A DNA stretch of 64,000 nt, from positions 1,984,001-2,048,000 of the forward strand of contig NZ_CP048272.1 in the NCBI RefSeq assembly GCF_019469425.1. The letters are read 5' to 3'. The first letter of the stretch is position 1; each line of letters opens with the position of its first letter. Under the pieces are notes generated by a model. That model was not told the DNA's origin, searched no databases, and saw only the letters and a list, made by a program, of their open reading frames with translations. Of this stretch, positions 1 through 64,000 are shown piece by piece. The translations under genes and the position numbers were made by a program. This DNA comes from Bifidobacterium asteroides. Its GTDB lineage: Bacteria > Actinomycetota > Actinomycetes > Actinomycetales > Bifidobacteriaceae.

Positions 1-1
1 G

Positions 2-457
2 GTCATCAACTCAGACGGCAAGACCTACGCCTGGGGAGACAACAACGGCGAACAGCTGGGCGTCGGTTCCGACGCAGCCAGCATCAAAGCGGCCACGCTG
101 GTTTGCCCGCCCCAGTTCACAGTAAGTGCAGTCACGGTCGGAACGGATCCGCATACCACAAAGGTTCTCGAGCTGAAGCGGAACGGCGGAGCGGACACAT
201 GGGAATCCAGAAATGTCTGGACCTTCTACGCACCGGCATTCAAGGCAGGCACGACAACGGTCAACATCACCTGGAACATAGGCCAGGGCAGTCCGGAGAC
301 CGAGAGGCTGACCTTCACTTATAGGGATATTTTGCCGCTGACCGGCAGTCGGGGTCTGCTCGTCATACTGTTTGTCGGACTATTCGTGACGGCAACAGTC
401 CTGGCGGCAAGGCAGCAGCATCAGGAAGCCGCGGGTCCGACCACGGTTGGCATTTGA
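2..457 (+). CDS. C-terminal part of an LPxTG-anchored RCC1-repeat surface protein (5' end outside the window)
   Basis: The frame is open from the first base and stops at 455-457, giving 152 codons. The start of the visible part reads like an RCC1/ATS1 blade (NSDGKTYAWGDNNGEQLG). A beta-rich stretch follows, then LPLTG encoded at 332-346, a hydrophobic segment of about 20 residues and a short tail. LPxTG plus a membrane segment is the class A sortase sorting signal, so the protein is probably linked covalently to the cell wall. RCC1 propellers mediate protein contacts, and in secreted bacterial proteins they usually form part of large adhesin-like molecules. The tail has only one Arg after the membrane segment, a weak positive stop. 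The partner or ligand cannot be inferred from this fragment. Confidence 0.8.
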   Translation, partial: VINSDGKTYAWGDNNGEQLGVGSDAASIKAATLVCPPQFTVSAVTVGTDPHTTKVLELKRNGGADTWESRNVWTFYAPAFKAGTTTVNITWNIGQGSPETERLTFTYRDILPLTGSRGLLVILFVGLFVTATVLAARQQHQEAAGPTTVGI

Positions 458-589
458 CAAGAGCAGGTCCCTGAGGGGGGGGTTCTCCTGGCACTTGCTG
501 GTAAGACGAACCTGTCTTGCTCTCGGTACTGTGGCCGAGGGCACAGGAGCTCGCCCATGTCCACAGCCATCATCGCATGATGGGCCCTT
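458..589. other. Short intergenic stretch between convergent genes
   Basis: This lies between the stop of the RCC1 surface protein and the stop of the chorismate mutase gene. I see no gene and no strong hairpin terminator in it. Confidence 0.5.
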
Positions 590-946
590 TCAGCGTGGAC
601 CAACCTGGCCGGCCAGCCGTTCGTGACACCGCTTGGCGGCATCGGCCACCAGATGAAGATAGGCCTCGGCCAGATCCGGGTCCAGTCCGTAATCATCAGC
701 CTTGTCTCGCAAGACCGCCACCTGGGCGGCCTCACGATGCAGATCCGCCGAAGCGAACCCCGCTCGGGCTTTAAGAAGCCCAATGCGACGCGTCACTCTG
801 GACCGTTCAGCCAGCATGGCAATAATGGCAGCATCAATGGTGTCCACATCAGCACGCAGCTCTGCCACCTGGCGGGCGGCTTCGGCCTTGGCTCCCCCCT
901 TCCGCGCCTGATCATCGATCACCGTTTCCACATTCGCTTCGCTCAT
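590..946 (-). CDS. Chorismate mutase, AroQ class (standalone)
   Basis: A 118-residue all-helical protein of AroQ type that converts chorismate to prephenate at the entry to phenylalanine and tyrosine synthesis. It shows the family pattern: an acidic/helical start (ELRADVDTIDAAIIAMLAER), then the Arg/Lys-rich first helix (SRVTRRIGLLKA), a middle helix with REAAQVAVLRDKA and a C-terminal helix. About 30 N-terminal residues are an Ala/Lys-rich extension outside the fold. No other aromatic amino acid gene is adjacent. The Shine-Dalgarno sequence upstream of the ATG is weak (GGTGA). Confidence 0.88.
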   Translation of the reverse strand: MSEANVETVIDDQARKGGAKAEAARQVAELRADVDTIDAAIIAMLAERSRVTRRIGLLKARAGFASADLHREAAQVAVLRDKADDYGLDPDLAEAYLHLVADAAKRCHERLAGQVGPR

Positions 947-1321
947 AGGTCACCAGTCTAATCAAACGCTTCAGACGACCATCCTCAGCCGCTCCTCCTT
1001 TCCGAGACCGGCCTTGACTCGGCATGCGGATCACACAGGCTCCAGGAGGATGCTCATCCGCGCACGCCCACCGATGCAGGTGCCGAATGCGCGGCAGAGG
1101 AATTCCTTAACATATGAAGATGGCCGCACCCGCCGCCTCACGGCGCTTGTCAGTCTTTGTCGCAGCCTGATCGCCTGCAGGATCAACCGGTCGAACTGCA
1201 ACCGCAGTCCATGAGCCCACTCCAGCTAAGGCCGTCAGGCAAAAAGCCGAAAATCACAGCAGACAGAATCCGAATGGGCCAAACCGTTGAAAGGTACCGT
1301 TGCCTTGCATCACTGCATATA
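947..1321. other. Intergenic region without a recognisable gene
   Basis: About 375 bases separate the chorismate mutase start from the hairpin downstream of rho. Short open frames exist on the plus strand, but none has a ribosome-binding site, a recognisable motif or the expected third-position GC bias. It may hold the chorismate mutase promoter, but I cannot pick convincing -35/-10 boxes. Confidence 0.4.
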
Positions 1322-1365
1322 CGCTGGGCCCCATCCGCGAAATGAGTCGCGGATGGGGCCCAGCG
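1322..1365 (-). terminator. Perfect 19-bp stem-loop downstream of rho
   Basis: The arms 1322-1340 and 1347-1365 are exact reverse complements around a 6-base loop (AATGAG). The hairpin begins about 24 bases past the rho stop codon, where a transcript end is expected. No U-tract follows on the minus strand, so this is either a non-canonical terminator or a 3'-end stabilising structure. It could also be bidirectional. Confidence 0.6.
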
Positions 1366-1389
1366 GGCGAATCAGTCATCAGGCCCGAG

Positions 1390-3279
1390 TCACTTCTGAG
1401 CCAGCATGGACTGGTTGATGGCTGCCAGGAAGTCTCGGTTGGTGGCGGTCTTCTTCAGTCTGGGCACCAGAGTCTGGTAGGCCTGCTCGGTCTCCATGCC
1501 ACCCAGGAGACGACGCAGCCGGTAGACTACAGCCAGTTCCTCGGGCGCGGTGATCAGCTCTTCGCGCCGGGTGCCGGAGGCATTGATGTCGATGGCGGGG
1601 AACATGCGCTTGTCAGCCAGATCCCGGGTCAGCCTAAGCTCCATGTTGCCTGTGCCCTTGAACTCCTCGAAGATGACCTCGTCCATCTTGGATCCGGTCT
1701 CCACCAGGGCCGAAGAGATGATGGTCAAGGAGCCGCCGTTCTCGATGTTGCGGGCGGCGCCGAAGAAGCGCTTGGGCGGATAGAGGGCCTGCGCGTCCAC
1801 GCCGCCGGAGAGGATGCGGCCGGAGGCGGGGGCCGAGATGTTGTAGGCGCGGGCCAGGCGGGTCATGGAATCCAGAAGGACCACCACATCCTGCCCCAGC
1901 TCCACCAGCCGTTTGGCCCGTTCGATGGCCAGCTCGGCCACGGTGGTGTGATCGCTGGCGGGGCGGTCGAAGGTGGAGGAGATGACCTCGCCCTGAACCG
2001 TGCGTTCCATGTCAGTGACCTCCTCGGGCCGCTCGTCCACCAGGACCACCATCAGGTGCACCTCTGGGTTGTTGGCGGTGATGGAGTTGGCGATGGACTG
2101 CAGGGTCAGGGTCTTGCCAGCCTTGGGAGGCGAAACTATCAGGCCGCGCTGGCCCTTGCCGATAGGGGCGACGATGTCGATCAGACGACCGGTGATGTTC
2201 TTGGGCTGGGTCTCCATCCGCATGCGCTCCTGCGGGTAGAGGGGGGTCAGCTTGTTGAAGTGAGGGCGCCCTGCAGCGTCCTCCACGCTCATGCCGTTGA
2301 TGGTGTCGATGGCCTGCAGAGGAACGAACTTCTGCCGTTGGTTGCGATGCTCACCCTCGCGGGGGGGTCGGATGGAGCCATGCACGGCATCGCCCTTGCG
2401 CAGGCCGTACTTCTTGACCTGGCCCATGGAGATGTAGACGTCGTTTGGGCCGGGCAGGTAGCCGGATGTGCGCACGAAGGCGTAGGAGTCCAGCACATCC
2501 ACAATGCCTGCCACGGGGACCAGGTCCTCGGGCTTGAAGTTCTCCCTGGGCTCATAGTCACGATCCCGGCCGCTGCTGCGATGGTTGTTGCGGTTGCGAC
2601 GGTCGTTGCGATCGTTGCGATCGCCCCGGTTCCGGCGATCATAGCCGTTGTGACGGTAGTCATGCCCTTCCTCGCCGCGATCCTCGTAGCTGCGCCGACG
2701 AGGGCGGTCATTCCGTGAGGGCAGAGCTGCCAGAATGTCGTCCAAATTGCGCACTGAGCCGGAGCCTTCGCGCTCCTCGCCATGCTCACGCTCGCTCCGG
2801 CTGCGGTTGGTGTGAGAGCCTCGAGATGAATCCGTGTTGCGGTGACGGCGACGGGATATGACCACGTTCTCCTCATCGGCCACGGTATGGGGGAATCGGT
2901 TCCGGCGCTCGCTATTATGGCCGCTCTTATGATCGTCAATGCCCAAAACATCGAAGAGGTCTCCGACAGGACGACCGTCCTTGGATTCCTCGGATTCCCT
3001 GGTATCGGTGATCTCCTGTCCGCCTTCTGCGGCGGGCTTTGCCTCCTGCCCTGTCGGCTGCTGCTGATCAGCGGCCTGGCCCCCCTTAGCCACGGCAGCC
3101 GCAGCCTTGGGCTTACCAACGGTTACTCCCTCAGGGGCCTTGCCGCCCGAGCGTGCCGCCTCGATCGTCTCGATCAGGACCGGCTTGCGCATGCCGGAAA
3201 TACCGCGCAACCCCAGCTGCCTGGCCAATTCCTTGAGTTCGGGCAGCTTCATGGAATGAATATCTTGGCTTGTTGCCAC
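1390..3279 (-). CDS. rho: Transcription termination factor Rho
   Basis: An RNA-dependent hexameric ATPase that ends transcription at unstructured C-rich sites. The order is: N-terminal Rho-N helical domain ([16 protein letters not shown]), a long low-complexity region rich in Arg, Asn, Asp and Gly (about residues 90-260), the cold-shock-like RNA-binding domain ([20 protein letters not shown]), and the RecA-type motor with Walker A SPPKAGKT and the [10 protein letters not shown] segment. At 629 residues it is well above the roughly 420 of E. coli Rho; the excess is the insertion usual in high-GC Actinobacteria. The start is GTG, with GAAGGAAAGG about 11 bases upstream. An ATG nine codons inside (3252) is the alternative. 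Confidence 0.97.
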
Positions 3280-3304
3280 TGTTGTAATGCCTTTCCTTCG
3301 CTAT

Positions 3305-3316
3305 GCCTAATTAGGC
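3305..3316. promoter_or_regulatory. 12-bp palindrome in the rho/tetR divergent region
   Basis: GCCTAATTAGGC is a perfect palindrome just upstream of rho and about 160 bases upstream of the TetR-family gene. Palindromes of this sort are common TetR operators, but no second copy is visible, so the assignment is only a suggestion. Confidence 0.3.
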
Positions 3317-3462
3317 TAGGCAAATAGCTTGAGAATAGTGCGGGGGTACCGCTCATGAAAATTCGATGCCAACTCGGCTTATCGAACTTCCATCAGCCTA
3401 CAACGTGCGGCCGACCGGCGCAAGAATCGGCCCGCGTGTCCAGAAATTCATGGGTAAGCCTC

Positions 3463-3468
3463 TAGACT
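3463..3468 (+). promoter_or_regulatory. Putative -10 box of the TetR gene, implying a leaderless transcript
   Basis: TAGACT ends 6 bases before the ATG at 3475, so transcription would begin at or next to the start codon. There is no Shine-Dalgarno sequence before this ATG, which agrees with leaderless translation, common in Actinobacteria. The -35 region is not convincing. Confidence 0.4.
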
Positions 3469-3474
3469 GAGCAT

Positions 3475-4137
3475 ATGAATAACCGATCATCTCTGCGTGA
3501 GCAACGGCGGAGCGAATTCGTAACCACCGCCATGCGGGTCTTCGACCGGAAAGGCGCTGCAAACACCTCCCTGCGCGACGTAATCCGCGCCATGAACCAC
3601 GGCAAGGGCGTGGGCATGAGCGTTTTTTATTACTACTTCAAATCCAAGGACGACCTGGTAGATGCCTGCGCACGCACCTACCTGGCCTCCTACGTGGACC
3701 ATGTAGTCGACATTCTGCAGGACCCAGACTTGAGCGTTCAAGAGGCGCTGGACGACATTTGCCCGCATCTGATAAGGGCCATCTGGAAGATGGATGTTAT
3801 CTTCGCGGACAAAGCCAACTGGTACAACTACCTGAGTACCAACAGCAATGTGATGGAGGGCTTCGTCAGGCAAATCATCGACCCCTTGACCAAGGCCCTG
3901 GACCGCTGGCTGGATCAGGGCGGCCTGCCGCAGACCCAGCTGATCCAAACAGCCGGCACCCGCAGTGTGGCCTGGCTGATGGCCGAAGGGCTATCGTCCA
4001 TCGTCAGCAATGGCAGAAGGGCGGCAGGTCACCCGCACATCAGAGAGGTGGTCCGCCAACGTGTCCGCGAGAGCGTGGCCTTCTTCTCGCAGCTGCTGGG
4101 CCTGCCCCTGAAAGCACCCGCCATTGCCCTGTCGTAA
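3475..4137 (+). CDS. TetR/AcrR family transcriptional regulator
   Basis: A 220-residue protein with an N-terminal TetR helix-turn-helix: TSLRDVIRAM, then the FYYYFKSKDDLV turn that marks the end of the DNA-binding domain (about residues 12-65). The C-terminal helical region should bind the ligand and form the dimer; its sequence gives no hint of the inducer. The gene is divergent from rho and convergent with the FAD oxidoreductase next to it. That oxidoreductase or the gene itself is a plausible target, but no repeated operator is visible. An Arg/Glu-rich segment (RSSLREQRRSE) precedes the domain. Confidence 0.88.
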   Translation: MNNRSSLREQRRSEFVTTAMRVFDRKGAANTSLRDVIRAMNHGKGVGMSVFYYYFKSKDDLVDACARTYLASYVDHVVDILQDPDLSVQEALDDICPHLIRAIWKMDVIFADKANWYNYLSTNSNVMEGFVRQIIDPLTKALDRWLDQGGLPQTQLIQTAGTRSVAWLMAEGLSSIVSNGRRAAGHPHIREVVRQRVRESVAFFSQLLGLPLKAPAIALS

Positions 4138-4196
4138 ATGACAAAGCCCCCAACCATACGGTCGGAGGCTTAAAGGAAACGAAGGCCGAAGTCTGC

Positions 4197-5786
4197 CTAC
4201 TTCTCCTCGTGGTAGGACTTCTCGGTGTTGACGTTCCAGACGTTGGTCTTGTCGGCACGCCCCGATCTGATGTTGGCCACGGCCTCCATGGATGTGGCCA
4301 TGGAGTGGTCCTGGTTGTTGTAGTGGTGCTGCCCGTTGCGGCCCACGCAGTAAAGGTTGCCAAAGGAATCCAGCCACTTGACCAGCTCCGGCATCTGGGC
4401 GTAGGTGTCGAAGTAGGCCGGGTAGGCCTTGAAAACCCTCTCCCGGTGCGAGTCCAGCACGTCGGCGGATCCGTTGATGATGCCCATCCGCGTCAGCTCC
4501 TTGACGGCGAAGTCAGTGGTCTCCTGATCGCTCATGCTCCAGAAGTCATCACCCTCCTTGCAGAAGTACTCCAGGCCGATCCAGACGGTGCTGTCCACAT
4601 TCTTGACCATGTAGGGACTCCAGTTGTTGAAGATCTGGATGCGGCCCATCTTGTAGCCGGGATCCTGCACGTAGATCCAGCAGTCGGGAACGATGGGCGG
4701 GTCGCCCAGGGTCTTGATGGAGGTGGTGTTGCGGATGCGCAGGTGACGGACCAGCAGGCCAACGGTCACGAAGTCGCGGTAGGGCAGGCCCTGAGCCACT
4801 CTGACCATCTCCTTGTCGGTGGACGGCTCCTCGTGGGCAATGGCCTCCACCAGGTCCTTGATGGGCATGGAGGAGATGATCTGGTCAGCCTGCAGGGTCA
4901 CCTCCTTGCCATCAGCATTGCGATAGATCACACCAGTCATGTGGCCGTCTTGCTGAGTCAGTCCTATCACACGTGCATCGGTGATCACGTGGACTCCATG
5001 CTCCACATTGCGACGCTCCACGGTTTCCCAGAGTTGCCCTGGACCCAGCTTGGGGTACCAGAACTCCTCGATCAGGCTGGTCTCGACCTGGTGGGCATCG
5101 CGCTTCTTGGGCAGCAGCTTTTGGAAGGCGTTCTTGAGCACGCCCATGATGCTGAGCCCTTTGACCCGCTGGGCACCCCAGTCGGCGCTGATCTCGCGGG
5201 GGTGGCGGCCCCAAAGCTTTTCGGTGTAGCCCTCGAAGAACATGGAGTAAAGCTTGCGACCGAACCGGTTGATATAGAAGTTCTCCAGGTTGTCCTCTGG
5301 CAGCTTGTGGACGACGGACTTCAGGTAGCTGAATCCGGCCTGCATGGTCAGCTTGAAACCCATGGCCTTGAGGGTGTTTGCGGACAAGGAGATGGGATAG
5401 TCGAAGAAGTGGTGGTTCCAATAAATCCTGGAGACTCGGTGACGCTTGAGCATGACCCGGTCGGTCTTCTCCGGGTCGGGGCCGCCGGGCTCCAGGTCGT
5501 GGTGGCGGCCAAGTTTTTTATCGTCATAGGAGGGTGCGCCCTGCAGAGGCAGGACATCCTTCCACCAGTCCATAATCCGGTCATCCTTGGAGAAGAACCG
5601 ATGGCCGCCGATGTCCATGCGGTTGCCGTTGTGTCGAACCGTGCGGGAGATGCCGCCGAATTGCTCAGTGGCTTCCAAAACGGTGACATCATATTGTTTA
5701 TCGCCGCCGTCCTTGACCAGTTCCCATGCCGCCGTCAAGCCGGCCGGACCACCGCCGATGACGACTACAGACTGCCTGTGCTCCAT
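4197..5786 (-). CDS. FAD-dependent oxidoreductase of the amine oxidase / UDP-galactopyranose-mutase-like group
   Basis: 529 residues from the ATG at 5786, which has AGGAGG five bases upstream; an upstream in-frame extension lacks a ribosome site and is not used. The N-terminus is a Rossmann dinucleotide-binding motif (VVVIGGGPAGLTAAWEL), followed by the second FAD contact region (DIGGHRFFSKDDRIMDWW). The arrangement resembles protoporphyrinogen oxidase, amine oxidase and UDP-galactopyranose mutase relatives found beside polysaccharide genes in many bacteria. The substrate cannot be told from the sequence. No signal peptide or membrane segment is present, so it is cytosolic. It is convergent with the TetR gene. 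Confidence 0.8.
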   Translation of the reverse strand: MEHRQSVVVIGGGPAGLTAAWELVKDGGDKQYDVTVLEATEQFGGISRTVRHNGNRMDIGGHRFFSKDDRIMDWWKDVLPLQGAPSYDDKKLGRHHDLEPGGPDPEKTDRVMLKRHRVSRIYWNHHFFDYPISLSANTLKAMGFKLTMQAGFSYLKSVVHKLPEDNLENFYINRFGRKLYSMFFEGYTEKLWGRHPREISADWGAQRVKGLSIMGVLKNAFQKLLPKKRDAHQVETSLIEEFWYPKLGPGQLWETVERRNVEHGVHVITDARVIGLTQQDGHMTGVIYRNADGKEVTLQADQIISSMPIKDLVEAIAHEEPSTDKEMVRVAQGLPYRDFVTVGLLVRHLRIRNTTSIKTLGDPPIVPDCWIYVQDPGYKMGRIQIFNNWSPYMVKNVDSTVWIGLEYFCKEGDDFWSMSDQETTDFAVKELTRMGIINGSADVLDSHRERVFKAYPAYFDTYAQMPELVKWLDSFGNLYCVGRNGQHHYNNQDHSMATSMEAVANIRSGRADKTNVWNVNTEKSYHEEK

Positions 5787-5923
5787 GCCATCCTCCTGAA
5801 AACATATAAAATCATTATTACTGTACCCGGGCCTTTCAGAAACCCAAGTTTCCAATCGACTTCCCACACGAATTCCCACCATTGCGTGGAACAAACGTGA
5901 TGATGCTCGCCCTAGCGCGTCGT

Positions 5924-6238
5924 TTAGCCCAGCGAATCGGGAATATCGATGTCCGTCTTCTGCACTTCCTCCACATTGACATCCTTGAAGGTGACGATGC
6001 GGACGTTCTTGACGAATCGGCTGGACCGGTAAACATCCCAGACCCAGGCATCGGTCAGCCGGACGTCAAAGTAGACGTCCTGCCCAGCGGATCGGACGTT
6101 GAAGTCCACCTTGTTGGCCAGGTAGAACCGCCGCTCGGTCTCGACCACGTAGGTGAACAGCTTGATCACGTCCCGATACTCGCGGTACAAGGCAAGTTCG
6201 GCGTTGGTCTCGTAGTTGTCGAGATCCTCAGCACTCAT
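5924..6238 (-). CDS. DUF2469 family protein
   Basis: A 104-residue protein starting MSAEDLDNYETNAELALYREYRD and carrying the family core TERRFYLANKVDF and DAWVWDVYRSSRFVKNVRIVTFKDVNVEEV. DUF2469 is a small, strongly conserved actinobacterial family with no established function. The start codon overlaps the stop of the upstream acetyltransferase gene by 4 bases (ATGA), so the two are probably translationally coupled. Confidence 0.92.
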   Translation of the reverse strand: MSAEDLDNYETNAELALYREYRDVIKLFTYVVETERRFYLANKVDFNVRSAGQDVYFDVRLTDAWVWDVYRSSRFVKNVRIVTFKDVNVEEVQKTDIDIPDSLG

Positions 6239-7401
6239 CGACTACCTCCATTCTCGCGATCGCGGCCATGGCCGAGCGTACGCCACCAGGCACGTTTGGA
6301 TCGCTTGGCTTCAGCCGACCCGTAGGCCCAATCCGAGGCCGTGCGCTCCTCGCCAGAATGCTCGGCGACGAATTCTTGAGAACCGGACACCTCCTCCGCA
6401 TCCTCAGCGTCCTTCTGACCAGGGACCGCCTTCTCATCATTCCTGCTATCGGGTCCTGCATGGTCTTCAGCAGACTTTTCTGAATGCGGGCCACTCTTCG
6501 GAGTCAGATTGGTCCGGTCACCCGACGTCTGCGAATCCTGAGCTGCCGAAGTGGACTCTGCAGACTCGGGCTCACTTATGCCGCCATCCTCATCTGCGAC
6601 GTATCCGTGTGCAACAAGAGCCTCAGCCACACCGGGATTTTCCCGGATGACATGCATGCCGAAAGCATTCAGAGAACGGATGGGATCGTACTCGTCGACC
6701 AAGGCGTCCATGACGATCTGATCCTGATACTTGCCGTTCTCGGCATCCCAGAGCGCATCACGGGCGGTGCCCGAAATCATGAATCCCAAAGACTGGTAGA
6801 CGGAGATTGAACGCGTGTTTTTCTCTGGCACAGCCACCCAGATCCGGTGCAGGCCCAAACCCATAGGAGCAGCCGCGTACCCGTAGGTCATGATTCTGGG
6901 CATGGCATCCCGGGAGTAACCGCGCCCACGGAAATGCCTGCCCAGGACCACCTGGATCCTGGCCGAGCGGGACCAGCCATCCACGTCGATCAGGAAGATC
7001 ATGCCAATGACGCCCTTGGTGTCATTGGCATCGGGCGAACCATCCTGGTCGGTGTCCGCATCAGTGACCATAGCCCAGGCCAGGGTGCGGCGGGACTCTG
7101 GATCGCCCACGCCCGAATCACGGGCAGCCAGACCCTTGGACCAGGACACCGACCGATGCACCCAGGCGTTGACCACGGCCCGTTCGGCACTGGGCCCCTT
7201 GCCGGTGATGCCGGTGGAATTGTAGAAGGCCTCTAGCTGATCCATTGCCGTCAGATCGGCGATGACCGCCGGGCGCAGGTGCAGCATCTCGCCACGGATA
7301 TAGGGGATCTCGATCCGGTCGGGCAGCTGTCTGCACGCCACGTCGTCAGGTCTCTCGGTTTGCGTTTGCGGTCGGTCATTGCCCCTGCCGCTCATAGACA
7401 T
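6235..7401 (-). CDS. GNAT family N-acetyltransferase with an acidic C-terminal extension
   Basis: 388 residues from the ATG at 7401, chosen because GGAGGT lies six bases upstream; a TTG 12 codons further out has no such site. The acetyltransferase fold covers about residues 40-240. The acetyl-CoA pyrophosphate loop reads VVLGRHFRGRGYSRDAM, followed by GLHRIWVAVPEKNTRSISVYQSLGF, typical of RimJ/RimL-like enzymes acting on protein N-termini or small amines. The last 120 or so residues are rich in Ser, Glu, Asp and Ala, appear disordered, and end in a basic stretch (RSKRAWWRTLGHGRDRE). The acceptor is unknown. It overlaps the DUF2469 gene by 4 bases. Confidence 0.85.
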   Translation of the reverse strand: MSMSGRGNDRPQTQTERPDDVACRQLPDRIEIPYIRGEMLHLRPAVIADLTAMDQLEAFYNSTGITGKGPSAERAVVNAWVHRSVSWSKGLAARDSGVGDPESRRTLAWAMVTDADTDQDGSPDANDTKGVIGMIFLIDVDGWSRSARIQVVLGRHFRGRGYSRDAMPRIMTYGYAAAPMGLGLHRIWVAVPEKNTRSISVYQSLGFMISGTARDALWDAENGKYQDQIVMDALVDEYDPIRSLNAFGMHVIRENPGVAEALVAHGYVADEDGGISEPESAESTSAAQDSQTSGDRTNLTPKSGPHSEKSAEDHAGPDSRNDEKAVPGQKDAEDAEEVSGSQEFVAEHSGEERTASDWAYGSAEAKRSKRAWWRTLGHGRDRENGGSR

Positions 7402-7528
7402 CACGTCACCTCCATGATCGCCACCTTGCGATGGCAATCAATTGTAATCCCTCGCCCCTGGGAAAACCACGAGAAGCCGGGCAGGTCCGCCGGTCCGAAC
7501 CCGCTGGAACCAGGCGGACCGGGCCTGA

Positions 7529-9031
7529 TCAGGACTGAGCGATGCGCTCCATGACGATCTTGCTGACTGCCTTGGCATCGGCTTGACCCTTGGTGGCCCG
7601 CATGACAGCTCCGATAATAGCGCCCATGGGCTTCATATTGCCGCCCTTGAGCTTGGCCACGATGTCCGGGTTGTCCTTGAGGGCCTGATCGACGGCTGCA
7701 TCCAGGGCCCCGTCGTCCGAAACTACCTGGTAACCGTGCTTCTTGACAACCTCGGCAGGTTTGCCCTCGCCGGCCAACACGCCGGAGACGGTCTGTTTGG
7801 CCAGCTTGTCGTTGAGCTTGCCGTCAGCGATCAGCTGTTCCACATCAGCCACATCCTGAGCCGAGATGGGCAGCTCCTGCAGGCTGACACCACGAGCGTT
7901 GGCCTCGCGGGAAATCTCGCCCAGCCACCACTTGCGGGCTCCGACGGCCGTGGCACCGGCTTTGACCGTATCCTCGATCAGATCCACGGCATCGGCATTG
8001 ACCGCGTCCTGCATCTGCCGGTCGGTGAAGTCCCACTCCTTCTTGAGACGGGCGCGGCGTTCGCGCGGCATCTCAGGCATCTGAGCCTTAAGCTCATCGA
8101 TATGGTCCTTGGTGACATGAACCATGACCAGGTCAGGATCCGGGAAGTAGCGGTAATCGTTGGCATCGGTCTTGACCCGGCCGCCGGCAGTGGTCTGTGT
8201 GGACTCATCCCAGTGGCGGGTCTCCTGCAGCACCTCCCCACCGGACTCCAGGAGAGCCGCCTGACGGCGGATCTCATAGGTCAGGGTCTTCTCGATGCCC
8301 TTAAAGGTGTTGACATTCTTGGTCTCTGACCGGGTTCCCAGAGGGGCATCCGGCCCTGCGTGCAGGGAGACGTTGACGTCGGCACGCATGTTGCCCTGCT
8401 CCATTCGAGCGTGGGAGATGCCCAGGGCCCGGACGATGTCTCTGATGGCCCGGACATAGGCCCCGGCCACCTCGGGGGTACGCGCCCCGGCGCCCTCGAT
8501 TGGCTTGGTCACAATCTCGACCAGGGGAACGCCGGCACGGTTGTAGTCCACCAGGGAGTGGTCGGCACCCTCGATACGGCCGTCGGCTCCGCCCACGTGG
8601 GTGTTCTTGCCGGCGTCGTCCTCCACATGGGCCCGCTCGATGGGCACACGGAAGATGCTGCCGTCGTCCAGCTCCACGTCCAGATAACCCTCGCCGTTCA
8701 GGGGCTTGTCATACTGGGAGATCTGATAGTCGCGGGGCATGTCCGGATAGAAGTAGTTCTTCCTGGCGAACTGGCTCCACTCGTTGACCTTGCAGTGCAG
8801 AGCCAGGCCAAGCTTGACCGCATAGTCGATGGCGGTCTTGTTGACCACGGGCAGGCTGCCGGGCAGGCCCAGGGAAACCGGGGTCAGCTGGGTGTTGGGC
8901 TCGCCGCCGAACTCGATATGGGCCGGGCAGAAGAGCTTCGTGTTGGTGCAGAGCTCGACATGGACCTCCAGGCCGAACACCGGGTCGTACTTGGCCACGG
9001 CATCGGCGTACTTCATCAGTTTTTCAGCCAT
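7529..9031 (-). CDS. gatB: Aspartyl/glutamyl-tRNA amidotransferase subunit B
   Basis: 500 residues, the normal length. GatB with GatC and GatA amidates misacylated Glu-tRNA(Gln) or Asp-tRNA(Asn), using ammonia from GatA and ATP. The GatB cradle fills the first 290 residues ([60 protein letters not shown]). The helical and YqeY tail domains follow, ending in [17 protein letters not shown], which grips the tRNA. It is the last gene of gatC-gatA-gatB, 24 bases after gatA. Confidence 0.97.
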
Positions 9032-9055
9032 TGTGATTCCGTTTCCTTCCGATGC

Positions 9056-10609
9056 CTACTTGGTCGAATCCTGAGCCAGGCCATCCAGCCAGGGAGTGGA
9101 CAGCTTCTTGGAGATGGGCCCGCCCCACTGCTCCTCCAGGGCCGCCTCAAGAGCGGCGGCAGGCCGGTACATGACCTCGTCGCGCATCTGGGGGGCAAAG
9201 AACTGGAAGCCGACAGGCAGCCCGTCGTCGCTGAGCCCGGCGGGAATCGACATGGCCGGAGTGCCGGCCAGGTTGGCCGGAATGGTGGCCACATCGTTCA
9301 GATACATGGCCAGCGGGTCGTCCATCTTCTCACCGAAACGGAAGGCCGTGGTCGGCGAAGTGGGCGATACCAGCACGTCGGCCTGCTCGAAAGCCTTCTC
9401 GAAGTCGCGGATGACCAGGGTGCGGACTTTCTGTGCCGAGCCGTACCAGGCGTCGTAGTAGCCGGCAGACAGGGCGTAGATGCCCAGGATGATCCTGCGC
9501 TTGACCTCGTCGCCGAACCCGGCTTCCCGGGTGGCAGCCATCATGTTGGCAGCCGTCTGGGGGACGCCTTCAGAGGGCATGACCCGCAGGCCGTAGCGCA
9601 TGCCATCGTAACGGGCCAGGTTGGAGGAGACCTCCGAGGGCATGATGATGTAGTAGGCGGCCAGCGCGTAGGGGAAGTGCGGGCAAGAGACCTGGACCAC
9701 CTCGGCGCCCATGGACTCCAGCAGCGAGACGGCCTCGTTGAAGCGGGCCTCGACGCCGAGCTGGTAACCCTCGCCGCCCAGCTCCTTGACCAGACCCACC
9801 TTGAGGCCCTTCAGATCGCGCTTCTGGCCCTGTCGAGCAGCCTGGGCCAGAGGGGGAACCGGCTTGGGAATGGAGGTGGAATCTCGGCGGTCATAGCCAC
9901 CGATGACCTCCTGCAGCAGGGCCGCATCCAGCACTGACCGGGAGACTGGACCGATCTGATCCAGGGATGAGGCCATAGCGATGGCCCCGAACCGCGAGAC
10001 GCCGCCATAGGTGGGTTTGACGCCCACAGTGCCGGTCAGGGATCCGGGCTGGCGAATGGACCCGCCGGTGTCGGTGCCCAGGGCCAGTGGAGCCTCGAAG
10101 GCGCCGACAGCCGAGGCCGAGCCGCCGCCCGAGCCGCCCGGAACCCGCTCGGTATCCCAAGGATTATGTGTGGGCTTGAAGGCCGAGTGCTCAGTGGAGG
10201 ATCCCTGGGCGAACTCGTCCAGGTTGGTCTTGCCCAGAATGGGCATCCCTGCGGCCTTGAGCTTCTTGATAACGGTAGCGTCGTAGGGCGGCACCCATCC
10301 CTCGAGAATCTTGGAAGCGGCCGTTGTGGGAATGCCCTTGGTGACGATCATGTCCTTGATGGCAATGGGAACGCCAGCCAGTTCCGGCAGCCCTTCGTCG
10401 CCTTCATGGGCCAGGCGCTGATCGAAGGCATCAGCCTGTTCCAGGGCCTGGTCGGCGTTGACCTGCAGAAACGCATCAATGCTGGGCTCGGCAGCTTCAA
10501 TCACGTCCAGATGAGCCTGAACCAGCTCACGGCTGGAGACCTGCCCCGACCGCAGCTGCGCGGCCATGTCGGAGGCGGATTGCTTGACCAATTCTTCCTG
10601 TGCGCTCAT
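9056..10609 (-). CDS. gatA: Aspartyl/glutamyl-tRNA amidotransferase subunit A
   Basis: 517 residues from the ATG at 10609 (MSAQEELVK), with GAGGAG seven bases upstream; an in-frame GTG five codons earlier overlaps gatC and is less likely. It is an amidase-signature glutaminase that supplies ammonia for tRNA transamidation. The Ser-cisSer-Lys catalytic residues are visible: Lys in [10 protein letters not shown], the cis-Ser in GGSGGGSAS and the nucleophile in [11 protein letters not shown]. The start lies 4 bases after the gatC stop, so the pair is translationally coupled. Confidence 0.97.
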
Positions 10610-10613
10610 CTTC

Positions 10614-10910
10614 TCACTCCTCACCCAGAATGCGCGGGGCCACGAACATGCCCGATTCGGTGACCGGTGCCCCCGAAAGGGCAGCCTCCTGGGTCAGCGG
10701 TTCCTCAGCCTCATCGGGACGCAGGTAGGCCTCCAGAGGAATGGGATTGGCAGTGGGGGGCACGTCGTCGCCGGCCACCTCCTGAACCTTGGTAATGGAA
10801 TCGGCGATCACGTTGAGTTCGCCCCTGAGGCGGTCGGCCTCCTGATCGGTCAAGGCAATCCGGGCCAAATCGCCCAAGTGCTTGATCTCTTCACGTGTAA
10901 AAGTTGGCAT
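10614..10910 (-). CDS. gatC: Aspartyl/glutamyl-tRNA amidotransferase subunit C
   Basis: 98 residues from the ATG that begins [20 protein letters not shown], the usual GatC start; an ATG four codons upstream (10922) is possible but does not fit the family. GatC wraps around the GatA-GatB interface and stabilises the complex. It is the first gene of the gat operon and sits 43 bases after an ABC permease gene on the same strand, so it may also be read from the upstream run. Confidence 0.95.
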
Positions 10911-10953
10911 ACCACTTATCATATGGGTGCTCTATGACACGCAGAAGGCAGGG

Positions 10954-11943
10954 TCAACCGATGTCTGCGCGCCTAAAGACCAGGGTTCCCAGAGCACAGC
11001 ATAGGGCCGTCCAGACCATCATGATCAGGCCCGCCTGCCACCAGGTGGGCCACCATCCGCGACCAGCCTCCACCGCCTGTCCCAGACCACAAAGGAAAGT
11101 ACTCAGCAGGCTGGTTGGGGTCAGTCTGAAAGGGATCTGCAGCCAGCCGGCATGAGAGTTCAAACCCTGCATGAGGCCCAGAATCAGTGGCAGGGCCAAA
11201 GTCAGCCCTAGGAACATGCCAATCCCGCCGACCTTGGATCGGCTCAAGGCCCCCAGACCCAGGCCCATCAAAGCAAAGAGGATCAGCATGAGCGGACCGC
11301 CCAGCAAATCAATCAGAGCAAGCCCGGGCTTGTAAGCGGGCAAGACCCCCGATCTGCCTGGCAGAAGCAGGGTCGCCAGGATCCAGCTGAGCAGCAGGCC
11401 CACCTGTGCCGCCAACCATGTCAACAAGGCCAAGGCAAGACCTTTGGCCGTCAGGACCATGCCCCGACGAGGATTGGCCGTCAGCGTGCTCTCAATGGTG
11501 GCGTCGGAAAACTCGCGCGTAAGGACCAGAATCCCCAGAATGCCCGCCACGATCATGCCCGGAAACAGGCCGAAAGCGACGGCCGACCAGAAGACGTCAC
11601 TGGACGCAGGCAACAGGTGAGCCGGAAGGCGATCGGTCTGCCAGCCCAGGCCAGCCATGGCCCGGGTCCCGCAGGCCATCAGACCGGTGCTCAACGGCTG
11701 CAACAGCATGACGATCAGAAGCAAGACCCAGGTCGATCGCAGGGAGAGCATCTTGCGCAGCTCCCCTCGAACCGCCCCGAAAAAGGTCAGCTGGCCGCAC
11801 GGACGACGTGAATCCAGGAAGGACAGCCCTGAGGTTCGACGCAGCCGAGTGAAAGCGGAGCCATGCCGTGGAGTTGCGTTATCAGGCCCTGAGGGTACCT
11901 CTCGCAAACTCCGGCGGAATCGACGGCCGCTGCCGGCACTCAT
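10954..11943 (-). CDS. ABC-2 type transporter permease
   Basis: 329 residues. About 55 N-terminal cytosolic residues are rich in Arg and Ser. Six or so hydrophobic segments follow, in the ABC-2 layout: STWVLLLIVMLLQPLSTGLM, a large second segment (FGLFPGMIVAGILGILVLTREFSDATIESTL), then further membrane helices to the C-terminus. The helix 2 / FSDATIES / GMVLTAKG region resembles permeases of the bacitracin/antibiotic ABC exporter group. It overlaps the upstream ATPase gene by 4 bases, so the two form one exporter. The substrate is unknown. Confidence 0.85.
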   Translation of the reverse strand: MSAGSGRRFRRSLREVPSGPDNATPRHGSAFTRLRRTSGLSFLDSRRPCGQLTFFGAVRGELRKMLSLRSTWVLLLIVMLLQPLSTGLMACGTRAMAGLGWQTDRLPAHLLPASSDVFWSAVAFGLFPGMIVAGILGILVLTREFSDATIESTLTANPRRGMVLTAKGLALALLTWLAAQVGLLLSWILATLLLPGRSGVLPAYKPGLALIDLLGGPLMLILFALMGLGLGALSRSKVGGIGMFLGLTLALPLILGLMQGLNSHAGWLQIPFRLTPTSLLSTFLCGLGQAVEAGRGWWPTWWQAGLIMMVWTALCCALGTLVFRRADIG

Positions 11944-12866
11944 GGCCGTGCATCCCTTCTGCCGTGGATGATGTCCTTGTAGGCCTGTTCCAAGGAAACC
12001 TCCTCCGGCTGGAAGTCGTAGAGAACTACTCCCTCCTGGGCCAGAATCGAAGCTGTCGAAGCCAGGGGCGCACCCTGGATGCGGAAGCGTGCGGCATCTG
12101 GCGGACAGCTCTCATCCGGCTGCAGACGGGTGATGCTGATTCCGGCGGCCGTGGCCAGGGCGGCCTTTAATTGGTCGGGCTGAGGCGTCACCGCATATAT
12201 GGAGTCTCGGGAGTGCTCACCGATGAACCGGGCCACGGTCGTTCTCTCCAGGATCCTTCCCTTAGCAATGATGACCAGATCGTCGGCGATTTGAGCCACT
12301 TCGTTGATCTTACGGGAGCTTAGGAGGACTGCCCTGCCCTGTGAGGCGAGGCCACGCCACATTTCCCTCACCCGCTCGGTTCCCTCCGAAGCCAGGCCGT
12401 CAAGGAACTCATCCAGAACCAGGTTGTGCGGGTCGCCCAGAAGGGCGGCGGCCAAAGTCAGCCGCTGACTCATTCCCAGAGAAAGGGACCCCGTCGGCCT
12501 GTCGGCGACCGATTGCAGGCCGACCATCTCAAGCACCTGGTCCACCCGACGGTGATCAATACCACTGATCGCGGCCAGGGCCAGCAGGTGGTCCCTGGCC
12601 TTGCAAGCGGGGTGGGCATTGCGTGGATTCAGTACCGCTCCCGCTGTCCGCATGGGCGATGAGAGCCGGACGAAGGGCCGACCATCGAACAAGGCCTTGC
12701 CTGCGTCAGGGCGAACCAGTCCCAGAGCAATGCGCAGTGTGGTCGACTTGCCAGCGCCTTTAGGCCCCACAAATCCGGTCACCCGACCGTCCCTAGCCGT
12801 GAAGGAGACGCGGTTCAGTGCCTTGCGGGAGCCAAAGCGCTTGGTCAGCGAGTCGACGACAATCAT
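11940..12866 (-). CDS. ABC transporter ATP-binding protein with an Arg at the H-loop
   Basis: 308 residues: a nucleotide-binding domain followed by about 90 C-terminal residues seen in antibiotic-type exporters. Walker A is GPKGAGKST (residues 34-42), the signature is LSLGMSQR (128-135) and Walker B ends LVLDE with the catalytic Glu at 153. The switch position, normally His in an SSH motif, reads SSR (183-185). The D-loop (LASEG) also departs from the usual LDP. These changes suggest altered or slow ATP hydrolysis, although the core ATP-binding motifs are intact. It overlaps trmH and the permease by 4 bases each. Confidence 0.87.
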   Translation of the reverse strand: MIVVDSLTKRFGSRKALNRVSFTARDGRVTGFVGPKGAGKSTTLRIALGLVRPDAGKALFDGRPFVRLSSPMRTAGAVLNPRNAHPACKARDHLLALAAISGIDHRRVDQVLEMVGLQSVADRPTGSLSLGMSQRLTLAAALLGDPHNLVLDEFLDGLASEGTERVREMWRGLASQGRAVLLSSRKINEVAQIADDLVIIAKGRILERTTVARFIGEHSRDSIYAVTPQPDQLKAALATAAGISITRLQPDESCPPDAARFRIQGAPLASTASILAQEGVVLYDFQPEEVSLEQAYKDIIHGRRDARP

Positions 12867-13588
12867 GGCAGAGGCCCCTGGTCTGACTGATCTGCCACCC
12901 TGGCATGCTGACGGATCCAGGAGTGCATGGCCACGGCAGCTGCAGCCCCGGCGTTGATGGAGCGCACCGATCCGAACTGGGAGATGTAGACCACATCGTC
13001 TGCCAGCTCCAAGGCCTTCTCGGACAGCCCCGGACCCTCAGCGCCGAACATGAGCAGGCAACGACGGGGAAAGTGATAGGTCTCCATGGGGACAGCCCCG
13101 GGAACGTTGTCGATGGCGATCATACGGGGCACGGACTCCCCCCGCCCGGCCGCCTCTTCTTGCAGGGTGGCCGTCATGGTTGCTATGTCGGGGTCGTGGA
13201 CCACATGCTGGTAGAGCTCGGTCATCAATGAGCCCTTGCGATTCCATTTGTGAGGACCGACTATATGGACGCGGCGAGCAGCGAAGGCGTTGGCGGTTCG
13301 GACCATGGAGCCGATATTGAAGTCGTGGGTCCAATTTTCCACAGCCACCTCGAAATCATGACGGCCTCGGCGATCCAGGTCGTCCCGAATGGCCTCGACC
13401 TTCCAATAGCGGTACCGGTCCAGGACGTTACGACGATCCCCCTGCTCCAGCAGTTCGAGGTCATAGCGCGGGTCCATCGGCATGGGCTGCTCAGGATGCT
13501 CTTCCTGCCAGGGACCGACCCCCACCTGCCGGAAAACCGGCTCATCTGAGGCCATGGCCGCTCGGGTCACTGGATTCGGTTCTCTCAT
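12863..13588 (-). CDS. TrmH/SpoU family RNA 2'-O-methyltransferase
   Basis: 241 residues of the SPOUT class, which transfers a methyl group from S-adenosylmethionine to a ribose 2'-OH in tRNA or rRNA through a knotted active site. Motif 1 is FNIGSMVRTANAF, motif 2 LMFGAEGPGLS and motif 3 SQFGSVRSINAGAAAAVAMH, in the right order and spacing. An N-terminal extension of about 70 residues precedes the domain. The exact RNA target cannot be assigned. It is flanked by 4-bp overlaps with the PRTase-like gene and the ABC ATPase gene, so it is in the same transcript. Confidence 0.9.
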   Translation of the reverse strand: MREPNPVTRAAMASDEPVFRQVGVGPWQEEHPEQPMPMDPRYDLELLEQGDRRNVLDRYRYWKVEAIRDDLDRRGRHDFEVAVENWTHDFNIGSMVRTANAFAARRVHIVGPHKWNRKGSLMTELYQHVVHDPDIATMTATLQEEAAGRGESVPRMIAIDNVPGAVPMETYHFPRRCLLMFGAEGPGLSEKALELADDVVYISQFGSVRSINAGAAAAVAMHSWIRQHARVADQSDQGPLP

Positions 13589-14262
13589 GATCGCTCCGGA
13601 GAGTCGTCGGCCGCACCGACGAGTTGATCCTCCTGATAGGCACAGATGAAAGGCAGCCGCTGCCGGGAGCCGTCCACCGGATCGACCACCTGAATGCCGC
13701 CATCGGTCCGGCCGCCCACCAGCGAGGCGATAGCCAGCGTCTTGGCACCCTGACGCTGGATGATCCCGCAGTCAAGATTGAGTTCGTTGTTCTTGCCCAA
13801 GGTAACCAGTGACGAGGTCTGCACGTAGGATTTCCGGCCCAGCCAGGCATCCAGCAGGATAACCCGCCTGCCTTCGATGGATGGGCCCTTGATGGAGGGG
13901 TAGACGAAATCCATAACGAAGGCGTCCAGATCCTGCCCGCGCGAGGCCGCGGCATGAAGCATGGCATCAGCCAGCGGCACGGCAGCTGCTGTCAGAGCCC
14001 CAACCGCGTCGAAGTCGTCGACTGAATAACCCGCATCCTCCAAGGTGTCCAGAAGAACATGACCGGCAAGTTCAGCCCCACGATGATGAAAAGTGACCCC
14101 GCTCAGCTCAGTGAAGGGACGCCCGCCAATCTCCTGGGCCAGGAGTTCACGCAGCTGATCGACCGGCTCAGGCAGGTCCGCGTCGGATTCGCGCCCGACC
14201 AAATCAGGCGACCCAGTGGGCCTGAAGGATGAACCCTCTTGTCTCTTCGTTGCCTCGTTCAT
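13585..14262 (-). CDS. Orotate-phosphoribosyltransferase-like protein with a degenerate PRPP loop
   Basis: 225 residues with the scaffold of a type I phosphoribosyltransferase of the PyrE group: DAVGALTAAAVPLADAMLHA aligns with the OPRT GALTLGADPLA...AML region and GRRVILLDAWLGRKS with the PRPP-binding loop. In active enzymes that loop reads like VDDVxTTGGS; here the second acidic residue and the TTG are replaced (LDAWLGRKS, residues 137-145), so PRPP catalysis is unlikely. Probable roles are nucleotide binding or regulation; none is established. The gene overlaps trmH by 4 bases and follows rmuC. I am fairly sure of the fold, not of the function. Confidence 0.65.
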   Translation of the reverse strand: MNEATKRQEGSSFRPTGSPDLVGRESDADLPEPVDQLRELLAQEIGGRPFTELSGVTFHHRGAELAGHVLLDTLEDAGYSVDDFDAVGALTAAAVPLADAMLHAAASRGQDLDAFVMDFVYPSIKGPSIEGRRVILLDAWLGRKSYVQTSSLVTLGKNNELNLDCGIIQRQGAKTLAIASLVGGRTDGGIQVVDPVDGSRQRLPFICAYQEDQLVGAADDSPERS

Positions 14263-14299
14263 GCTTATCAGACTAGCGCCCGAGGTCCCTAAGCGGCAC

Positions 14300-15652
14300 T
14301 TACCGCCCTTGGTCAGGCAAAGCTTCCGGCGCGGTAAGCTCCCTGATATTGCCCTTGTCTGAATCGATCATGTCGACCGAGTCGATGACCTTGGAGGGAT
14401 CCATCTGCTGCAGCTTGCGGGCTGTGACCAGAACGCGCGACTCCAAAGAGGAAGCGAACTTGTTGTAGGCGGTCACCGTGGCAGTGATGGAACGGCCCAG
14501 TCTGTTGGCCCGATCGCCCAGAACCACAAAGCGGTCATAGAGCTCGTGGGTCAACGTGAAGAGGGTGCGAGCGTCCTCGGACAGGTTCTGCTGCTGCCAG
14601 GCATAGGCTACCGACTTGAGCACAGCCCAGAGGGTTACCGGCGAGGTCAGGGCCACCTTTTGGGCAAAGGCGTCATCCATCAGGGTAGGGTCCACCTCCA
14701 GGGCGGCCTGCAGAAGGGAGTCGTTGGGGATGAAGGCCACCACGAAGTCCGGGGCCGTTTCGAAGGCGTTCCAGTACTCCTTGTCCGCCAGGGCCTTGAC
14801 GTGCTCGCGCAGGGCCCGGGCATGCGCCTTGAGCAGTTCGTCCCGGCGGCGCAGCTCATCATCCGAAGCAGTGTCGGGGATCTCGCAGGCCCGCTGGTAG
14901 TCGGAATAGGGGGCCTTGGCATCGATAGGAATGGTCTTGCCACCGGGCAGGTGAACCACCATGTCGGGACGCAGGACGCGACCATCCGAGGCGGTGACCA
15001 CCACCTGGGTGTCGAAGTCCACATGCTCCAAGAGCCCCGCCGACTCGACGATATTCCTGAGCTGAGCCTCACCCCATGCGCCGCGCACCTTGTTGTTGCG
15101 TAGGGCCGAAGCCAGGGAGCTGGTCTCCTTGTCCAGTCTCCCCTGCTGCTCGCCCAGACTCTTCAGCTGCTGTCCCAAGGAGCCCATCTCCTGCTTGCGG
15201 CCCTCCTCGATCTGGGCCACCTTATGCTGGAGGGCATCCAAATTCTTTTGCACGGGGGCCAGAGCCGAGAGCACCTTGCTCTCCTCCTCCATGCTCTCTG
15301 CCTGCCTGCGCCGCTTCTCCTCCTCCTGAGCCTGGGCGCGGCGGCGCTCCTGCTCGATTCTGATCTGCTCCGCCTGCTGGGCCTGGGCCAGCTGGGACTT
15401 GACAAAGGAGAGCTCGCGGTTCAGACCGTCCACCTTGGTCCGTGCCTCGACCAGGGCCGCATCGGATCCATGGAGCTGTTCCTGGGCCTGATCCAGCTGA
15501 GCGCGCAGTTCATCCACCTGGCCGTCGGACCCCATGCCGACGGCCCTCCGGCCCTGGGTGCGACCCAGCACATACCCTGCCAATCCCCCCAGGACTATAC
15601 CGATCAGCAGGAGAAGCACCACCATGACCACTGATGACGTAGAATCGAACAT
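14300..15652 (-). CDS. rmuC: DNA recombination protein RmuC
   Basis: 450 residues. A single membrane helix at about residues 7-27 (VVMVVLLLLIGIVLGGLAGY) anchors the protein. A long charged coiled coil with runs of Gln, Glu and Arg follows (about 40-190), then the RmuC domain with GAWGEAQLRNIVESAGLL and the PD-(D/E)XK-like core (LPGGKTIPIDAKAPYSDY). RmuC limits DNA inversion and illegitimate recombination. The start codon lies inside a LexA-like palindrome and has no strong Shine-Dalgarno sequence, so the transcript may be leaderless and damage-controlled. Confidence 0.94.
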   Translation of the reverse strand: MFDSTSSVVMVVLLLLIGIVLGGLAGYVLGRTQGRRAVGMGSDGQVDELRAQLDQAQEQLHGSDAALVEARTKVDGLNRELSFVKSQLAQAQQAEQIRIEQERRRAQAQEEEKRRRQAESMEEESKVLSALAPVQKNLDALQHKVAQIEEGRKQEMGSLGQQLKSLGEQQGRLDKETSSLASALRNNKVRGAWGEAQLRNIVESAGLLEHVDFDTQVVVTASDGRVLRPDMVVHLPGGKTIPIDAKAPYSDYQRACEIPDTASDDELRRRDELLKAHARALREHVKALADKEYWNAFETAPDFVVAFIPNDSLLQAALEVDPTLMDDAFAQKVALTSPVTLWAVLKSVAYAWQQQNLSEDARTLFTLTHELYDRFVVLGDRANRLGRSITATVTAYNKFASSLESRVLVTARKLQQMDPSKVIDSVDMIDSDKGNIRELTAPEALPDQGR

Positions 15653-15658
15653 ATGTTC
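15647..15658. promoter_or_regulatory. LexA-like box overlapping the rmuC start codon
   Basis: GAACATATGTTC is a perfect palindrome matching the actinobacterial SOS pattern GAAC-N4-GTTC, and the rmuC ATG is its second half. A bound repressor would block transcription or initiation. The 8 fixed bases are expected about once by chance in a window this size, so position is the main support. Confidence 0.5.
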
Positions 15659-15815
15659 TAGTTAACCTCAAGCACTGGACCCGAAAACCAGGTTGCCGGC
15701 GATAATTCGAGAATTCGTTTTTTCCGCAAGGAATCGGCCTTAAGACCTGTGCCGGGCCGCGATGAAGGGCACAATAGGAGATATTAAGGGGTTGGAGCAA
15801 GACCGAAGGAGATCC

Positions 15816-17891
15816 GTGGGTGTCGATATCTTCCTGGCGATAGCAGATCTGGTCGTGGCCTGTGCGGTCACCTGGCTGATCATCTGGTACTTCCTTATGC
15901 CATCGGCTCATGCCAGTGGCCAGGAAGCAGCCGCAGACTCCCCAGCCAACCGCCCCTGGCGTGATCCCGAGGACTGGGGCAAATGGGGGGCTGATCTGGA
16001 TTCTCGCAGCCACCGCCTGCTCAGGCCAACCATCGTAAGTGCCCTGCTGACCGCGCCTGTTTTAGTTCTGGATCTGTTCGATCGCTTCGGCCCCGATCTG
16101 ATTCCTTCTTGGCTGACCAGCCCCTGGGTCCAGGCTATTCTGATAGCCCCGGTCATCTTCTACGGCGGCCGTGGAACACTCACAGGCGGGTGGAAGGCCA
16201 TGACCGAGCACCGCTGCAGCCCCGATCTCCTGGCCGCGCTGGCCACAAGCCTGGCCTACCTATACAGCCTGGCTACCTGCCTGGCTGGATCCCTGCTGCC
16301 GGAGGGCTCCCGATCCCCTTACTTCGATCTGGTCGGCGTGGTCATCACCCTCCTGCTACTGGCCCGGGTCATCGGCACCAGAATGGAAGCCTCCCTGGTG
16401 GCTTCCTTGAACCACTTGACGGAGATCCGCCCAGCCTCAGGTCTGGTGGCCGATTCTCAGCATCCTCAGACAGTCCCCGCCCAGATACTTGCACGTGACC
16501 AGATCCGCCCAGGCAATCTGCTTCTGGTACGTACAGGCGAGCGCCCAGCGGCCGATGGGCTTGTGGAGTCAGGATCGGCCCTGGTGGACGACAGCGAGCT
16601 GACAGGTGATGACAGACCCCGGCCGTGCGGACCCGGCGATCGAATCCTGGCCTCCAGCAAGATCCTCGAGGGTCGACTGTCCATCCGAGTGGATGCCGCC
16701 GGCGACAACACCTATGCAGCCAGGCTCGTGAAGATCATCCCCCAGGCCCTGGTCGAGCGATCCCCCGCTATGCGCAGGATGGATCGTATCGTCCACACAG
16801 CCATCGCCCTGATCATGATTCTGGCTGTCTGGACCTTCATGCTCTGGCTCATGCTGGGCCCGCAGCCCCACTTGGCCCATGCTGTAGGCAATGCCGTCTG
16901 TGTACTGACCATCGCCTGCCCCGCCGTCGCAGCCATGACCATCCCCATGGCCTTCCGAACCAGCCTGGAGACGGGTCTGGCACACGGTCTGCTCTTCACC
17001 TCGCCACGGGCCATGAACCACCTGGGCCGGGTGCACACCCTGATTCTGGATGACTCCTCTCTGCTGGATCCCGACGACGCGGAGGGCCAGGGTGTCCACA
17101 CGGAATCCCTGACCCGGACCGCCACCCATCTACGCGCCCTGCGAGTAAGCAGCCTGATCCTGGACGGGAGCCGCCAGCCGGACGACAGGATTGAGCGGGC
17201 AGCCCGCCAGGCGGGCGCGGATATGCTGATCACCCGGCTGACCCCCGAGCGCAAGCGCGAATGCATGGATCGGCTCAATCACGACCTGACCCGGACCAAC
17301 AGGGGCATCCCACTTGATCAGACAGGTCAAGACCCAGCATCCGCCGTGAGGCAGGGCCGAACCAGCCTGGTGGCCCTGGCAGCTGGGACCACAGCGGATC
17401 CCGAACTGACGGCCAGGGCTCAGGTGGACATCGCTTTGGGTCCAAAACTCCAGGCTGACACGGACGAAGCCGCAGACGACATCGACCTACCACAGCCGGA
17501 CCTTATCCTGCAGCAGGGCGACCTGGACGGAACCAGTAGGGCCATAGAACTGAGCCGAGCCACCACCCAGGTCATCAGGGAGAACCTGACCTGGTCCACT
17601 GTCTACAACGTCATCGCCCTGGTCATTGCTACCGGAATCTGCCAACCCTTCCTAGGCTGGATGCTCAACCCCATGATCGCAGCGGTAACAGGGGCTCTGT
17701 CCTCCATCCTGGCCATGCTCAACGTTCGTCGTCTGCACCGGTTGCGGCGCCTGCGCCGTCGCTGGCTACACCTCGCCCTGATCGACACGGACCAGCTTCC
17801 GACAGTCGCGGCACGACGCCCCCAGATCATCGTTGACAGCCAGTGGAAGCCCATGCAAAAGGGCAGGGACCCAGCTGCTGCTATGGACTGA
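15816..17891 (+). CDS. P-type-ATPase-like membrane protein lacking the catalytic motifs and nucleotide-binding domain
   Basis: 691 residues from the GTG at 15816, chosen for AAGGAG four bases upstream; an ATG at 15762 adds 18 residues without a ribosome site. Membrane helices are placed as in copper/heavy-metal P1B pumps. The actuator domain is clear (PGNLLLVRTGERPAADGLVES, then VDDSELTGDD), but its TGE reads TGD. The transmembrane CPC is CPA (ACPAVAAMTIP). The phosphorylation motif DKTGTLT reads DDSSLLD, with the Asp kept and the rest lost. Only about 40 residues separate it from the segment matching the TGD region (LDGS), so the ATP-binding domain is deleted. GDGxNDAP is AAGTTADPEL. The frame is intact and well preserved, so this looks like a retained pseudoenzyme, not a decaying gene. 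Confidence 0.85.
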   Translation: MGVDIFLAIADLVVACAVTWLIIWYFLMPSAHASGQEAAADSPANRPWRDPEDWGKWGADLDSRSHRLLRPTIVSALLTAPVLVLDLFDRFGPDLIPSWLTSPWVQAILIAPVIFYGGRGTLTGGWKAMTEHRCSPDLLAALATSLAYLYSLATCLAGSLLPEGSRSPYFDLVGVVITLLLLARVIGTRMEASLVASLNHLTEIRPASGLVADSQHPQTVPAQILARDQIRPGNLLLVRTGERPAADGLVESGSALVDDSELTGDDRPRPCGPGDRILASSKILEGRLSIRVDAAGDNTYAARLVKIIPQALVERSPAMRRMDRIVHTAIALIMILAVWTFMLWLMLGPQPHLAHAVGNAVCVLTIACPAVAAMTIPMAFRTSLETGLAHGLLFTSPRAMNHLGRVHTLILDDSSLLDPDDAEGQGVHTESLTRTATHLRALRVSSLILDGSRQPDDRIERAARQAGADMLITRLTPERKRECMDRLNHDLTRTNRGIPLDQTGQDPASAVRQGRTSLVALAAGTTADPELTARAQVDIALGPKLQADTDEAADDIDLPQPDLILQQGDLDGTSRAIELSRATTQVIRENLTWSTVYNVIALVIATGICQPFLGWMLNPMIAAVTGALSSILAMLNVRRLHRLRRLRRRWLHLALIDTDQLPTVAARRPQIIVDSQWKPMQKGRDPAAAMD

Positions 17892-17916
17892 ATCCACAGA
17901 GCACGGCAGCTAACGT

Positions 17917-17955
17917 AAAAGGGCCGGCACCTGGAGATTATCCCGGTACCGACCC
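17917..17955 (-). terminator. Rho-independent terminator of clpB
   Basis: On the minus strand, 11-base arms (17945-17955 and 17921-17931) pair fully, with two G-U wobbles, and are followed by TTTT. The structure lies 10 bases past the clpB stop. Confidence 0.7.
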
Positions 17956-17964
17956 TGATTGATC

Positions 17965-20742
17965 TCAGTGAGTCTGGCCCTGACCTTGGTCATCGCCACG
18001 CGCAGCATGACGGCCACGGCCACCATCGCGTCCGGCATCGTCGGCATCAGCATCACCGTCAGCCGTCACACCATCGACCTTGACCGAATCATCGACCAGA
18101 TTCTCGGTGGGCCAGGCAGTCAGTTCCAGATGGTCGCCGCCGGTTTGGTCCACTAGGACCGTGTCACCGTCGTGGACCTTCCCGGCAAGCAGCATCCTAG
18201 CCAGTTGGTCGCCCACCTCAGTCTGCACCAGCCGACGCAAAGGACGGGCGCCGAAGGCCGAATCGTAGCCCACGTTGGCCAGCCACTCCCTAGCGGAGTC
18301 GGTGACATCCAGGGTGATACGCCGATCGGTCAGCCGTTGGGCCACTTGCCGGACCTGGATATCCACAATGGAACCCAGCTCGTCACGGGTCAGCGGATGG
18401 AAGATGACCAGATCATCCAACCGGTTGATGAACTCGGGCTTGAAGTTGGCGTGGACAGCATCCATGACGGCCTTGCGCTTGGCCTCCTCATCCAGGTCGT
18501 CCCGGACCAGGAACTGCGAGCCAAGGTTGGAGGTCATGATCAGGATGGTGTTCTTGAAGTCCACCGTCCTGCCCTGGCCGTCAGTCAGCCTGCCGTCGTC
18601 CAGAACCTGCAGGAGCAGATCGAAGACTTCAGGGTTGGCCTTCTCCACCTCGTCGAAGAGTACCACCGAGTAGGGCCGCCGACGCACGGCTTCGGTCAGC
18701 TGGCCGCCCTCCTCATAGCCCACGTAGCCGGGAGCAGCGCCGATCAGCCGGGAGACCGAGGCCTTCTCCATGTACTCCGACATATCGATGCGGACCATGG
18801 CCTTCTCGTCGTCGAAGAGGAAGTCGGCCAAGGCCTTGGCCAGCTCCGTCTTGCCCACGCCGGTGGGGCCCAGGAACATGAAGGATCCAGTGGGCCTGTC
18901 AGGGTCGGCGATGCCGGCACGCGAGCGCCGGACCGCGTCGGAAACTGCATGGATGGCCTCTTTCTGGCCGACCACCCGCTTGCCCAGGTAGTCCTCCATA
19001 TGCAAGAGCTTCTCATTCTCGCCCTCCATGAGCCGCCCCACAGGGATGCCGGTCCAATCAGAGACGATCTCCGCTACGGAATCCGCATCAACGTGGTCAG
19101 GAACCATAGGCTCCTGGGCTGGCCCCCCAGCGATGTCAGCCCCATCGGGACCAGCATCATTGGAGGCGTTCTTAGCCTGCTCGGCGGCGTTCTCCGCCTG
19201 GGCCAACTGCTTGCGAATGCCTGGAATCTCCCCGTAGAGAATGCGGGAGGCCTTCTCCAGATCACCTTCGCGGGTAGCCTTGTCGGCCTCGACCCGCTTG
19301 GCGTCCAGCTGAGCGCGCAGGTCACCGACCTTGTTGTGGCCAGCCTTCTCGTTCTCCCAGCGGGCCTTGAGGCCGCCCAGCTTTTCGCGGGAGTCCGCCA
19401 GCTCGGCCTGCAGCTTGCTCAGACGGTCCTTGGAGGCCGGGTCATCAGCCTTCTTCAGCTGCATCTCCTCCATCTCCAGACGGGTGACGCGACGTTGAAG
19501 CTCGTCGATTTCCTCAGGCTGGGAGTCCAGCTCCATCCGCAGATGTGCAGCGGCCTCGTCAACCAGGTCGATGGCCTTGTCTGGCAGCTGACGACCCGAG
19601 ATATACCGGTTGGAAAGGGTGGCCGCAGCCACCAGGGCATCATCCCCGATGGTCACCTTGTGGTGGGCCTCATAACGCTGCTTGAGACCACGCAGGATGG
19701 CCACGGTGTCCTCCACGGAGGGCTCGCCCACGAAGACCTGCTGGAAGCGGCGCTCCAGAGCCGGATCCTTCTCGATGTTTTCACGGTATTCGTCCAAGGT
19801 GGTGGCGCCGATCAGGCGCAGTTCGCCCCTGGCCAGCATGGGCTTGAGCATGTTGCCCGCATCCATGGATCCCTCGGCGGCACCAGCACCGACGATGGTG
19901 TGGATCTCGTCAATGAAGGTGATGACCTGGCCGTTGGCGCTCTTGATCTCATTGAGGACGGCCTTGAGTCGTTCCTCGAATTCGCCACGGTACTTGCTGC
20001 CAGCCACCATGGAGCTCAGATCCAGGGAGATCAGCTTCTTACCTTGCAGGGTGGTGGGTACGTCGCCCGCCACGATACGCTCAGCCAGGCCCTCGACCAC
20101 AGCGGTCTTGCCCACGCCGGGCTCTCCGATGAGGACAGGGTTGTTCTTGGTACGCCGGGAAAGGATCTGCATGACACGACGAATCTCCTGGTCCCTGCCG
20201 ATGACTGGATCCAGCTTGCCCTCCTTGGCCTGTGCGGTCAGATCGGTAGAGTACTTCTCCAGGGCCTTGTAGGTGCCCTCGGCATCCGGGCTGGTCACCT
20301 TGGCGCCGCCGCGCACCTGGGGCACGGCCTTGCGCAGGGTATCAGCCTGCAACCCGTTCCGGTTCAGAATATCGGCGGCCTGCGAGGGACCCTGGGCGAT
20401 GGCGATAAGCAGGTGCTCGGTGGAGACGTATTCATCCCCCATGGCCTGCATTTCCTTCTCAGCCTGGGCCAAAGCCATGCTGAGCTGACGGCTGGCATCG
20501 GGTTGCGAGGCCGTAGATCCGCTGGCCGATGGCAGAGCCACCAAGGCCTGACGGACCTCGGCTCCGACCCGTTGGCTGTCACCACCGGCCGCTTGGATCA
20601 GCCCAGGCACCACGCCGGACTGCTGACGCAGCAGAGAGTCCAACAGATGGAGCACATCCACCTGGGGGTTGCCGGCCGCCGAGGCCGACTGGATAGCATC
20701 GCCGATGGCCTGCTGAGCCATGGTGGTGAAGTTTTCGTTCAT
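17965..20742 (-). CDS. clpB: ATP-dependent disaggregase ClpB (Hsp100)
   Basis: 925 residues from the ATG at 20742, which has GGAGG seven bases upstream; a longer in-frame N-terminus has no ribosome site. Order: Clp N-domain repeats (1-150), AAA+ domain 1 with Walker [11 protein letters not shown], the M-domain coiled coil (about 400-560), then AAA+ domain 2 with Walker [11 protein letters not shown] and a C-terminal D2 small domain. A 30-residue Ala/Gly/Pro/Asp-rich insert sits at the end of the M-domain, and a His/Asp/Gly-rich tail closes the protein. With DnaK it rescues aggregated proteins. A HAIR operator upstream points to HspR control. Confidence 0.96.
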
Positions 20743-20848
20743 AGAGCATCCTCCAACATTCTTCGGCGGGACCAGCCGAATCACTCGACCAGACCCCGTC
20801 ACGGGTTCATCTGTCTTCTACAACAGCGAAAGGAGGACACCTATTCCC

Positions 20849-20875
20849 AAACTTGAGCCTAAATGACTCAAGTTT
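20849..20875. promoter_or_regulatory. HAIR element (HspR operator) of clpB
   Basis: Inverted repeat AAACTTGAG / CTCAAGTTT with 9 bases between the arms, matching the HAIR consensus CTTGAGT-N7-ACTCAAG at 13 of 14 fixed positions. It lies about 107 bases upstream of clpB. HspR binds HAIR to repress clpB and dnaK operons in Actinobacteria; HspR itself is not in this window. Confidence 0.85.
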
Positions 20876-20902
20876 TTATGTCGCTTGTTCTCCTGTTATT
20901 TG

Positions 20903-21718
20903 CTACTCGTCGATGACCACATTGCGCAGGTAGCCGATTCCCTCCACCTGGACAGTAGCCTCGTCGCGGTTTTTCAACGAACCTGTGGCGTTAGGGGTAC
21001 CGGTCATGATGACATCGCCGGGCAGTAGGGTCGCGAAGCTGGAGATGAAGGCGATCTGCTCAGGGATGGAGTGGATCAGGTTAGCGGTGGTGCCCCTGGC
21101 CTCAGGCACCTCTTCCCCGTTGAGCTTGAAAGAGACCTTCGCATCCCGGTAGTCCAGGTCGGTCTCGATCCAGGGCCCAAGAGGGCAGGCGGTGTCAAAG
21201 CCCTTGCAACGGGTCCACATGGGGTCGTTCTTCTGCAGGTCACGCAGGGTCACATCGTTGACGCAGGTGTAACCCAGCACATGGTCCATAGCCTCATTGA
21301 CGCTCACCTTCCGGGCCATCCTGCCTATGACGACGGCCACCTCTGGCTCATAGTTCATGTCCTTGCTGCAGGAAGGCTTGACAATGGGGTCGTCAGGGCC
21401 AATGACCGAGGTGGAGGGCTTCATAAAGAGCATGAGCTTTTCCGGAGGCTCCGGGTTCGAGGACTGGCCATGCTCAGCCATGTAGGCGGCGTGGGCGCGG
21501 TAGTTCTTGGCCGCTCCGTAGATCTTGGAGGGGATGACCGGGGCCAGCAGCCGCACATCCTCGTCGTCCAGGGGGTAACGCTTGCCGGTGGGTTCGACCT
21601 GCTGGCCAGTCAAGGGGTAGCCCCTTAGCTCGACCAGGTAATCCTTGCCGTCATGCTTGTCGGTTTGGACGAAAGCGTATCGTGGGGTGTCCTTGTAGGA
21701 AAAACGCGCGATTCTCAT
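20903..21718 (-). CDS. Fumarylacetoacetate hydrolase family protein
   Basis: 271 residues. The FAH C-terminal fold runs from about residue 60: PSKIYGAAKNYRAHAAYM, then EPEVAVVIG, which carries the acidic metal ligands, VLGYTCVNDVTLRDLQ, and LLPGDVIMTGTPNATG near the end. The family splits carbon-carbon bonds of 2-oxo acids or hydrolyses acylpyruvates with Mg2+. The exact substrate is uncertain; oxaloacetate decarboxylase or acylpyruvase activity is common in this subgroup. It ends 28 bases from the HAIR element and is transcribed separately from clpB. Confidence 0.88.
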   Translation of the reverse strand: MRIARFSYKDTPRYAFVQTDKHDGKDYLVELRGYPLTGQQVEPTGKRYPLDDEDVRLLAPVIPSKIYGAAKNYRAHAAYMAEHGQSSNPEPPEKLMLFMKPSTSVIGPDDPIVKPSCSKDMNYEPEVAVVIGRMARKVSVNEAMDHVLGYTCVNDVTLRDLQKNDPMWTRCKGFDTACPLGPWIETDLDYRDAKVSFKLNGEEVPEARGTTANLIHSIPEQIAFISSFATLLPGDVIMTGTPNATGSLKNRDEATVQVEGIGYLRNVVIDE

Positions 21719-21784
21719 AGGGCACAGTCTAGCCCCAGGCCGGGCCTCTTAAGAGAATCAGGCTCCCAAACAGACAGCGGCTGG

Positions 21785-22597
21785 TCAGATAAAAGCCCGC
21801 GGGCCGAAAATGGCTGTACCTACACGAACCTCGGTCGACCCCTCAGCCACCGCATACTCCATGTCTCCGGTCATCCCCATGGACAGCATGGTGCAGGTGC
21901 CGGTGCCAGACTCCCCCGAATCCCTGATGCGGTCGCGCAAATCACGCAAATGGGCGAATCCGCTCCTAATGACGGCCTCGTCGTCCACATGTGCACCGAC
22001 GGTCATCAGACCCTTAAGCTGAATCCCCTCCATAGCAGCCAGCTCATAGGCCAGATCCAGGGCCTGGTCGGGGGCGCATCCCGACTTGGCCTGCTCGCCG
22101 GACTCGTTGACCTCCAGGAGTATGCCCACGGTCCTGCCCGCAGCCAGTGCCCGCGTGGCCAGCTTCCGAGCCAAGGAAGGCCCGTCGACCGACTCGACCG
22201 TGTCGACATATGGCAGGATCTTATTGATCTTGTTGGATTGGAGCTGCCCGATCAGACGGAAACCCACGCTGGATGAATCTCTGCCCGCAGCGTCGGTGCC
22301 AAGGACCAATCCCCTGTCCCGACAGAGCTCCAGCAATCCCTGGGCCTTGGCGGTGACCTCCTGGGGACGGTTCTCGCCGATCCGCTGCACCCCGGCATCG
22401 ATGGCTGCCATGATCTCGCCCACATCGCGGGTCTTGGTGGCCGCCAACAGAGTCACCGAGCCTTCTTTTCGGCCGGCGGAGCCCTCCGCTTTGGCGATCC
22501 TGTCAGACACACGCTTGACCCCATCTGCGATCTGCGCGGCACGTTCCCGGCTGATCCGGCGATTGCCCAGATCCTTGTGGTCCATATAGGCGACCAT
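21785..22597 (-). CDS. YggS-family pyridoxal-phosphate homeostasis protein
   Basis: 270 residues, starting at an ATG with AGGAGGT eight bases upstream. It is a PLP-binding TIM barrel: the Lys that forms the Schiff base lies in TLLAATKTRDVGEI, followed by GENRPQEVTAKA, LIGQLQSNKINKIL, LEVNESGEQAKSG, and the phosphate-binding SMGMTGDMEYAVAEGSTEVRVGTAIFG. Members are non-catalytic PLP carriers that buffer the vitamin B6 and amino-acid pools. The gene is monocistronic or first in a short transcript. Confidence 0.92.
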   Translation of the reverse strand: MVAYMDHKDLGNRRISRERAAQIADGVKRVSDRIAKAEGSAGRKEGSVTLLAATKTRDVGEIMAAIDAGVQRIGENRPQEVTAKAQGLLELCRDRGLVLGTDAAGRDSSSVGFRLIGQLQSNKINKILPYVDTVESVDGPSLARKLATRALAAGRTVGILLEVNESGEQAKSGCAPDQALDLAYELAAMEGIQLKGLMTVGAHVDDEAVIRSGFAHLRDLRDRIRDSGESGTGTCTMLSMGMTGDMEYAVAEGSTEVRVGTAIFGPRAFI

Positions 22598-22728
22598 GAC
22601 CCGCTACCTCCTTAAAATCCGGAAACCTTGACTGAGGCCATGGTAGCCAGTGGCTCATACCGGCAAATACACAGCCCCGGGAGAAAGCGGAGGCCGTGAA
22701 CAAGCGACAAAACTCGAGTTAGAAGAAC

Positions 22729-23781
22729 CTACAAACTCGGCTTCACATCAGAAACGGTCAGCTCGTTTGGGTCGCTCAGGTCCAGCTGTCGGTCTTCGCG
22801 GTCAGCAGCCAGTGTGTTCCACGTGAAACCATCCAGCAATTCCTGTGCGCTTGCAGGTCTGGGCCGTTGCAAGAGACCCAGGATCCAGCCGCAGACTCCC
22901 AACACCTGCCTGGCCGACCAGCCGTCTCTTCTGAGTGACCCCAGGTCCGGCGATCCAAAGCGCTTGGACATCCTCCTGCCGTCTACGCCATCGATCAGCG
23001 GCAAATGGGCATACTGGACACCAGGAGCCTGCGGTTGGAGATGATGCCGAATCCACATCTGAATGGCTGTGGACCTCAGCAGGTCCCTTCCTCGCACAAT
23101 CTGATTGACGCCCATGGCCAAGTCATCCACCGTCACTGCCAACTGGTAGGAAACCAAGCCGTCCGAACGTCTGACGACCACATCGCCGACCTGCCTGGGC
23201 AGATTGAAGGACTGCGGGCCATAGATCAGATCGTCGAAGCGACAGGTGGCATCCGGCTCGTCGGACTGATCAGGGACCGCGATTCGGAGGCTGTGCCTCT
23301 GCCCCCGGGCCAGCCTTTCACTGATTGTCTGATGGGAAAGTCCTCGGCAAGTGCCCGGGTAGACGATGAACCCGTCACCTTCATTCGGCGCTGATGCTGC
23401 ACGAATATCGGCCCGCGAACAGAAGCATGGATAAACCAGGGGCTGCCCACCGATCAATTGCTGGGATTCCAGCAGCTTCAATGCCTGACTGTAGATATCG
23501 GCGCGCTGGGACTGGTAGACCGCCTCGCCGTCCCAACCCAACCCCAGCCAGGCCAGGTCATCCATGATCCAACGATCAGCATCCTTGACCACTCGCGGCG
23601 TATCTATATCTTCGATGCGGAGCCGCAGAACCCCACCAGGCCCTTGCGACCTGACACCCAGCCAGGCTGCCAGACAAGCATAGATATTGCCCAGATGCAT
23701 CCGCCCAGTCGGCGAAGGCGCCAACCTTCCTACGACCTTGGCCTGGCCGGCTCGGCGCACTCTCAGTTCACTCTTTTGCAT
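22729..23781 (-). CDS. gluQ: Glutamyl-Q tRNA(Asp) synthetase (glutamyl-tRNA synthetase paralogue)
   Basis: 350 residues from the ATG at 23781 (MQKSELRV), chosen to precede the catalytic domain; no strong ribosome site marks it, and an ATG 7 codons upstream is an alternative. It keeps the class I HIGH motif as HLGN (APSPTGRMHLGNIYA), the zinc ligands CFCSRADI ... YPGTCR, and KMSKS as RMSKRFG. The anticodon-binding half of glutamyl-tRNA synthetase is missing, as expected for GluQ, which attaches Glu to the queuosine of tRNA(Asp). It is convergent with no close neighbour. Confidence 0.85.
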   Translation of the reverse strand: MQKSELRVRRAGQAKVVGRLAPSPTGRMHLGNIYACLAAWLGVRSQGPGGVLRLRIEDIDTPRVVKDADRWIMDDLAWLGLGWDGEAVYQSQRADIYSQALKLLESQQLIGGQPLVYPCFCSRADIRAASAPNEGDGFIVYPGTCRGLSHQTISERLARGQRHSLRIAVPDQSDEPDATCRFDDLIYGPQSFNLPRQVGDVVVRRSDGLVSYQLAVTVDDLAMGVNQIVRGRDLLRSTAIQMWIRHHLQPQAPGVQYAHLPLIDGVDGRRMSKRFGSPDLGSLRRDGWSARQVLGVCGWILGLLQRPRPASAQELLDGFTWNTLAADREDRQLDLSDPNELTVSDVKPSL

Positions 23782-23854
23782 ACCGACATGCTTGCATACC
23801 ATCCGGTCATCGTGGAAGCAGCAGAGAGCTCGGCCATTGCCTGCCCCTAAATGG

Positions 23855-25201
23855 TCAGAAGCTGTCGAGCAGGCGATCGATCTCCTCGAAGTGCTCGACC
23901 TCAGGCCGCCATACCGGCTTGCCGCGCACAATGACCAGCTTGGGATCAGCCAGGGTCCGTACATTCCTGGCGGGATCCTCGTCAAGGACGATCAGATCCG
24001 CATCCTTGCCCGTGTCGACCGAGCCAGTGACATTGTCGAAGCCCAGGTTTCGGGCATTGACCTGAGTTGCGGCGTGGAAGGCCTGCGCTGGAGTGAAGTC
24101 AGCGTACCGCACCAGATAATCCAGCTCACGCCAAGTGCCGTACTGGGGCACGAAGGTCATGCCGGTGTCGGTGCCAACGCCGACGGCAATGCCGTTCTCG
24201 TGAGCCTGCTTGGCGCTCTTGACCATGCCGTCGACTACCAGCTCGGAATTGCCTCGAACTATGTCGCTGATCCCCAGCTCCTGCTGGCTGACCTTGACCA
24301 GCGGCAGGCCAGCGGACAAGGTGGGGTCCAAGGCCGAGAAGCCGCGAAGCGAGCGCGGATTGTCGAGGAAGAGCCCAATCATCTCGTCGTCAAGGGCGCT
24401 GCCATGCTCGATGGTGTCCACGCCAGCCTTGAGAGCGGCCTTGACCCCCTCCGGGCTCTGAGCGTGCGCTGCGACGAGCACACCAAACTCATGGGCCTCA
24501 TCGCAGACGGCAGCCATTTCCTCCTCGGTCATCTGCGGGCTGCCGGCCTCGCCAAGCTTGGTAGCATCGGTGACGCCACCGGTCGCAGCCACCTTGATGG
24601 CATTGACCCCATGATCCAGGTTCTCCCTGGTCCGGCGCCTGGCCTCTTCGGGTGAGGAGCAGGACAGGGCGATGAAGGGATCACCATGCCCTCCGGGAAT
24701 CGCCAGGAGGGGGCCAGCAGCCAGCATGCGTGGACCAGTCAGCTCGTCGGCGTCAATCCTGTCGCGCAGACGAACCGCCTCATACCCCACATCACCCAGG
24801 GTACGAATGGTCGTCACTCCCGAGTTCAACAGCGTGGAAACGTTGCCCTTGATCCTGGCATCCATAAGGACTTTCCCGGCAGGGCTGTGCACCACTTTCA
24901 AACCAGCATCGACCACACGCGGCGACAGCTCCGTGCCGCCAGATAGGGGCTTGCCGTCGGCGAAGAGGTGGGTATGGGCATTAATGAGGCCGGGTGCCAC
25001 AAACTTGCCCGTAGCGTTGATGCGATGATATCCGGAAGGCACGTAGGCCAGCGGGGTCGGACAGACCTGCTCTATCCGGCCGTCCGCGGACACCAGAACA
25101 GACATATCCTTCTGGACCGTGCCTTTTTCATCACCGGTCGCGATACTGGCATGCTCGAGCACAAACGGCTCGCGCTCTTTCCTGCCTTGAAGACGCCCCA
25201 T
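23855..25201 (-). CDS. Metal-dependent amidohydrolase (imidazolonepropionase/dipeptidase-like)
   Basis: 448 residues from the ATG at 25201, which has AAGGCAGG a few bases upstream; a longer frame to 25288 has no ribosome site. The fold is a TIM-barrel amidohydrolase: metal ligands HTH in GLINAHTHLF, the barrel Lys region KVAATGG, His in VLVAAHAQSPEGVKAALKAGVDTIEHG, and catalytic Asp in GVGTDTGM. The product class is hydrolase of an amide or cyclic imide, possibly a prolidase-like or imidazolonepropionase-like enzyme, but the substrate is not readable. It has an N-terminal beta domain before the barrel. Confidence 0.85.
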   Translation of the reverse strand: MGRLQGRKEREPFVLEHASIATGDEKGTVQKDMSVLVSADGRIEQVCPTPLAYVPSGYHRINATGKFVAPGLINAHTHLFADGKPLSGGTELSPRVVDAGLKVVHSPAGKVLMDARIKGNVSTLLNSGVTTIRTLGDVGYEAVRLRDRIDADELTGPRMLAAGPLLAIPGGHGDPFIALSCSSPEEARRRTRENLDHGVNAIKVAATGGVTDATKLGEAGSPQMTEEEMAAVCDEAHEFGVLVAAHAQSPEGVKAALKAGVDTIEHGSALDDEMIGLFLDNPRSLRGFSALDPTLSAGLPLVKVSQQELGISDIVRGNSELVVDGMVKSAKQAHENGIAVGVGTDTGMTFVPQYGTWRELDYLVRYADFTPAQAFHAATQVNARNLGFDNVTGSVDTGKDADLIVLDEDPARNVRTLADPKLVIVRGKPVWRPEVEHFEEIDRLLDSF

Positions 25202-25363
25202 GGTCGTACCTGCCTTCCCATCTCCGATGCACTCATTGCGAGGAATCGGGCATATATGGCCAATAATATCCATGGCAGGACGAACCATTCAAGCTTGACT
25301 ACGCAATAAACAAGGTCCTGAGCCCCCAAGTTGAAGTCCGGGACCTCGTCGCCGAGCTGCTGA

Positions 25364-26098
25364 TCAGGCAGCGAAAAGAACCTTGAAAATCGCGGCTCCG
25401 ACGATGGCGCCAATGATGGGCGCCACTACTGGAATCCAAGCCTCACCCCAGCGTGAGTCCCCCTTATTGGGCACAGGCAGAATCCAGTGCAGGAAGCGCG
25501 GCACCAGATCGCGTGCGGGGTTCAGACCAGGGCCGGTGGGACCGCCCAGAGAGGTGACCAGCCCCCAGACGATCAAGCCGACAACGATGGAGGCGGCAGC
25601 CAACCCCTTAGACCCCCATGGACCCTGCAGACAGCAGAGGGCTCCCAAGACCAGCACAAGCGTGCCAAAGAACTCATTAATAAAATAATTGACCAGCGAT
25701 CCCGCGGCGTCAGTGGTGCAGAAGGTGCCCAAAATCGGCATAGGCTCCTTGGTCATCCGATAGTGCGGGAAGTAACAGACATAGACGACCAGCTGGCCCA
25801 GGGCCGCCCCGACCAGCTGCGCCAGAATATAAGGCAGTACCTGGCTCCATGGGAAGATACCGATGACGGCTTGTCCCAGAGTCATGGCCGGGTTGATGTG
25901 GGCTCCGGATATCCCGCCGAACATGAGCACGGGAAACATGACTCCGAAACCATATCCCATGGCAATAGTGAGCCAGCCGGAATGGTGGCCCTTGGTACCC
26001 TCCAGATCCACGTCGGCGACCGCGCCGTTCCCGAAGATCATCAATATGGCGGTGCCGACACATTCAGCGGCCAACTTGGTCATGAGCGAATATTCCAT
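25364..26098 (-). CDS. Aquaglyceroporin (glycerol uptake facilitator family)
   Basis: 244 residues from the ATG at 26098. Six membrane helices and two half-helices give the MIP channel. The paired motifs are GAHINPAMTLG and GPGLNPARDLVPR; the Asp after the second NPA-Arg is the hallmark of glycerol-permeable channels, as opposed to water-only channels. It should pass glycerol or other small polyols. No glycerol kinase is adjacent. A TTGGGG/CCCCAA stem-loop at 26129-26146 sits in the presumed leader. Confidence 0.9.
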   Translation of the reverse strand: MEYSLMTKLAAECVGTAILMIFGNGAVADVDLEGTKGHHSGWLTIAMGYGFGVMFPVLMFGGISGAHINPAMTLGQAVIGIFPWSQVLPYILAQLVGAALGQLVVYVCYFPHYRMTKEPMPILGTFCTTDAAGSLVNYFINEFFGTLVLVLGALCCLQGPWGSKGLAAASIVVGLIVWGLVTSLGGPTGPGLNPARDLVPRFLHWILPVPNKGDSRWGEAWIPVVAPIIGAIVGAAIFKVLFAA

Positions 26099-26128
26099 TC
26101 GACCCTTCACTCCTCTCTCAATGCCGCC

Positions 26129-26146
26129 TTGGGGCCTTCACCCCAA
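26129..26146 (-). promoter_or_regulatory. Small stem-loop in the leader of the aquaglyceroporin gene
   Basis: TTGGGG (26129-26134) pairs with CCCCAA (26141-26146) around a 6-base loop, about 30 bases upstream of the start codon. It may influence translation or RNA stability. No known riboswitch family is recognised. Confidence 0.3.
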
Positions 26147-26715
26147 CCGGTCATACATGGGCCAAGGCATGGGCATCATTCAATAAAAAAGGTGATGGCA
26201 CTAGGCCGAGAAGCGCTCGTGATCTCCATTGATTCAAATAATCCGTTGAAATCCGATATCGCACCAGCTCCAACCGCGTGTCACCATCAACACGACTGCA
26301 CTCAAACCGGCATAAATGTTTTATGCCAGCCATTGCTGATTATAGCGCATTGAGAACCACGCGCAGCTATCCATATCCCAGACGGATCGCGCACTCTCGG
26401 CAAATCACCGAAGTACCCCCCCCCCCCGCTGACTCATCTATCCACTTGATTCGTAAACACAAGACTCACGAACTCTCCTTCTGGTCAGGAATGACCGACC
26501 GCTGTTTTTGCAGGCTTCTATGCCAAGCGTGCGCACGGAAAGCTGCGCTAAGGCTGAGATCGCTGGCAGGGAAAGCAATAGGCAGGGGACTTGAGAAACC
26601 CGCTGGCTGATAAACAGATAGACTTTGTGCCCCGCTTCGTCAAACTTTTTCCTTTGCCAGGACTTTTGTCACATAGATGTCGCGCAGAATCGATTCTCGT
26701 ACGGATACACCGGGC
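26147..26715. other. Long intergenic region with a 12-base C tract
   Basis: No gene is recognised across about 570 bases. A short plus-strand frame (26278-26610) reads through the C tract, lacks a ribosome site and looks non-coding. The region must hold the promoter of the aquaglyceroporin gene, but no convincing boxes were found. Confidence 0.5.
26416..26427. repeat. Poly-C homopolymer tract (C12)
   Basis: Twelve consecutive C residues in intergenic DNA, about 320 bases upstream of the aquaglyceroporin gene. Such tracts are prone to slipped-strand length change. Confidence 0.9.
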
Positions 26716-26716
26716 A

Positions 26717-26753
26717 TAAAAAAGCCCCGCAACCTTTACGGATGCAGGGCTTT
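26717..26753 (-). terminator. Rho-independent terminator after tRNA-Lys
   Basis: On the minus strand, arms at 26744-26753 and 26721-26730 (10 bp with one G-U pair) are followed by a run of T. It begins 8 bases past the tRNA 3' end. Confidence 0.8.
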
Positions 26754-26760
26754 GACTCTG

Positions 26761-26834
26761 TGCCCCCACGGGGGCTCGAACCCCGGACACGCTGATTAAG
26801 AGTCAGCTGCTCTAGCCAACTGAGCTATAGGGGC
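26761..26834 (-). tRNA. tRNA-Lys (anticodon CTT)
   Basis: 74 nt cloverleaf. The acceptor stem GCCCCTA pairs with TGGGGGC with one wobble. Position 8 is T, the D-stem is GCTC, the anticodon stem GCTGA/TCAGC holds the loop CTCTTAA, giving anticodon CTT for AAG codons, and the T-loop is TTCGAGC. CCA is not encoded. It lies downstream of the formate-THF ligase gene, with its own terminator. Confidence 0.97.
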
Positions 26835-26929
26835 AGGGCACTTTCAAGAGCCAAGTAGATACTATACACGGTTTCGGCAGGCCCGCAACACGGCGCGTCA
26901 CAGGTCTGCCGAATCCGTGCATTGCCTGC

Positions 26930-28450
26930 TCAGACGATCTTGGGCATGGGCGTGGTCAGGGAAGTGGTCAGGTTCACCTGCAGGAGACCGGCACCCGTAT
27001 GGGCCTCGACCTTCTTCAGAGTGACCGTGCGCCTGTCCTGGTCGGCCCGGTCATCGTCGGTCATGGTAGCTGGCGACTTGACCGCCACCACCACCAGATC
27101 CTCGAGAGGAATGCCTGCCTTGTTGCAAAGGTCAGAGGCCGCCTGAAGGCTGCCCTGGAAGCCCTCACGCTCAATAACCCGATCAGCCGGCACGCCGTAG
27201 GCGCTCTGGGCGATCCAGCGAATCCGATTCGGCACGGACATACCATGGAGGCTGGTCGTGCCCGCCTCAGCTTTCGCGGTCTCCCGCAGGGCCTTGATCA
27301 GATCGTCCAGCTGGGGCTCAAGGGCCTTGCCCCCGTCACGGAAGAGGTTGCCGGCGATGGGCCTGCGGAAGCCCAGACCATCGGCGGTCTCCCGCAAGGA
27401 TTCCACCTGCTCGTCCTCACCCTCCCAGAGGTTGATCAGCGGGAAGGTGGGGATGCCCAGTCCTTCCAGACGATGCACATGGAAGGGATAGCGCCAGCTC
27501 AGCTTAGGATCGTCCCGCCAGGTGGTGGCACGTGTGACGACCACGGCGGCGGCCGGCCATTGGGCCCCATATTCGCGGGCGGCGATGTCCAGCCACTTCT
27601 GGGCGCCGGCATCGGCTCCATAGCCCGCCTCGACAACGACCACGTCGTGCCGGGCGCAGGCCATCTCCACGGACACCAGGCTGGGAATGCCGATGGAGAC
27701 GTTGGCGAATGGCCCGCCATGCACGTAGACTGGAGAACCCTCCAAGGTCTGGGTGAAAGCGGGCTTGACCGCATCAGTCAGGATGCCAGTGATACGCCAG
27801 AGGTCCACAAACTCTCCGAAGGTAACTGGACGGCCATCCAGGGTCCCCGCGACCATGGCGGCCACGCGCTGTTCAATCTCCTTCATGCTCCGGGAGAGCA
27901 CTACAATCTGCATGAGCTCGCAAGTGGGCGTCAGCACGGTCCGCTCAGGCAGGTCGCCCTTGCCTCGGTCCACGGCGATCTGCCGCAGGGACCGCGAGGG
28001 CACCTCGCTGACCCGGGGCACTAGGACAGTGTCCAACCGCCCCTCGTCCACTGCCTTCTCCGCAAAGGAGACCAGCAGGTTCTGAGCGGATTCGATGGCA
28101 GCCATCTCCCCACACAGACCCCAGTCCACCAGCTCAGGATGCGTCAGGGAGGATTTGCCGCCACCGGAGGCGCCACCCTTGGATCCTGCGGCGGTAATGC
28201 CCATGCTGGGCTGACGCAGGACGGCAGCGGCGTCCACGCCCCGGGCGCGCAAGGCATCGATCAGGGCGATGGTGGTGGTGGTCTTGCCCTCTCCCCGCGA
28301 TGCCTTCAGCGGAGTGTCGGCGGTGACCAACAGCACCCGTCCATGCTTGCGCGGCATATCCGGATGATCCCGCAGATCCTTCAGGTAGCCGAAGGCATCG
28401 ATCTTGTCAAACAGGCCGTATGGCCTGACGTAATCGCCGAAGCCCGTCAT
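26930..28450 (-). CDS. fhs: Formate--tetrahydrofolate ligase
   Basis: 506 residues from the ATG at 28450, with GGAGGAG six bases upstream. It forms 10-formyl-THF from formate, THF and ATP. The P-loop-like segment is TADTPLKASRGEGKTTTTIAL, and SMGITAAGSKGGASGGGKSSL follows. It is slightly shorter than the roughly 555 residues of clostridial enzymes. In fermenting bifidobacteria it can capture formate for one-carbon metabolism and purine synthesis. tRNA-Lys follows downstream. Confidence 0.92.
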   Translation of the reverse strand: MTGFGDYVRPYGLFDKIDAFGYLKDLRDHPDMPRKHGRVLLVTADTPLKASRGEGKTTTTIALIDALRARGVDAAAVLRQPSMGITAAGSKGGASGGGKSSLTHPELVDWGLCGEMAAIESAQNLLVSFAEKAVDEGRLDTVLVPRVSEVPSRSLRQIAVDRGKGDLPERTVLTPTCELMQIVVLSRSMKEIEQRVAAMVAGTLDGRPVTFGEFVDLWRITGILTDAVKPAFTQTLEGSPVYVHGGPFANVSIGIPSLVSVEMACARHDVVVVEAGYGADAGAQKWLDIAAREYGAQWPAAAVVVTRATTWRDDPKLSWRYPFHVHRLEGLGIPTFPLINLWEGEDEQVESLRETADGLGFRRPIAGNLFRDGGKALEPQLDDLIKALRETAKAEAGTTSLHGMSVPNRIRWIAQSAYGVPADRVIEREGFQGSLQAASDLCNKAGIPLEDLVVVAVKSPATMTDDDRADQDRRTVTLKKVEAHTGAGLLQVNLTTSLTTPMPKIV

Positions 28451-28489
28451 GCGGCTCTCCTCCCTTATGATCCTTGTCAATCGGATGGC

Positions 28490-30016
28490 TCAGTTGTCGG
28501 ACAGATGGTAGCCGTTGCGCATGCCCATGCTGGCCGTATAAAGCACCTGGCTCAGCAGATCGTCGGTCTCCTTGCGCAGACGTTCGGCCATGTCCTTGTT
28601 GGCAGCCTCCAGCACTTGGCGAACCTCTGGGTTATCAGTGCCCTTGTCGGCGCCTTCCAAACGGGCCACCTGCTCGTCTGCAGCGGTGATCATGCGATGA
28701 CCCTCAGCGCCTACGCTCTGCTGATAGCGTTCGACGGCCGCCGAAGTGCCCGCAAAGGCCGAGTCGCACAGGGCGGCGACCAGCCGGTCGGACCAGTAGA
28801 GGCTGTCGGTGGAGACCCGCCCCGTGGTGTTGGCCAGATAGTCGGGTGTGCGATCCACATTGGTATAGAAGGGAACCAAGGCATTGAAGGCGTTGGACCC
28901 ATATGAAATCCACTGGATGGCCCTGCATGATTCAGGCTGGTAGGGGCGCAGCTGGATCAGGGACAGCTGGTCGTTGCGATTGATGCCGATGGGGCGGTAA
29001 AGTCCCTTGGTATGCTCGTCGCCGGTCCGCCCATAGGGATCGTAGGGTGTGCCCTGATAGTGGGAGCTGAGCAGGTACTTGACATCCTCCACGGTAATTA
29101 GCCGCTCAGGCTGACGGCACCAGGGAATGTTGTCGCTGGCGGGAGTGTGATCGGCATCCGGCCCGTCCCAGATCTCGTCATAGGGATTGAGGAAGCGCTG
29201 CATGTACCAGGCCCGAGGCGTGTTATATACGTGGTCTGAATCGCTGTGGGATCCAAAGGCGTCACGCGGGTTGAAGGGCGAAGCCGACTCCACGGACAAG
29301 TCCAGGTGGTTGTCGGCGATGAACTCCCGCAGGTCGGCCGAGCAGAGGTGGTCGGTCTGGTCTCCAAAGGCGTCGTCCAGATCGAACTCGTCGATGCCCA
29401 GCTGGTTGGGCATGGTCACATAGGAGTCATCAGGCACACGCTTGGCGATCCAGTGATGGCCGCCCACAGTCTCCATCCACCAGATCTCGTCCACATCGCT
29501 GAAGGCGATGCCATTCATCTCGTAAGTGCCGTAGCGCTCCAGCAGGGAGCCCAGCCGCTGAACGCCCTCCCGAGCCGAGTGGATATAGGGCAGGACGATG
29601 GTGACCAAATCCTCCTCGCCGATGCCTCCGGGCGCTGCGGCCAGGTAGTCCTTATCCCCAGGACGGCCCTGGGCAGTGGTGGGCTCAACCAGAGGATCTG
29701 CACCCAGAACACGTTCGTTGGTGGTAATGGTCTCGGTGGCTGACATGGCCACGTTGGCGCTGTTGACGCCTGCAGCAGCCCAGAGCCCCTGATCGTGCAA
29801 AGCGTCGGGCACCGAGGTATATCGCATGGGATCCTCGGGCAGGTCTATCTCCAGGTGGCTGATCACACTGTGGTAGTGCCGTGGCTGCTGGTCAGGAGTG
29901 ACTAACACGAAGCGCTTGGGACGAAACTCTCCGTTGGACGAGTCCTCATTCCGAGCGATGATGGTGGACCCGTCATAACTGGCATTCTTGCCTATCAGAA
30001 GCGTGGTGCAGGGCAT
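28490..30016 (-). CDS. C69 family dipeptidase (PepD-like)
   Basis: 508 residues from the ATG at 30016, which has AAGGAAG eight bases upstream. The third residue is Cys (MPCTTLLIGKNASYDGST), and peptidases of this Ntn-hydrolase family use an N-terminal Cys exposed by removal of the preceding residues. The segment RNEDSSNGEFRPKRF and the motifs LWAAAGVNSANVAMSATET and DVDEIWWMETVGGHHW match the PepD group of dipeptidases that cleave a range of dipeptides. No signal sequence is seen, so it is cytosolic and would finish peptide breakdown. A longer in-frame N-terminus is not supported. Confidence 0.92.
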   Translation of the reverse strand: MPCTTLLIGKNASYDGSTIIARNEDSSNGEFRPKRFVLVTPDQQPRHYHSVISHLEIDLPEDPMRYTSVPDALHDQGLWAAAGVNSANVAMSATETITTNERVLGADPLVEPTTAQGRPGDKDYLAAAPGGIGEEDLVTIVLPYIHSAREGVQRLGSLLERYGTYEMNGIAFSDVDEIWWMETVGGHHWIAKRVPDDSYVTMPNQLGIDEFDLDDAFGDQTDHLCSADLREFIADNHLDLSVESASPFNPRDAFGSHSDSDHVYNTPRAWYMQRFLNPYDEIWDGPDADHTPASDNIPWCRQPERLITVEDVKYLLSSHYQGTPYDPYGRTGDEHTKGLYRPIGINRNDQLSLIQLRPYQPESCRAIQWISYGSNAFNALVPFYTNVDRTPDYLANTTGRVSTDSLYWSDRLVAALCDSAFAGTSAAVERYQQSVGAEGHRMITAADEQVARLEGADKGTDNPEVRQVLEAANKDMAERLRKETDDLLSQVLYTASMGMRNGYHLSDN

Positions 30017-30170
30017 ATGAGCGTCTTCCTTTGTCTGATCGCGGTCAGCGTCATCACCAGTCAGAATGTCGGTGGATGCCTTTCGAACCGACTGCGTGGC
30101 AGGCAGGGATGACGGCCGTCTGCGCACTTGGGGCATGGCCTCACTCTAGTGCTAGACCGCCCCAACCAGG

Positions 30171-30743
30171 TCAGGCATCAGCTGGCAGCCAGGCCCGAGC
30201 TGCTGCGGCCACCGGCTGGGCGGAATGGATGGCATGGGCCAGGGCATTCAGCCAGAACCCCTCCTCTAGGCCCGGCAGAGCCTCTCGTGTGGCCCAGACC
30301 GACAGCACATAGTCATGAACCCGGTCCGGAGGCGTAGGACCGTTGTAACGCATAAGCACGGCGGGGTCGTCAGCGATCTCCTCCTCCATGACCAGGGGCG
30401 AGGCCGCCGAGGTGCGCCCTTGAGGCACACCGGGAATCAGGTTAGACAGATTTCTGGAGAAGTCTTCGGGAATCGCCAGAACAGAGCTTCCGGTCCCCTC
30501 GGGCTGCAAGGCGAGCAAGGCCTCGATGGGCAGGTTGGCCAGGGACCAGTGAATCCAAGGGAAGCCGCACACGGGCACGGAGTCAGGATCCACCAGCATC
30601 CAGTGCAGGCAGCGGGCCTCCTGAGGCACGTCCTCAAGGCGGAAGGGGAAGGAGACTACAGGACGTCCCTTGCGGGTAAGGGACTGAGGGGCGCGCTTGG
30701 CATACCGATCGGGAATGGTGCCGAAATCAGTGATAATCCTCAT
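30171..30743 (-). CDS. PEBP (YbhB/YbcL, Raf-kinase-inhibitor-like) family protein
   Basis: 190 residues from the ATG at 30743; the ribosome site is weak. The phosphatidylethanolamine-binding fold is shown by LVDPDSVPVCGFPWIHW, where DPD and HW line the anion pocket, and by RYNGPTPPDRVHDYVLSVWA. Bacterial members have no agreed role; some act as protease or kinase inhibitors. It is immediately upstream of nothing on its strand and downstream of the dipeptidase region. Confidence 0.88.
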   Translation of the reverse strand: MRIITDFGTIPDRYAKRAPQSLTRKGRPVVSFPFRLEDVPQEARCLHWMLVDPDSVPVCGFPWIHWSLANLPIEALLALQPEGTGSSVLAIPEDFSRNLSNLIPGVPQGRTSAASPLVMEEEIADDPAVLMRYNGPTPPDRVHDYVLSVWATREALPGLEEGFWLNALAHAIHSAQPVAAAARAWLPADA

Positions 30744-30903
30744 GATTCGATTCTCGCCCGCCCAGCCGACGAGGTCAAGTTCATCCTTGAAAACAGCCGC
30801 GAACAGCGTCCAGCACAATAAACCCCACCACCCTACGCTAAAAGTGCAAGTGCCGCCTGGATCCTTCCGCATGGAAATGATCCGGGCGGCTCTAAATTGG
30901 ACT

Positions 30904-30932
30904 GGAGAAAGGAATCAGCAAGACCTTTCTCC
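30904..30932 (-). terminator. Stem-loop downstream of ulaA
   Basis: A 9-bp perfect stem (30904-30912 with 30924-30932) lies about 30 bases past the end of the IIC gene, at the end of the PTS transcript. There is no clear U-tract, so it is a possible, not proven, terminator. Confidence 0.4.
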
Positions 30933-30961
30933 TTGCGCTTATGCGGCGAACTTGTGCATGC

Positions 30962-32500
30962 CTATTCGGCCTTTGCGGCCTTGGCCTGTGCACGAGCGGC
31001 CTTGGCGGCTGCGCGAGCCTGAGCCTTGGCCTCCTTCTCTTCAGCCTCGACACTGGCGATGAACTCAGCATGCTTGGCAGCAGGCATCCATCCAGTGTTG
31101 ACCACCTTGACCTGCCAGACACAGGCCAGGGCGAAGATCACCACCGCCAGAATCACCAGGACCACGGCCCCAACGGGAATGCCCAGCTGGGACAGCTTGC
31201 CGACCACAGTGCCATACCAGGCAAAATCAGCATCCCCGAAGGTGGCGTTGGACAGGCCGAAGCTGCCCAGAACCGTCATCAGGATGGCCGGCAGGAAGGT
31301 GATCAGCAGACCGTTGATGAAGCCGCCGACCACAGCCCCGATGCGGCCGCCGGTTGCGTTGCCGAAGACGCCGGCGCCGCCGCCATCGAAGAAGTGGGGC
31401 ACCATGCCCGGCAGGATCAGAGCCAGACCCCAGACGGGCCCGAGCCAGACGGCTATGATGACCAGAGCCACCAGACCGCCGGCGAAGGAGGCCAGGAAGC
31501 CAATCAGGGATGCATTGGCACCATAGGGGAAGACGATGGGGATATCCAGGGCAGGACGGGCGCCAGGAACCACCTTGTTGGCGATGCCCTGGAAGGCGGG
31601 CACCAGCTCACCCAGGATGATACGGACACCATACAGGATGATGCTCACGCCGATGCCGAACTGCAGGGCCTGGGCGAAGGCGGCCATGAAGAAGGCTCCC
31701 CAGTTGGCCGGATGAGAGGGGAAGACGGCGAAAGCCGCTTTGGCAGGGACCACCAAGGCGGTCCAGATGGCGAAGACCAAATAGAGGATGACCATGAGCA
31801 GGGTGGTGGAGACCATGGAATCACGCAGGAAGCTCAGCCCCTTGGGGAAGTCGATGTCCTCGGTGGAACGCGACTTCTTGCCCACAGCGCTGCCAACCGC
31901 GCCCGAGACCACGTAGCCCAAGGTGTTGAAGTGGCCGATGGACAGCTTGTCGCTGCCGGTCACCCGGTTCATGTAAGGCTGGGCGAAAGCGGGCATGGCC
32001 ACCATGATTACGCCCATGAGCAGGGCGCCGATCAGCACGATAAGCAGGTTGTTGCCCTTGCCGAACCCGATCGAAAGGACCAGAGCCAGCAGGGTGGACA
32101 TGAAGACCATATGGTGGCCGGTCAAGAAGACGTACTTGAGGGGGGTGAACCGGGCCAGCAGGATCATGACGATGAAGCTAAGCACGATGATGTAGGCGGA
32201 GGCTGCGCCGAACTGGCTGGAGGCCTGGGCCACGATCACCTCGTTGGTGGGTACGACCCCGTGGGCCCCGGTAGCTTTGAAGACCAGCTTGCCGAAGGGA
32301 CCCAGGGCGTTGGTCACGACAGTGGCGCCGGCGCCCAGAATCAGATAGCCCATGGCCGCCTTGAGGGCACCCGAAATGACCTGGCCCGCACTCCGTTTCA
32401 GCGCGATCAGGCCGATGGCTGCCACGATGCCAATCAGATAGGCGGGCACATTCAGAATCTCCTGGCTGATGAAGTTCAGCACCGCAAGGAAGACATTCAT
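30962..32500 (-). CDS. ulaA: PTS ascorbate-type transporter subunit IIC (UlaA/SgaT family)
   Basis: 512 residues with about 11 membrane helices, an AAGGA ribosome site six bases from the start and a highly Ala/Lys-rich C-terminal tail. Segments such as FISQEILNVPAYLIGIVAAIG, FKATGAHGVVPTNEVIVAQA and TGHHMVFMSTLLALVLS resemble the L-ascorbate permease family. It imports and phosphorylates a sugar acid or related polyol together with UlaB and UlaC. No ula catabolic genes (lactonase, decarboxylase, epimerase) are in the window, so the substrate is unproven. It ends the ptsI-ulaC-ulaB-ulaA run. Confidence 0.92.
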   Translation of the reverse strand: MNVFLAVLNFISQEILNVPAYLIGIVAAIGLIALKRSAGQVISGALKAAMGYLILGAGATVVTNALGPFGKLVFKATGAHGVVPTNEVIVAQASSQFGAASAYIIVLSFIVMILLARFTPLKYVFLTGHHMVFMSTLLALVLSIGFGKGNNLLIVLIGALLMGVIMVAMPAFAQPYMNRVTGSDKLSIGHFNTLGYVVSGAVGSAVGKKSRSTEDIDFPKGLSFLRDSMVSTTLLMVILYLVFAIWTALVVPAKAAFAVFPSHPANWGAFFMAAFAQALQFGIGVSIILYGVRIILGELVPAFQGIANKVVPGARPALDIPIVFPYGANASLIGFLASFAGGLVALVIIAVWLGPVWGLALILPGMVPHFFDGGGAGVFGNATGGRIGAVVGGFINGLLITFLPAILMTVLGSFGLSNATFGDADFAWYGTVVGKLSQLGIPVGAVVLVILAVVIFALACVWQVKVVNTGWMPAAKHAEFIASVEAEEKEAKAQARAAAKAARAQAKAAKAE

Positions 32501-32587
32501 TGTTTGTCCTTACTATTTCTCTCTTGTTGTCAAGTTAAAGAGCGGGTATTCCATCGGCCTGGCGATGATGAATGTCCGCCGGACTCA

Positions 32588-32860
32588 TCAGTCGGCGTAC
32601 TGCTCCAGGATGCCCTTGATTTCGTCCTTGTCCATGAAATTCTGGACGGTCTCGACTGGGGTCGTGGTCCCCTCCAGCTCGGGTGCCAGCTGAGGCGACG
32701 TCAGCACCAGGTCGTTCATGTTGGCCGTGCCCTTGGCGCTGCCCGCGTCGGAGGTGGTCACAGTCACATCCATGCCCAGCTCCGATGCCACCTGCTCCAC
32801 GTTGACCTTGAGCAGAACCGAAGTGCCAATTCCGTTGCCGCATACGCAGAGAATATCCAT
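32588..32860 (-). CDS. ulaB: PTS ascorbate-type subunit IIB
   Basis: 90 residues from the ATG at 32860, with AAGGAG six bases upstream. The fold is the small Rossmann-like IIB domain; the phosphorylated Cys begins the loop in VCGNGIGTSVLL. It passes the phosphate from IIA to the substrate bound to IIC. It lies between ulaC and ulaA in the operon, 79 bases from ulaC and 87 from ulaA. Confidence 0.94.
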   Translation of the reverse strand: MDILCVCGNGIGTSVLLKVNVEQVASELGMDVTVTTSDAGSAKGTANMNDLVLTSPQLAPELEGTTTPVETVQNFMDKDEIKGILEQYAD

Positions 32861-32939
32861 GAGTTGCTCCTTTGTTCCTTGTTTACTTCTTACTGCTTCT
32901 TGCATTTGCCATGCTGGGATCCGCAAAAGCGGGTCCTGC

Positions 32940-33386
32940 TCACGATCCAAGAATGGCGCGGACCTCGTCAGGGGTGCCGACCTTGGCCAGCTGCTCGGTC
33001 TTCTTCGCGTCGGTCAGAGCACCGGCGATGGCAGACATCACTTGCAGGTGCTCCTGCTCATCCCGTCCGGCCAGACCAATCACCAGGGAGACCGGATCGT
33101 TGGCCTTGTTGCCGAACTCGACAGGCGTGGACAGCCTTACCCAGCTCAGGCCGGTTCCCAGGACCGCCTCGCTGGGCCGGGAATGAGCCAGAGCCAAACC
33201 GGGGGCGATGACGATGTAGGGACCCATCTTCTCAACAGTCTCGATCATCTGGTCCGTGTAGGCATCGGTGGCGAACCCGGAGGCCACCAGTCTGTCGCCC
33301 GCCTTGCGAATGGCATCCCGCCAATCAGTCGCCGGCACATCCAAGGCGAAGGATGTATCGGGAAGGAAGGCTTGGAAATCTGTCAT
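32940..33386 (-). CDS. ulaC: PTS ascorbate-type subunit IIA
   Basis: 148 residues from the ATG at 33386, with AAGGAG five bases upstream. It is of the fructose/mannitol IIA fold, with active-site His in GLALAHSRPSEAV. It receives phosphate from HPr and hands it to IIB. The adjacent ptsI gene would supply the Enzyme I activity, so this locus can run without a distant PTS gene. Confidence 0.93.
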   Translation of the reverse strand: MTDFQAFLPDTSFALDVPATDWRDAIRKAGDRLVASGFATDAYTDQMIETVEKMGPYIVIAPGLALAHSRPSEAVLGTGLSWVRLSTPVEFGNKANDPVSLVIGLAGRDEQEHLQVMSAIAGALTDAKKTEQLAKVGTPDEVRAILGS

Positions 33387-33463
33387 GTCTGCTCCTTGCT
33401 CGTGCTGTTTGACTTGATCGACTGCACCGGATCCGATGGATTTGCACAAATCCGGTCGGCTGC

Positions 33464-35113
33464 TCACCACCCCTGGGGATGATAGAACTCTCCGTCCAGA
33501 GCCTTGGCGGCGAGCGCCTTGGCCTCATCCATGGTGTGCTTGGCCAGTTCGGCGCGGACATCATCCAGGGCGACCGGAGTCATGGACAGGCTGGTCACGC
33601 CGATTCCGGCCAAAACCACGGCCAGGTCCGGATCCGCAGCAGCCTCGCCGCAAACTCCGACAGGCATGTCATTGGCTTGACCGGCATCAGCGATGAGCTT
33701 GATGGCCCTGAGGACGGCAGGGTGCCAGGCGGTCTGATAGGAGGCGACCGAGCCCAGCGTGCGGTCGGCGGCCAGCGTGTACTGGGTCAGATCGTTGGTG
33801 CCGATGCTGACGAAGTCGGCCACCTTGGCTACCTTGTCGGCCATCAGGGCGATTGAAGGAACCTCAGCCATGACGCCCACGCGCTTGAGCCCCTTGCTCT
33901 TGCCCATACGGACGAAATAATCGGCCTCGTGCTCATCAGCAACCATGGGCGCCATGACCCACAGATCTGCATCAGTCTCGGCATCAGCCCGGGCCAGGGC
34001 CTCCAGCTGATCCTCCAGGACCTGGCTGTGGACCTTGAGCGTGCGCAGGCCACGCAGTCCCAGGGCCGGATTTGGCTCGTCGGCCTGGGTCAGGAAGGGC
34101 AAAGGCTTGTCAGCGCCGGCATCCAGCAGACGGATGACCACCTTGCGGCCAGGGAAGCGTTCAAGAAGAGCACGGTAGGCCTTAGCCTGCTCCTCGACAC
34201 CGGGCGCCTGCTCGTTGCCAAGGAAGAGGAACTCCGAACGGAAGAGCCCAACCCCCTCAGCTCCATACTCCAGGGCTGGATCGGCATCCGCAGGCTTGCC
34301 GACATTGGCCAGGAGAGGGATTCTGGTTCCATCCTTGAGCTGGCCCGGGCGACCCCGCAAAGCCTTGGCCTGATCCGCATCGCGGCGGGCCTGCTCAGCT
34401 TTCTCAATCTGTTCATCGGTAGGATCGGCTGTCACCTTGCCGGCAGCGGCATCGACAATGACTGTCTGCCCGTCGCACAGCCCAGCTGCGTCCTGAGCGC
34501 CTACGACGGCGACAATCCCTCGGGACCGAGCCAGAATGGCGGTATGGCTGGTCGGACCGCCCTCAATGGTGACAATGGCCAGAACCTTGGTCATGTCCAA
34601 GCTGGAAGTGTCGGCCGGAGACAGATCAGGGGCGACCAGGACGAATGGCTTGTCGCTTTCTGGCACGCCCGGCGCCGGGACGCCGAGCAGATGGGCGATA
34701 ACACGCTGGCCTACATCATGCAGATCGTTGGCACGCTCCCCCATGTAGCCGCCGATGGCCCGGAGCTTTTCTTCGAAGTCGGCAAAGGCCTCATAAACGG
34801 ACCGTTCGGCGGTTTTGCCACCCTCCAGCAGGGATCGGATCGAGGTCTTCAGGGCCGGGTCCTGGGCCATTTGGGCCAAGGCGGTCAGAATCGGTGCAGC
34901 ATCCTTGGCCCCCTGCCCATCCTGGGCGGCCTTGGCACGCGCAAGCAGGTCCTTGTTGACCGAGGTCAGAGCGGATTCGACCCTGTCGAATTCAGCATCC
35001 GCCATCAGATTCTCAGGCCTCGCCTCATCGCCGGGCACATCCAGTCCGGCCGCCATATGAATGACCGGGCCAATGGCAACGCCGCGGCCAATGCCTACGC
35101 CTTGGATCTCCAT
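33464..35113 (-). CDS. ptsI: PTS Enzyme I (phosphoenolpyruvate-protein phosphotransferase)
   Basis: 549 residues from the ATG at 35113, with AAGGAG six bases upstream; a longer frame to 35215 has no ribosome site. It autophosphorylates on His from PEP (the His of GGPTSHTAIL) and passes the phosphate to HPr. The C-terminal PEP-binding barrel ends with the catalytic Cys in VCGEAAADPDLAVVL. It is the first gene of the leftward operon, from the promoter at 35207-35234, and is divergent from ptsH. Confidence 0.97.
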   Translation of the reverse strand: MEIQGVGIGRGVAIGPVIHMAAGLDVPGDEARPENLMADAEFDRVESALTSVNKDLLARAKAAQDGQGAKDAAPILTALAQMAQDPALKTSIRSLLEGGKTAERSVYEAFADFEEKLRAIGGYMGERANDLHDVGQRVIAHLLGVPAPGVPESDKPFVLVAPDLSPADTSSLDMTKVLAIVTIEGGPTSHTAILARSRGIVAVVGAQDAAGLCDGQTVIVDAAAGKVTADPTDEQIEKAEQARRDADQAKALRGRPGQLKDGTRIPLLANVGKPADADPALEYGAEGVGLFRSEFLFLGNEQAPGVEEQAKAYRALLERFPGRKVVIRLLDAGADKPLPFLTQADEPNPALGLRGLRTLKVHSQVLEDQLEALARADAETDADLWVMAPMVADEHEADYFVRMGKSKGLKRVGVMAEVPSIALMADKVAKVADFVSIGTNDLTQYTLAADRTLGSVASYQTAWHPAVLRAIKLIADAGQANDMPVGVCGEAAADPDLAVVLAGIGVTSLSMTPVALDDVRAELAKHTMDEAKALAAKALDGEFYHPQGW

Positions 35114-35206
35114 GTCGCACTCCTTAGTGCCTGCCCACTGCTCGTGAGCCGCCCCTGGGGCCAACTCCGCAACGGCGGTGGAAACGTTCTTCAAGCAACG
35201 ATGTTC

Positions 35207-35234
35207 AGTATACACAAATTCATTTGTTTTTCAA
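35207..35234 (-). promoter_or_regulatory. Sigma-70-type promoter of ptsI-ulaCBA
   Basis: On the minus strand, TTGAAA (complement of 35229-35234) and TATACT (complement of 35207-35212) are separated by 16 bases. Transcription would begin near 35200, about 85 bases upstream of ptsI. Confidence 0.75.
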
Positions 35235-35245
35235 CGGTAATCGTT
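35233..35245. promoter_or_regulatory. Candidate LacI-type operator in the ptsI/ptsH divergent region
   Basis: AACGGTAATCGTT is an imperfect palindrome with AACG/CGTT arms overlapping the -35 box of ptsI. A related GAAACGTTC element lies at 35181-35189, downstream of the predicted start site. The LacI-family gene at 35665 is the obvious candidate repressor. Confidence 0.5.
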
Positions 35246-35267
35246 TTCTGTAATTCTTCTTTTGCAG

Positions 35268-35276
35268 TGGTAAGAT
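35268..35276 (+). promoter_or_regulatory. Candidate extended -10 box of ptsH
   Basis: TGGTAAGAT reads as an extended -10 (TG plus TAAGAT) upstream of ptsH. No good -35 is seen, which is acceptable for the extended type. Confidence 0.4.
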
Positions 35277-35346
35277 GACCAGCGTACTCACTACTCGACA
35301 TACCGGTTCAACAAGACCGACCATATATTCAGGAAAGCTGGTCATC

Positions 35347-35613
35347 ATGGCAACAGCGCAACGTTCTACCATCATCACCGACCCGGTCGGCATTCATGCC
35401 AGGCCCGCTTCAGAATTCTCGCAGGCCGCCGCATCCAGCGGTTGCAAAGTCACCATAGCCAAGGACGAAGGCAACCCCGTAGACGCCAGCAGCATTCTGA
35501 TGGTCATGAGCCTGGGCATCGCTAAGGGCGACAAGGTCACCGTGACTGTCGAAGGCGATGAGGCCGAGTCCGTAGCCGACTCCCTGGTCGCCAGGCTGAC
35601 CCGGGCTGAGTAA
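35347..35613 (+). CDS. ptsH: PTS phosphocarrier protein HPr
   Basis: 88 residues from the ATG at 35347, the usual HPr length, with AGGAAAG about 10 bases upstream. His-15 is in IHARPAS. The regulatory-serine region reads NPVDASSILMVMSLG. A leftward start at 35275 gives an N-terminal extension unlike the family and is not used. It carries phosphate from Enzyme I to the Ula IIA. It is divergent from ptsI, with the LacI-family gene 51 bases behind it on the same strand. Confidence 0.95.
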   Translation: MATAQRSTIITDPVGIHARPASEFSQAAASSGCKVTIAKDEGNPVDASSILMVMSLGIAKGDKVTVTVEGDEAESVADSLVARLTRAE

Positions 35614-35664
35614 CCCGCCGCCAAGTGCAGCCGGCATCAAAGGAAAGGGCCTTCGAGGGAAACG

Positions 35665-36723
35665 ATGGGACACACGGCGGACAATAAACCTTCCATTGCC
35701 AACGTCGCAGCCCTGGCCGGAGTTTCGACGGCGACTGTGTCCCGCGTCCTTTCCGGCCATAGACACAAGAACGACGACATCAGCCGCAAGGTCAGAGCTG
35801 CAGCCGAAAAGCTCAATTACTCGGCCAACTTCGCTGCCAGCACCCTCCGCTCGGACCGCAGCAGGACCATAGGGCTGATCCTATGCGGCACCTCCACAGG
35901 CATAGACGGGTCCATCCTGGATTTGCTCAGCAGGAGGCTGACCGAACAGAGCCGCTACTTGCTGGTCATATCCGTCAGGGGCGATCAGGAGCGAGAGGCG
36001 GCCATCAGGTCCATGGCCGCCCGGCAGGTCGAAGGAATTATCATCGTTCCTTCGCCGGACGACGATCCGGTCGGCATGCCCGTAGACCTGCCGTCCGGGC
36101 TGCCCATCGTCCAGGTCGGCGGCAGACCGCTTTCCTACCACACCAGCTGGGTCGGCATGGACCAGGCGGCCTCCATGCGGCTGATCATTGCCCACCTGGC
36201 CGAGCAGAACGCGCATTCGGTGGCCTACCTAAGCCGCGAACTGAACACCAGTGAGGCCACTGAGCTCTTCACGACCTTCTCCACCCTGACCAACACCCTA
36301 GGCATGACACCTCAGCCGGACTGGATCCAGTTTGGACCCTGCAGCATGCGCCGCGGCCACGATGCCGTCATGACCATGCTCGCCGAAGGAAACGACCGTC
36401 CCGATGCCATCATCTGCGGGGACGACTCGCTGGCCCTGGGCGCTCTGATGGCCTGTGGCCAACTGGGCTTCCAGGTTCCCGACCAAGTCAAGGTGGCCGC
36501 CTTCGTGGACAGCCCAGCCTGTCTGATCAGCAGTCCGACCTTGACCGCAGTCAAGACTCCTTTGAAAGGCATCGTCCAAGAGGCGCTGCGGCTGGTCGAT
36601 ACCAAGGGACAGTCCATTCTGCCCTCCCATGTGGCTCTGCCGCCAGCGCTGGAGTGCAGGGAATCGACCTGGTCGCCAAGAATCGGCAGCAGCGACATGA
36701 CCTCGCCGGGCACTTTCGCCTGA
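35665..36723 (+). CDS. LacI family transcriptional regulator
   Basis: 352 residues. N-terminal helix-turn-helix SIANVAALAGVSTATVSRVL and the hinge SANFAASTLRSDRSRTIGL are typical. A periplasmic-binding-protein-like sensor follows (PDAIICGDDSLALGALMACG, DQVKVAAFVD). It follows ptsH on the same strand and is presumably the repressor of the PTS locus, with the candidate operator upstream. It probably responds to a PTS substrate or its phosphate; the ligand is not readable. Confidence 0.9.
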   Translation: MGHTADNKPSIANVAALAGVSTATVSRVLSGHRHKNDDISRKVRAAAEKLNYSANFAASTLRSDRSRTIGLILCGTSTGIDGSILDLLSRRLTEQSRYLLVISVRGDQEREAAIRSMAARQVEGIIIVPSPDDDPVGMPVDLPSGLPIVQVGGRPLSYHTSWVGMDQAASMRLIIAHLAEQNAHSVAYLSRELNTSEATELFTTFSTLTNTLGMTPQPDWIQFGPCSMRRGHDAVMTMLAEGNDRPDAIICGDDSLALGALMACGQLGFQVPDQVKVAAFVDSPACLISSPTLTAVKTPLKGIVQEALRLVDTKGQSILPSHVALPPALECRESTWSPRIGSSDMTSPGTFA

Positions 36724-36741
36724 TGCCCCTTAAGCCTGTGC

Positions 36742-37902
36742 TCAGACCAGCAGGGTGCAGAAGAGGGCCTCGAAGACCAGGATCGGCGAACCGTTGGCAG
36801 CCAGCCTCCTGCGAGCCCGGGCGATCAGCTGAATGCGGTCGGTGGCCCCCTGCCTGGAGAGCCTGACAGACAGATCGGCAATTGCCGCCCGATTCTCCAA
36901 ATTGACCAGGCCCGCCTTCTCCTCGGCGCCGTTTTGCAGGACGCCCACATCCCGGTAAACGCTGGCCAGGGTGCTCAGGTTGCGGTCCAGCACATCCCGG
37001 GTCAGTCTGGTGACCCGCCGACGGACCTGATCCTTGCCGCCCAAGGCATGATAGGCCCCACGGAGCTGCCGGGGAATGCGTTCCTTATCCCTAAGACCGT
37101 TTATCTGCCGAAACTCCCGCTCGTTCCTGGCCACCTCATCGTCCACGGTGGCAGTGGCCTGATCGCGGGCCGCATCCACCACCCGGCCAGCCAGGACCAC
37201 AGCATCCGAAGCGCGTCTAAGGCCCAGCAGGCCCACGACCAGCTCATCACGGTCGGCCAGAACCTGATCCCTTGTGGCGTAGAGGCGAGCGATGCCGATG
37301 TGCCCCTGGGCCAGACGGGCGGCCTTAGCAGCCAGGGGCTGGTCCACCCCCACCTGGTCAGTCAGGAAATCAACCACTGCGGTGTTGGATGGCACCGCCA
37401 AGTTGAGCACCCTGGTCCGTGAGCGGATGGTGGGCAGCACATCCTGGGCGCTGGGTGCGCACAGAAGCCAAATCGTATGCTCGGCTGGCTCCTCGATCTC
37501 CTTGAGCAGCACATTGGTGGTCCGCTCCAGCATCCGATCCACGTCTTCGATGATGATGACCCGCCAGCGCGAAGTTGAGGGCATCTGCTCCGAGGTCATG
37601 ATCAGCTCCCTGACCTCGTCGATGCCGATGGTGACCTTGTTGGTGGACAGTATGGACACATCCGGATGGGTTCCGGCCAGAACCTGCTGAGTGACGCGAG
37701 TAGGCTGGTCGCTCAGTCCCTGATCCGGACTGATCAGAGCTGCCGCAAAAGCCCGGGCCAGATTGGATCGCCCTGATCCAGGAGGGCCGCAGATCAACCA
37801 GGACTGTGCCACCTCGTCATGACCCCGCGCCTGAGCGGCCACCGTCCGCTTGAGCAGCTCGACCGTGGGCTGCTGGCCCACAATGGCGTCCCAGACGCTC
37901 AT
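36742..37902 (-). CDS. holB: DNA polymerase III subunit delta'
   Basis: 386 residues. AAA+-like clamp-loader subunit: N-terminal Walker A is [11 protein letters not shown], with Arg in place of the usual Lys, and [10 protein letters not shown] stands where Walker B is expected, as often in delta'. The zinc-binding cysteines of many delta' proteins are absent in this one. It is the last gene of topA-tmk-holB and overlaps tmk by 4 bases. The Arg in Walker A suggests weak or no ATP hydrolysis. Confidence 0.92.
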
Positions 37903-38858
37903 CGGGTCTTCCGTAGGAGCCGGGACCGGAGCAACCAGCGAGCGCGAGAACCTGCAGGAGCCGAATCATCGTCAGCGTCACCGCCGACTGTCCCTGCCTC
38001 CATGGGCTGGTCATCCTGGTCAGCATCAGCCTCCGGTGCCTGAGCGGACGTATCCGCAGCCTCGGTCCAGTCCGACTCGGCACCCTGCTCATCATCCTCA
38101 TACCCCGCCGTCGATTCATCCTCGTCGGCATCGTCCTGAGCATCAGTGTCGTCATTCTCATCATCGACCTGCGGCAGATCTGGCTCGCGCCCTTCGACCA
38201 ACTTGTCCAAATCGTCCTGGATGATCTGCCAGACCTGGTCGATGGATTGGGTGGCGTCGATAACCAGGAACCGGTCGGGCTCCCTCTGGGCCAGCTGCAG
38301 GAATGCCTGACGCACATGCTGCTGAAAGTCGTCGCCAGCCGACTCCAGCCGATCGGGCTCATGGTCCAGACGCGACTTGGACTGAGACGGATCCGCGTCC
38401 AGCAGGTAGGTGCGCCTGGGCAGAAGGCCCTGACTGGCCCACAGACTCAGCCGACGAATCACACCCACCGACAGATCACGGCCTCCGGCCTGATAGGCCA
38501 CTGAGGAATCCAGGTAACGGTCGCAGAGCACAATGTCTCCGCGATCCAGAGCCGGACGCACCACCTGGGCCACATGCTCAGCCCGATCCGCCGCATAGAG
38601 CAGAGCCTCGGTCCTGGGGGCCAGATCGTCGGAGGCGTCAACCACGTCGGTACCTCCGGTCACGGCGACCGAGGGAAAAGCGGCCAAGCCGTGGAGGACG
38701 AGTTCCCGAATGGTCAATCCGACAGGGGTGCCGCCTGGCTCGCGGGTAACCAGGGATCGCAGGCCGCACTCCTGCAGATAGTTATGTGCTCGTTGAACCT
38801 GGGTGGTTTTGCCTGCACCATCCACGCCCTCGAAGGAAATGAACAAACCATCGCTCAT
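37899..38858 (-). CDS. tmk: Thymidylate kinase with a long acidic C-terminal extension
   Basis: 319 residues, against about 210 for typical enzymes. The kinase part has the P-loop [12 protein letters not shown], the DR(Y) motif [12 protein letters not shown] and the lid Arg residues, and it converts dTMP to dTDP. The last 95 or so residues are rich in Asp, Glu and Ala, end in a basic [13 protein letters not shown] and appear disordered. Start and stop overlap topA and holB by 4 bases each (ATGA), so the three are translated from one mRNA. Confidence 0.95.
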
Positions 38859-41731
38859 GCCTTATGCTCCATACTCTTGGAAGTCTTGGCGGTTTTGGCC
38901 TTCTTTGTGGTTTTACGAGCGCGAGTGACCGACTTGCCAGCTGTAGATTTGCTGGACGCCGACTTGCGGACGGCGGACTTTCGCGCAGTCGACTTGCGGG
39001 CGGTCCGGCCGCGTCGCTTGACAGGCCCGGCCGCGCGCTTCTCTGCCAGCAGGCGGAAGGCCACCTCCGGCTCGATGGACTGGGCCGTGTACTGCTTGGG
39101 CAGGGTCCTGTTGGTCTGCCCGTCGGTGATGTAGACACCGTAGAACCCGTCCTTGATGGTGACGGGTTTGCCGCTGTCCGGGTCCGTACCCAGCTCACGA
39201 AGAGGGGGCTTGGCCGCGCTCCGGGAACGCCGTCCGTACTTGGGCTGGTCGAAGAGGGCCTTGGCCCCGGCCTGATCGATGGTGAAAATCTGCCCCTCGT
39301 CGGTCAGCGAACGCGTCTCGGTGCCGCCGTCAGTCTTAGTGGCCGTCAAATAGGGGCCATAACGGCCGTTGCTGGCCGTGACGGTGGCCTGGTCGGTTTC
39401 TCCCGTCTTGGCATCGGTCAGCTCGATGTCGCCCACCGTCCTAGGCAGGCTGAGCAGTTTCAAAGCATCCTCCAAGGTGACCGTGTCTGGATCCATTGTT
39501 TTGAAGAGCGAGGCCATCTTGGGCTTGGGACCGGCCTGCTTGGCTGTCCGTGCAGTCTTGCCGGTCGGCTTTTTCTGCTCGGCCGCTTCCTCCTCGGGGC
39601 TGATCAGAGCCACATAGGGGCCGAATCTACCCTTACGCACCTCAACCCGACCGCCGGTCTGCGGATCCTTGCCCAGCTGACGGGGACCGCCGGCATTGGC
39701 GGCAATCAGTTCATGGCCCGCCGCCACGGTCAGCTCGTCCGGAGCCATGGTGGGCGGCAACGAGGCCCGCTTGGGGTTGCCGTCGGCATCCAGGTCGGCC
39801 GTATCCTCAAGATAGGGACCATAGCGGCCAACCCTCACCTGCAGGCCATCGCCAATCTCGATGGTGTTGATCTTGCGGGCGTCTATGTCTCCTAGCTGGG
39901 CCACCTGCTCCTGCAAGCCCTGATGAGCCTGATCAGCGTTTTGGGCGGCACCCGGGCCTGAGCCGAAGTAGAACCGTGTCAGCCAGTCCTTGCCCCGCTC
40001 CTTGCCATGGGCAATCATATCCAGGCCGTTCTCCATCTGCGCCGTGAATTGGTAATCCACATACCTGGGGAAATTGGTCTCCAACAATCTGATTACCGAA
40101 AATGCCAGCCAGGAGGGAATCAGTGCACGGCCGCGCTCATAGACATATCCACGATCGATGATGGTCGAGATGATGCTGGCATAGGTGGAGGGCCTGCCTA
40201 TTTCCTTGGCCTCTAGGGTCTTGACCAGAGATGCCTCAGTGTAACGGGCCGGCGGCTGGGTCTCATGGCCCTCGGGATCGACGGAGACGGCACGAAGCAC
40301 GTCCCCCTGCTGGACCGGAGGCAGGGATGAACCCTCATCGGTCTGCTCAGAGCCTGCACTCATGGCCTTGAGGAAGCCGGGGAACTTGATGACGGTGCCT
40401 GAAGCCTGGAAGAGGGCCGTACCCTCTTTGCCCGCCTGCGCCGACAGGCGGATGGTGGCTGTAGACCCGGTGGCGTCGGCCATCTGCGAAGCCAGGGTGC
40501 GCCGCCAGATCAGGGTGTAGAGCTTGAGCTGGTCGGGAGCCAGACGGTCGGCCAGATCCTGAGGCCTGTGAAAGGTGGAACCGGCGGGCCGGATGCACTC
40601 GTGGGCCTCCTGGGCGCCGGCGGTCTTGGTTACATACTGCTTGGACTCAGCCGAAAGGTATTCGGCGCCGTACTCACGCTCGACCCCCTTGCGGGCAGCG
40701 GCAATGGCCTCCTGGGAGAGGGTGACCGAATCCGTACGCATGTAAGTGATGAACCCGTTCTCATAGAGCCCCTGGGCAGCGCGCATGGTGGCCCGTGAAC
40801 TCATGCCCAGCCGGTTGCCAGCCGTCTGCTGCAGGGTAGATGTAGTGAAGGGGGGCTGAGGACGCCGCCGATATGGCTTGGTCTCCATACCCGTCACTGT
40901 GAAGTCCTGCTCCTTCAGCGCCTCAGCAAGGTTCCGGGCATGCTGCTCGTCCAGCTGCAGGACTTGCTCCTTGGTGGCCGTTTCCGTCAGCTGACCCTTG
41001 GATGTGAAGTCCTTGGAGACCGCCAGCCGCTGCTCCCCCAGACCGATCATTCGTGCCTGAAAACCACTCGACGGCGCCGATTCCCCGGCATCCTTCTGCA
41101 CCAAACGCGCCAACAGATCCCAGTAGGAGGCCTTGACGAAGGCCATACGCTCACGCTCACGCTCCACGATCAGCCGAGTCGCCACAGACTGAACACGCCC
41201 GGCGCTCAGCCCCGGACCTACCTTGCGCCAGAGCACCGGTGAGAGCTCGTAGCCATAGAGCCGATCCAGGACCCTACGGGTCTCCTGGGCATCAACCATG
41301 TGGGCATCCACGTCCCTGGTGTGCTTGAGCGAATTCTTGATGGCCTCTGGGGTGATCTCATGAAAGACCATGCGCTTTACCGGCACCTTGGGTTTGAGGG
41401 TCTGGACCAAGTGCCAGGCGATGGCCTCCCCTTCCCGATCCTCATCAGTGGCCAGATAGAGCTCGTCGGCGTTCTTCAGCGCCTTCTTGAGCTCGGACAC
41501 CGTGTGTTTCTTCTTATCGTCCACGATGTAATAGGGCTTGAAGCCATCGTCCACGTCTACGCCGAACTTGCCGTAGGCCTTCTTCTGGGAGGCCGGGATC
41601 TGCGATGGCTGGGCCAGGTCGCGGATATGGCCCACTGAAGCCATGACCGTGTAGCCCTTGCCCAGGTACCCGCCGATCTTCTTTGCCTTGGTTGGCGACT
41701 CAACAATGACGAGCTTATTGCCGGATGCCAT
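38855..41731 (-). CDS. topA: DNA topoisomerase I
   Basis: 958 residues, starting at an ATG with GGAGAGG before it. Type IA: TOPRIM domain ([26 protein letters not shown]), active-site Tyr in [11 protein letters not shown], and C-terminal Topo-C repeats (GRYGPYL and GRFGPYV blocks). The C-terminus is a long Arg/Lys/Ser/Thr tail of about 50 residues, as in actinobacterial enzymes, in which such tails add processivity by DNA binding. It relaxes negative supercoils. It is the first gene of topA-tmk-holB. Confidence 0.97.
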
Positions 41732-41879
41732 GGCCTCTCCTTATATTGTGGTCTTTCGCACGCCATCTTACTCACGCGGTTCCGTCACCATGCAAATCAA
41801 GAGGTCATGTGCACGGGTGTGGATCCCTGAGTCCGATGGTGGATGAATCAGAGACGTTCAGTACGCCCAGAGAACGACC
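41732..41879. other. Intergenic region between topA and the PAP2 gene
   Basis: About 148 bases on the same strand. It must hold the topA promoter; I do not see convincing boxes or a terminator. Confidence 0.4.
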
Positions 41880-42899
41880 TCAGTCGTTCTGGGGCGGAGC
41901 CGGAGGCCGACCGACAAGGCCCATCCTTGTCAGAGGCGAGGCCGTGATCTGCCTCATCGCCAGAACCAGTCCCAGGGTCAGTGACAGAACGGATGCCATC
42001 ATTATGACGGCCGAGCAATGGACCCCGTAGGCCGTCCACCGGGCTCCGATCTCCAGTCCAGGGCTGACCTGCCAGATGACATAGCAGGCGTAGAGAATCC
42101 CTAGGAACCCCGCAGCCAGCATCAGGGTGGAGACAATCTGAATCGAAGCCGATGACATCCTGGTCCCAGGAACATCCATCCCGGTTCCCCGAGTAGCAGC
42201 CAGAGCAATAAGACAGAGGCCGCCCGGAATAAGAATGCCCATGATCACGTCCGAGGGGCGATGCCAGCCACCCTGCACCAGCGAGCAGCCCACGGACAGG
42301 TCAAAGGCGAACCCCACCAAGGCGACCGGAGCCCTCCAAACGCGCGGCACCACACAGAGCAGGGCCAGGACCACCGCCAGAGCCAGGACGGTATGCCCGG
42401 ATGGAGTTGAGTTGGCTGCGGAGGCCTGGGCATGGATAAGCACGGGGCGAGGCAGGAAGCGTTTGAGAATGCGGGCCACCCCGAAGACCACCAGAGCATA
42501 TACGGCAACCTGGCCGAGCAGCCACCACCGGCGTCGCGCCAGAACGACCGCCAGGGCTGTAAGACCCAGCACCATGCAGATCACCACAGTCACATAAGGG
42601 ATGGTGAACAGCACCAAGTAAGCCTTGACCAGGGGCGCCTGGTCAAGGAAACCGCGGAAGTTGGCCAGGGCCATATCGTCATAGGTCTGCCCGGGAACAG
42701 TCCAGACAGCCGCCCACCAGACCAAAGCAGCCAGACCCAGACAGGCCAGGCCGGCGACCAGGCACAGGACCAGGGATGAAATCCGGGGTCGGGACGTCAA
42801 AGGGTCACGGTCAACGTGACTGTCGTCCTCCTCGGTCTGCTCATTCGGGTCCCGGTACCAGGTCTGCTGTGCTTCGCCCTGCTCGCGCTTGTTGGTCAT
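41880..42899 (-). CDS. PAP2 family membrane phosphatase
   Basis: 339 residues with about six membrane helices. The three PAP2 motifs are present: KRFLPRP, then PSGHT, and GGWHRPSDV with the catalytic His and the Asp of the last motif. The family dephosphorylates phosphatidic acid, undecaprenyl diphosphate or similar lipids at the membrane. Which substrate it takes is not clear. It precedes the zinc-ribbon island. Confidence 0.88.
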   Translation of the reverse strand: MTNKREQGEAQQTWYRDPNEQTEEDDSHVDRDPLTSRPRISSLVLCLVAGLACLGLAALVWWAAVWTVPGQTYDDMALANFRGFLDQAPLVKAYLVLFTIPYVTVVICMVLGLTALAVVLARRRWWLLGQVAVYALVVFGVARILKRFLPRPVLIHAQASAANSTPSGHTVLALAVVLALLCVVPRVWRAPVALVGFAFDLSVGCSLVQGGWHRPSDVIMGILIPGGLCLIALAATRGTGMDVPGTRMSSASIQIVSTLMLAAGFLGILYACYVIWQVSPGLEIGARWTAYGVHCSAVIMMASVLSLTLGLVLAMRQITASPLTRMGLVGRPPAPPQND

Positions 42900-42994
42900 A
42901 CCTCAAGACTCTATCCAACCCCTGGGTCGACAGCCGACACCCTGTCCGACAAACGCATTGTTTTCACGACTCCATCCAGCCTGGTCAGGGCAAA

Positions 42995-43055
42995 TATGGA
43001 AAACTCCCACGCACCCGCCAGAGGCCACTTACCCTTGCTGCATTACGCCACGTGA
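42995..43055 (-). pseudogene. Core-deleted duplicate of the SRP RNA gene
   Basis: Positions 42995-43044 are identical over 50 bases to 48697-48746, the 3' half of the intact SRP RNA gene, and 43045-43055 match 48774-48784. The 27 bases between (48747-48773), which carry the conserved GGCAGG of the core and its 5' arm, are missing here. The TATGAT -10 box of the intact copy has no counterpart. A separate possible promoter (TTGCAG-17-TATAGA at 43111-43139, minus) lies upstream, so transcription of a remnant RNA cannot be excluded. Confidence 0.85.
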
Positions 43056-43180
43056 AAGTGAATCACTGCGCTACAGGACAGCTCAGTCTGCCCTTGAAAA
43101 CACAAAACCCTCTATAATTACCAATATAGGCACCTGCAACACCTTCGACCTAGACCATCCGCTAGCATAAAGGCAGAAGG
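42995..43180. repeat. Left copy of the direct repeat flanking the zinc-ribbon island
   Basis: The copy starts with the 50-base exact match to 48697-48746, continues as a diverged stretch, and ends with TCCGCTAGCAT at 43158-43168, which also occurs at 48902-48912 in the right copy. The repeat is in direct orientation with 48697-48925. Confidence 0.75.
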
Positions 43181-43304
43181 GTTACCGCGAACTTACGGCT
43201 AATCACCAACCAGGTCGGACGCGAGACGTAAACGGTTCCAGCATCATCTTTGAAAGAGATGAATAACTGAACTGCTGCAGAAGCGGGGAGAAGGGAAGAA
43301 GAGG

Positions 43305-45596
43305 ATGAAATACTGTACCCAATGCGGGGCGGCCAACGAGGACGACGATCAGTTTTGTAACCAATGCGGACAACCACTTGATGTATCTATAAAAACTGAT
43401 GATCAATCCCCCGACCAAATCCAGGACGCTGAACAGACCGATAAACGCCAGCTCAGCGAAGATGAATCAGATCAATTATCGAGCGGCACCGGCATCTCAG
43501 ACACAGCCGAAACCTCTGCCGTTAATACTGAGTCTGGAGACTCAAATCAAGCGACCGATGCAATTGATGTCGATAAAACCGGCGCAAAACCGGGCGATAC
43601 GGAAGCCGTCCCCCTGTCCGTCATCCCGGGACAGGGCTCAGCATCAGGCTCAGCCCCTGCCAGCGTGGTTGCTTCCCGTAAGCGGCTTTATATCTCGATG
43701 GCAGCCTTTGTAGCGCTGGTCCTAGTAATTACGTGCGGTTTTGTTGCTTACCGGCAACTGTCGCCCAAAGCCATGCCCCATGTACAGGCCAAAACCGCCG
43801 CAGAAGCCGTCGAACAGCTCAAGAGGGCCGGCATTCCCGCCAAGACCCAACTCCAATTCAGCCCCAAACGCAAGGGCTCCTTCATCCGCCTGTCTGGCGC
43901 TGACAAGTCCGGTCACCTGTCCAAGAATGCTCACGTCACCGTCACTGAGTCCGCTGGTCCTGGCGTACCCAAAGGCACCGTCGGACAAAGAAAAGCCAAG
44001 GCTGTGCAAACGCTCAAAAGCATGGAGGTGCCTCTCACGGTGGCTGACGTAGTCTCATCCAAGACCGATGTCGGCCAGGTCGCAGCATCCTCTCCTTCCG
44101 ACGGACAGCCTGTGCTTGACCCCAAAGACGGCATCCATGTGGGTATTGCCACTGACAAGGCAGGCATCCCCATCGAGATCGCCGGCATGGATAAGGACCA
44201 GGCTCAAAGCCAGCTCAAAGCCAAAGGCTACAGCATCACCATGCAGCCCCGCTTCTCCAGTCGGAAGAACCTGGGCAAGATCGTCGGCGCCAACCCCTCC
44301 ATCGGCCAACCCACCGACGCCAAAACCGCCACACTCTACTACGGCGTAGATGCCAGCAAAAAACTCGACGTGCTCGCCACCAAAGAAGACGACTTCCCCC
44401 AATCTGTCTATATCCTGAACAAAGAGGCGAACTTGGCTGGGCAATACTGCACCGAAGACGATGATTGTCTGAACTTGGATGCAATCAGCAAGGATGAGGC
44501 CGGTAGCCAATTCGGTTTTTCATCGCAGTATCTAAAAGTACGCGGCGAAACAATCCCAAACGAAGATTGGCATGATTACTTGAGCCTATGCACCTTCTCC
44601 CAAGACCCATCCGGTTGCATTCCCTCCAATACCGACCTGTACGAAGGGGCGGGATACATGAAGAACCACCTGATCTCCGGCCCCAGCGGAGCCTTCGAAC
44701 TCTACGCAGGCGCAGGTTTGCCCAACTGCGGTACAATGCCTGCTGACGCTGCCTTCTGCGACAACGGCACTCCCAAATTTGTGCCCTTGGGCGAAGACAC
44801 GGGATTCAAAAACTCCGGCTTGAGGTGGAAGGCCAAGGACTTCTTCGTCTACATGCCGCTAGGCGCTAAGCTCGACCAACTGGAATCGGACGAATACTTC
44901 GCAGGCAGGCCCGGCTTCAAGCCCGATGCGGATCGCCCCTACCTGATCAAGCGCGACAACAGCAAGTATCCAGACCGCTCAGCTGATGGCAACAGGGACA
45001 AGAACCCTTACGCGCCCACCCAGTATGGCAAAGCCGAGCCATTCCAGGAAGCACCGAACAAGAAGAATGTCTACTACCTGGTGGAGAATCCGATCGATTG
45101 GAGAACCATGGGTGGCAACACCGTAACCCAAAGCGAGGCGTCGAATCCCGACAACAGGGCTAGCCAAGACTTTCATGCCTTAGTAGGCAAGTGGATCTGG
45201 TCCGAATCCGGCGATGGTTCTCTGATCAGCCAAATGACCATTCAGTCAGATGGCAGTTTCACTGGCTCTACTTTTAAGCGTACCGACCGGCCCAAATTCA
45301 TGGATGGCGACACCGATAACTACAGCGGCCATTTTTCCAAGATTACCAACAATTCTGCCGGCACCAAGACTTTGACTCTGGACCCCAAGTCAATCAAGGG
45401 TGTTTCGGATTCCTTGCGCGAATGGTCAGGTTTGACGAAGACGACCTACACTTTCGTGCCCGCTGGCCAGGCCATACCGAACATGGATGAAAAAATGCAG
45501 GTTGCTGTAACGAATTGCTGCCTAGCCCACACTTCAACCTTGGACGATGACGCAATCACAGCAGAGGGCATCATCTTCGTGAAAGATAAAAACTGA
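43305..45596 (+). CDS. Zinc-ribbon membrane protein with three PASTA-like repeats and a large ectodomain
   Basis: 763 residues. Zinc ribbon MKYCTQCGAANEDDDQFC (Cys 4, 7, 18, 21) at the N-terminus, an acidic linker, one membrane helix at about 127-149, three PASTA-like repeats at about 157-215, 220-282 and 286-347, then about 410 extracellular residues rich in Tyr, Asp and Cys. The zinc ribbon would sit in the cytosol and the PASTA-like repeats outside, so the protein could link peptidoglycan or lipid-II sensing to a cytosolic partner. No catalytic domain is visible. The C-terminal domain is unrecognised. It is divergent from the PAP2 gene and convergent with the second zinc-ribbon gene. Confidence 0.7.
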   Translation: MKYCTQCGAANEDDDQFCNQCGQPLDVSIKTDDQSPDQIQDAEQTDKRQLSEDESDQLSSGTGISDTAETSAVNTESGDSNQATDAIDVDKTGAKPGDTEAVPLSVIPGQGSASGSAPASVVASRKRLYISMAAFVALVLVITCGFVAYRQLSPKAMPHVQAKTAAEAVEQLKRAGIPAKTQLQFSPKRKGSFIRLSGADKSGHLSKNAHVTVTESAGPGVPKGTVGQRKAKAVQTLKSMEVPLTVADVVSSKTDVGQVAASSPSDGQPVLDPKDGIHVGIATDKAGIPIEIAGMDKDQAQSQLKAKGYSITMQPRFSSRKNLGKIVGANPSIGQPTDAKTATLYYGVDASKKLDVLATKEDDFPQSVYILNKEANLAGQYCTEDDDCLNLDAISKDEAGSQFGFSSQYLKVRGETIPNEDWHDYLSLCTFSQDPSGCIPSNTDLYEGAGYMKNHLISGPSGAFELYAGAGLPNCGTMPADAAFCDNGTPKFVPLGEDTGFKNSGLRWKAKDFFVYMPLGAKLDQLESDEYFAGRPGFKPDADRPYLIKRDNSKYPDRSADGNRDKNPYAPTQYGKAEPFQEAPNKKNVYYLVENPIDWRTMGGNTVTQSEASNPDNRASQDFHALVGKWIWSESGDGSLISQMTIQSDGSFTGSTFKRTDRPKFMDGDTDNYSGHFSKITNNSAGTKTLTLDPKSIKGVSDSLREWSGLTKTTYTFVPAGQAIPNMDEKMQVAVTNCCLAHTSTLDDDAITAEGIIFVKDKN

Positions 45597-45634
45597 GCCC
45601 TTGGCTAACTGGCCATGGAAAATAGCAAAAGCAA

Positions 45635-45675
45635 GGGGTTCCCGTCTTCGCCAATGCAGCGACGACGGGAACCCC
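45635..45675. terminator. Bidirectional terminator between the convergent zinc-ribbon genes
   Basis: A perfect 12-bp stem (45635-45646 with 45664-45675) extends by 3 more pairs after one mismatch. It lies between the stop codons of two convergent genes (45596 and 45694). The U-tract is poor on both strands, so termination efficiency is uncertain. Confidence 0.7.
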
Positions 45676-45693
45676 CTATAGCTTATCGGCTGA

Positions 45694-47235
45694 TCAGTAG
45701 TAGTTTTTGCCAGAATCGTCAATCTTGACGGCCAGTTCACCATTTTTGATTACGAACGTACCAGTCAGGTAGTCAGATGCCGAAGATCTGCCATCCTCCC
45801 ACTCGGAGTCTGAATCAAAACGATATTGGTAAGTGATATTGGTCTGAATCAAGCTGGTTTTGAACTCGCCGTTGCTCAAATCCAACTCGCTCAATGAAGG
45901 CTGGCTAGTGACAGTCCGTTTGATGTTGGTATAGCTTGGACCGTCATAATCCTCGAAAGTGCCGTTGGAGAAGGAGCAACCAATCTTACTCGTCTCGGTG
46001 GAGGCAGTGCAGTCATTGATGCGCTGCTGGACCTGGTCCAGGATTCCTTTTTCCAATGCGTCAGTGGCCTGGGGGGAGATGTAAGCGACCTTACTGGAAT
46101 TGTCAAGCTTAACCTGCTGGGCTTGAATGTACTTGGAATTAGGCAACTCCACCTTGGCCACACCTGGGTAGACCGGTAAGGTGTATTGATCCATCGAACT
46201 GTAATGCATCTCGTCGCTGTTGTCGGATGAGGACGAATCAGAGGGAGGAGTAACAACCTCTTTGTTCATGCCGACTTCTGCCAGCTTGACATTGATGCCG
46301 TTAACCACAAGGCTGTCCACAGTCTTTGGGGCAGCCACCTTGATGGTGGTAGTCAGGGGTGTGGCAATCCTCCAGGAGTCGAAGATCAAAAATTGCTTGC
46401 CAGAGGTCTGTATATCCAGCGGCTTGGACTGCTTGGCACCGTTGACCGTATAGGAAATTCGCACCTGATAGCCTGAGCCTCGTGTGTTTCGGACCAGGGG
46501 GCCAACCTCGACGTTCTTGATGCGCGAATCTGCATTCTTGGCGTAGTCGTTTGTCAACAGGATGCGCGAGTCGTTGGCCACACCAGGATCGACCAATTGA
46601 TTGGCACGCTTGTAATTGCCGCTGGACACGGCGGAAACGTACGTTCTGATCTGCTCTGAAGGCGTGAAGACCATATTCTTGAGTATGAAATATGCGCCGA
46701 TCAGTATAACCGCCGCACCAAAAAGGATCCCCCAGGTGATGAAAGTCTTTCGCTGCACCTTACGTATGTCCGGGACAGCAACAGGCTGCTCCACTGATGC
46801 TGTAACATTTGGTATGGTCTGCGTTTGGAACTGGGAATCAGCCACAGTCGAGGGCTCAGACTCGGCGGCCATATACTGTTCGTCCTGTGAAAGGGTTACA
46901 GCACACTGTTCTTCGTCCGTCATATCGTCAGTATCTTCTGCGCTTGAGGAGACGGGCTGAGAATGAGCATCCTTTTCGCCGGAAGGCTCCGAACCCTCGG
47001 AAGCAAGTTCCGCCTCCTTGGAAGAATCCTCTGCTTCGGTATCAGCATCTGCCTCAGAAACCTCGTCACTGGCGTGAGCGAAGTTAGGTGTTGAAGCGTT
47101 TTCTTTACCCTCTGTTTTTTCGTCATCAGAATCCAGAGTCATGTTGTGATTGTCAGCCGACGTTATCGGGTGTCCACACGACGTGCAGAACTGGGCATCA
47201 GGCTCATTCTTAGCTCCGCAATTTGTGCAAAACAT
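45694..47235 (-). CDS. Zinc-ribbon single-pass membrane protein (TcaA-like architecture)
   Basis: 513 residues from the ATG at 47235, with GAGGA five bases upstream. The N-terminal zinc ribbon MFCTNCGAKNEPDAQFC has Cys at 3, 6, 17 and 20. A 140-residue acidic Ser/Glu-rich linker, one membrane helix at about 166-187 (TWGILFGAAVILIGAYFIL) and an extracellular part of about 320 residues follow. That layout resembles TcaA-type proteins of Gram-positive bacteria, which modulate antibiotic response, but similarity beyond layout was not shown. It follows the third zinc-ribbon gene on the same strand, 48 bases away. Confidence 0.65.
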   Translation of the reverse strand: MFCTNCGAKNEPDAQFCTSCGHPITSADNHNMTLDSDDEKTEGKENASTPNFAHASDEVSEADADTEAEDSSKEAELASEGSEPSGEKDAHSQPVSSSAEDTDDMTDEEQCAVTLSQDEQYMAAESEPSTVADSQFQTQTIPNVTASVEQPVAVPDIRKVQRKTFITWGILFGAAVILIGAYFILKNMVFTPSEQIRTYVSAVSSGNYKRANQLVDPGVANDSRILLTNDYAKNADSRIKNVEVGPLVRNTRGSGYQVRISYTVNGAKQSKPLDIQTSGKQFLIFDSWRIATPLTTTIKVAAPKTVDSLVVNGINVKLAEVGMNKEVVTPPSDSSSSDNSDEMHYSSMDQYTLPVYPGVAKVELPNSKYIQAQQVKLDNSSKVAYISPQATDALEKGILDQVQQRINDCTASTETSKIGCSFSNGTFEDYDGPSYTNIKRTVTSQPSLSELDLSNGEFKTSLIQTNITYQYRFDSDSEWEDGRSSASDYLTGTFVIKNGELAVKIDDSGKNYY

Positions 47236-47283
47236 AATCGTCCTCACTTTTCTGCGCTGTTCTTGTGCCTGTTACGACTGCTG

Positions 47284-48474
47284 TCAGACCAAGGAGAAAA
47301 TGGCGCTTATGAACGTGGCTCCGGCAATGCTAATGAAGATAATCATCACCAGCAAGAAGATGAGGAAGGCAACAACCGAGAAAATGAGCCAAAGCCAGAA
47401 GGAATCCAGCTTGCGCGTGTTCCTGGATGTAGCAATCAGATAGGAGGGAGCCGCGGACATGAGGCCGACACTCAATAGGAAAATGACAGCTGCCATAATC
47501 GAAGCGCCCATCAGAGAAAGCAGGACCAAGACAAGATGGAGGATTGCGAAAGGAATAATAATCTGCGCGAAGGCGTCATGTACCTGCCGAAAACCGTCGG
47601 GGTCACCATATATTTTCTTGCCTATAAATATAGACAAGGTCATGACGTAGAGCACAAAAGCCACAGCAATGAAGCCGCGGAAGAAGAACCCGAAGTTACC
47701 CGAAGAGCTGGTTGAAGCTGACGAGGGCGAATAGCCGAATATCGATGTCGCGGGGCTAAATGCGTGCGATACAGCAGAGACAGTCCGCGATTCCCAAATC
47801 GTGACCAACAAAGAAATGATCATGGCTTCTACAAATAAGGGCACGCATGCGTACCAGGCTGGCTTGATCATACGTAGGCTAGGCTTCTTCAAGGCAGCAA
47901 GCAGCCAATTGAAGAAGAGTCTAGACTGAGTTGGTAGAGCCTGCTGAACTGGGGCGATCCCAGGAGCTGCGCCGGAGACAGGCTGTTGGGAAGGCGGCGG
48001 GGTGGCCTGAGCTTGCTGGAACTGCTGGGTCGGCTGGCTCGACTGAGTCGGCTTAGCCTGTAGGAATGGCTGTGTCGGCTGCTCCGCGGAATAGCGGGCA
48101 TCTGAAGTAGGCTGTCCCAGTGGCGATTGCGATTGTGTATTGATACTCTGTAGTGGCCGAGCGCCCGGAACTGGTGTCGGATGGGCACCAGAAGTACGGC
48201 CAGGCTGGCCTGATTTCTCAGCCGGGTTAGAGACCGGCTGGAAAAGACCAGGAGAAGGATTACTTGGCACGCTAGCATCAGTGGCCAATCCGTCCTCGGT
48301 CTGAGCCTCCGTCTGCTCACCAGGCTTTTGCTGAGCCTCCGATTGCTCAGTCGAATCAGGAGTAGCACCCGGGGCAGATGCATCCTGCTCCTGCTTTGCA
48401 AAGGATTTACCGCACTTTCTGCAGAATTTTGCGCTATCCTGATTTTTGGCCTGGCATGAAGTACATTTCTTCAT
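47284..48474 (-). CDS. Zinc-ribbon protein with Gln/Pro-rich linker and five membrane helices
   Basis: 396 residues. Zinc ribbon MKKCTSCQAKNQDSAKFC (Cys 4, 7, 18, 21), a long Gln/Pro/Ser/Thr-rich disordered linker (about 28-185) and about five membrane helices (207-227, 262-285, 303-322, 325-347, 358-390). The C-terminal membrane part loosely resembles Yip1-like membrane proteins. No enzyme motif is seen. It is the first gene of the leftward pair and lies next to the intact SRP RNA gene. The three proteins of this island share only the N-terminal zinc ribbon plus the membrane topology. Confidence 0.65.
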   Translation of the reverse strand: MKKCTSCQAKNQDSAKFCRKCGKSFAKQEQDASAPGATPDSTEQSEAQQKPGEQTEAQTEDGLATDASVPSNPSPGLFQPVSNPAEKSGQPGRTSGAHPTPVPGARPLQSINTQSQSPLGQPTSDARYSAEQPTQPFLQAKPTQSSQPTQQFQQAQATPPPSQQPVSGAAPGIAPVQQALPTQSRLFFNWLLAALKKPSLRMIKPAWYACVPLFVEAMIISLLVTIWESRTVSAVSHAFSPATSIFGYSPSSASTSSSGNFGFFFRGFIAVAFVLYVMTLSIFIGKKIYGDPDGFRQVHDAFAQIIIPFAILHLVLVLLSLMGASIMAAVIFLLSVGLMSAAPSYLIATSRNTRKLDSFWLWLIFSVVAFLIFLLVMIIFISIAGATFISAIFSLV

Positions 48475-48696
48475 GTTTTGTCACTCTCCTCTGATTTCCC
48501 CTCCCAGGCTGCTAATCAGCCTAGAGCAAACTCTTCATTATTCAATCACAGGATGTAAACATCAAACAAAAAAAGCTCAACTGCCGAGAGCGGGATGAGA
48601 ACTGAGAATAGGACCCAATCAGCAGCATTGCTCATGCACACACATGCACCAATTCCCGGTACAGCACTTAGACGATCACCTCATCCGGCGAGCATC
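48475..48696. other. Intergenic region between the zinc-ribbon gene and the SRP RNA gene
   Basis: About 220 bases with an A-rich patch (48567-48577). The promoter of the leftward zinc-ribbon pair must be here; I see no confident boxes or other gene. Confidence 0.4.
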
Positions 48697-48699
48697 TAT

Positions 48700-48790
48700 G
48701 GAAAACTCCCACGCACCCGCCAGAGGCCACTTACCCTTGCTGCATTCCTGCCCTGGGGGGATTGGGTGACATAACGCCACGTGAGAGCAA
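48700..48790 (-). ncRNA. ffs: Small bacterial signal recognition particle RNA (4.5S)
   Basis: On the minus strand the conserved SRP core CAGGGCAGGAATGCAGCAAG is present, followed by GGTAAGTGG; this matches the CAGGxCxGGAAxGxAGCAA loop of bacterial SRP RNA. CTCTCACG near 48787 and GGGTGCGTGGGAG near 48705-48717 can form the closing stem, and GGAGTTTTCC ends it. The 5' end near 48789 agrees with the promoter below. Ends are approximate. With Ffh it directs ribosomes to the membrane. Confidence 0.88.
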
Positions 48791-48796
48791 GTCACC

Positions 48797-48824
48797 ATCA
48801 TAGCAGACATGCTGCACTTGTCCA
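48797..48824 (-). promoter_or_regulatory. Promoter of the SRP RNA gene
   Basis: TGGACA (complement of 48819-48824) and TATGAT (complement of 48797-48802) with a 16-base spacer, placing the start near 48790, the 5' end of the SRP RNA. The degenerate copy near 43060-43080 has lost the -10. Confidence 0.75.
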
Positions 48825-49027
48825 CTGGAAAGCACTGATCCATCCATGCCAGGTGCGTATTCGGTCGATATTGCCGCCCGTTGCTTCCCTGACCAGACCT
48901 GTCCGCTAGCATGTAGGCAACAGGATCGCCGTACTCCAGCGGTTGATCACGGATCATGCCGGACCCTGGCAACGGACAGTAGGCAGCCCGGCATCAACAG
49001 CGACAAGGGATGGATGGCTGAAGACGA

Positions 49028-50206
49028 ATGGCTGACATGGATGCTGATTTGGTGATTGTGGGCGCTGGCCTATTCGGTCTGACTGTGGCCCAGCAGGCGG
49101 TCGAGCACAGCGGGGCCCGGGTGCGGATCATCGATGTGCGCGACCACATCGGCGGCAACGCCTACTCCTATATGGACGAGGAAACCGGGGCCGAAATCCA
49201 CAAGTATGGGGCCCACCTCTTCCACACCTCCAACCGCAAGGTCTGGGAGTATGTCAATCGCTTCACCGAATTCACCGACTACACCCACAGGGTCTACACC
49301 ACCCACAAGGGCGAGGTCTACCCCCTGCCCATCAACTTGGGGACCATCAACCAGTTCTTCCACGCCCACTACACCCCCCAGCAGGCCCGAGAACTGATCC
49401 GGGAGCAGGCCGGCGAGCTGGCCGGGACCGACCCGGGCAACCTGAACGATCAGGGCATCTCTCTGATCGGCCGCCCCCTGTATGAGGCCTTCATCAAGAA
49501 CTACACGGCCAAGCAGTGGCAGACCGACCCCTCCCAACTGCCCGCCTCGATCATCAAGCGGCTTCCGGTGCGGTTCAACTACGATAACCACTACTTCAAG
49601 GACACATGGGAAGGCCTGCCCAAGGACGGCTACACAGCCTGGTTCGATAGGATGATCGACGATCCGCGCATCCAGGTGAGCCTGAAAACCGACTTCTTCG
49701 ACAACTCCCAGCCCTGGAACCGGGATGCTCTGGTAGGACAGGTCCCCGTTGTCTATACCGGCCCGGTCGACCGCTACTTCGGCTACCACTTGGGCGAGCT
49801 CAAGTGGCGGACCGTGGACTTCAAGGAGCGCCGCTACGACGAGGACGACCACTTCGGCTGCCCGGTCATGAACTTCTCCGATCCTGACGTGCCATACACC
49901 CGCGCCATCGAGTTCAAGAACTTCAACCCCGAACGCTACGACCGGCAGAACCATGAACGCACCGTGGTCTGGGAGGAATACAGCCGCTTCGCCGGCAAGG
50001 GCGACGAGCCCTACTACCCCATCAACACGGGTGGCGATCGGGCGCTCTACACCCAGTACAAGCAGCTGGCCATCCAACAGCCGAAGGTGGTCTTCGGCGG
50101 GCGCCTGGGCACCTACGCTTACTACGACATGCACCAGGTCATCAATTCAGCCCTGGATGCCTGGAACAGGCGGATCGCTCCCCTGGTAGGCCACGCCAAG
50201 GGCTGA
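49028..50206 (+). CDS. glf: UDP-galactopyranose mutase
   Basis: 392 residues. FAD-binding VIVGAGLFGLTVAQQAV, RDHIGGNAYSYMDEETG and the conserved YGAHLFHTSNRKVWEYVNRF are all characteristic. It interconverts UDP-galactopyranose and UDP-galactofuranose for cell-surface glycans. The ribosome site is weak, and an ATG three codons inside is an alternative. It has its own terminator at 50329-50364 and is the first gene right of the SRP RNA gene. Confidence 0.96.
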   Translation: MADMDADLVIVGAGLFGLTVAQQAVEHSGARVRIIDVRDHIGGNAYSYMDEETGAEIHKYGAHLFHTSNRKVWEYVNRFTEFTDYTHRVYTTHKGEVYPLPINLGTINQFFHAHYTPQQARELIREQAGELAGTDPGNLNDQGISLIGRPLYEAFIKNYTAKQWQTDPSQLPASIIKRLPVRFNYDNHYFKDTWEGLPKDGYTAWFDRMIDDPRIQVSLKTDFFDNSQPWNRDALVGQVPVVYTGPVDRYFGYHLGELKWRTVDFKERRYDEDDHFGCPVMNFSDPDVPYTRAIEFKNFNPERYDRQNHERTVVWEEYSRFAGKGDEPYYPINTGGDRALYTQYKQLAIQQPKVVFGGRLGTYAYYDMHQVINSALDAWNRRIAPLVGHAKG

Positions 50207-50328
50207 AGCCGGAACCGAATCACTATCGCCCCTTCAGAGGCAATCCTTGGAGGGGAGCATGAGGCTGAAGAGCTCAATATCAGGCGAAGCCAGCCAATCC
50301 AAAGCGGCTATTCCAATCCGAATGCAAG

Positions 50329-50364
50329 AAGGCCGGCCACTCACGAAAGTGGCCGGCCTTTTTT
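50329..50364 (+). terminator. Rho-independent terminator of glf
   Basis: A 12-bp perfect stem (50329-50340 with 50349-50360) with an 8-base loop is followed by a T run. It lies 120 bases after the glf stop. Confidence 0.85.
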
Positions 50365-50446
50365 AGATCAGGCATCTGCCATTCAAACCTCCAAGGCAGC
50401 CCTTCGAACAGGCGCCTCAGAAATCAACCAGGCAGAATCTGCGGGC

Positions 50447-51589
50447 TCAGGCGTGCCAGACGTCCTTGCCGTTCTCCTTGGCGGCCTTGACATCGGCATC
50501 CAGGGCGCTCTCGTCGCTCTCCACCTTGCCGACGATGTAATCCTCGACCAGCTGACGAGCCTCGTTGTCCTCATGCTGGACGGCGGGGGACTTCATGAAA
50601 TAGGAGCTGGGTGCCAGCACCGGGCCGGCCAGGTGACGGTCCAGGGCGATCTTGGCGGCACGCAGGGCGTCGATGACGATGCCGGCCGAGTTGGGTGAAT
50701 CCCAGACTTCCAGCCTGTACTCCAGATTCAGAGGAACGTCGCCGAAGGTGGTTCCTTCCAGACGCACAAAGGCCAGCTTGCGGTCATCCAGCCAGGCCAC
50801 GTAGTCAGAGGGACCGATGTGGACGTTGTGGGGATCCATGTCATGAGGAACAATGGAGGTGACGGCACGGGTCTTGGAAACCTTCTTGGATTCCAGACGG
50901 GAGCGCTGCAGCATGTTCATGAAGTCCATGTTGCCCCCCACGTTCAGCTGGTAGGTGCGGTCCAGACGCACGCCGCGATCCTCGAAGAGGCGGGCCATGA
51001 CCCTGTGGGTGATAGTGGCGCCCACCTGGCTCTTGATGTCGTCGCCCACGATGGGCAGGCCGGCATCGCGGAACTTCTGGGCCCACTCGGGGTCGGAGGC
51101 GATGAAGACAGGCAGGCAGTTGACGAAAGCGCACCCGGCCTCGATGGCAGCGGCGGCGTAGGCCTTGTCGGCCTGCTCAGAGCCGACGGGCAGGTAGGAG
51201 ACCAGCACATCGACCTTCTTGTCGCGCAGAACCTGGGCCACATCAACAGGCTCGGCGTCCGACTCGGTGATCATCTTGCTGTAGTACTCGCCCAGCCCGT
51301 CGCCGGTCGGCCCGCGCAGGACCTCCACGCCCATGTTGGGAACGTCGCAGAACTTGTAGGTGTTGTTCTGCGAGGCGAAAATGGCCTCACTCAGGTCCTT
51401 GCCGACCTTGAGGGAGTCCACATCGAAGGCGGTCACGAACTCCACGTCACGAATGCGGTAGCCACCGAAGTTGGCGTGCATGATGCCGGGGATCTTGTCA
51501 TCATCCTTGGCGTCCTTGTAATACTCGACTCCCTGTACCAGCGAGGAAGCGCAGTTGCCCACGCCCGCTACAGCTACACGGATGCTCAT
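50447..51589 (-). CDS. ino1: Inositol-3-phosphate synthase
   Basis: 380 residues, the length of the short actinobacterial Ino1 form. The NAD-binding start is [20 protein letters not shown]; the catalytic region includes [14 protein letters not shown] and [11 protein letters not shown]. It makes myo-inositol-1-phosphate from glucose-6-phosphate, the first step of inositol and phosphatidylinositol synthesis in Actinobacteria. It is divergent from the penicillin-binding protein gene. Confidence 0.95.
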
Positions 51590-51783
51590 ACAAACTCCTC
51601 TGATTTACTGGGTTATTTCCACTTTAAGCATACCTTCTCCCGGCGGATGGCATGGTGGAATAGAACTTCGTATGCCTGCCCCCTGGCAGGACAGACCCCC
51701 AAGCAGGGCGCAAACGTACGAAAATGATGAACGTTCAGCCTTAGGTCGAACAGTTTTCAGCCCCGCCGGATAGCGTGGTTGGC
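51590..51783. other. Divergent promoter region of ino1 and the penicillin-binding protein gene
   Basis: About 194 bases. It must carry both promoters; no confident pair of boxes was identified. Confidence 0.4.
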
Positions 51784-54030
51784 ATGGCCAATCAGACTCG
51801 TTCAGTCAGTTCGACCTCGCTCACACGCAGGACTCAGTCCGGAACGCGCGTCAGCAGGAATCGCGCCGACAGGCTCACCTCGCGGCACGCCGACCGGAAT
51901 ACCCGGGGCGGCGGACCTCGCCGCAGACGGCCCCACAAGTCGCATCGCGTGCTTAAGTGGACCCTGGCCCTGCTGGGACTGGTGCTAGTCGCCGGGGCGG
52001 CGGCCTTCGCATACCTGTATCTGACCACTGAAATCATCCCGCCTGAGAAGCAGGCCCTGGCGCAAAAGACCACGGTCTATTATGCGGACGGCACCACCCC
52101 CATCGGAACCTATGCCAATCAGAACCGAGAGATTATCGATTGCGCTGTCCTGCCCAAGTATGTGGGCAATGCGGTCGTCGCCTCGGAGAACCGCACCTTT
52201 TACAAAGACAACGGCATCGACCTCAAAGGCATCAGCCGAGCGCTCTTCAACAACGTGACCAAGGGCACCCGACAAGGCGGATCCACCATCACCCAGCAGT
52301 ATGCCGAGCGCTACTATCTGGGCGAGACCACATCCTATAAGGGCAAGCTGCGCGAGGCCATTCTCTCCTTGAAGATTTCCAGAACAGAGGATAAGAACAC
52401 CGTCCTTTGCAACTATCTGAACACCATCTACTTCGGCCGTGGCGCTTACGGGATCCAGGCCGCCGCCCAAAACTACTTCGGCAAGGACGCCAAGGACCTG
52501 ACCATGCCCGAGTCGGCCATGCTGGCCGGCATCATCCCGGCCCCTGCCTCCTGGGACCCGGCAGTCAACCCCAAGCAGGCCGAGTCGCGCTTCCGCCGCG
52601 TGCTGGCCATCATGGAGGAGGACCACTACATCAGCCATCAGGACCGGGCCAGCGCCCAAATGCCGCAGACCATCAAATACATGCCGCAGAACGTCTACCA
52701 GGGACCCAACGGCTACCTGCTGCGCATGGTCCGCAACGAGCTGTCCTCCGGCAAAAAGGCCCCCTTTACCGCGGACGACCTGGACACTGGAGGCTACCGG
52801 ATCATCACCACCATCCAAAAGGACAAACAGGATCTGATGTTCCAAGTGGCCAGTCCGTCCACAGGGAACAAGCATCTGCCGCCCACTCTGCAAATTGGGG
52901 GGCTCTCGGTCGACCCCAAGACCGGTGCCGTCATCTCCCTGTACGCCGGTGACGACTACCTGACCCACCAGCTCAACAACGTGGATCAGGCGACCTTCCA
53001 GGTCGGTTCGACCATGAAGGCCTACACGCTCCTGGGCGCCATCCAGGATGGGGTCAGCCTAAACACGGTCTTCAACGGCAATTCGCCGCGTACCTTCTCC
53101 AGCGTGGGCAAGTCCGTCGCTAACGCCGGGAATGTCAGCTACGGGTACATCAACCTATACTCGGCATTCGCCAACTCGGTCAACACAGTCTTCATGGACT
53201 TGGGCGAGCACGTGACCTCACGCAAAATCGCCCAGGTGGCCCACACAGCCGGCATCACCGGGAAAATCGACGATACGACCACCTTCGACACTCTGGGTGT
53301 AGACGCTCTCTCGGTCTATGACGTGACCCAGGGCTACGCCACTCTGGCCAACGGGGGACAACGACCCAAGCTGCACCTGGTCGCCCAGGTCAAGGACGCC
53401 AAGGATCAGGAGCTCTACACGGCTACAACCCAGTCGGATCAGGTCTTCAACGCCGATCAAGTGGCTCTGCTGCAAAAGGCTATGACCACGACGGTCCAGC
53501 GCGGCACTGCATCCTATGCCCGTTCCCTGGGGCGGCCCATCGCCGGCAAGACCGGCACAGCCAATGACCAGACCGCCATCTCCTTCATCGGATTCACCCC
53601 CTCGCTTCTGACCACTTTCGCTGTCTGGAACCAGGGTCAGGACGGCGGAGCCCTGAAGGTACCGGATCACTATCACGACGGCTTCTATGCGGTTCAGCTC
53701 TTCACCCAATATATGAAGTCGGCCCTGGGCAACAGTCCAGTGGAGCGTTTCCCGGATGCTGTGGACCACGGCAAGGTCGGTGGCCCAGAAGGCAATTGGG
53801 GCACCGGATCCCGGCAGAGCAGTTCATCCACGCGCAACCGTGAATACTCATACGCGCCCCAGCAGCGCTCCCAGCGCCAGAACTCCGAGCAGGGGCAGTC
53901 CGGGTCCGGCAGTGGTTCGGGCGCTGGCACTGGAGGCGGAACGGAGAATGAAGACAGCAGCGGCAGCAGTGAGGGCGACAACGAAGGCAGCACTCAGGGC
54001 AACTCAGGGGCCGAGTCAACCCAGCAGTAA
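51784..54030 (+). CDS. Class A (bifunctional) penicillin-binding protein
   Basis: 748 residues from the ATG at 51784; an earlier GTG at 51775 lacks a ribosome site. Basic Ser/Arg-rich cytosolic start (1-55), a membrane helix (about 57-80), a family 51 glycosyltransferase domain (SENRTFYKDNGIDLKGISRA, RQGGSTITQQYAERYYL), then the transpeptidase domain with the catalytic Ser in QVGSTMKAY, the SVN motif (NSVNTVF) and KTGTAND. The tail is rich in Ser, Gly, Gln and Glu. It polymerises and cross-links peptidoglycan at the outer face of the membrane. Confidence 0.95.
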   Translation: MANQTRSVSSTSLTRRTQSGTRVSRNRADRLTSRHADRNTRGGGPRRRRPHKSHRVLKWTLALLGLVLVAGAAAFAYLYLTTEIIPPEKQALAQKTTVYYADGTTPIGTYANQNREIIDCAVLPKYVGNAVVASENRTFYKDNGIDLKGISRALFNNVTKGTRQGGSTITQQYAERYYLGETTSYKGKLREAILSLKISRTEDKNTVLCNYLNTIYFGRGAYGIQAAAQNYFGKDAKDLTMPESAMLAGIIPAPASWDPAVNPKQAESRFRRVLAIMEEDHYISHQDRASAQMPQTIKYMPQNVYQGPNGYLLRMVRNELSSGKKAPFTADDLDTGGYRIITTIQKDKQDLMFQVASPSTGNKHLPPTLQIGGLSVDPKTGAVISLYAGDDYLTHQLNNVDQATFQVGSTMKAYTLLGAIQDGVSLNTVFNGNSPRTFSSVGKSVANAGNVSYGYINLYSAFANSVNTVFMDLGEHVTSRKIAQVAHTAGITGKIDDTTTFDTLGVDALSVYDVTQGYATLANGGQRPKLHLVAQVKDAKDQELYTATTQSDQVFNADQVALLQKAMTTTVQRGTASYARSLGRPIAGKTGTANDQTAISFIGFTPSLLTTFAVWNQGQDGGALKVPDHYHDGFYAVQLFTQYMKSALGNSPVERFPDAVDHGKVGGPEGNWGTGSRQSSSSTRNREYSYAPQQRSQRQNSEQGQSGSGSGSGAGTGGGTENEDSSGSSEGDNEGSTQGNSGAESTQQ

Positions 54031-54065
54031 ACCAGCCAGATGTAAACCAGTTCAGATAATTTGTT

Positions 54066-54097
54066 CCGATCCGGGCGTAGTTGTGCGTCCGGATCGG
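54066..54097. terminator. Hairpin between the convergent PBP and leuA genes
   Basis: A 12-bp stem (54066-54077 with 54086-54097, one G-T pair) sits between the stop codons at 54030 and 54130. There is no U-tract, so it may be a non-canonical or shared terminator. Confidence 0.5.
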
Positions 54098-54129
54098 ATC
54101 TGAAGGACCGGTATTGGATTTTCTGGCCT

Positions 54130-56040
54130 TCAGCCGCGCTGGAAGCGGTTGAGCGCCGAGATGATGGCCTTGAGAGAGCTGGTGGAGATGGACGAGTCGA
54201 TACCCACACCCCAGATCACCCGGGACCTGGCCGGTTCGCCCACTTGGCACTCCACGTAGGAAGCCGCCAGAGCGTCCGTGCCGGCGGTCATGGCGTGCTC
54301 GGCGTAATCCAGGACCGAGACGGTCTGGTCCAAAGACTTGAGTGCATTCAGGAAGGCCGCAATAGGACCGTTCCCATGCCCATGAACACGACGACGTTCC
54401 TCAGGATCGCCTGGGGCAAGTCCTCGGTCCAGCAGGGTGGCATCCAGCACGGTGTCGGAGCCGTCCTCGCCGGAGGTGACCGCCACATTCAGCAGCTTGA
54501 ATCGTCCCCACTGGCGCAGGGTCTCGTCGCGCTGATCGGCCATGGATTCGCCGCCGACCACGCTTCCGCCGGCCTCCACGGGCAGATATTCATCCTTGAA
54601 GAGCCGCCAGATGTCGGCATCCTTGACCTCGCGCTTGGTCCTGTCGGCATAGCTCTGGACCAGCCGTTCGAACTCCACCTGAAGACGCTTGGGCAGATCC
54701 AGATGATGGTTGGCCTTGAGCAGATAGGCCATGCCGCCCTTGCCCGACTGGGAGTTGACCCGGATGATGGCCTCATAGTTGCCGCCCACATCCTTGGGGT
54801 CGATGGGCAGGTAGGGCACCAGCCAGAGGAAGTCATCGGGGTTGGCGTTGGCACGCAGAGCCGCCTGCTGCCGGGCATCCAGTCCCTTCTTGATGGCATC
54901 CTGATGAGAGCCGGAGAAGGCTGTGAAGACGAAGCTGCCCGCATAGGGGTGCCGCTCGGAGACGGCGATCTGATTGCAGTACTCCACCGTCCGACGGATG
55001 CCGGGCATGTCGGAGAAGTCCAGCTGGGGATCGATCCCCTGGACCAGCAGGTTCAGCCCCACCGTGCAAATGTCAACATTGCCGGTACGCTCTCCATTGC
55101 CCAGCAGACAGCCCTCCACCCGGTCGGCCCCGGCCAGCAGGCTGAGCTCGGTGGCGGCCACAGCCATGCCCTCGTCGTTGTGAGGGTGCAGGGAAAGCAC
55201 CACCGCATCCCGATCTTTGAGGTTGGTGGATATGTACTCCACCTCGTCGGCGAAGACGTTGGGGGTGGTCATCTCCACGGTATTGGGCAGGTTGATGATC
55301 ATGGGATGCTCCGGTGTGGGCCGGATCACGTCGATGACCGCGTTGCAGACCTCCAGAGAATACTCGGGCTCTGCGCCGGAGAAGGACTCGGGCGAGTACT
55401 CATAGGAAAGATCAGCGCCCCCGGCATCGGCCTCCAGGGAGCGGCAGAGCTCGGCGGCGTCGGTGGCCAGCTTCTTAATGCCGGCCTTGTCCTTATGGAA
55501 GACGACCTCCCGCTGCAGGACCGAAACCGAGTTGTAGAAGTGGACTACGGCTCGCTTGGCGCCACGCAGGGCCTCATAGGTACGGCGAATCAGGTGCTCG
55601 CGGGCCTGGGTCAGGACCACGATGGTCACATCGTCGGGAATCAGCTCGCGCTCTATCAGCAAGCGGATGAAGTCATAATCGGTCTCCGAAGCCGAGGGGA
55701 AGCCCACCTCGATCTCCTTGAAGCCCATGGAAATCAGCAGATTCCAGAATCTCAGCTTGCGCTCGGAATCCATGGGGTCGACCAGGGCCTGGTTGCCGTC
55801 ACGAAGATCGACCGAGCACCAACGAGGCGCCCGCTTCAGGGTCTTGCCCGGCCAGGTACGCTGCGGATAGTCAAAGGGGACCTGCTTCTTGTAGGCCACA
55901 TATTTGTTGTAGGGCATGGCGCTGGGCTTCTGCGGCGAACCCACGAACCTGGGGGAAGGCAGCAACAGGTCGTTGTTCCCTCCATTGGACGCCGCAGCCT
56001 GGGCCGCAAGATCAAACACGGATGCACGATCCTGATCCAT
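54130..56040 (-). CDS. leuA: 2-Isopropylmalate synthase
   Basis: 636 residues. The HMGL-like catalytic barrel starts with WCSVDLRDGNQALVDP; metal and substrate residues follow at HPHNDEGMAVAATEL and GCLLGNGERTGN. The C-terminal part carries the LeuA regulatory domain (VAVTSGEDGSDTVLDAT) that binds leucine for feedback inhibition. It condenses 2-oxoisovalerate with acetyl-CoA. It is preceded by GAAGGAGGAG and has about 250 bases of upstream non-coding DNA, in which no leucine-rich leader peptide was found. Confidence 0.97.
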   Translation of the reverse strand: MDQDRASVFDLAAQAAASNGGNNDLLLPSPRFVGSPQKPSAMPYNKYVAYKKQVPFDYPQRTWPGKTLKRAPRWCSVDLRDGNQALVDPMDSERKLRFWNLLISMGFKEIEVGFPSASETDYDFIRLLIERELIPDDVTIVVLTQAREHLIRRTYEALRGAKRAVVHFYNSVSVLQREVVFHKDKAGIKKLATDAAELCRSLEADAGGADLSYEYSPESFSGAEPEYSLEVCNAVIDVIRPTPEHPMIINLPNTVEMTTPNVFADEVEYISTNLKDRDAVVLSLHPHNDEGMAVAATELSLLAGADRVEGCLLGNGERTGNVDICTVGLNLLVQGIDPQLDFSDMPGIRRTVEYCNQIAVSERHPYAGSFVFTAFSGSHQDAIKKGLDARQQAALRANANPDDFLWLVPYLPIDPKDVGGNYEAIIRVNSQSGKGGMAYLLKANHHLDLPKRLQVEFERLVQSYADRTKREVKDADIWRLFKDEYLPVEAGGSVVGGESMADQRDETLRQWGRFKLLNVAVTSGEDGSDTVLDATLLDRGLAPGDPEERRRVHGHGNGPIAAFLNALKSLDQTVSVLDYAEHAMTAGTDALAASYVECQVGEPARSRVIWGVGIDSSISTSSLKAIISALNRFQRG

Positions 56041-56293
56041 CTCTCCTCCTTCTTTCGTTCGTCGGAAACCACAATGTCACCCGGCAATAGGTATTCGGGC
56101 AGGCCGAAACCGTGCCGGGGGTGCCATTATTTTACCGGAGGAGAGCCGGGATATGCGGTCCAGGTCCGCATTCCGACGCAGAGGAAGGCGAACACACAGG
56201 GACCGGCATGATCTGCGCAGTTGCCCGCATTGCAAACACCACACGGCGCAAACACCGAAGAGTGCTCACTGGATAAGGTTCATTGCAAATGAC
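56041..56293. other. leuA upstream region
   Basis: About 250 bases between leuA and the DUF5701 gene. I looked for a leader peptide with leucine codons, a T-box or an attenuator and saw none. A TAAAATAAT stretch at 56126-56134 (minus) is a possible but weak -10. Confidence 0.4.
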
Positions 56294-56914
56294 TCACTGG
56301 AAGAGGGAGACGCCGCGACGCCCCTCGCAGTAGGCGTTGCCCAGCCAGGTGTGACGCGAGTTGGGCCAGACCGAACCCAGGCGGGGGGCGTTCTGGCTCA
56401 TCCAGATGCTGGGCACGCGCCCATCGGCGCTGTGGGAACCCAGCAGGTTGAAACCATTCTTGACTGCCAGCCAGTCGGGATGCTGGGTGGCGATGGCCAG
56501 ACCCTCCTCCAAGGTCAGAGGGAGCCGGTCGTCGGAGTCGATCAGCTTGCGAGCCACGTCCGGTTCTCGGTTGGTGTAGCAGGTGCCGGTATGCGGCTCC
56601 AAGACAATGTAAAAGGGCCCCTCAGGCGGTTCAAACCCGTTCTGAGGCAGGAAGCTGGCGATGTCGCGCGGCGGCATGGTGGTAAAGCCCGCCATGCGAT
56701 TGATGCTGGTCCGGGCGATCAGCGATTCGGGCGAGACCAGCTCCCTGGTGGGGATAAGCAGGATCTGCTCGCCCAGCTCAGTGGACTCCAGCGCAGAGAT
56801 CAGGGGCTGGGCCAAGGCTCTGAAAGCGGCGGCGCTGATGTCCGCCACATCCGGATAGCCCAAGGCCACGATCCGATCCAGTTGCCGCTGCACTTCTTGG
56901 GAAGATCTGGTCAT
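56294..56914 (-). CDS. DUF5701 family protein
   Basis: 206 residues. The N-terminus is MTRSSQEVQRQLDRIVALGY; the conserved part contains RTSINRMAGFTTMPPRDI, GPFYIVLEPHTGTCYTN and HTWLGNAYCEGRRG. DUF5701 is an actinobacterial family without an assigned function. It lies 42 bases downstream of asd on the same strand and may share its transcript. Confidence 0.85.
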   Translation of the reverse strand: MTRSSQEVQRQLDRIVALGYPDVADISAAAFRALAQPLISALESTELGEQILLIPTRELVSPESLIARTSINRMAGFTTMPPRDIASFLPQNGFEPPEGPFYIVLEPHTGTCYTNREPDVARKLIDSDDRLPLTLEEGLAIATQHPDWLAVKNGFNLLGSHSADGRVPSIWMSQNAPRLGSVWPNSRHTWLGNAYCEGRRGVSLFQ

Positions 56915-56956
56915 GGTCTCTAGTCTAATCGGTGCCGCATAGGCGAACCGGTCATC

Positions 56957-58622
<1,666 letters not shown>

Positions 58623-58626
<4 letters not shown>

Positions 58627-59456
58627 GACCTTCCTTCCGTCATATCCCGTTGCCTGTCAGCGTGCGCAGCGGGGGAATCCGGCAACTGGCCGGTCTCCAG
58701 ATTGGGAATCTTGACGACATCGACATCGTCGGGCATGATCAGCGTGCCTCGACGATGGGAAAATGAACTGCGCACATGGATAGGCATGCGGAAGCGCTGT
58801 GCATACTCCACGCAGCGCAGAGCCAATACCTTGGAGCCGCCGGCCGCCATCTCCAGCATCTCCTCGTACGAGATGCGAGCAATTCTTCGGGCAGTGGGGA
58901 CAATGCGCGGATCGGCGGTAAAAACGCCGTCTACGTCGGTATAGATTTCGCAGACATCCGCATTGAGCGCCACAGCCAGAGCCACAGCCGAGGTATCCGA
59001 GCCGCCGCGTCCCAGGGTAGTGGCATCGCCGTCGGCGTTAACTCCCTGAAAGCCTGCCACAATACCCACTTCGCCTCGGTCCAGAGCCTTCATGACTCGC
59101 TGGGGTCGGACATGGCGGATGTGGGCTGCGCCGTAGCGTGCATCAGTCATGAATCCCGCCTGCGAACCGGTGAAGGAATGGGCGCGCTCGCCTTGTGCAT
59201 GGATGCTCATGGCCAGCAGGCTCATGGAGATGCGCTCCCCCGCCGTCATGAGCATGTCCATCTCACGGGCCGGTGGATTGGAATCCACATCCATGGCCTG
59301 ATCGATCAGATCGTCAGTGGTGTCCCCCATGGCGGAAACCACCACTGCGATGTCATTGCCAGCGCGCTTGGTATCAATGATGCGCTTGGCCACACGCTTG
59401 ATGGAGTCCGAGTCCGCCACCGAAGACCCGCCATACTTCTGAACGATAAGTGCCAC
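58623..59456 (-). CDS. Aspartate kinase catalytic subunit (no ACT domains)
   Basis: 277 residues, against about 420 for the usual fused enzyme. The amino-acid kinase fold is complete: [52 protein letters not shown] and [18 protein letters not shown]. It stops after [22 protein letters not shown] without an ACT domain. Phosphorylation of aspartate is therefore expected, and feedback control is supplied by the partner gene. Promoter: two tandem TATAAT elements at 59511-59525 (minus) upstream. Confidence 0.94.
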
Positions 59457-59510
59457 TGCTGTTCCATCCCGCGACGGTTAAGCCACTAGACCATCATCTG
59501 CAACATGTTG

Positions 59511-59525
59511 ATTATATGGATTATA
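59511..59525 (-). promoter_or_regulatory. Tandem TATAAT boxes upstream of the aspartate kinase gene
   Basis: Complement of 59511-59516 and of 59520-59525 both read TATAAT, nine bases apart, about 55-70 bases upstream of the start. Each is a consensus -10; a clear -35 was not identified for either. Confidence 0.5.
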
Positions 59526-59584
59526 TGAACGACACCGTTCTATCAGACCCTCTCCACCAACATGCGAAACAATGGCTGCAGGCC

Positions 59585-60187
59585 TTACAGATCGCGACGG
59601 CCGGATATTGCCCGGCCAAGGGTGATCTCGTCAGCATATTCCAGATCACTGCCGACAGGCAGACCGCTGGCCAGCCTGGTGACCCGCAGGTCCAGGGGAC
59701 CCAGCAGCCGTCCTAGGTAGGTGGTGGTGGCCTCGCCTTCGATGTTGGGGTCCAGGGCCAGCATGACCTCCTTGACCTGATCGGTGCCCAACCGCTTCAA
59801 GAGCTCGGGAATGCGCAGATCACCTGGCCCGACGTTGGACATAGGATCGATGGCCCCGTCCAGCACATGATATAAACCCCGGTACTCTCCGGTACGCTCG
59901 ATGCTCATGACGTCCTTGGGCTCCTCGACTACGCAGATGATGCTGCGGTCACGCCGTGGATCCTGGCAGATGGGGCATGGGCTGGTCTCGCAAACATTGC
60001 CGCAGATCTCGCAAAACCGAACCTTCTCCTTGGCGGCGACAATAGCATCGGCCAGATCCTGAGCGCTGCGCCGATCGGCTCCCAGAATATAGAAGGCGAT
60101 GCGCTGCGCCCCCTTGGGACCAATGCCCGGCAGTTGAGCGAAAGCGTCAATCAGCTCTTGAATGGCTCCATCATAGGTAGCAGTCAT
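59585..60187 (-). CDS. recR: Recombination protein RecR
   Basis: 200 residues from the ATG at 60187; the first of the two ATGs is only two bases after GGAGGT, so the second (five bases) is preferred. A zinc finger with [16 protein letters not shown] is followed by the TOPRIM domain ([22 protein letters not shown]). It loads RecA in the RecFOR gap-repair pathway. The start overlaps the end of dnaX, so the two are coupled, the usual bacterial dnaX-recR arrangement. Confidence 0.96.
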
Positions 60188-63126
60188 CATTCACCTCCCT
60201 GTCGCTGTGCCTGTTCCTGCCGGCGCTTTTGGACGTTGATCGGATTCTGGGGGTCGTCAGCAGCAAAATCCTCCACCTTGGTCACATCAAACAATTTGGT
60301 CAGTTCATCCTGGTTCATGGCATTGTCCGCCCCGAGCCTGGCATCGTCCATGGAATAGACATCGTTCTCGGGATCCACGGAAGGCCCCGAGGCTTGGGAG
60401 GAGACTGCAGCAGACGATGCTCCATCCCGATCGGAACCGCTCTGGGCCGAACTAGCGAAGCCTGCAGGCATTCTCCTGCCCTCAGCTCCAGAGACCTTTG
60501 CCATCGTCTGGGGACCATCCAAACCGCCAGCAGCATCGGAACCGTGACCGTCGCTCTGCACCGACGGAGTTGGGATGCCAGCCGCCATGGCCCCTTCATT
60601 GGGGACCGGTCCGGTCCCCAATGCCGAATCCGGGGCTGCACCCGAGACGCTTCCCTGGCCAGACGAATCAGCTGACTCCGAGACTGCAAGCCCTTGATCC
60701 GAAGCCTCACGGCCCTGACTGTTGGAGGACTCTGCAGAGGCTGCGGCGCTGATCCCGGAATCGGGCACAGCCCAGGGATCCGTGTCATCGCTCATGTCCG
60801 GCAGAGCTACCTTTTTGGACTCATGGTCTTTCTGGCCATAGGATCCGTCGTCGCCCTCACCGGGCTGCCGGACCTTTTGCGGCGCGAGAGTCGCTGGCAT
60901 GGGGTGAGCCCAGGGATCATCATCCGGCAATACCGTTGAAGCAGTTGAGCCAAAGCCCGCCGCCGGCAGCGGTTCCGAAGATGTTTGAACCAGACCGCCG
61001 ACCGGGTGGTGGACGTCGTCGGAGTTCCCGTCGTCGGCAGCTTCTCCAGGAGTGGACCTTCCCTTCGATGCTGATGCTCCAGCCTCACCTCGATGACCAG
61101 CCGAAGCCGTCATCTCCCTAGGGGCATGCCCCTGCTCCGTGGCTGCATGAGGCATGACAGCTGCTCCAAGGTTCATGGTGGCCAAGCCGGCCCGGGCTAG
61201 AGCCACTTCCTTCTTGACCTCTGCCCGACGCTGCGGAGACATCCTGTTGACGGACTCTACCGTCTCGCCGTTGGCAGCCGTCCCCGATGGGGCGATCATG
61301 GTGGCCTGTCCAAACTCCTGACGAGCGCGGACCATGACGATACGCGGCACCTTGGTCTCCCCGTCAACCGACTGCGCAGACACGGCCATGGCGAAGGCAT
61401 GCTGGCTGAGTGGACGGTCAAAAGTCATAGACAGTCGCTTGCGACCGGAAGGGTCTGCACTCATGGCCACGGTAGGCACCCGGTCCCGCACCACATACTG
61501 GCGTACCTCATCCGGTAGGGCAGCCACTAAGGCATCCCAGCGCTTATCCAGTTCCGTACCAGTCGGCACCTCGTTTGTCTGCCCCTGCGTAACCTTATGT
61601 TGGGCTGACCGAGGCGATTCAGCGGATTGGACGGGTCCGGCAGAATTGGGTGATCCGGTCTGCCCCGTCGGCTGTCGAGTCGTCGAGGAGGGGACTTCCT
61701 TGCGTTCAGGCTGGGCAGAGCCTGAACCGGAATAGGTGGGCCGTCCTTCGCCCTCTTGCTGTCCTTGAGCATAGGAATCGGAATGAGAATCTGCCGTGAT
61801 CCGCGGCTCTGCAAAGGTGGCAGGTGCTGCAGCAGACGGCGAGCCTGTCCTGCCAGGCTGTTCGCGGCGATCAGCCCCGTCAGCACGGCCAGATTGGGAT
61901 GCTCTGGACGGCCGACCGTTCTGCTGAGACCTGTCAGCGCCAATGAACCCGCTGCGGGCGGGCGCAGGGGCCGTGCCAGCGGCGGAAGCCGCCGCTTCAA
62001 CCGGTGCCTGCTCCATAGACTCGCAGCCAATTGCCAGCAGCCTGGCGGCCAGCAGCTCCAAGCGCATCCTGGGCGAGGTGGCCCCGTTCATTCCCGCCAG
62101 CGCATCATTGATGATGTCGGCTATCCTGGTCAGGACCTGCAGATCCAAAGCATTCGCCTGACGATGCAGATCGGCCACCTGGTCGTCGTCCGCATCCTCG
62201 CTAAGCACGCTTTCAGCCCGGTCGCCCGCCAGTTTGAGAACCAGCAAGTCGCGGACATGAGCCAGCAGGTCCTCAACGAAACGCTGGGGCTCGAACCCGC
62301 CGACGACCACCTTTTGAATGACCCCATAGAGGCCAGCCCCATCGTGGGCGATCAGTGCGTCCACAGCTTCGCCGATCAGCGCGGCAGGAGTGAACCCCAG
62401 CAGAGCTACAGCCGCATCATAGGTGATGGTGTGCTCGTCAGCGCCTACCATGAGCTGGTCCAGCACGGAAAGGGTGTCACGCACCGATCCGCCTCCAGCC
62501 CGCATGGACAGCTTAAGCACGCCAGGTTCGGCCTTGATGCCCTCTTTTTCGCAAATCCCTTCTAGGTAGGGCCCCATGACTTCCTGGGGCACCAGACGGA
62601 AGGGATAATGGTGGGTGCGGGAGCGAATGGTGCCGATCACCTTCTCCGGCTCTGTAGTGGCGAAGATGAACATAACGTGTTCCGGCGGCTCCTCGACGAT
62701 CTTCAGCAGGGCATTGAATCCTTGCTGGGTGACCATATGAGCCTCGTCCAGAATGAAGATCTTGTAGCGGTCACGCACGGGGGCGAAGCCTGCTCGCTCC
62801 CTGAGTTCCCTAGCATCGTCAACGCCATTGTGGCTGGCGGCGTCGATCTCCACCACGTCAATGGAACCAGGGCCTCCGGTGGCCAGATCCCTGCAGCTGT
62901 CGCACTCGCCGCAGGGATGGCTGGTCGGCCCCTTTGCGCAGTTAACGCAGCGGGCGAAAATCCTGGCACTGCTGGTCTTTCCACAACCCCTGGGACCGGA
63001 GAAGAGGTAGGCATGGGTCAGCCGGTTCTCATCCAGAGCTCGGGTGAGAGGCACCGTGACCTGCTTCTGACCGATGATGCCGTCAAAAGTGTCAGGCCGA
63101 TACCGCCGATAGAGTGCTAGTGCCAT
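60187..63126 (-). CDS. dnaX: DNA polymerase III subunit gamma/tau
   Basis: 979 residues. AAA+ motor: Walker [10 protein letters not shown] (44-52), zinc ligands Cys 63, 72, 75 and 78 in [19 protein letters not shown], and Walker B ILDEAHMV. After about residue 375 the protein is a very long, Ser/Gly/Pro/Gln-rich region. It builds the clamp loader. No tau/gamma frameshift slippery site was identified with confidence. The gene couples to recR. Confidence 0.96.
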
Positions 63127-63196
63127 AATTCAAGGCTATCCATTTCTTTAGACACGTTCGCTTTCCTTCCTGAGGCTTTCATCCTGCTTCCTCCTC

Positions 63197-63592
63197 TCAC
63201 CCACAGGGCTCGGGGCCTGCCCGGGCTGACTGGACCAAGCGGGGCATCATCGGGACTCCGGTGTCTACTCCCACCGAGACCTTCACGTCGTCTCCATCTA
63301 CCTGACAGTCCGTCAGGACACCACGGTTGAGACGTGCAGCCCGGGAAGCCAGAGTACAGGGCTTCGTCTGTCCTTCGTCCAGGGCAGAAGCTGCAGCGAG
63401 AGCCGAAACATCGGCGCCAGTGCGTGCACGTGTCCGGCAGATCATGAGATTGCCCAGTAGCGCTGCCAGAACCAGACCCAGGCTAACTAGAGTCATCAGC
63501 ATGATGCCCAGAACCGTGCCGGAGCCCGGATCCGAACCCCCTATCCATGAACCGGTATGCTCTACGCGCGTCTTTCTGGCATGTCCGGGCAT
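63197..63592 (-). CDS. TadE-neighbour helper protein (Rv3654c-like)
   Basis: 131 residues with an N-terminal cytosolic part, one membrane helix (GIMLMTLVSLGLVLAALLGNLMI) followed by RTRARTGADVSALAAASALDEGQ, a signature seen in the small secreted/membrane protein next to TadE genes in actinobacterial Tad loci. Role: probably minor pilin or pilus-assembly protein of a Tad-like (type IVb) system. It follows the TadE-like gene on the same strand by 3 bases. Confidence 0.75.
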   Translation of the reverse strand: MPGHARKTRVEHTGSWIGGSDPGSGTVLGIMLMTLVSLGLVLAALLGNLMICRTRARTGADVSALAAASALDEGQTKPCTLASRAARLNRGVLTDCQVDGDDVKVSVGVDTGVPMMPRLVQSARAGPEPCG

Positions 63593-63595
63593 GAC

Positions 63596-63973
63596 TCATT
63601 CCTCCAATATGGCCATGGCATCGCCATGGACCTGTGCAGGCAGCACGCCCATGGGGCCGGAAACCACTGGGCATGACACCCTGACCGCCATCTGCCCGGC
63701 CGATGGACTCAACCTCACCTGGGCATGCGGACCGGCCATCCGGTGCACCAGCTCTTGGGAATCGCCCTTGCCTTGGGTGACGATCAGGTCTCTGGCAGCA
63801 GCGTTGGCCGCATCCTGACAGACCATGCCAATCCGGATCGTCTGGGTCAACGTCAGCAGTATGAGAGCCAGAACCATGACCGCGGGAAGAACGATGGCGA
63901 ACTCGGCCGTTACCGTACCGTTATCGGATCGCCACCGTCGTCTCCGCTCGGACCGTCTTTCATCCGACGGCAC
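63596..63973 (-). CDS. TadE-like pilus assembly protein
   Basis: 125 residues, GTG start. An Arg-rich N-terminus (SERRRRWRSDNG) precedes the TadE-type membrane helix with the conserved Glu (GTVTAEFAIVLPAVMVLALILLTL), the pseudopilin-like signature. A short ectodomain follows. It would be processed and placed in a Tad pilus machinery. The start codon overlaps the end of the next upstream frame (stop at 63960-63962), so the run continues outside the window. Confidence 0.8.
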   Translation of the reverse strand: MPSDERRSERRRRWRSDNGTVTAEFAIVLPAVMVLALILLTLTQTIRIGMVCQDAANAAARDLIVTQGKGDSQELVHRMAGPHAQVRLSPSAGQMAVRVSCPVVSGPMGVLPAQVHGDAMAILEE

Positions 63974-64000
63974 TGAGCGCCTTCTTCACCAGCCCCATTA
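63960..64000 (-). CDS. C-terminal end of a small protein upstream of the TadE-like gene (partial)
   Basis: The minus-strand frame ending at 63960-63962 reads MGLVKKALSAVG at the end and is open to the window edge. It overlaps the GTG of the TadE-like gene by 14 bases. Short Lys/Ala-rich ends of this type occur in Flp-type pilins and DUF4244 proteins next to TadE genes, but only a dozen codons are visible. Confidence 0.4.
   Translation of the reverse strand, partial: MGLVKKALSAVG

Follow-up and report, generated by a model that had tools for sequence, protein, structure and literature searches.

A conserved P1B-type pseudopump of Bifidobacterium and its catalytically complete relatives without an N-domain

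P-type ATPases are taught as pumps with three cytoplasmic domains, A, P and N, of which the N-domain brings the ATP. The gate in the membrane is normally under the control of the A and P domains. The copper ligands of the P1B-1 pumps reside in the motifs CPC, YN and MxxSS. Pseudoenzymes, such as the pseudokinases, have lost their catalytic residues while their fold is conserved under selection. Neither a P-type ATPase without an N-domain nor a P1B pseudopump was found in the full-text search results, which were shown in part and for the most part did not extend to subscription papers, and the available part of a P-type ATPase review (PMC10654040) contains nothing on loss of the N-domain. The P1B fold itself is known, and a pseudopump of this fold that derives from a P1B subfamily without an N-domain appears to be new.

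Such a protein appears to be encoded in a stretch of 64,000 nucleotides of Bifidobacterium asteroides DNA, here called the window. The nearest named relatives of the source genome (2.23 Mb) are Bifidobacterium asteroides, mellis, apousia, choladohabitans, polysaccharolyticum and mizhiense, which we take to be bee-gut bacteria. The canonical CopA (TIGR01511; PDB 3rfu) resembles the protein in its membrane helices and in the order of its A and P domains, which align over residues 91 - 464 and 534 - 661. Unlike CopA, the pseudopump lacks the N-domain, DKTGT, TGE, TGD, GDGxND, CPC, and the cupredoxin and YHS domains. A paralog that does contain the N-domain is present in the same genome. It is a canonical CopA, a frame of 1001 residues with a cupredoxin domain, a P1B core with N-domain and a YHS domain, and it adjoins a gene that we assume from its sequence to be CsoR-like. 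The pseudopump resembles the pseudokinases in having lost catalytic residues from a fold kept under selection, but it is a whole membrane pump, in which the nucleotide domain appears to have been lost first and the chemistry later.

The pseudopump gene and its motifs

The pseudopump gene occupies positions 15816 - 17891 of the forward strand, as do all its features described below. The reading frame is open from an ATG at 15762, which would give 709 residues, and the residue numbers used here count from this codon. However, the GTG at 15816 is the most likely start, resulting in a protein of about 691 residues, because the Shine-Dalgarno-like stretch GAAGGAGA (AAGGAGA, 15806 - 15812) stands just 5' of it and because a relative (G009) has an in-frame TAG 5' of the matching codon. 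A consensus scan of positions 15500 - 18100 found neither promoter nor terminator signals. The preliminary description of this DNA, made from the letters alone, had recognized a complete frame of more than 2 kb encoding a P1B-like protein, and this has proved right. E1-E2_ATPase (PF00122) is the sole Pfam model above its cut-off (E 3.8e-30, residues 244 - 402) and the copper efflux ATPase 3rfu is the best PDB relative by sequence (3.6e-56), which establishes P-type ATPase homology over the membrane and actuator domains. The best NCBIfam model, the copper P1B family TIGR01511, gives 202 bits, below its cut-off of 397.

Hydropathy reveals an N-terminal membrane helix, TM0 (15828 - 15884), and seven of the eight helices of the pump; the eighth was placed by alignment to 3rfu. 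TM0 is conserved in 14 representatives of the degenerate family, and its amino acids are unchanged at the median pair. Its counterpart in the intact relatives is the anchor that precedes the cupredoxin domain.

The catalytic motifs are altered throughout. In the remnant of the actuator domain (16377 - 16796, matched by E1-E2_ATPase) TGE has become TGD (16602 - 16610, residues 281 - 283); of the 13 closest genomes, 11 have TGG at this site. ACPAVA replaces ACPCAL in the membrane (16914 - 16931), so that CPC is changed to CPA (residues 386 - 388) and the second metal-binding cysteine is gone. The phosphorylation motif, by which P-type ATPases are recognized, is absent, DKTGTLT being replaced by DDSSLLD (17049 - 17069, residues 430 - 436). 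Likewise, LDGS stands in place of (T/S)GD (17160 - 17171, residues 467 - 470) and AAGTTAD in place of GDGxND (17379 - 17399, residues 540 - 546). Each of these readings, already given in the preliminary description, was correct, as was its estimate of about 40 residues between the phosphorylation site and the LDGS region. The former phosphorylation Asp is 38 residues from the TGD position, whereas the canonical CopA of this genome has 171 residues there, and the N-domain is therefore absent. Its site is taken by a short linker (17070 - 17159), and about 120 - 150 N-domain residues are missing relative to the CopAs of the family. The linker also lacks the tyrosine found at this junction in the intact pumps described below, and the intact catalytic set of those pumps is lacking as well.

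Of the copper ligands, the YN pair is kept, whereas CPA stands for CPC and GALSS for MxxSS; the entry Met, the Met of MxxSS and the second Cys of CPC have all disappeared. Since there is no phosphorylation or phosphatase motif, no N-domain and few copper ligands, ATP-driven copper transport by the window protein is excluded as far as a sequence can exclude it.

Conservation and selection within the genus

A homolog is present in all 27 genomes examined from the genus of the window (g1), and the pseudopump is thus not a product of chance. All the copies are degenerate. DKTGT is absent from each of the 27, and the other motifs are eroded to differing degrees. The gene is flanked by two genes on the reverse strand that we take from their sequences to be rmuC (14300 - 15652) and clpB (17965 - 20802). 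In 27 of 27 loci the pseudopump has a divergent rmuC on its upstream side and a convergent clpB on its downstream side, confirming the association with clpB that the preliminary description had thought worth following, together with a conserved family and its dN/dS ratio.

The median dN/dS of the pseudopump is 0.134 among 13 close genomes, obtained by a simple counting method without a significance test from 76 of the 78 pairs, two having been removed by a dS filter. This value falls inside the range of the neighboring genes (0.026 - 0.207; 10 - 13 genomes each), which are, under the names assigned here, clpB (0.026), a FAH-family gene (0.060), rmuC (0.066), pyrE (0.086), YggS (0.118), TrmH (0.149) and an ABC ATPase (0.207). 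Every region of the protein, with names again assigned here, is below 0.25: TM0 0.000, linker 0.241, M1-M4 0.094, A-domain 0.075, M5-M6 0.057, P-domain remnant 0.174, M7-M8 0.116 and tail 0.082. At least 13 of the 14 representatives agree at 99 positions, mostly in the membrane segments and the loops between them. The window protein retains TM0 and the membrane helices, two loops (PEGSRxPYF and GPQPxLAHA), the tail motif RPQ[IV]I, and Asp430 and Lys498. The gene appears to be under purifying selection at present. It is not a peculiarity of one strain, nor is it plainly in decay. At the median pair the first 32 codons (15816 - 15911) are free of amino-acid changes, and their dS is only 0.138, compared to 0.26 - 0.53 elsewhere in the gene; an overlapping signal is possible there.

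Frameshifts in close strains had been named beforehand as a sign of decay. The copy of G015 (L070), the only split copy in the genus, consists of two overlapping frames of 231 and 450 residues; the other 26 of the 27 copies are single open frames.

The copies represent different stages of erosion. The TGE region of the A-domain is missing altogether in G001, G002, G012, G021 and G026 (L068, L061, L065, L071 and L063). Motif decay is less advanced in G016, G005 and G006 (L062, L064 and L066), which have kept CPC. G024, G023 and G015 (L067, L069 and L070) retain both CPC and SDG[IF]EN, a relic of GDGxND, and G024 retains TGE as well.

Intact relatives without an N-domain

A search of 189 genomes of the family, combined with motif tables and a junction probe, found homologs of the same architecture in 56 of the 162 genomes outside g1 (47 in genus g5, four in g3, four in g11 and one in g15). 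All 56 lack the N-domain and yet are intact. The preliminary description had counted the missing N-domain as part of the catalytic death of the window protein. The protein does remain a conserved, dead P1B-like protein, but the loss of the N-domain is not part of its death.

The distance from DKTGT to SGD in the 56 pumps is 48 - 69 residues. In canonical pumps it is 155 - 188 when aligned to their own TGD (four CopAs) and 149 - 253 by a first-match script (48 pumps), apart from one early match at 101 in a pump whose GDGxND is at 210. The motifs TGES, CPC, DKTGT, SGD and GDG[IV]ND are present in 56 of 56. More generally, 25 catalytic and copper-site positions, which include the entry Met, TGE, CPC, DKTGT, SGD, the motif-III Lys, GDG[IV]ND, YN and MxxSS, are canonical in all of them except for Ser in place of Thr in TGD. 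The HP motif of the N-domain is found in none of the 56 but in 32 of 32 canonical sequences, a set that includes four CPH types and one sequence with Asp in that place, and from which the P-type paralogs of the source genome (L004 and L005) were kept out. A plain EHP string occurs in six N-domain-less pumps. Seven of the 26 degenerate copies also match the HP pattern, and 18 of them, together with four of the 56, match GxG. In our opinion the matches to these two patterns are due to chance, because the sequences have no room for an N-domain.

The point of excision has a signature of its own. Y..D..[KR]..[SA] is present there in 56 of 56 N-domain-less pumps, with an invariant tyrosine, whereas Y..D..[KR] is present there in none of the 32 canonical sequences. 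Cupredoxin motifs were found in all 56 and the YHS motif in 53; Pfam confirms both domains in the pump of G041. This pump exceeds the TIGR01511 cut-off (504 versus 397 bits), so annotation pipelines may overlook the missing N-domain. Ten pairs of N-domain-less pumps have dN/dS values of 0.10 - 0.26. The pseudopump shares with these proteins the absence of the N-domain, the N-terminal anchor helix and often the locus, whereas they have retained the catalytic and copper-site residues, the cupredoxin and YHS domains and, often, csoR.

The locus is indeed frequently the same. Upstream of the intact pumps, rmuC is divergent in 46 of 56 loci (it is present at 48 in all), and clpB is downstream and convergent in 25 (present at 29), with both in 22. 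In L150 (G044) the order is that of the window: TrmH, pyrE, rmuC (-), pump (+), clpB (-). L150, L072:5389-8103 and 54 further loci make up the whole set of intact N-domain-less pumps, which is spread over four genera. An intact pump at the same locus in a related strain had been proposed as evidence against a pseudopump. Such pumps do exist, but only in other genera and not in g1; they show the ancestry of the window protein and do not revive it.

A csoR homolog is divergent near the pump in 40 of the 56 intact loci, in 33 of them at the 5' end of the pump, within -400 to +600 bases of its frame; none was found in the stretch examined at the remaining 16. No csoR was found at any of the 27 degenerate loci, two of which (G007 and G018) were available with flanks of only 1.5 kb.

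In the largest genus, g5, the N-domain-less pump appears to stand in for the canonical CopA, since the two were never found together. Of its 112 genomes (G040 - G151, a membership read from the order of labels and from the rows listed), 47 have the N-domain-less pump, 51 a canonical CopA, recognized by a match of the CopA P- and N-domain probe at about E 3e-41 or better, 14 neither and none both. The exclusion has a Fisher p of 2.9e-19, a value without correction for phylogeny. Two genomes were inspected and then excluded from this count, namely G143, whose second pump is a CPH type, and G088, whose pump of 640 residues yielded neither CPC nor CPH to the script; when both are retained the overlap is 2 of 112. 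All 48 of the canonical g5 pumps inspected have CPC and the spacing of an N-domain (G135, G138 and G142 of the 51 were left out). Furthermore, among all 30 P-type ATPases found in seven N-domain-less genomes, the N-domain-less pump is the only CPC pump apart from the TPCP types, the others having PEGL-like, TPCP or KdpB-like motifs. A pump with the motif TPCPLL is present in the source genome (L005) and in all seven of these (L201, L204, L207, L209, L211, L212 and L215).

No canonical CopA was found in the locus arrangement of the N-domain-less pumps among the 14 of 16 canonical loci where the script placed the pump. In G045 a canonical CopA is beside rmuC and pyrE, and in G174 beside clpB, each in a different orientation.

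Outside the Bifidobacteriaceae, a probe of 162 residues with DKTGT at 14 - 18 was run against 396 genomes of the order (E <= 1e-24, family members included) and 396 of the phylum (E <= 1e-25). The N-domain-less junction was not seen among the matches listed. No listed match from outside the family starts before probe residue 12, although diverged pumps below these thresholds could escape. Matches starting at residues 12 - 20 came from ten outside genomes: G547, G286, G299, G429, G410, G455, G456, G813, G885 and G683. Six of the ten were checked as candidates (G547, G286, G410, G813, G885 and G683), and all six have the normal N-domain spacing. Contigs of G818 and G778 contain only a partial gene, without DKTGT.

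The N-domain might also be supplied in trans. A CopA N-domain probe at E <= 10 gave matches in three of 11 N-domain-less genomes, all of them within frames of 439 - 810 residues; none was short enough to be a stand-alone N-domain, although a far-diverged one could escape such a search. The leading options for the phosphoryl donor are acetyl phosphate and ATP bound with low affinity. According to the available parts of the respective papers, acetyl phosphate can power transport by SERCA (PMC7961605), a pump with a blocked nucleotide site still hydrolyzes it (PMC4215238), and bifidobacteria make it from fructose-6-phosphate and xylulose-5-phosphate by XFPK in the bifid shunt (PMC5315409). The SERCA precedent and the bifidobacterial supply make acetyl phosphate a natural candidate, on which a copper pump without an ATP-binding domain would perhaps be working; low-affinity ATP is its sober rival. 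A more far-reaching proposal, which we consider doubtful but worth stating, is that the intact orthologs form a new class of P-type ATPases, copper-efflux pumps phosphorylated directly by acetyl phosphate, that the junction tyrosine helps to hold the donor, and that the window protein represents a lineage in which this chemistry later disappeared while the protein persisted as a pseudopump in the membrane.

These N-domain-less, catalytically complete and often csoR-linked P1B pumps appear to be the larger discovery behind the pseudopump. With purifying selection, a link to a copper repressor and an apparent substitution for CopA, they make P-type pumping without ATP binding directly testable. 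The pseudopump is the end point of the lineage, where the chemistry has been removed and the membrane part kept; together they provide a natural series on what the pump fold does without catalysis.

Order of the losses and proposed role of the pseudopump

A tree was calculated with IQ-TREE from 486 columns, the N-domain columns having been removed, and 74 of 116 rows, thinned by hand. The split copy was omitted from the tree and from the table of sites, leaving 26 of the 27 degenerate copies. The canonical sequences are on one side of a branch with a support of 100/100. Among the N-domain-less rows, all 17 degenerate ones group together with a support of 88/79; they comprise three clades, whose stem branches measure 0.73, 1.09 and 1.99 changes per column. 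By the shared absence of the N-domain, the same locus and its position in the tree, the window protein belongs to the N-domain-less P1B clade as defined here.

The loss of the N-domain and the loss of catalysis are separate events of different age. The simplest reading is a single loss of the N-domain, followed by a loss of catalysis in g1. The former is not forced, because no single branch separates the intact N-domain-less rows from the rest, and two changes are needed for them. With the moderate support and the long branches, catalysis may also have been lost more than once within g1. On balance, the window protein probably descends from a copper-efflux P1B pump already without an N-domain, and has itself died secondarily and been re-purposed.

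Comparison of the sequences shows two steps. In an ancestor within the Bifidobacteriaceae, a CopA-like pump with a cupredoxin domain, P1B core and YHS domain shed its N-domain and retained every catalytic and copper-site residue; csoR is near it in many genomes. In the genus of the window, a canonical CopA is found in every genome examined (27 of 27 with a CopA-like match that covers N-domain residues, E <= 4e-57). There, the N-domain-less copy is without csoR, the cupredoxin and YHS domains, the DKTGT/TGE/TGD/GDGxND set and most copper ligands; it changed fast along long branches and appears to be under purifying selection now. The outcome would be a membrane protein that is neither catalytic nor involved with copper. 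Its helices and outer loops would be the working parts, and it would most likely serve other membrane components as a scaffold or as a regulatory partner.

Two residues might support a reduced phosphate chemistry, in which a small donor would phosphorylate the protein at Asp430 and Lys498, and the membrane domain would be switched with no copper being pumped. The HAD nucleophile Asp and the motif-III Lys are each present in 24 of the 26 degenerate copies, and some such chemistry could therefore still occur. Nevertheless, it is unlikely, as the Lys of DKTGT is kept in none of the 26, the Glu of TGE in one and the Asp of TGD in two, GDGxND is mostly gone, and the five copies mentioned above have no TGE region at all.

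It is also improbable that the protein lets a metal or some other small solute pass as a passive carrier or pore. The pump has kept its membrane core, with dN/dS of 0.057 - 0.116 in its regions, and the YN pair is well kept (Tyr in 24 and Asn in 26 of 26). However, the second Cys of CPC is found in only five of the 26 copies, the entry Met in one and the Met of MxxSS in five, and the gate of a P-type pump normally depends on the A and P domains.

A slowly decaying pseudogene, its function lost and its frame still unbroken, is quite improbable. The loss of all motifs, the split copy, the five copies without a TGE region and the stem of 1.99 changes per column, which leads to 12 degenerate rows, would all fit such a gene. 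Against it are a dN/dS within the range of the neighboring genes, the 26 unbroken frames and the 99 conserved positions.

The preliminary description had proposed a metal sensor, a scaffold or a passive carrier. The metal sensor is the least likely of the readings considered here: in spite of the descent from a csoR-linked copper pump and the first Cys of CPC in 23 of 26 copies, this idea is weakened to the point of being very unlikely, since cupredoxin and YHS motifs are found in none of the 26, most other copper ligands are gone and no csoR was found at the degenerate loci. A scaffold or regulatory partner is the role that we favor.

The C-terminal tail contains the motif RRPQIIVD (17814 - 17837). 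A related motif is present in 21 of 26 degenerate copies, in eight of the 56 intact N-domain-less pumps and in none of the 32 canonical sequences, and its core, RPQ[IV]I, could serve as a docking motif.
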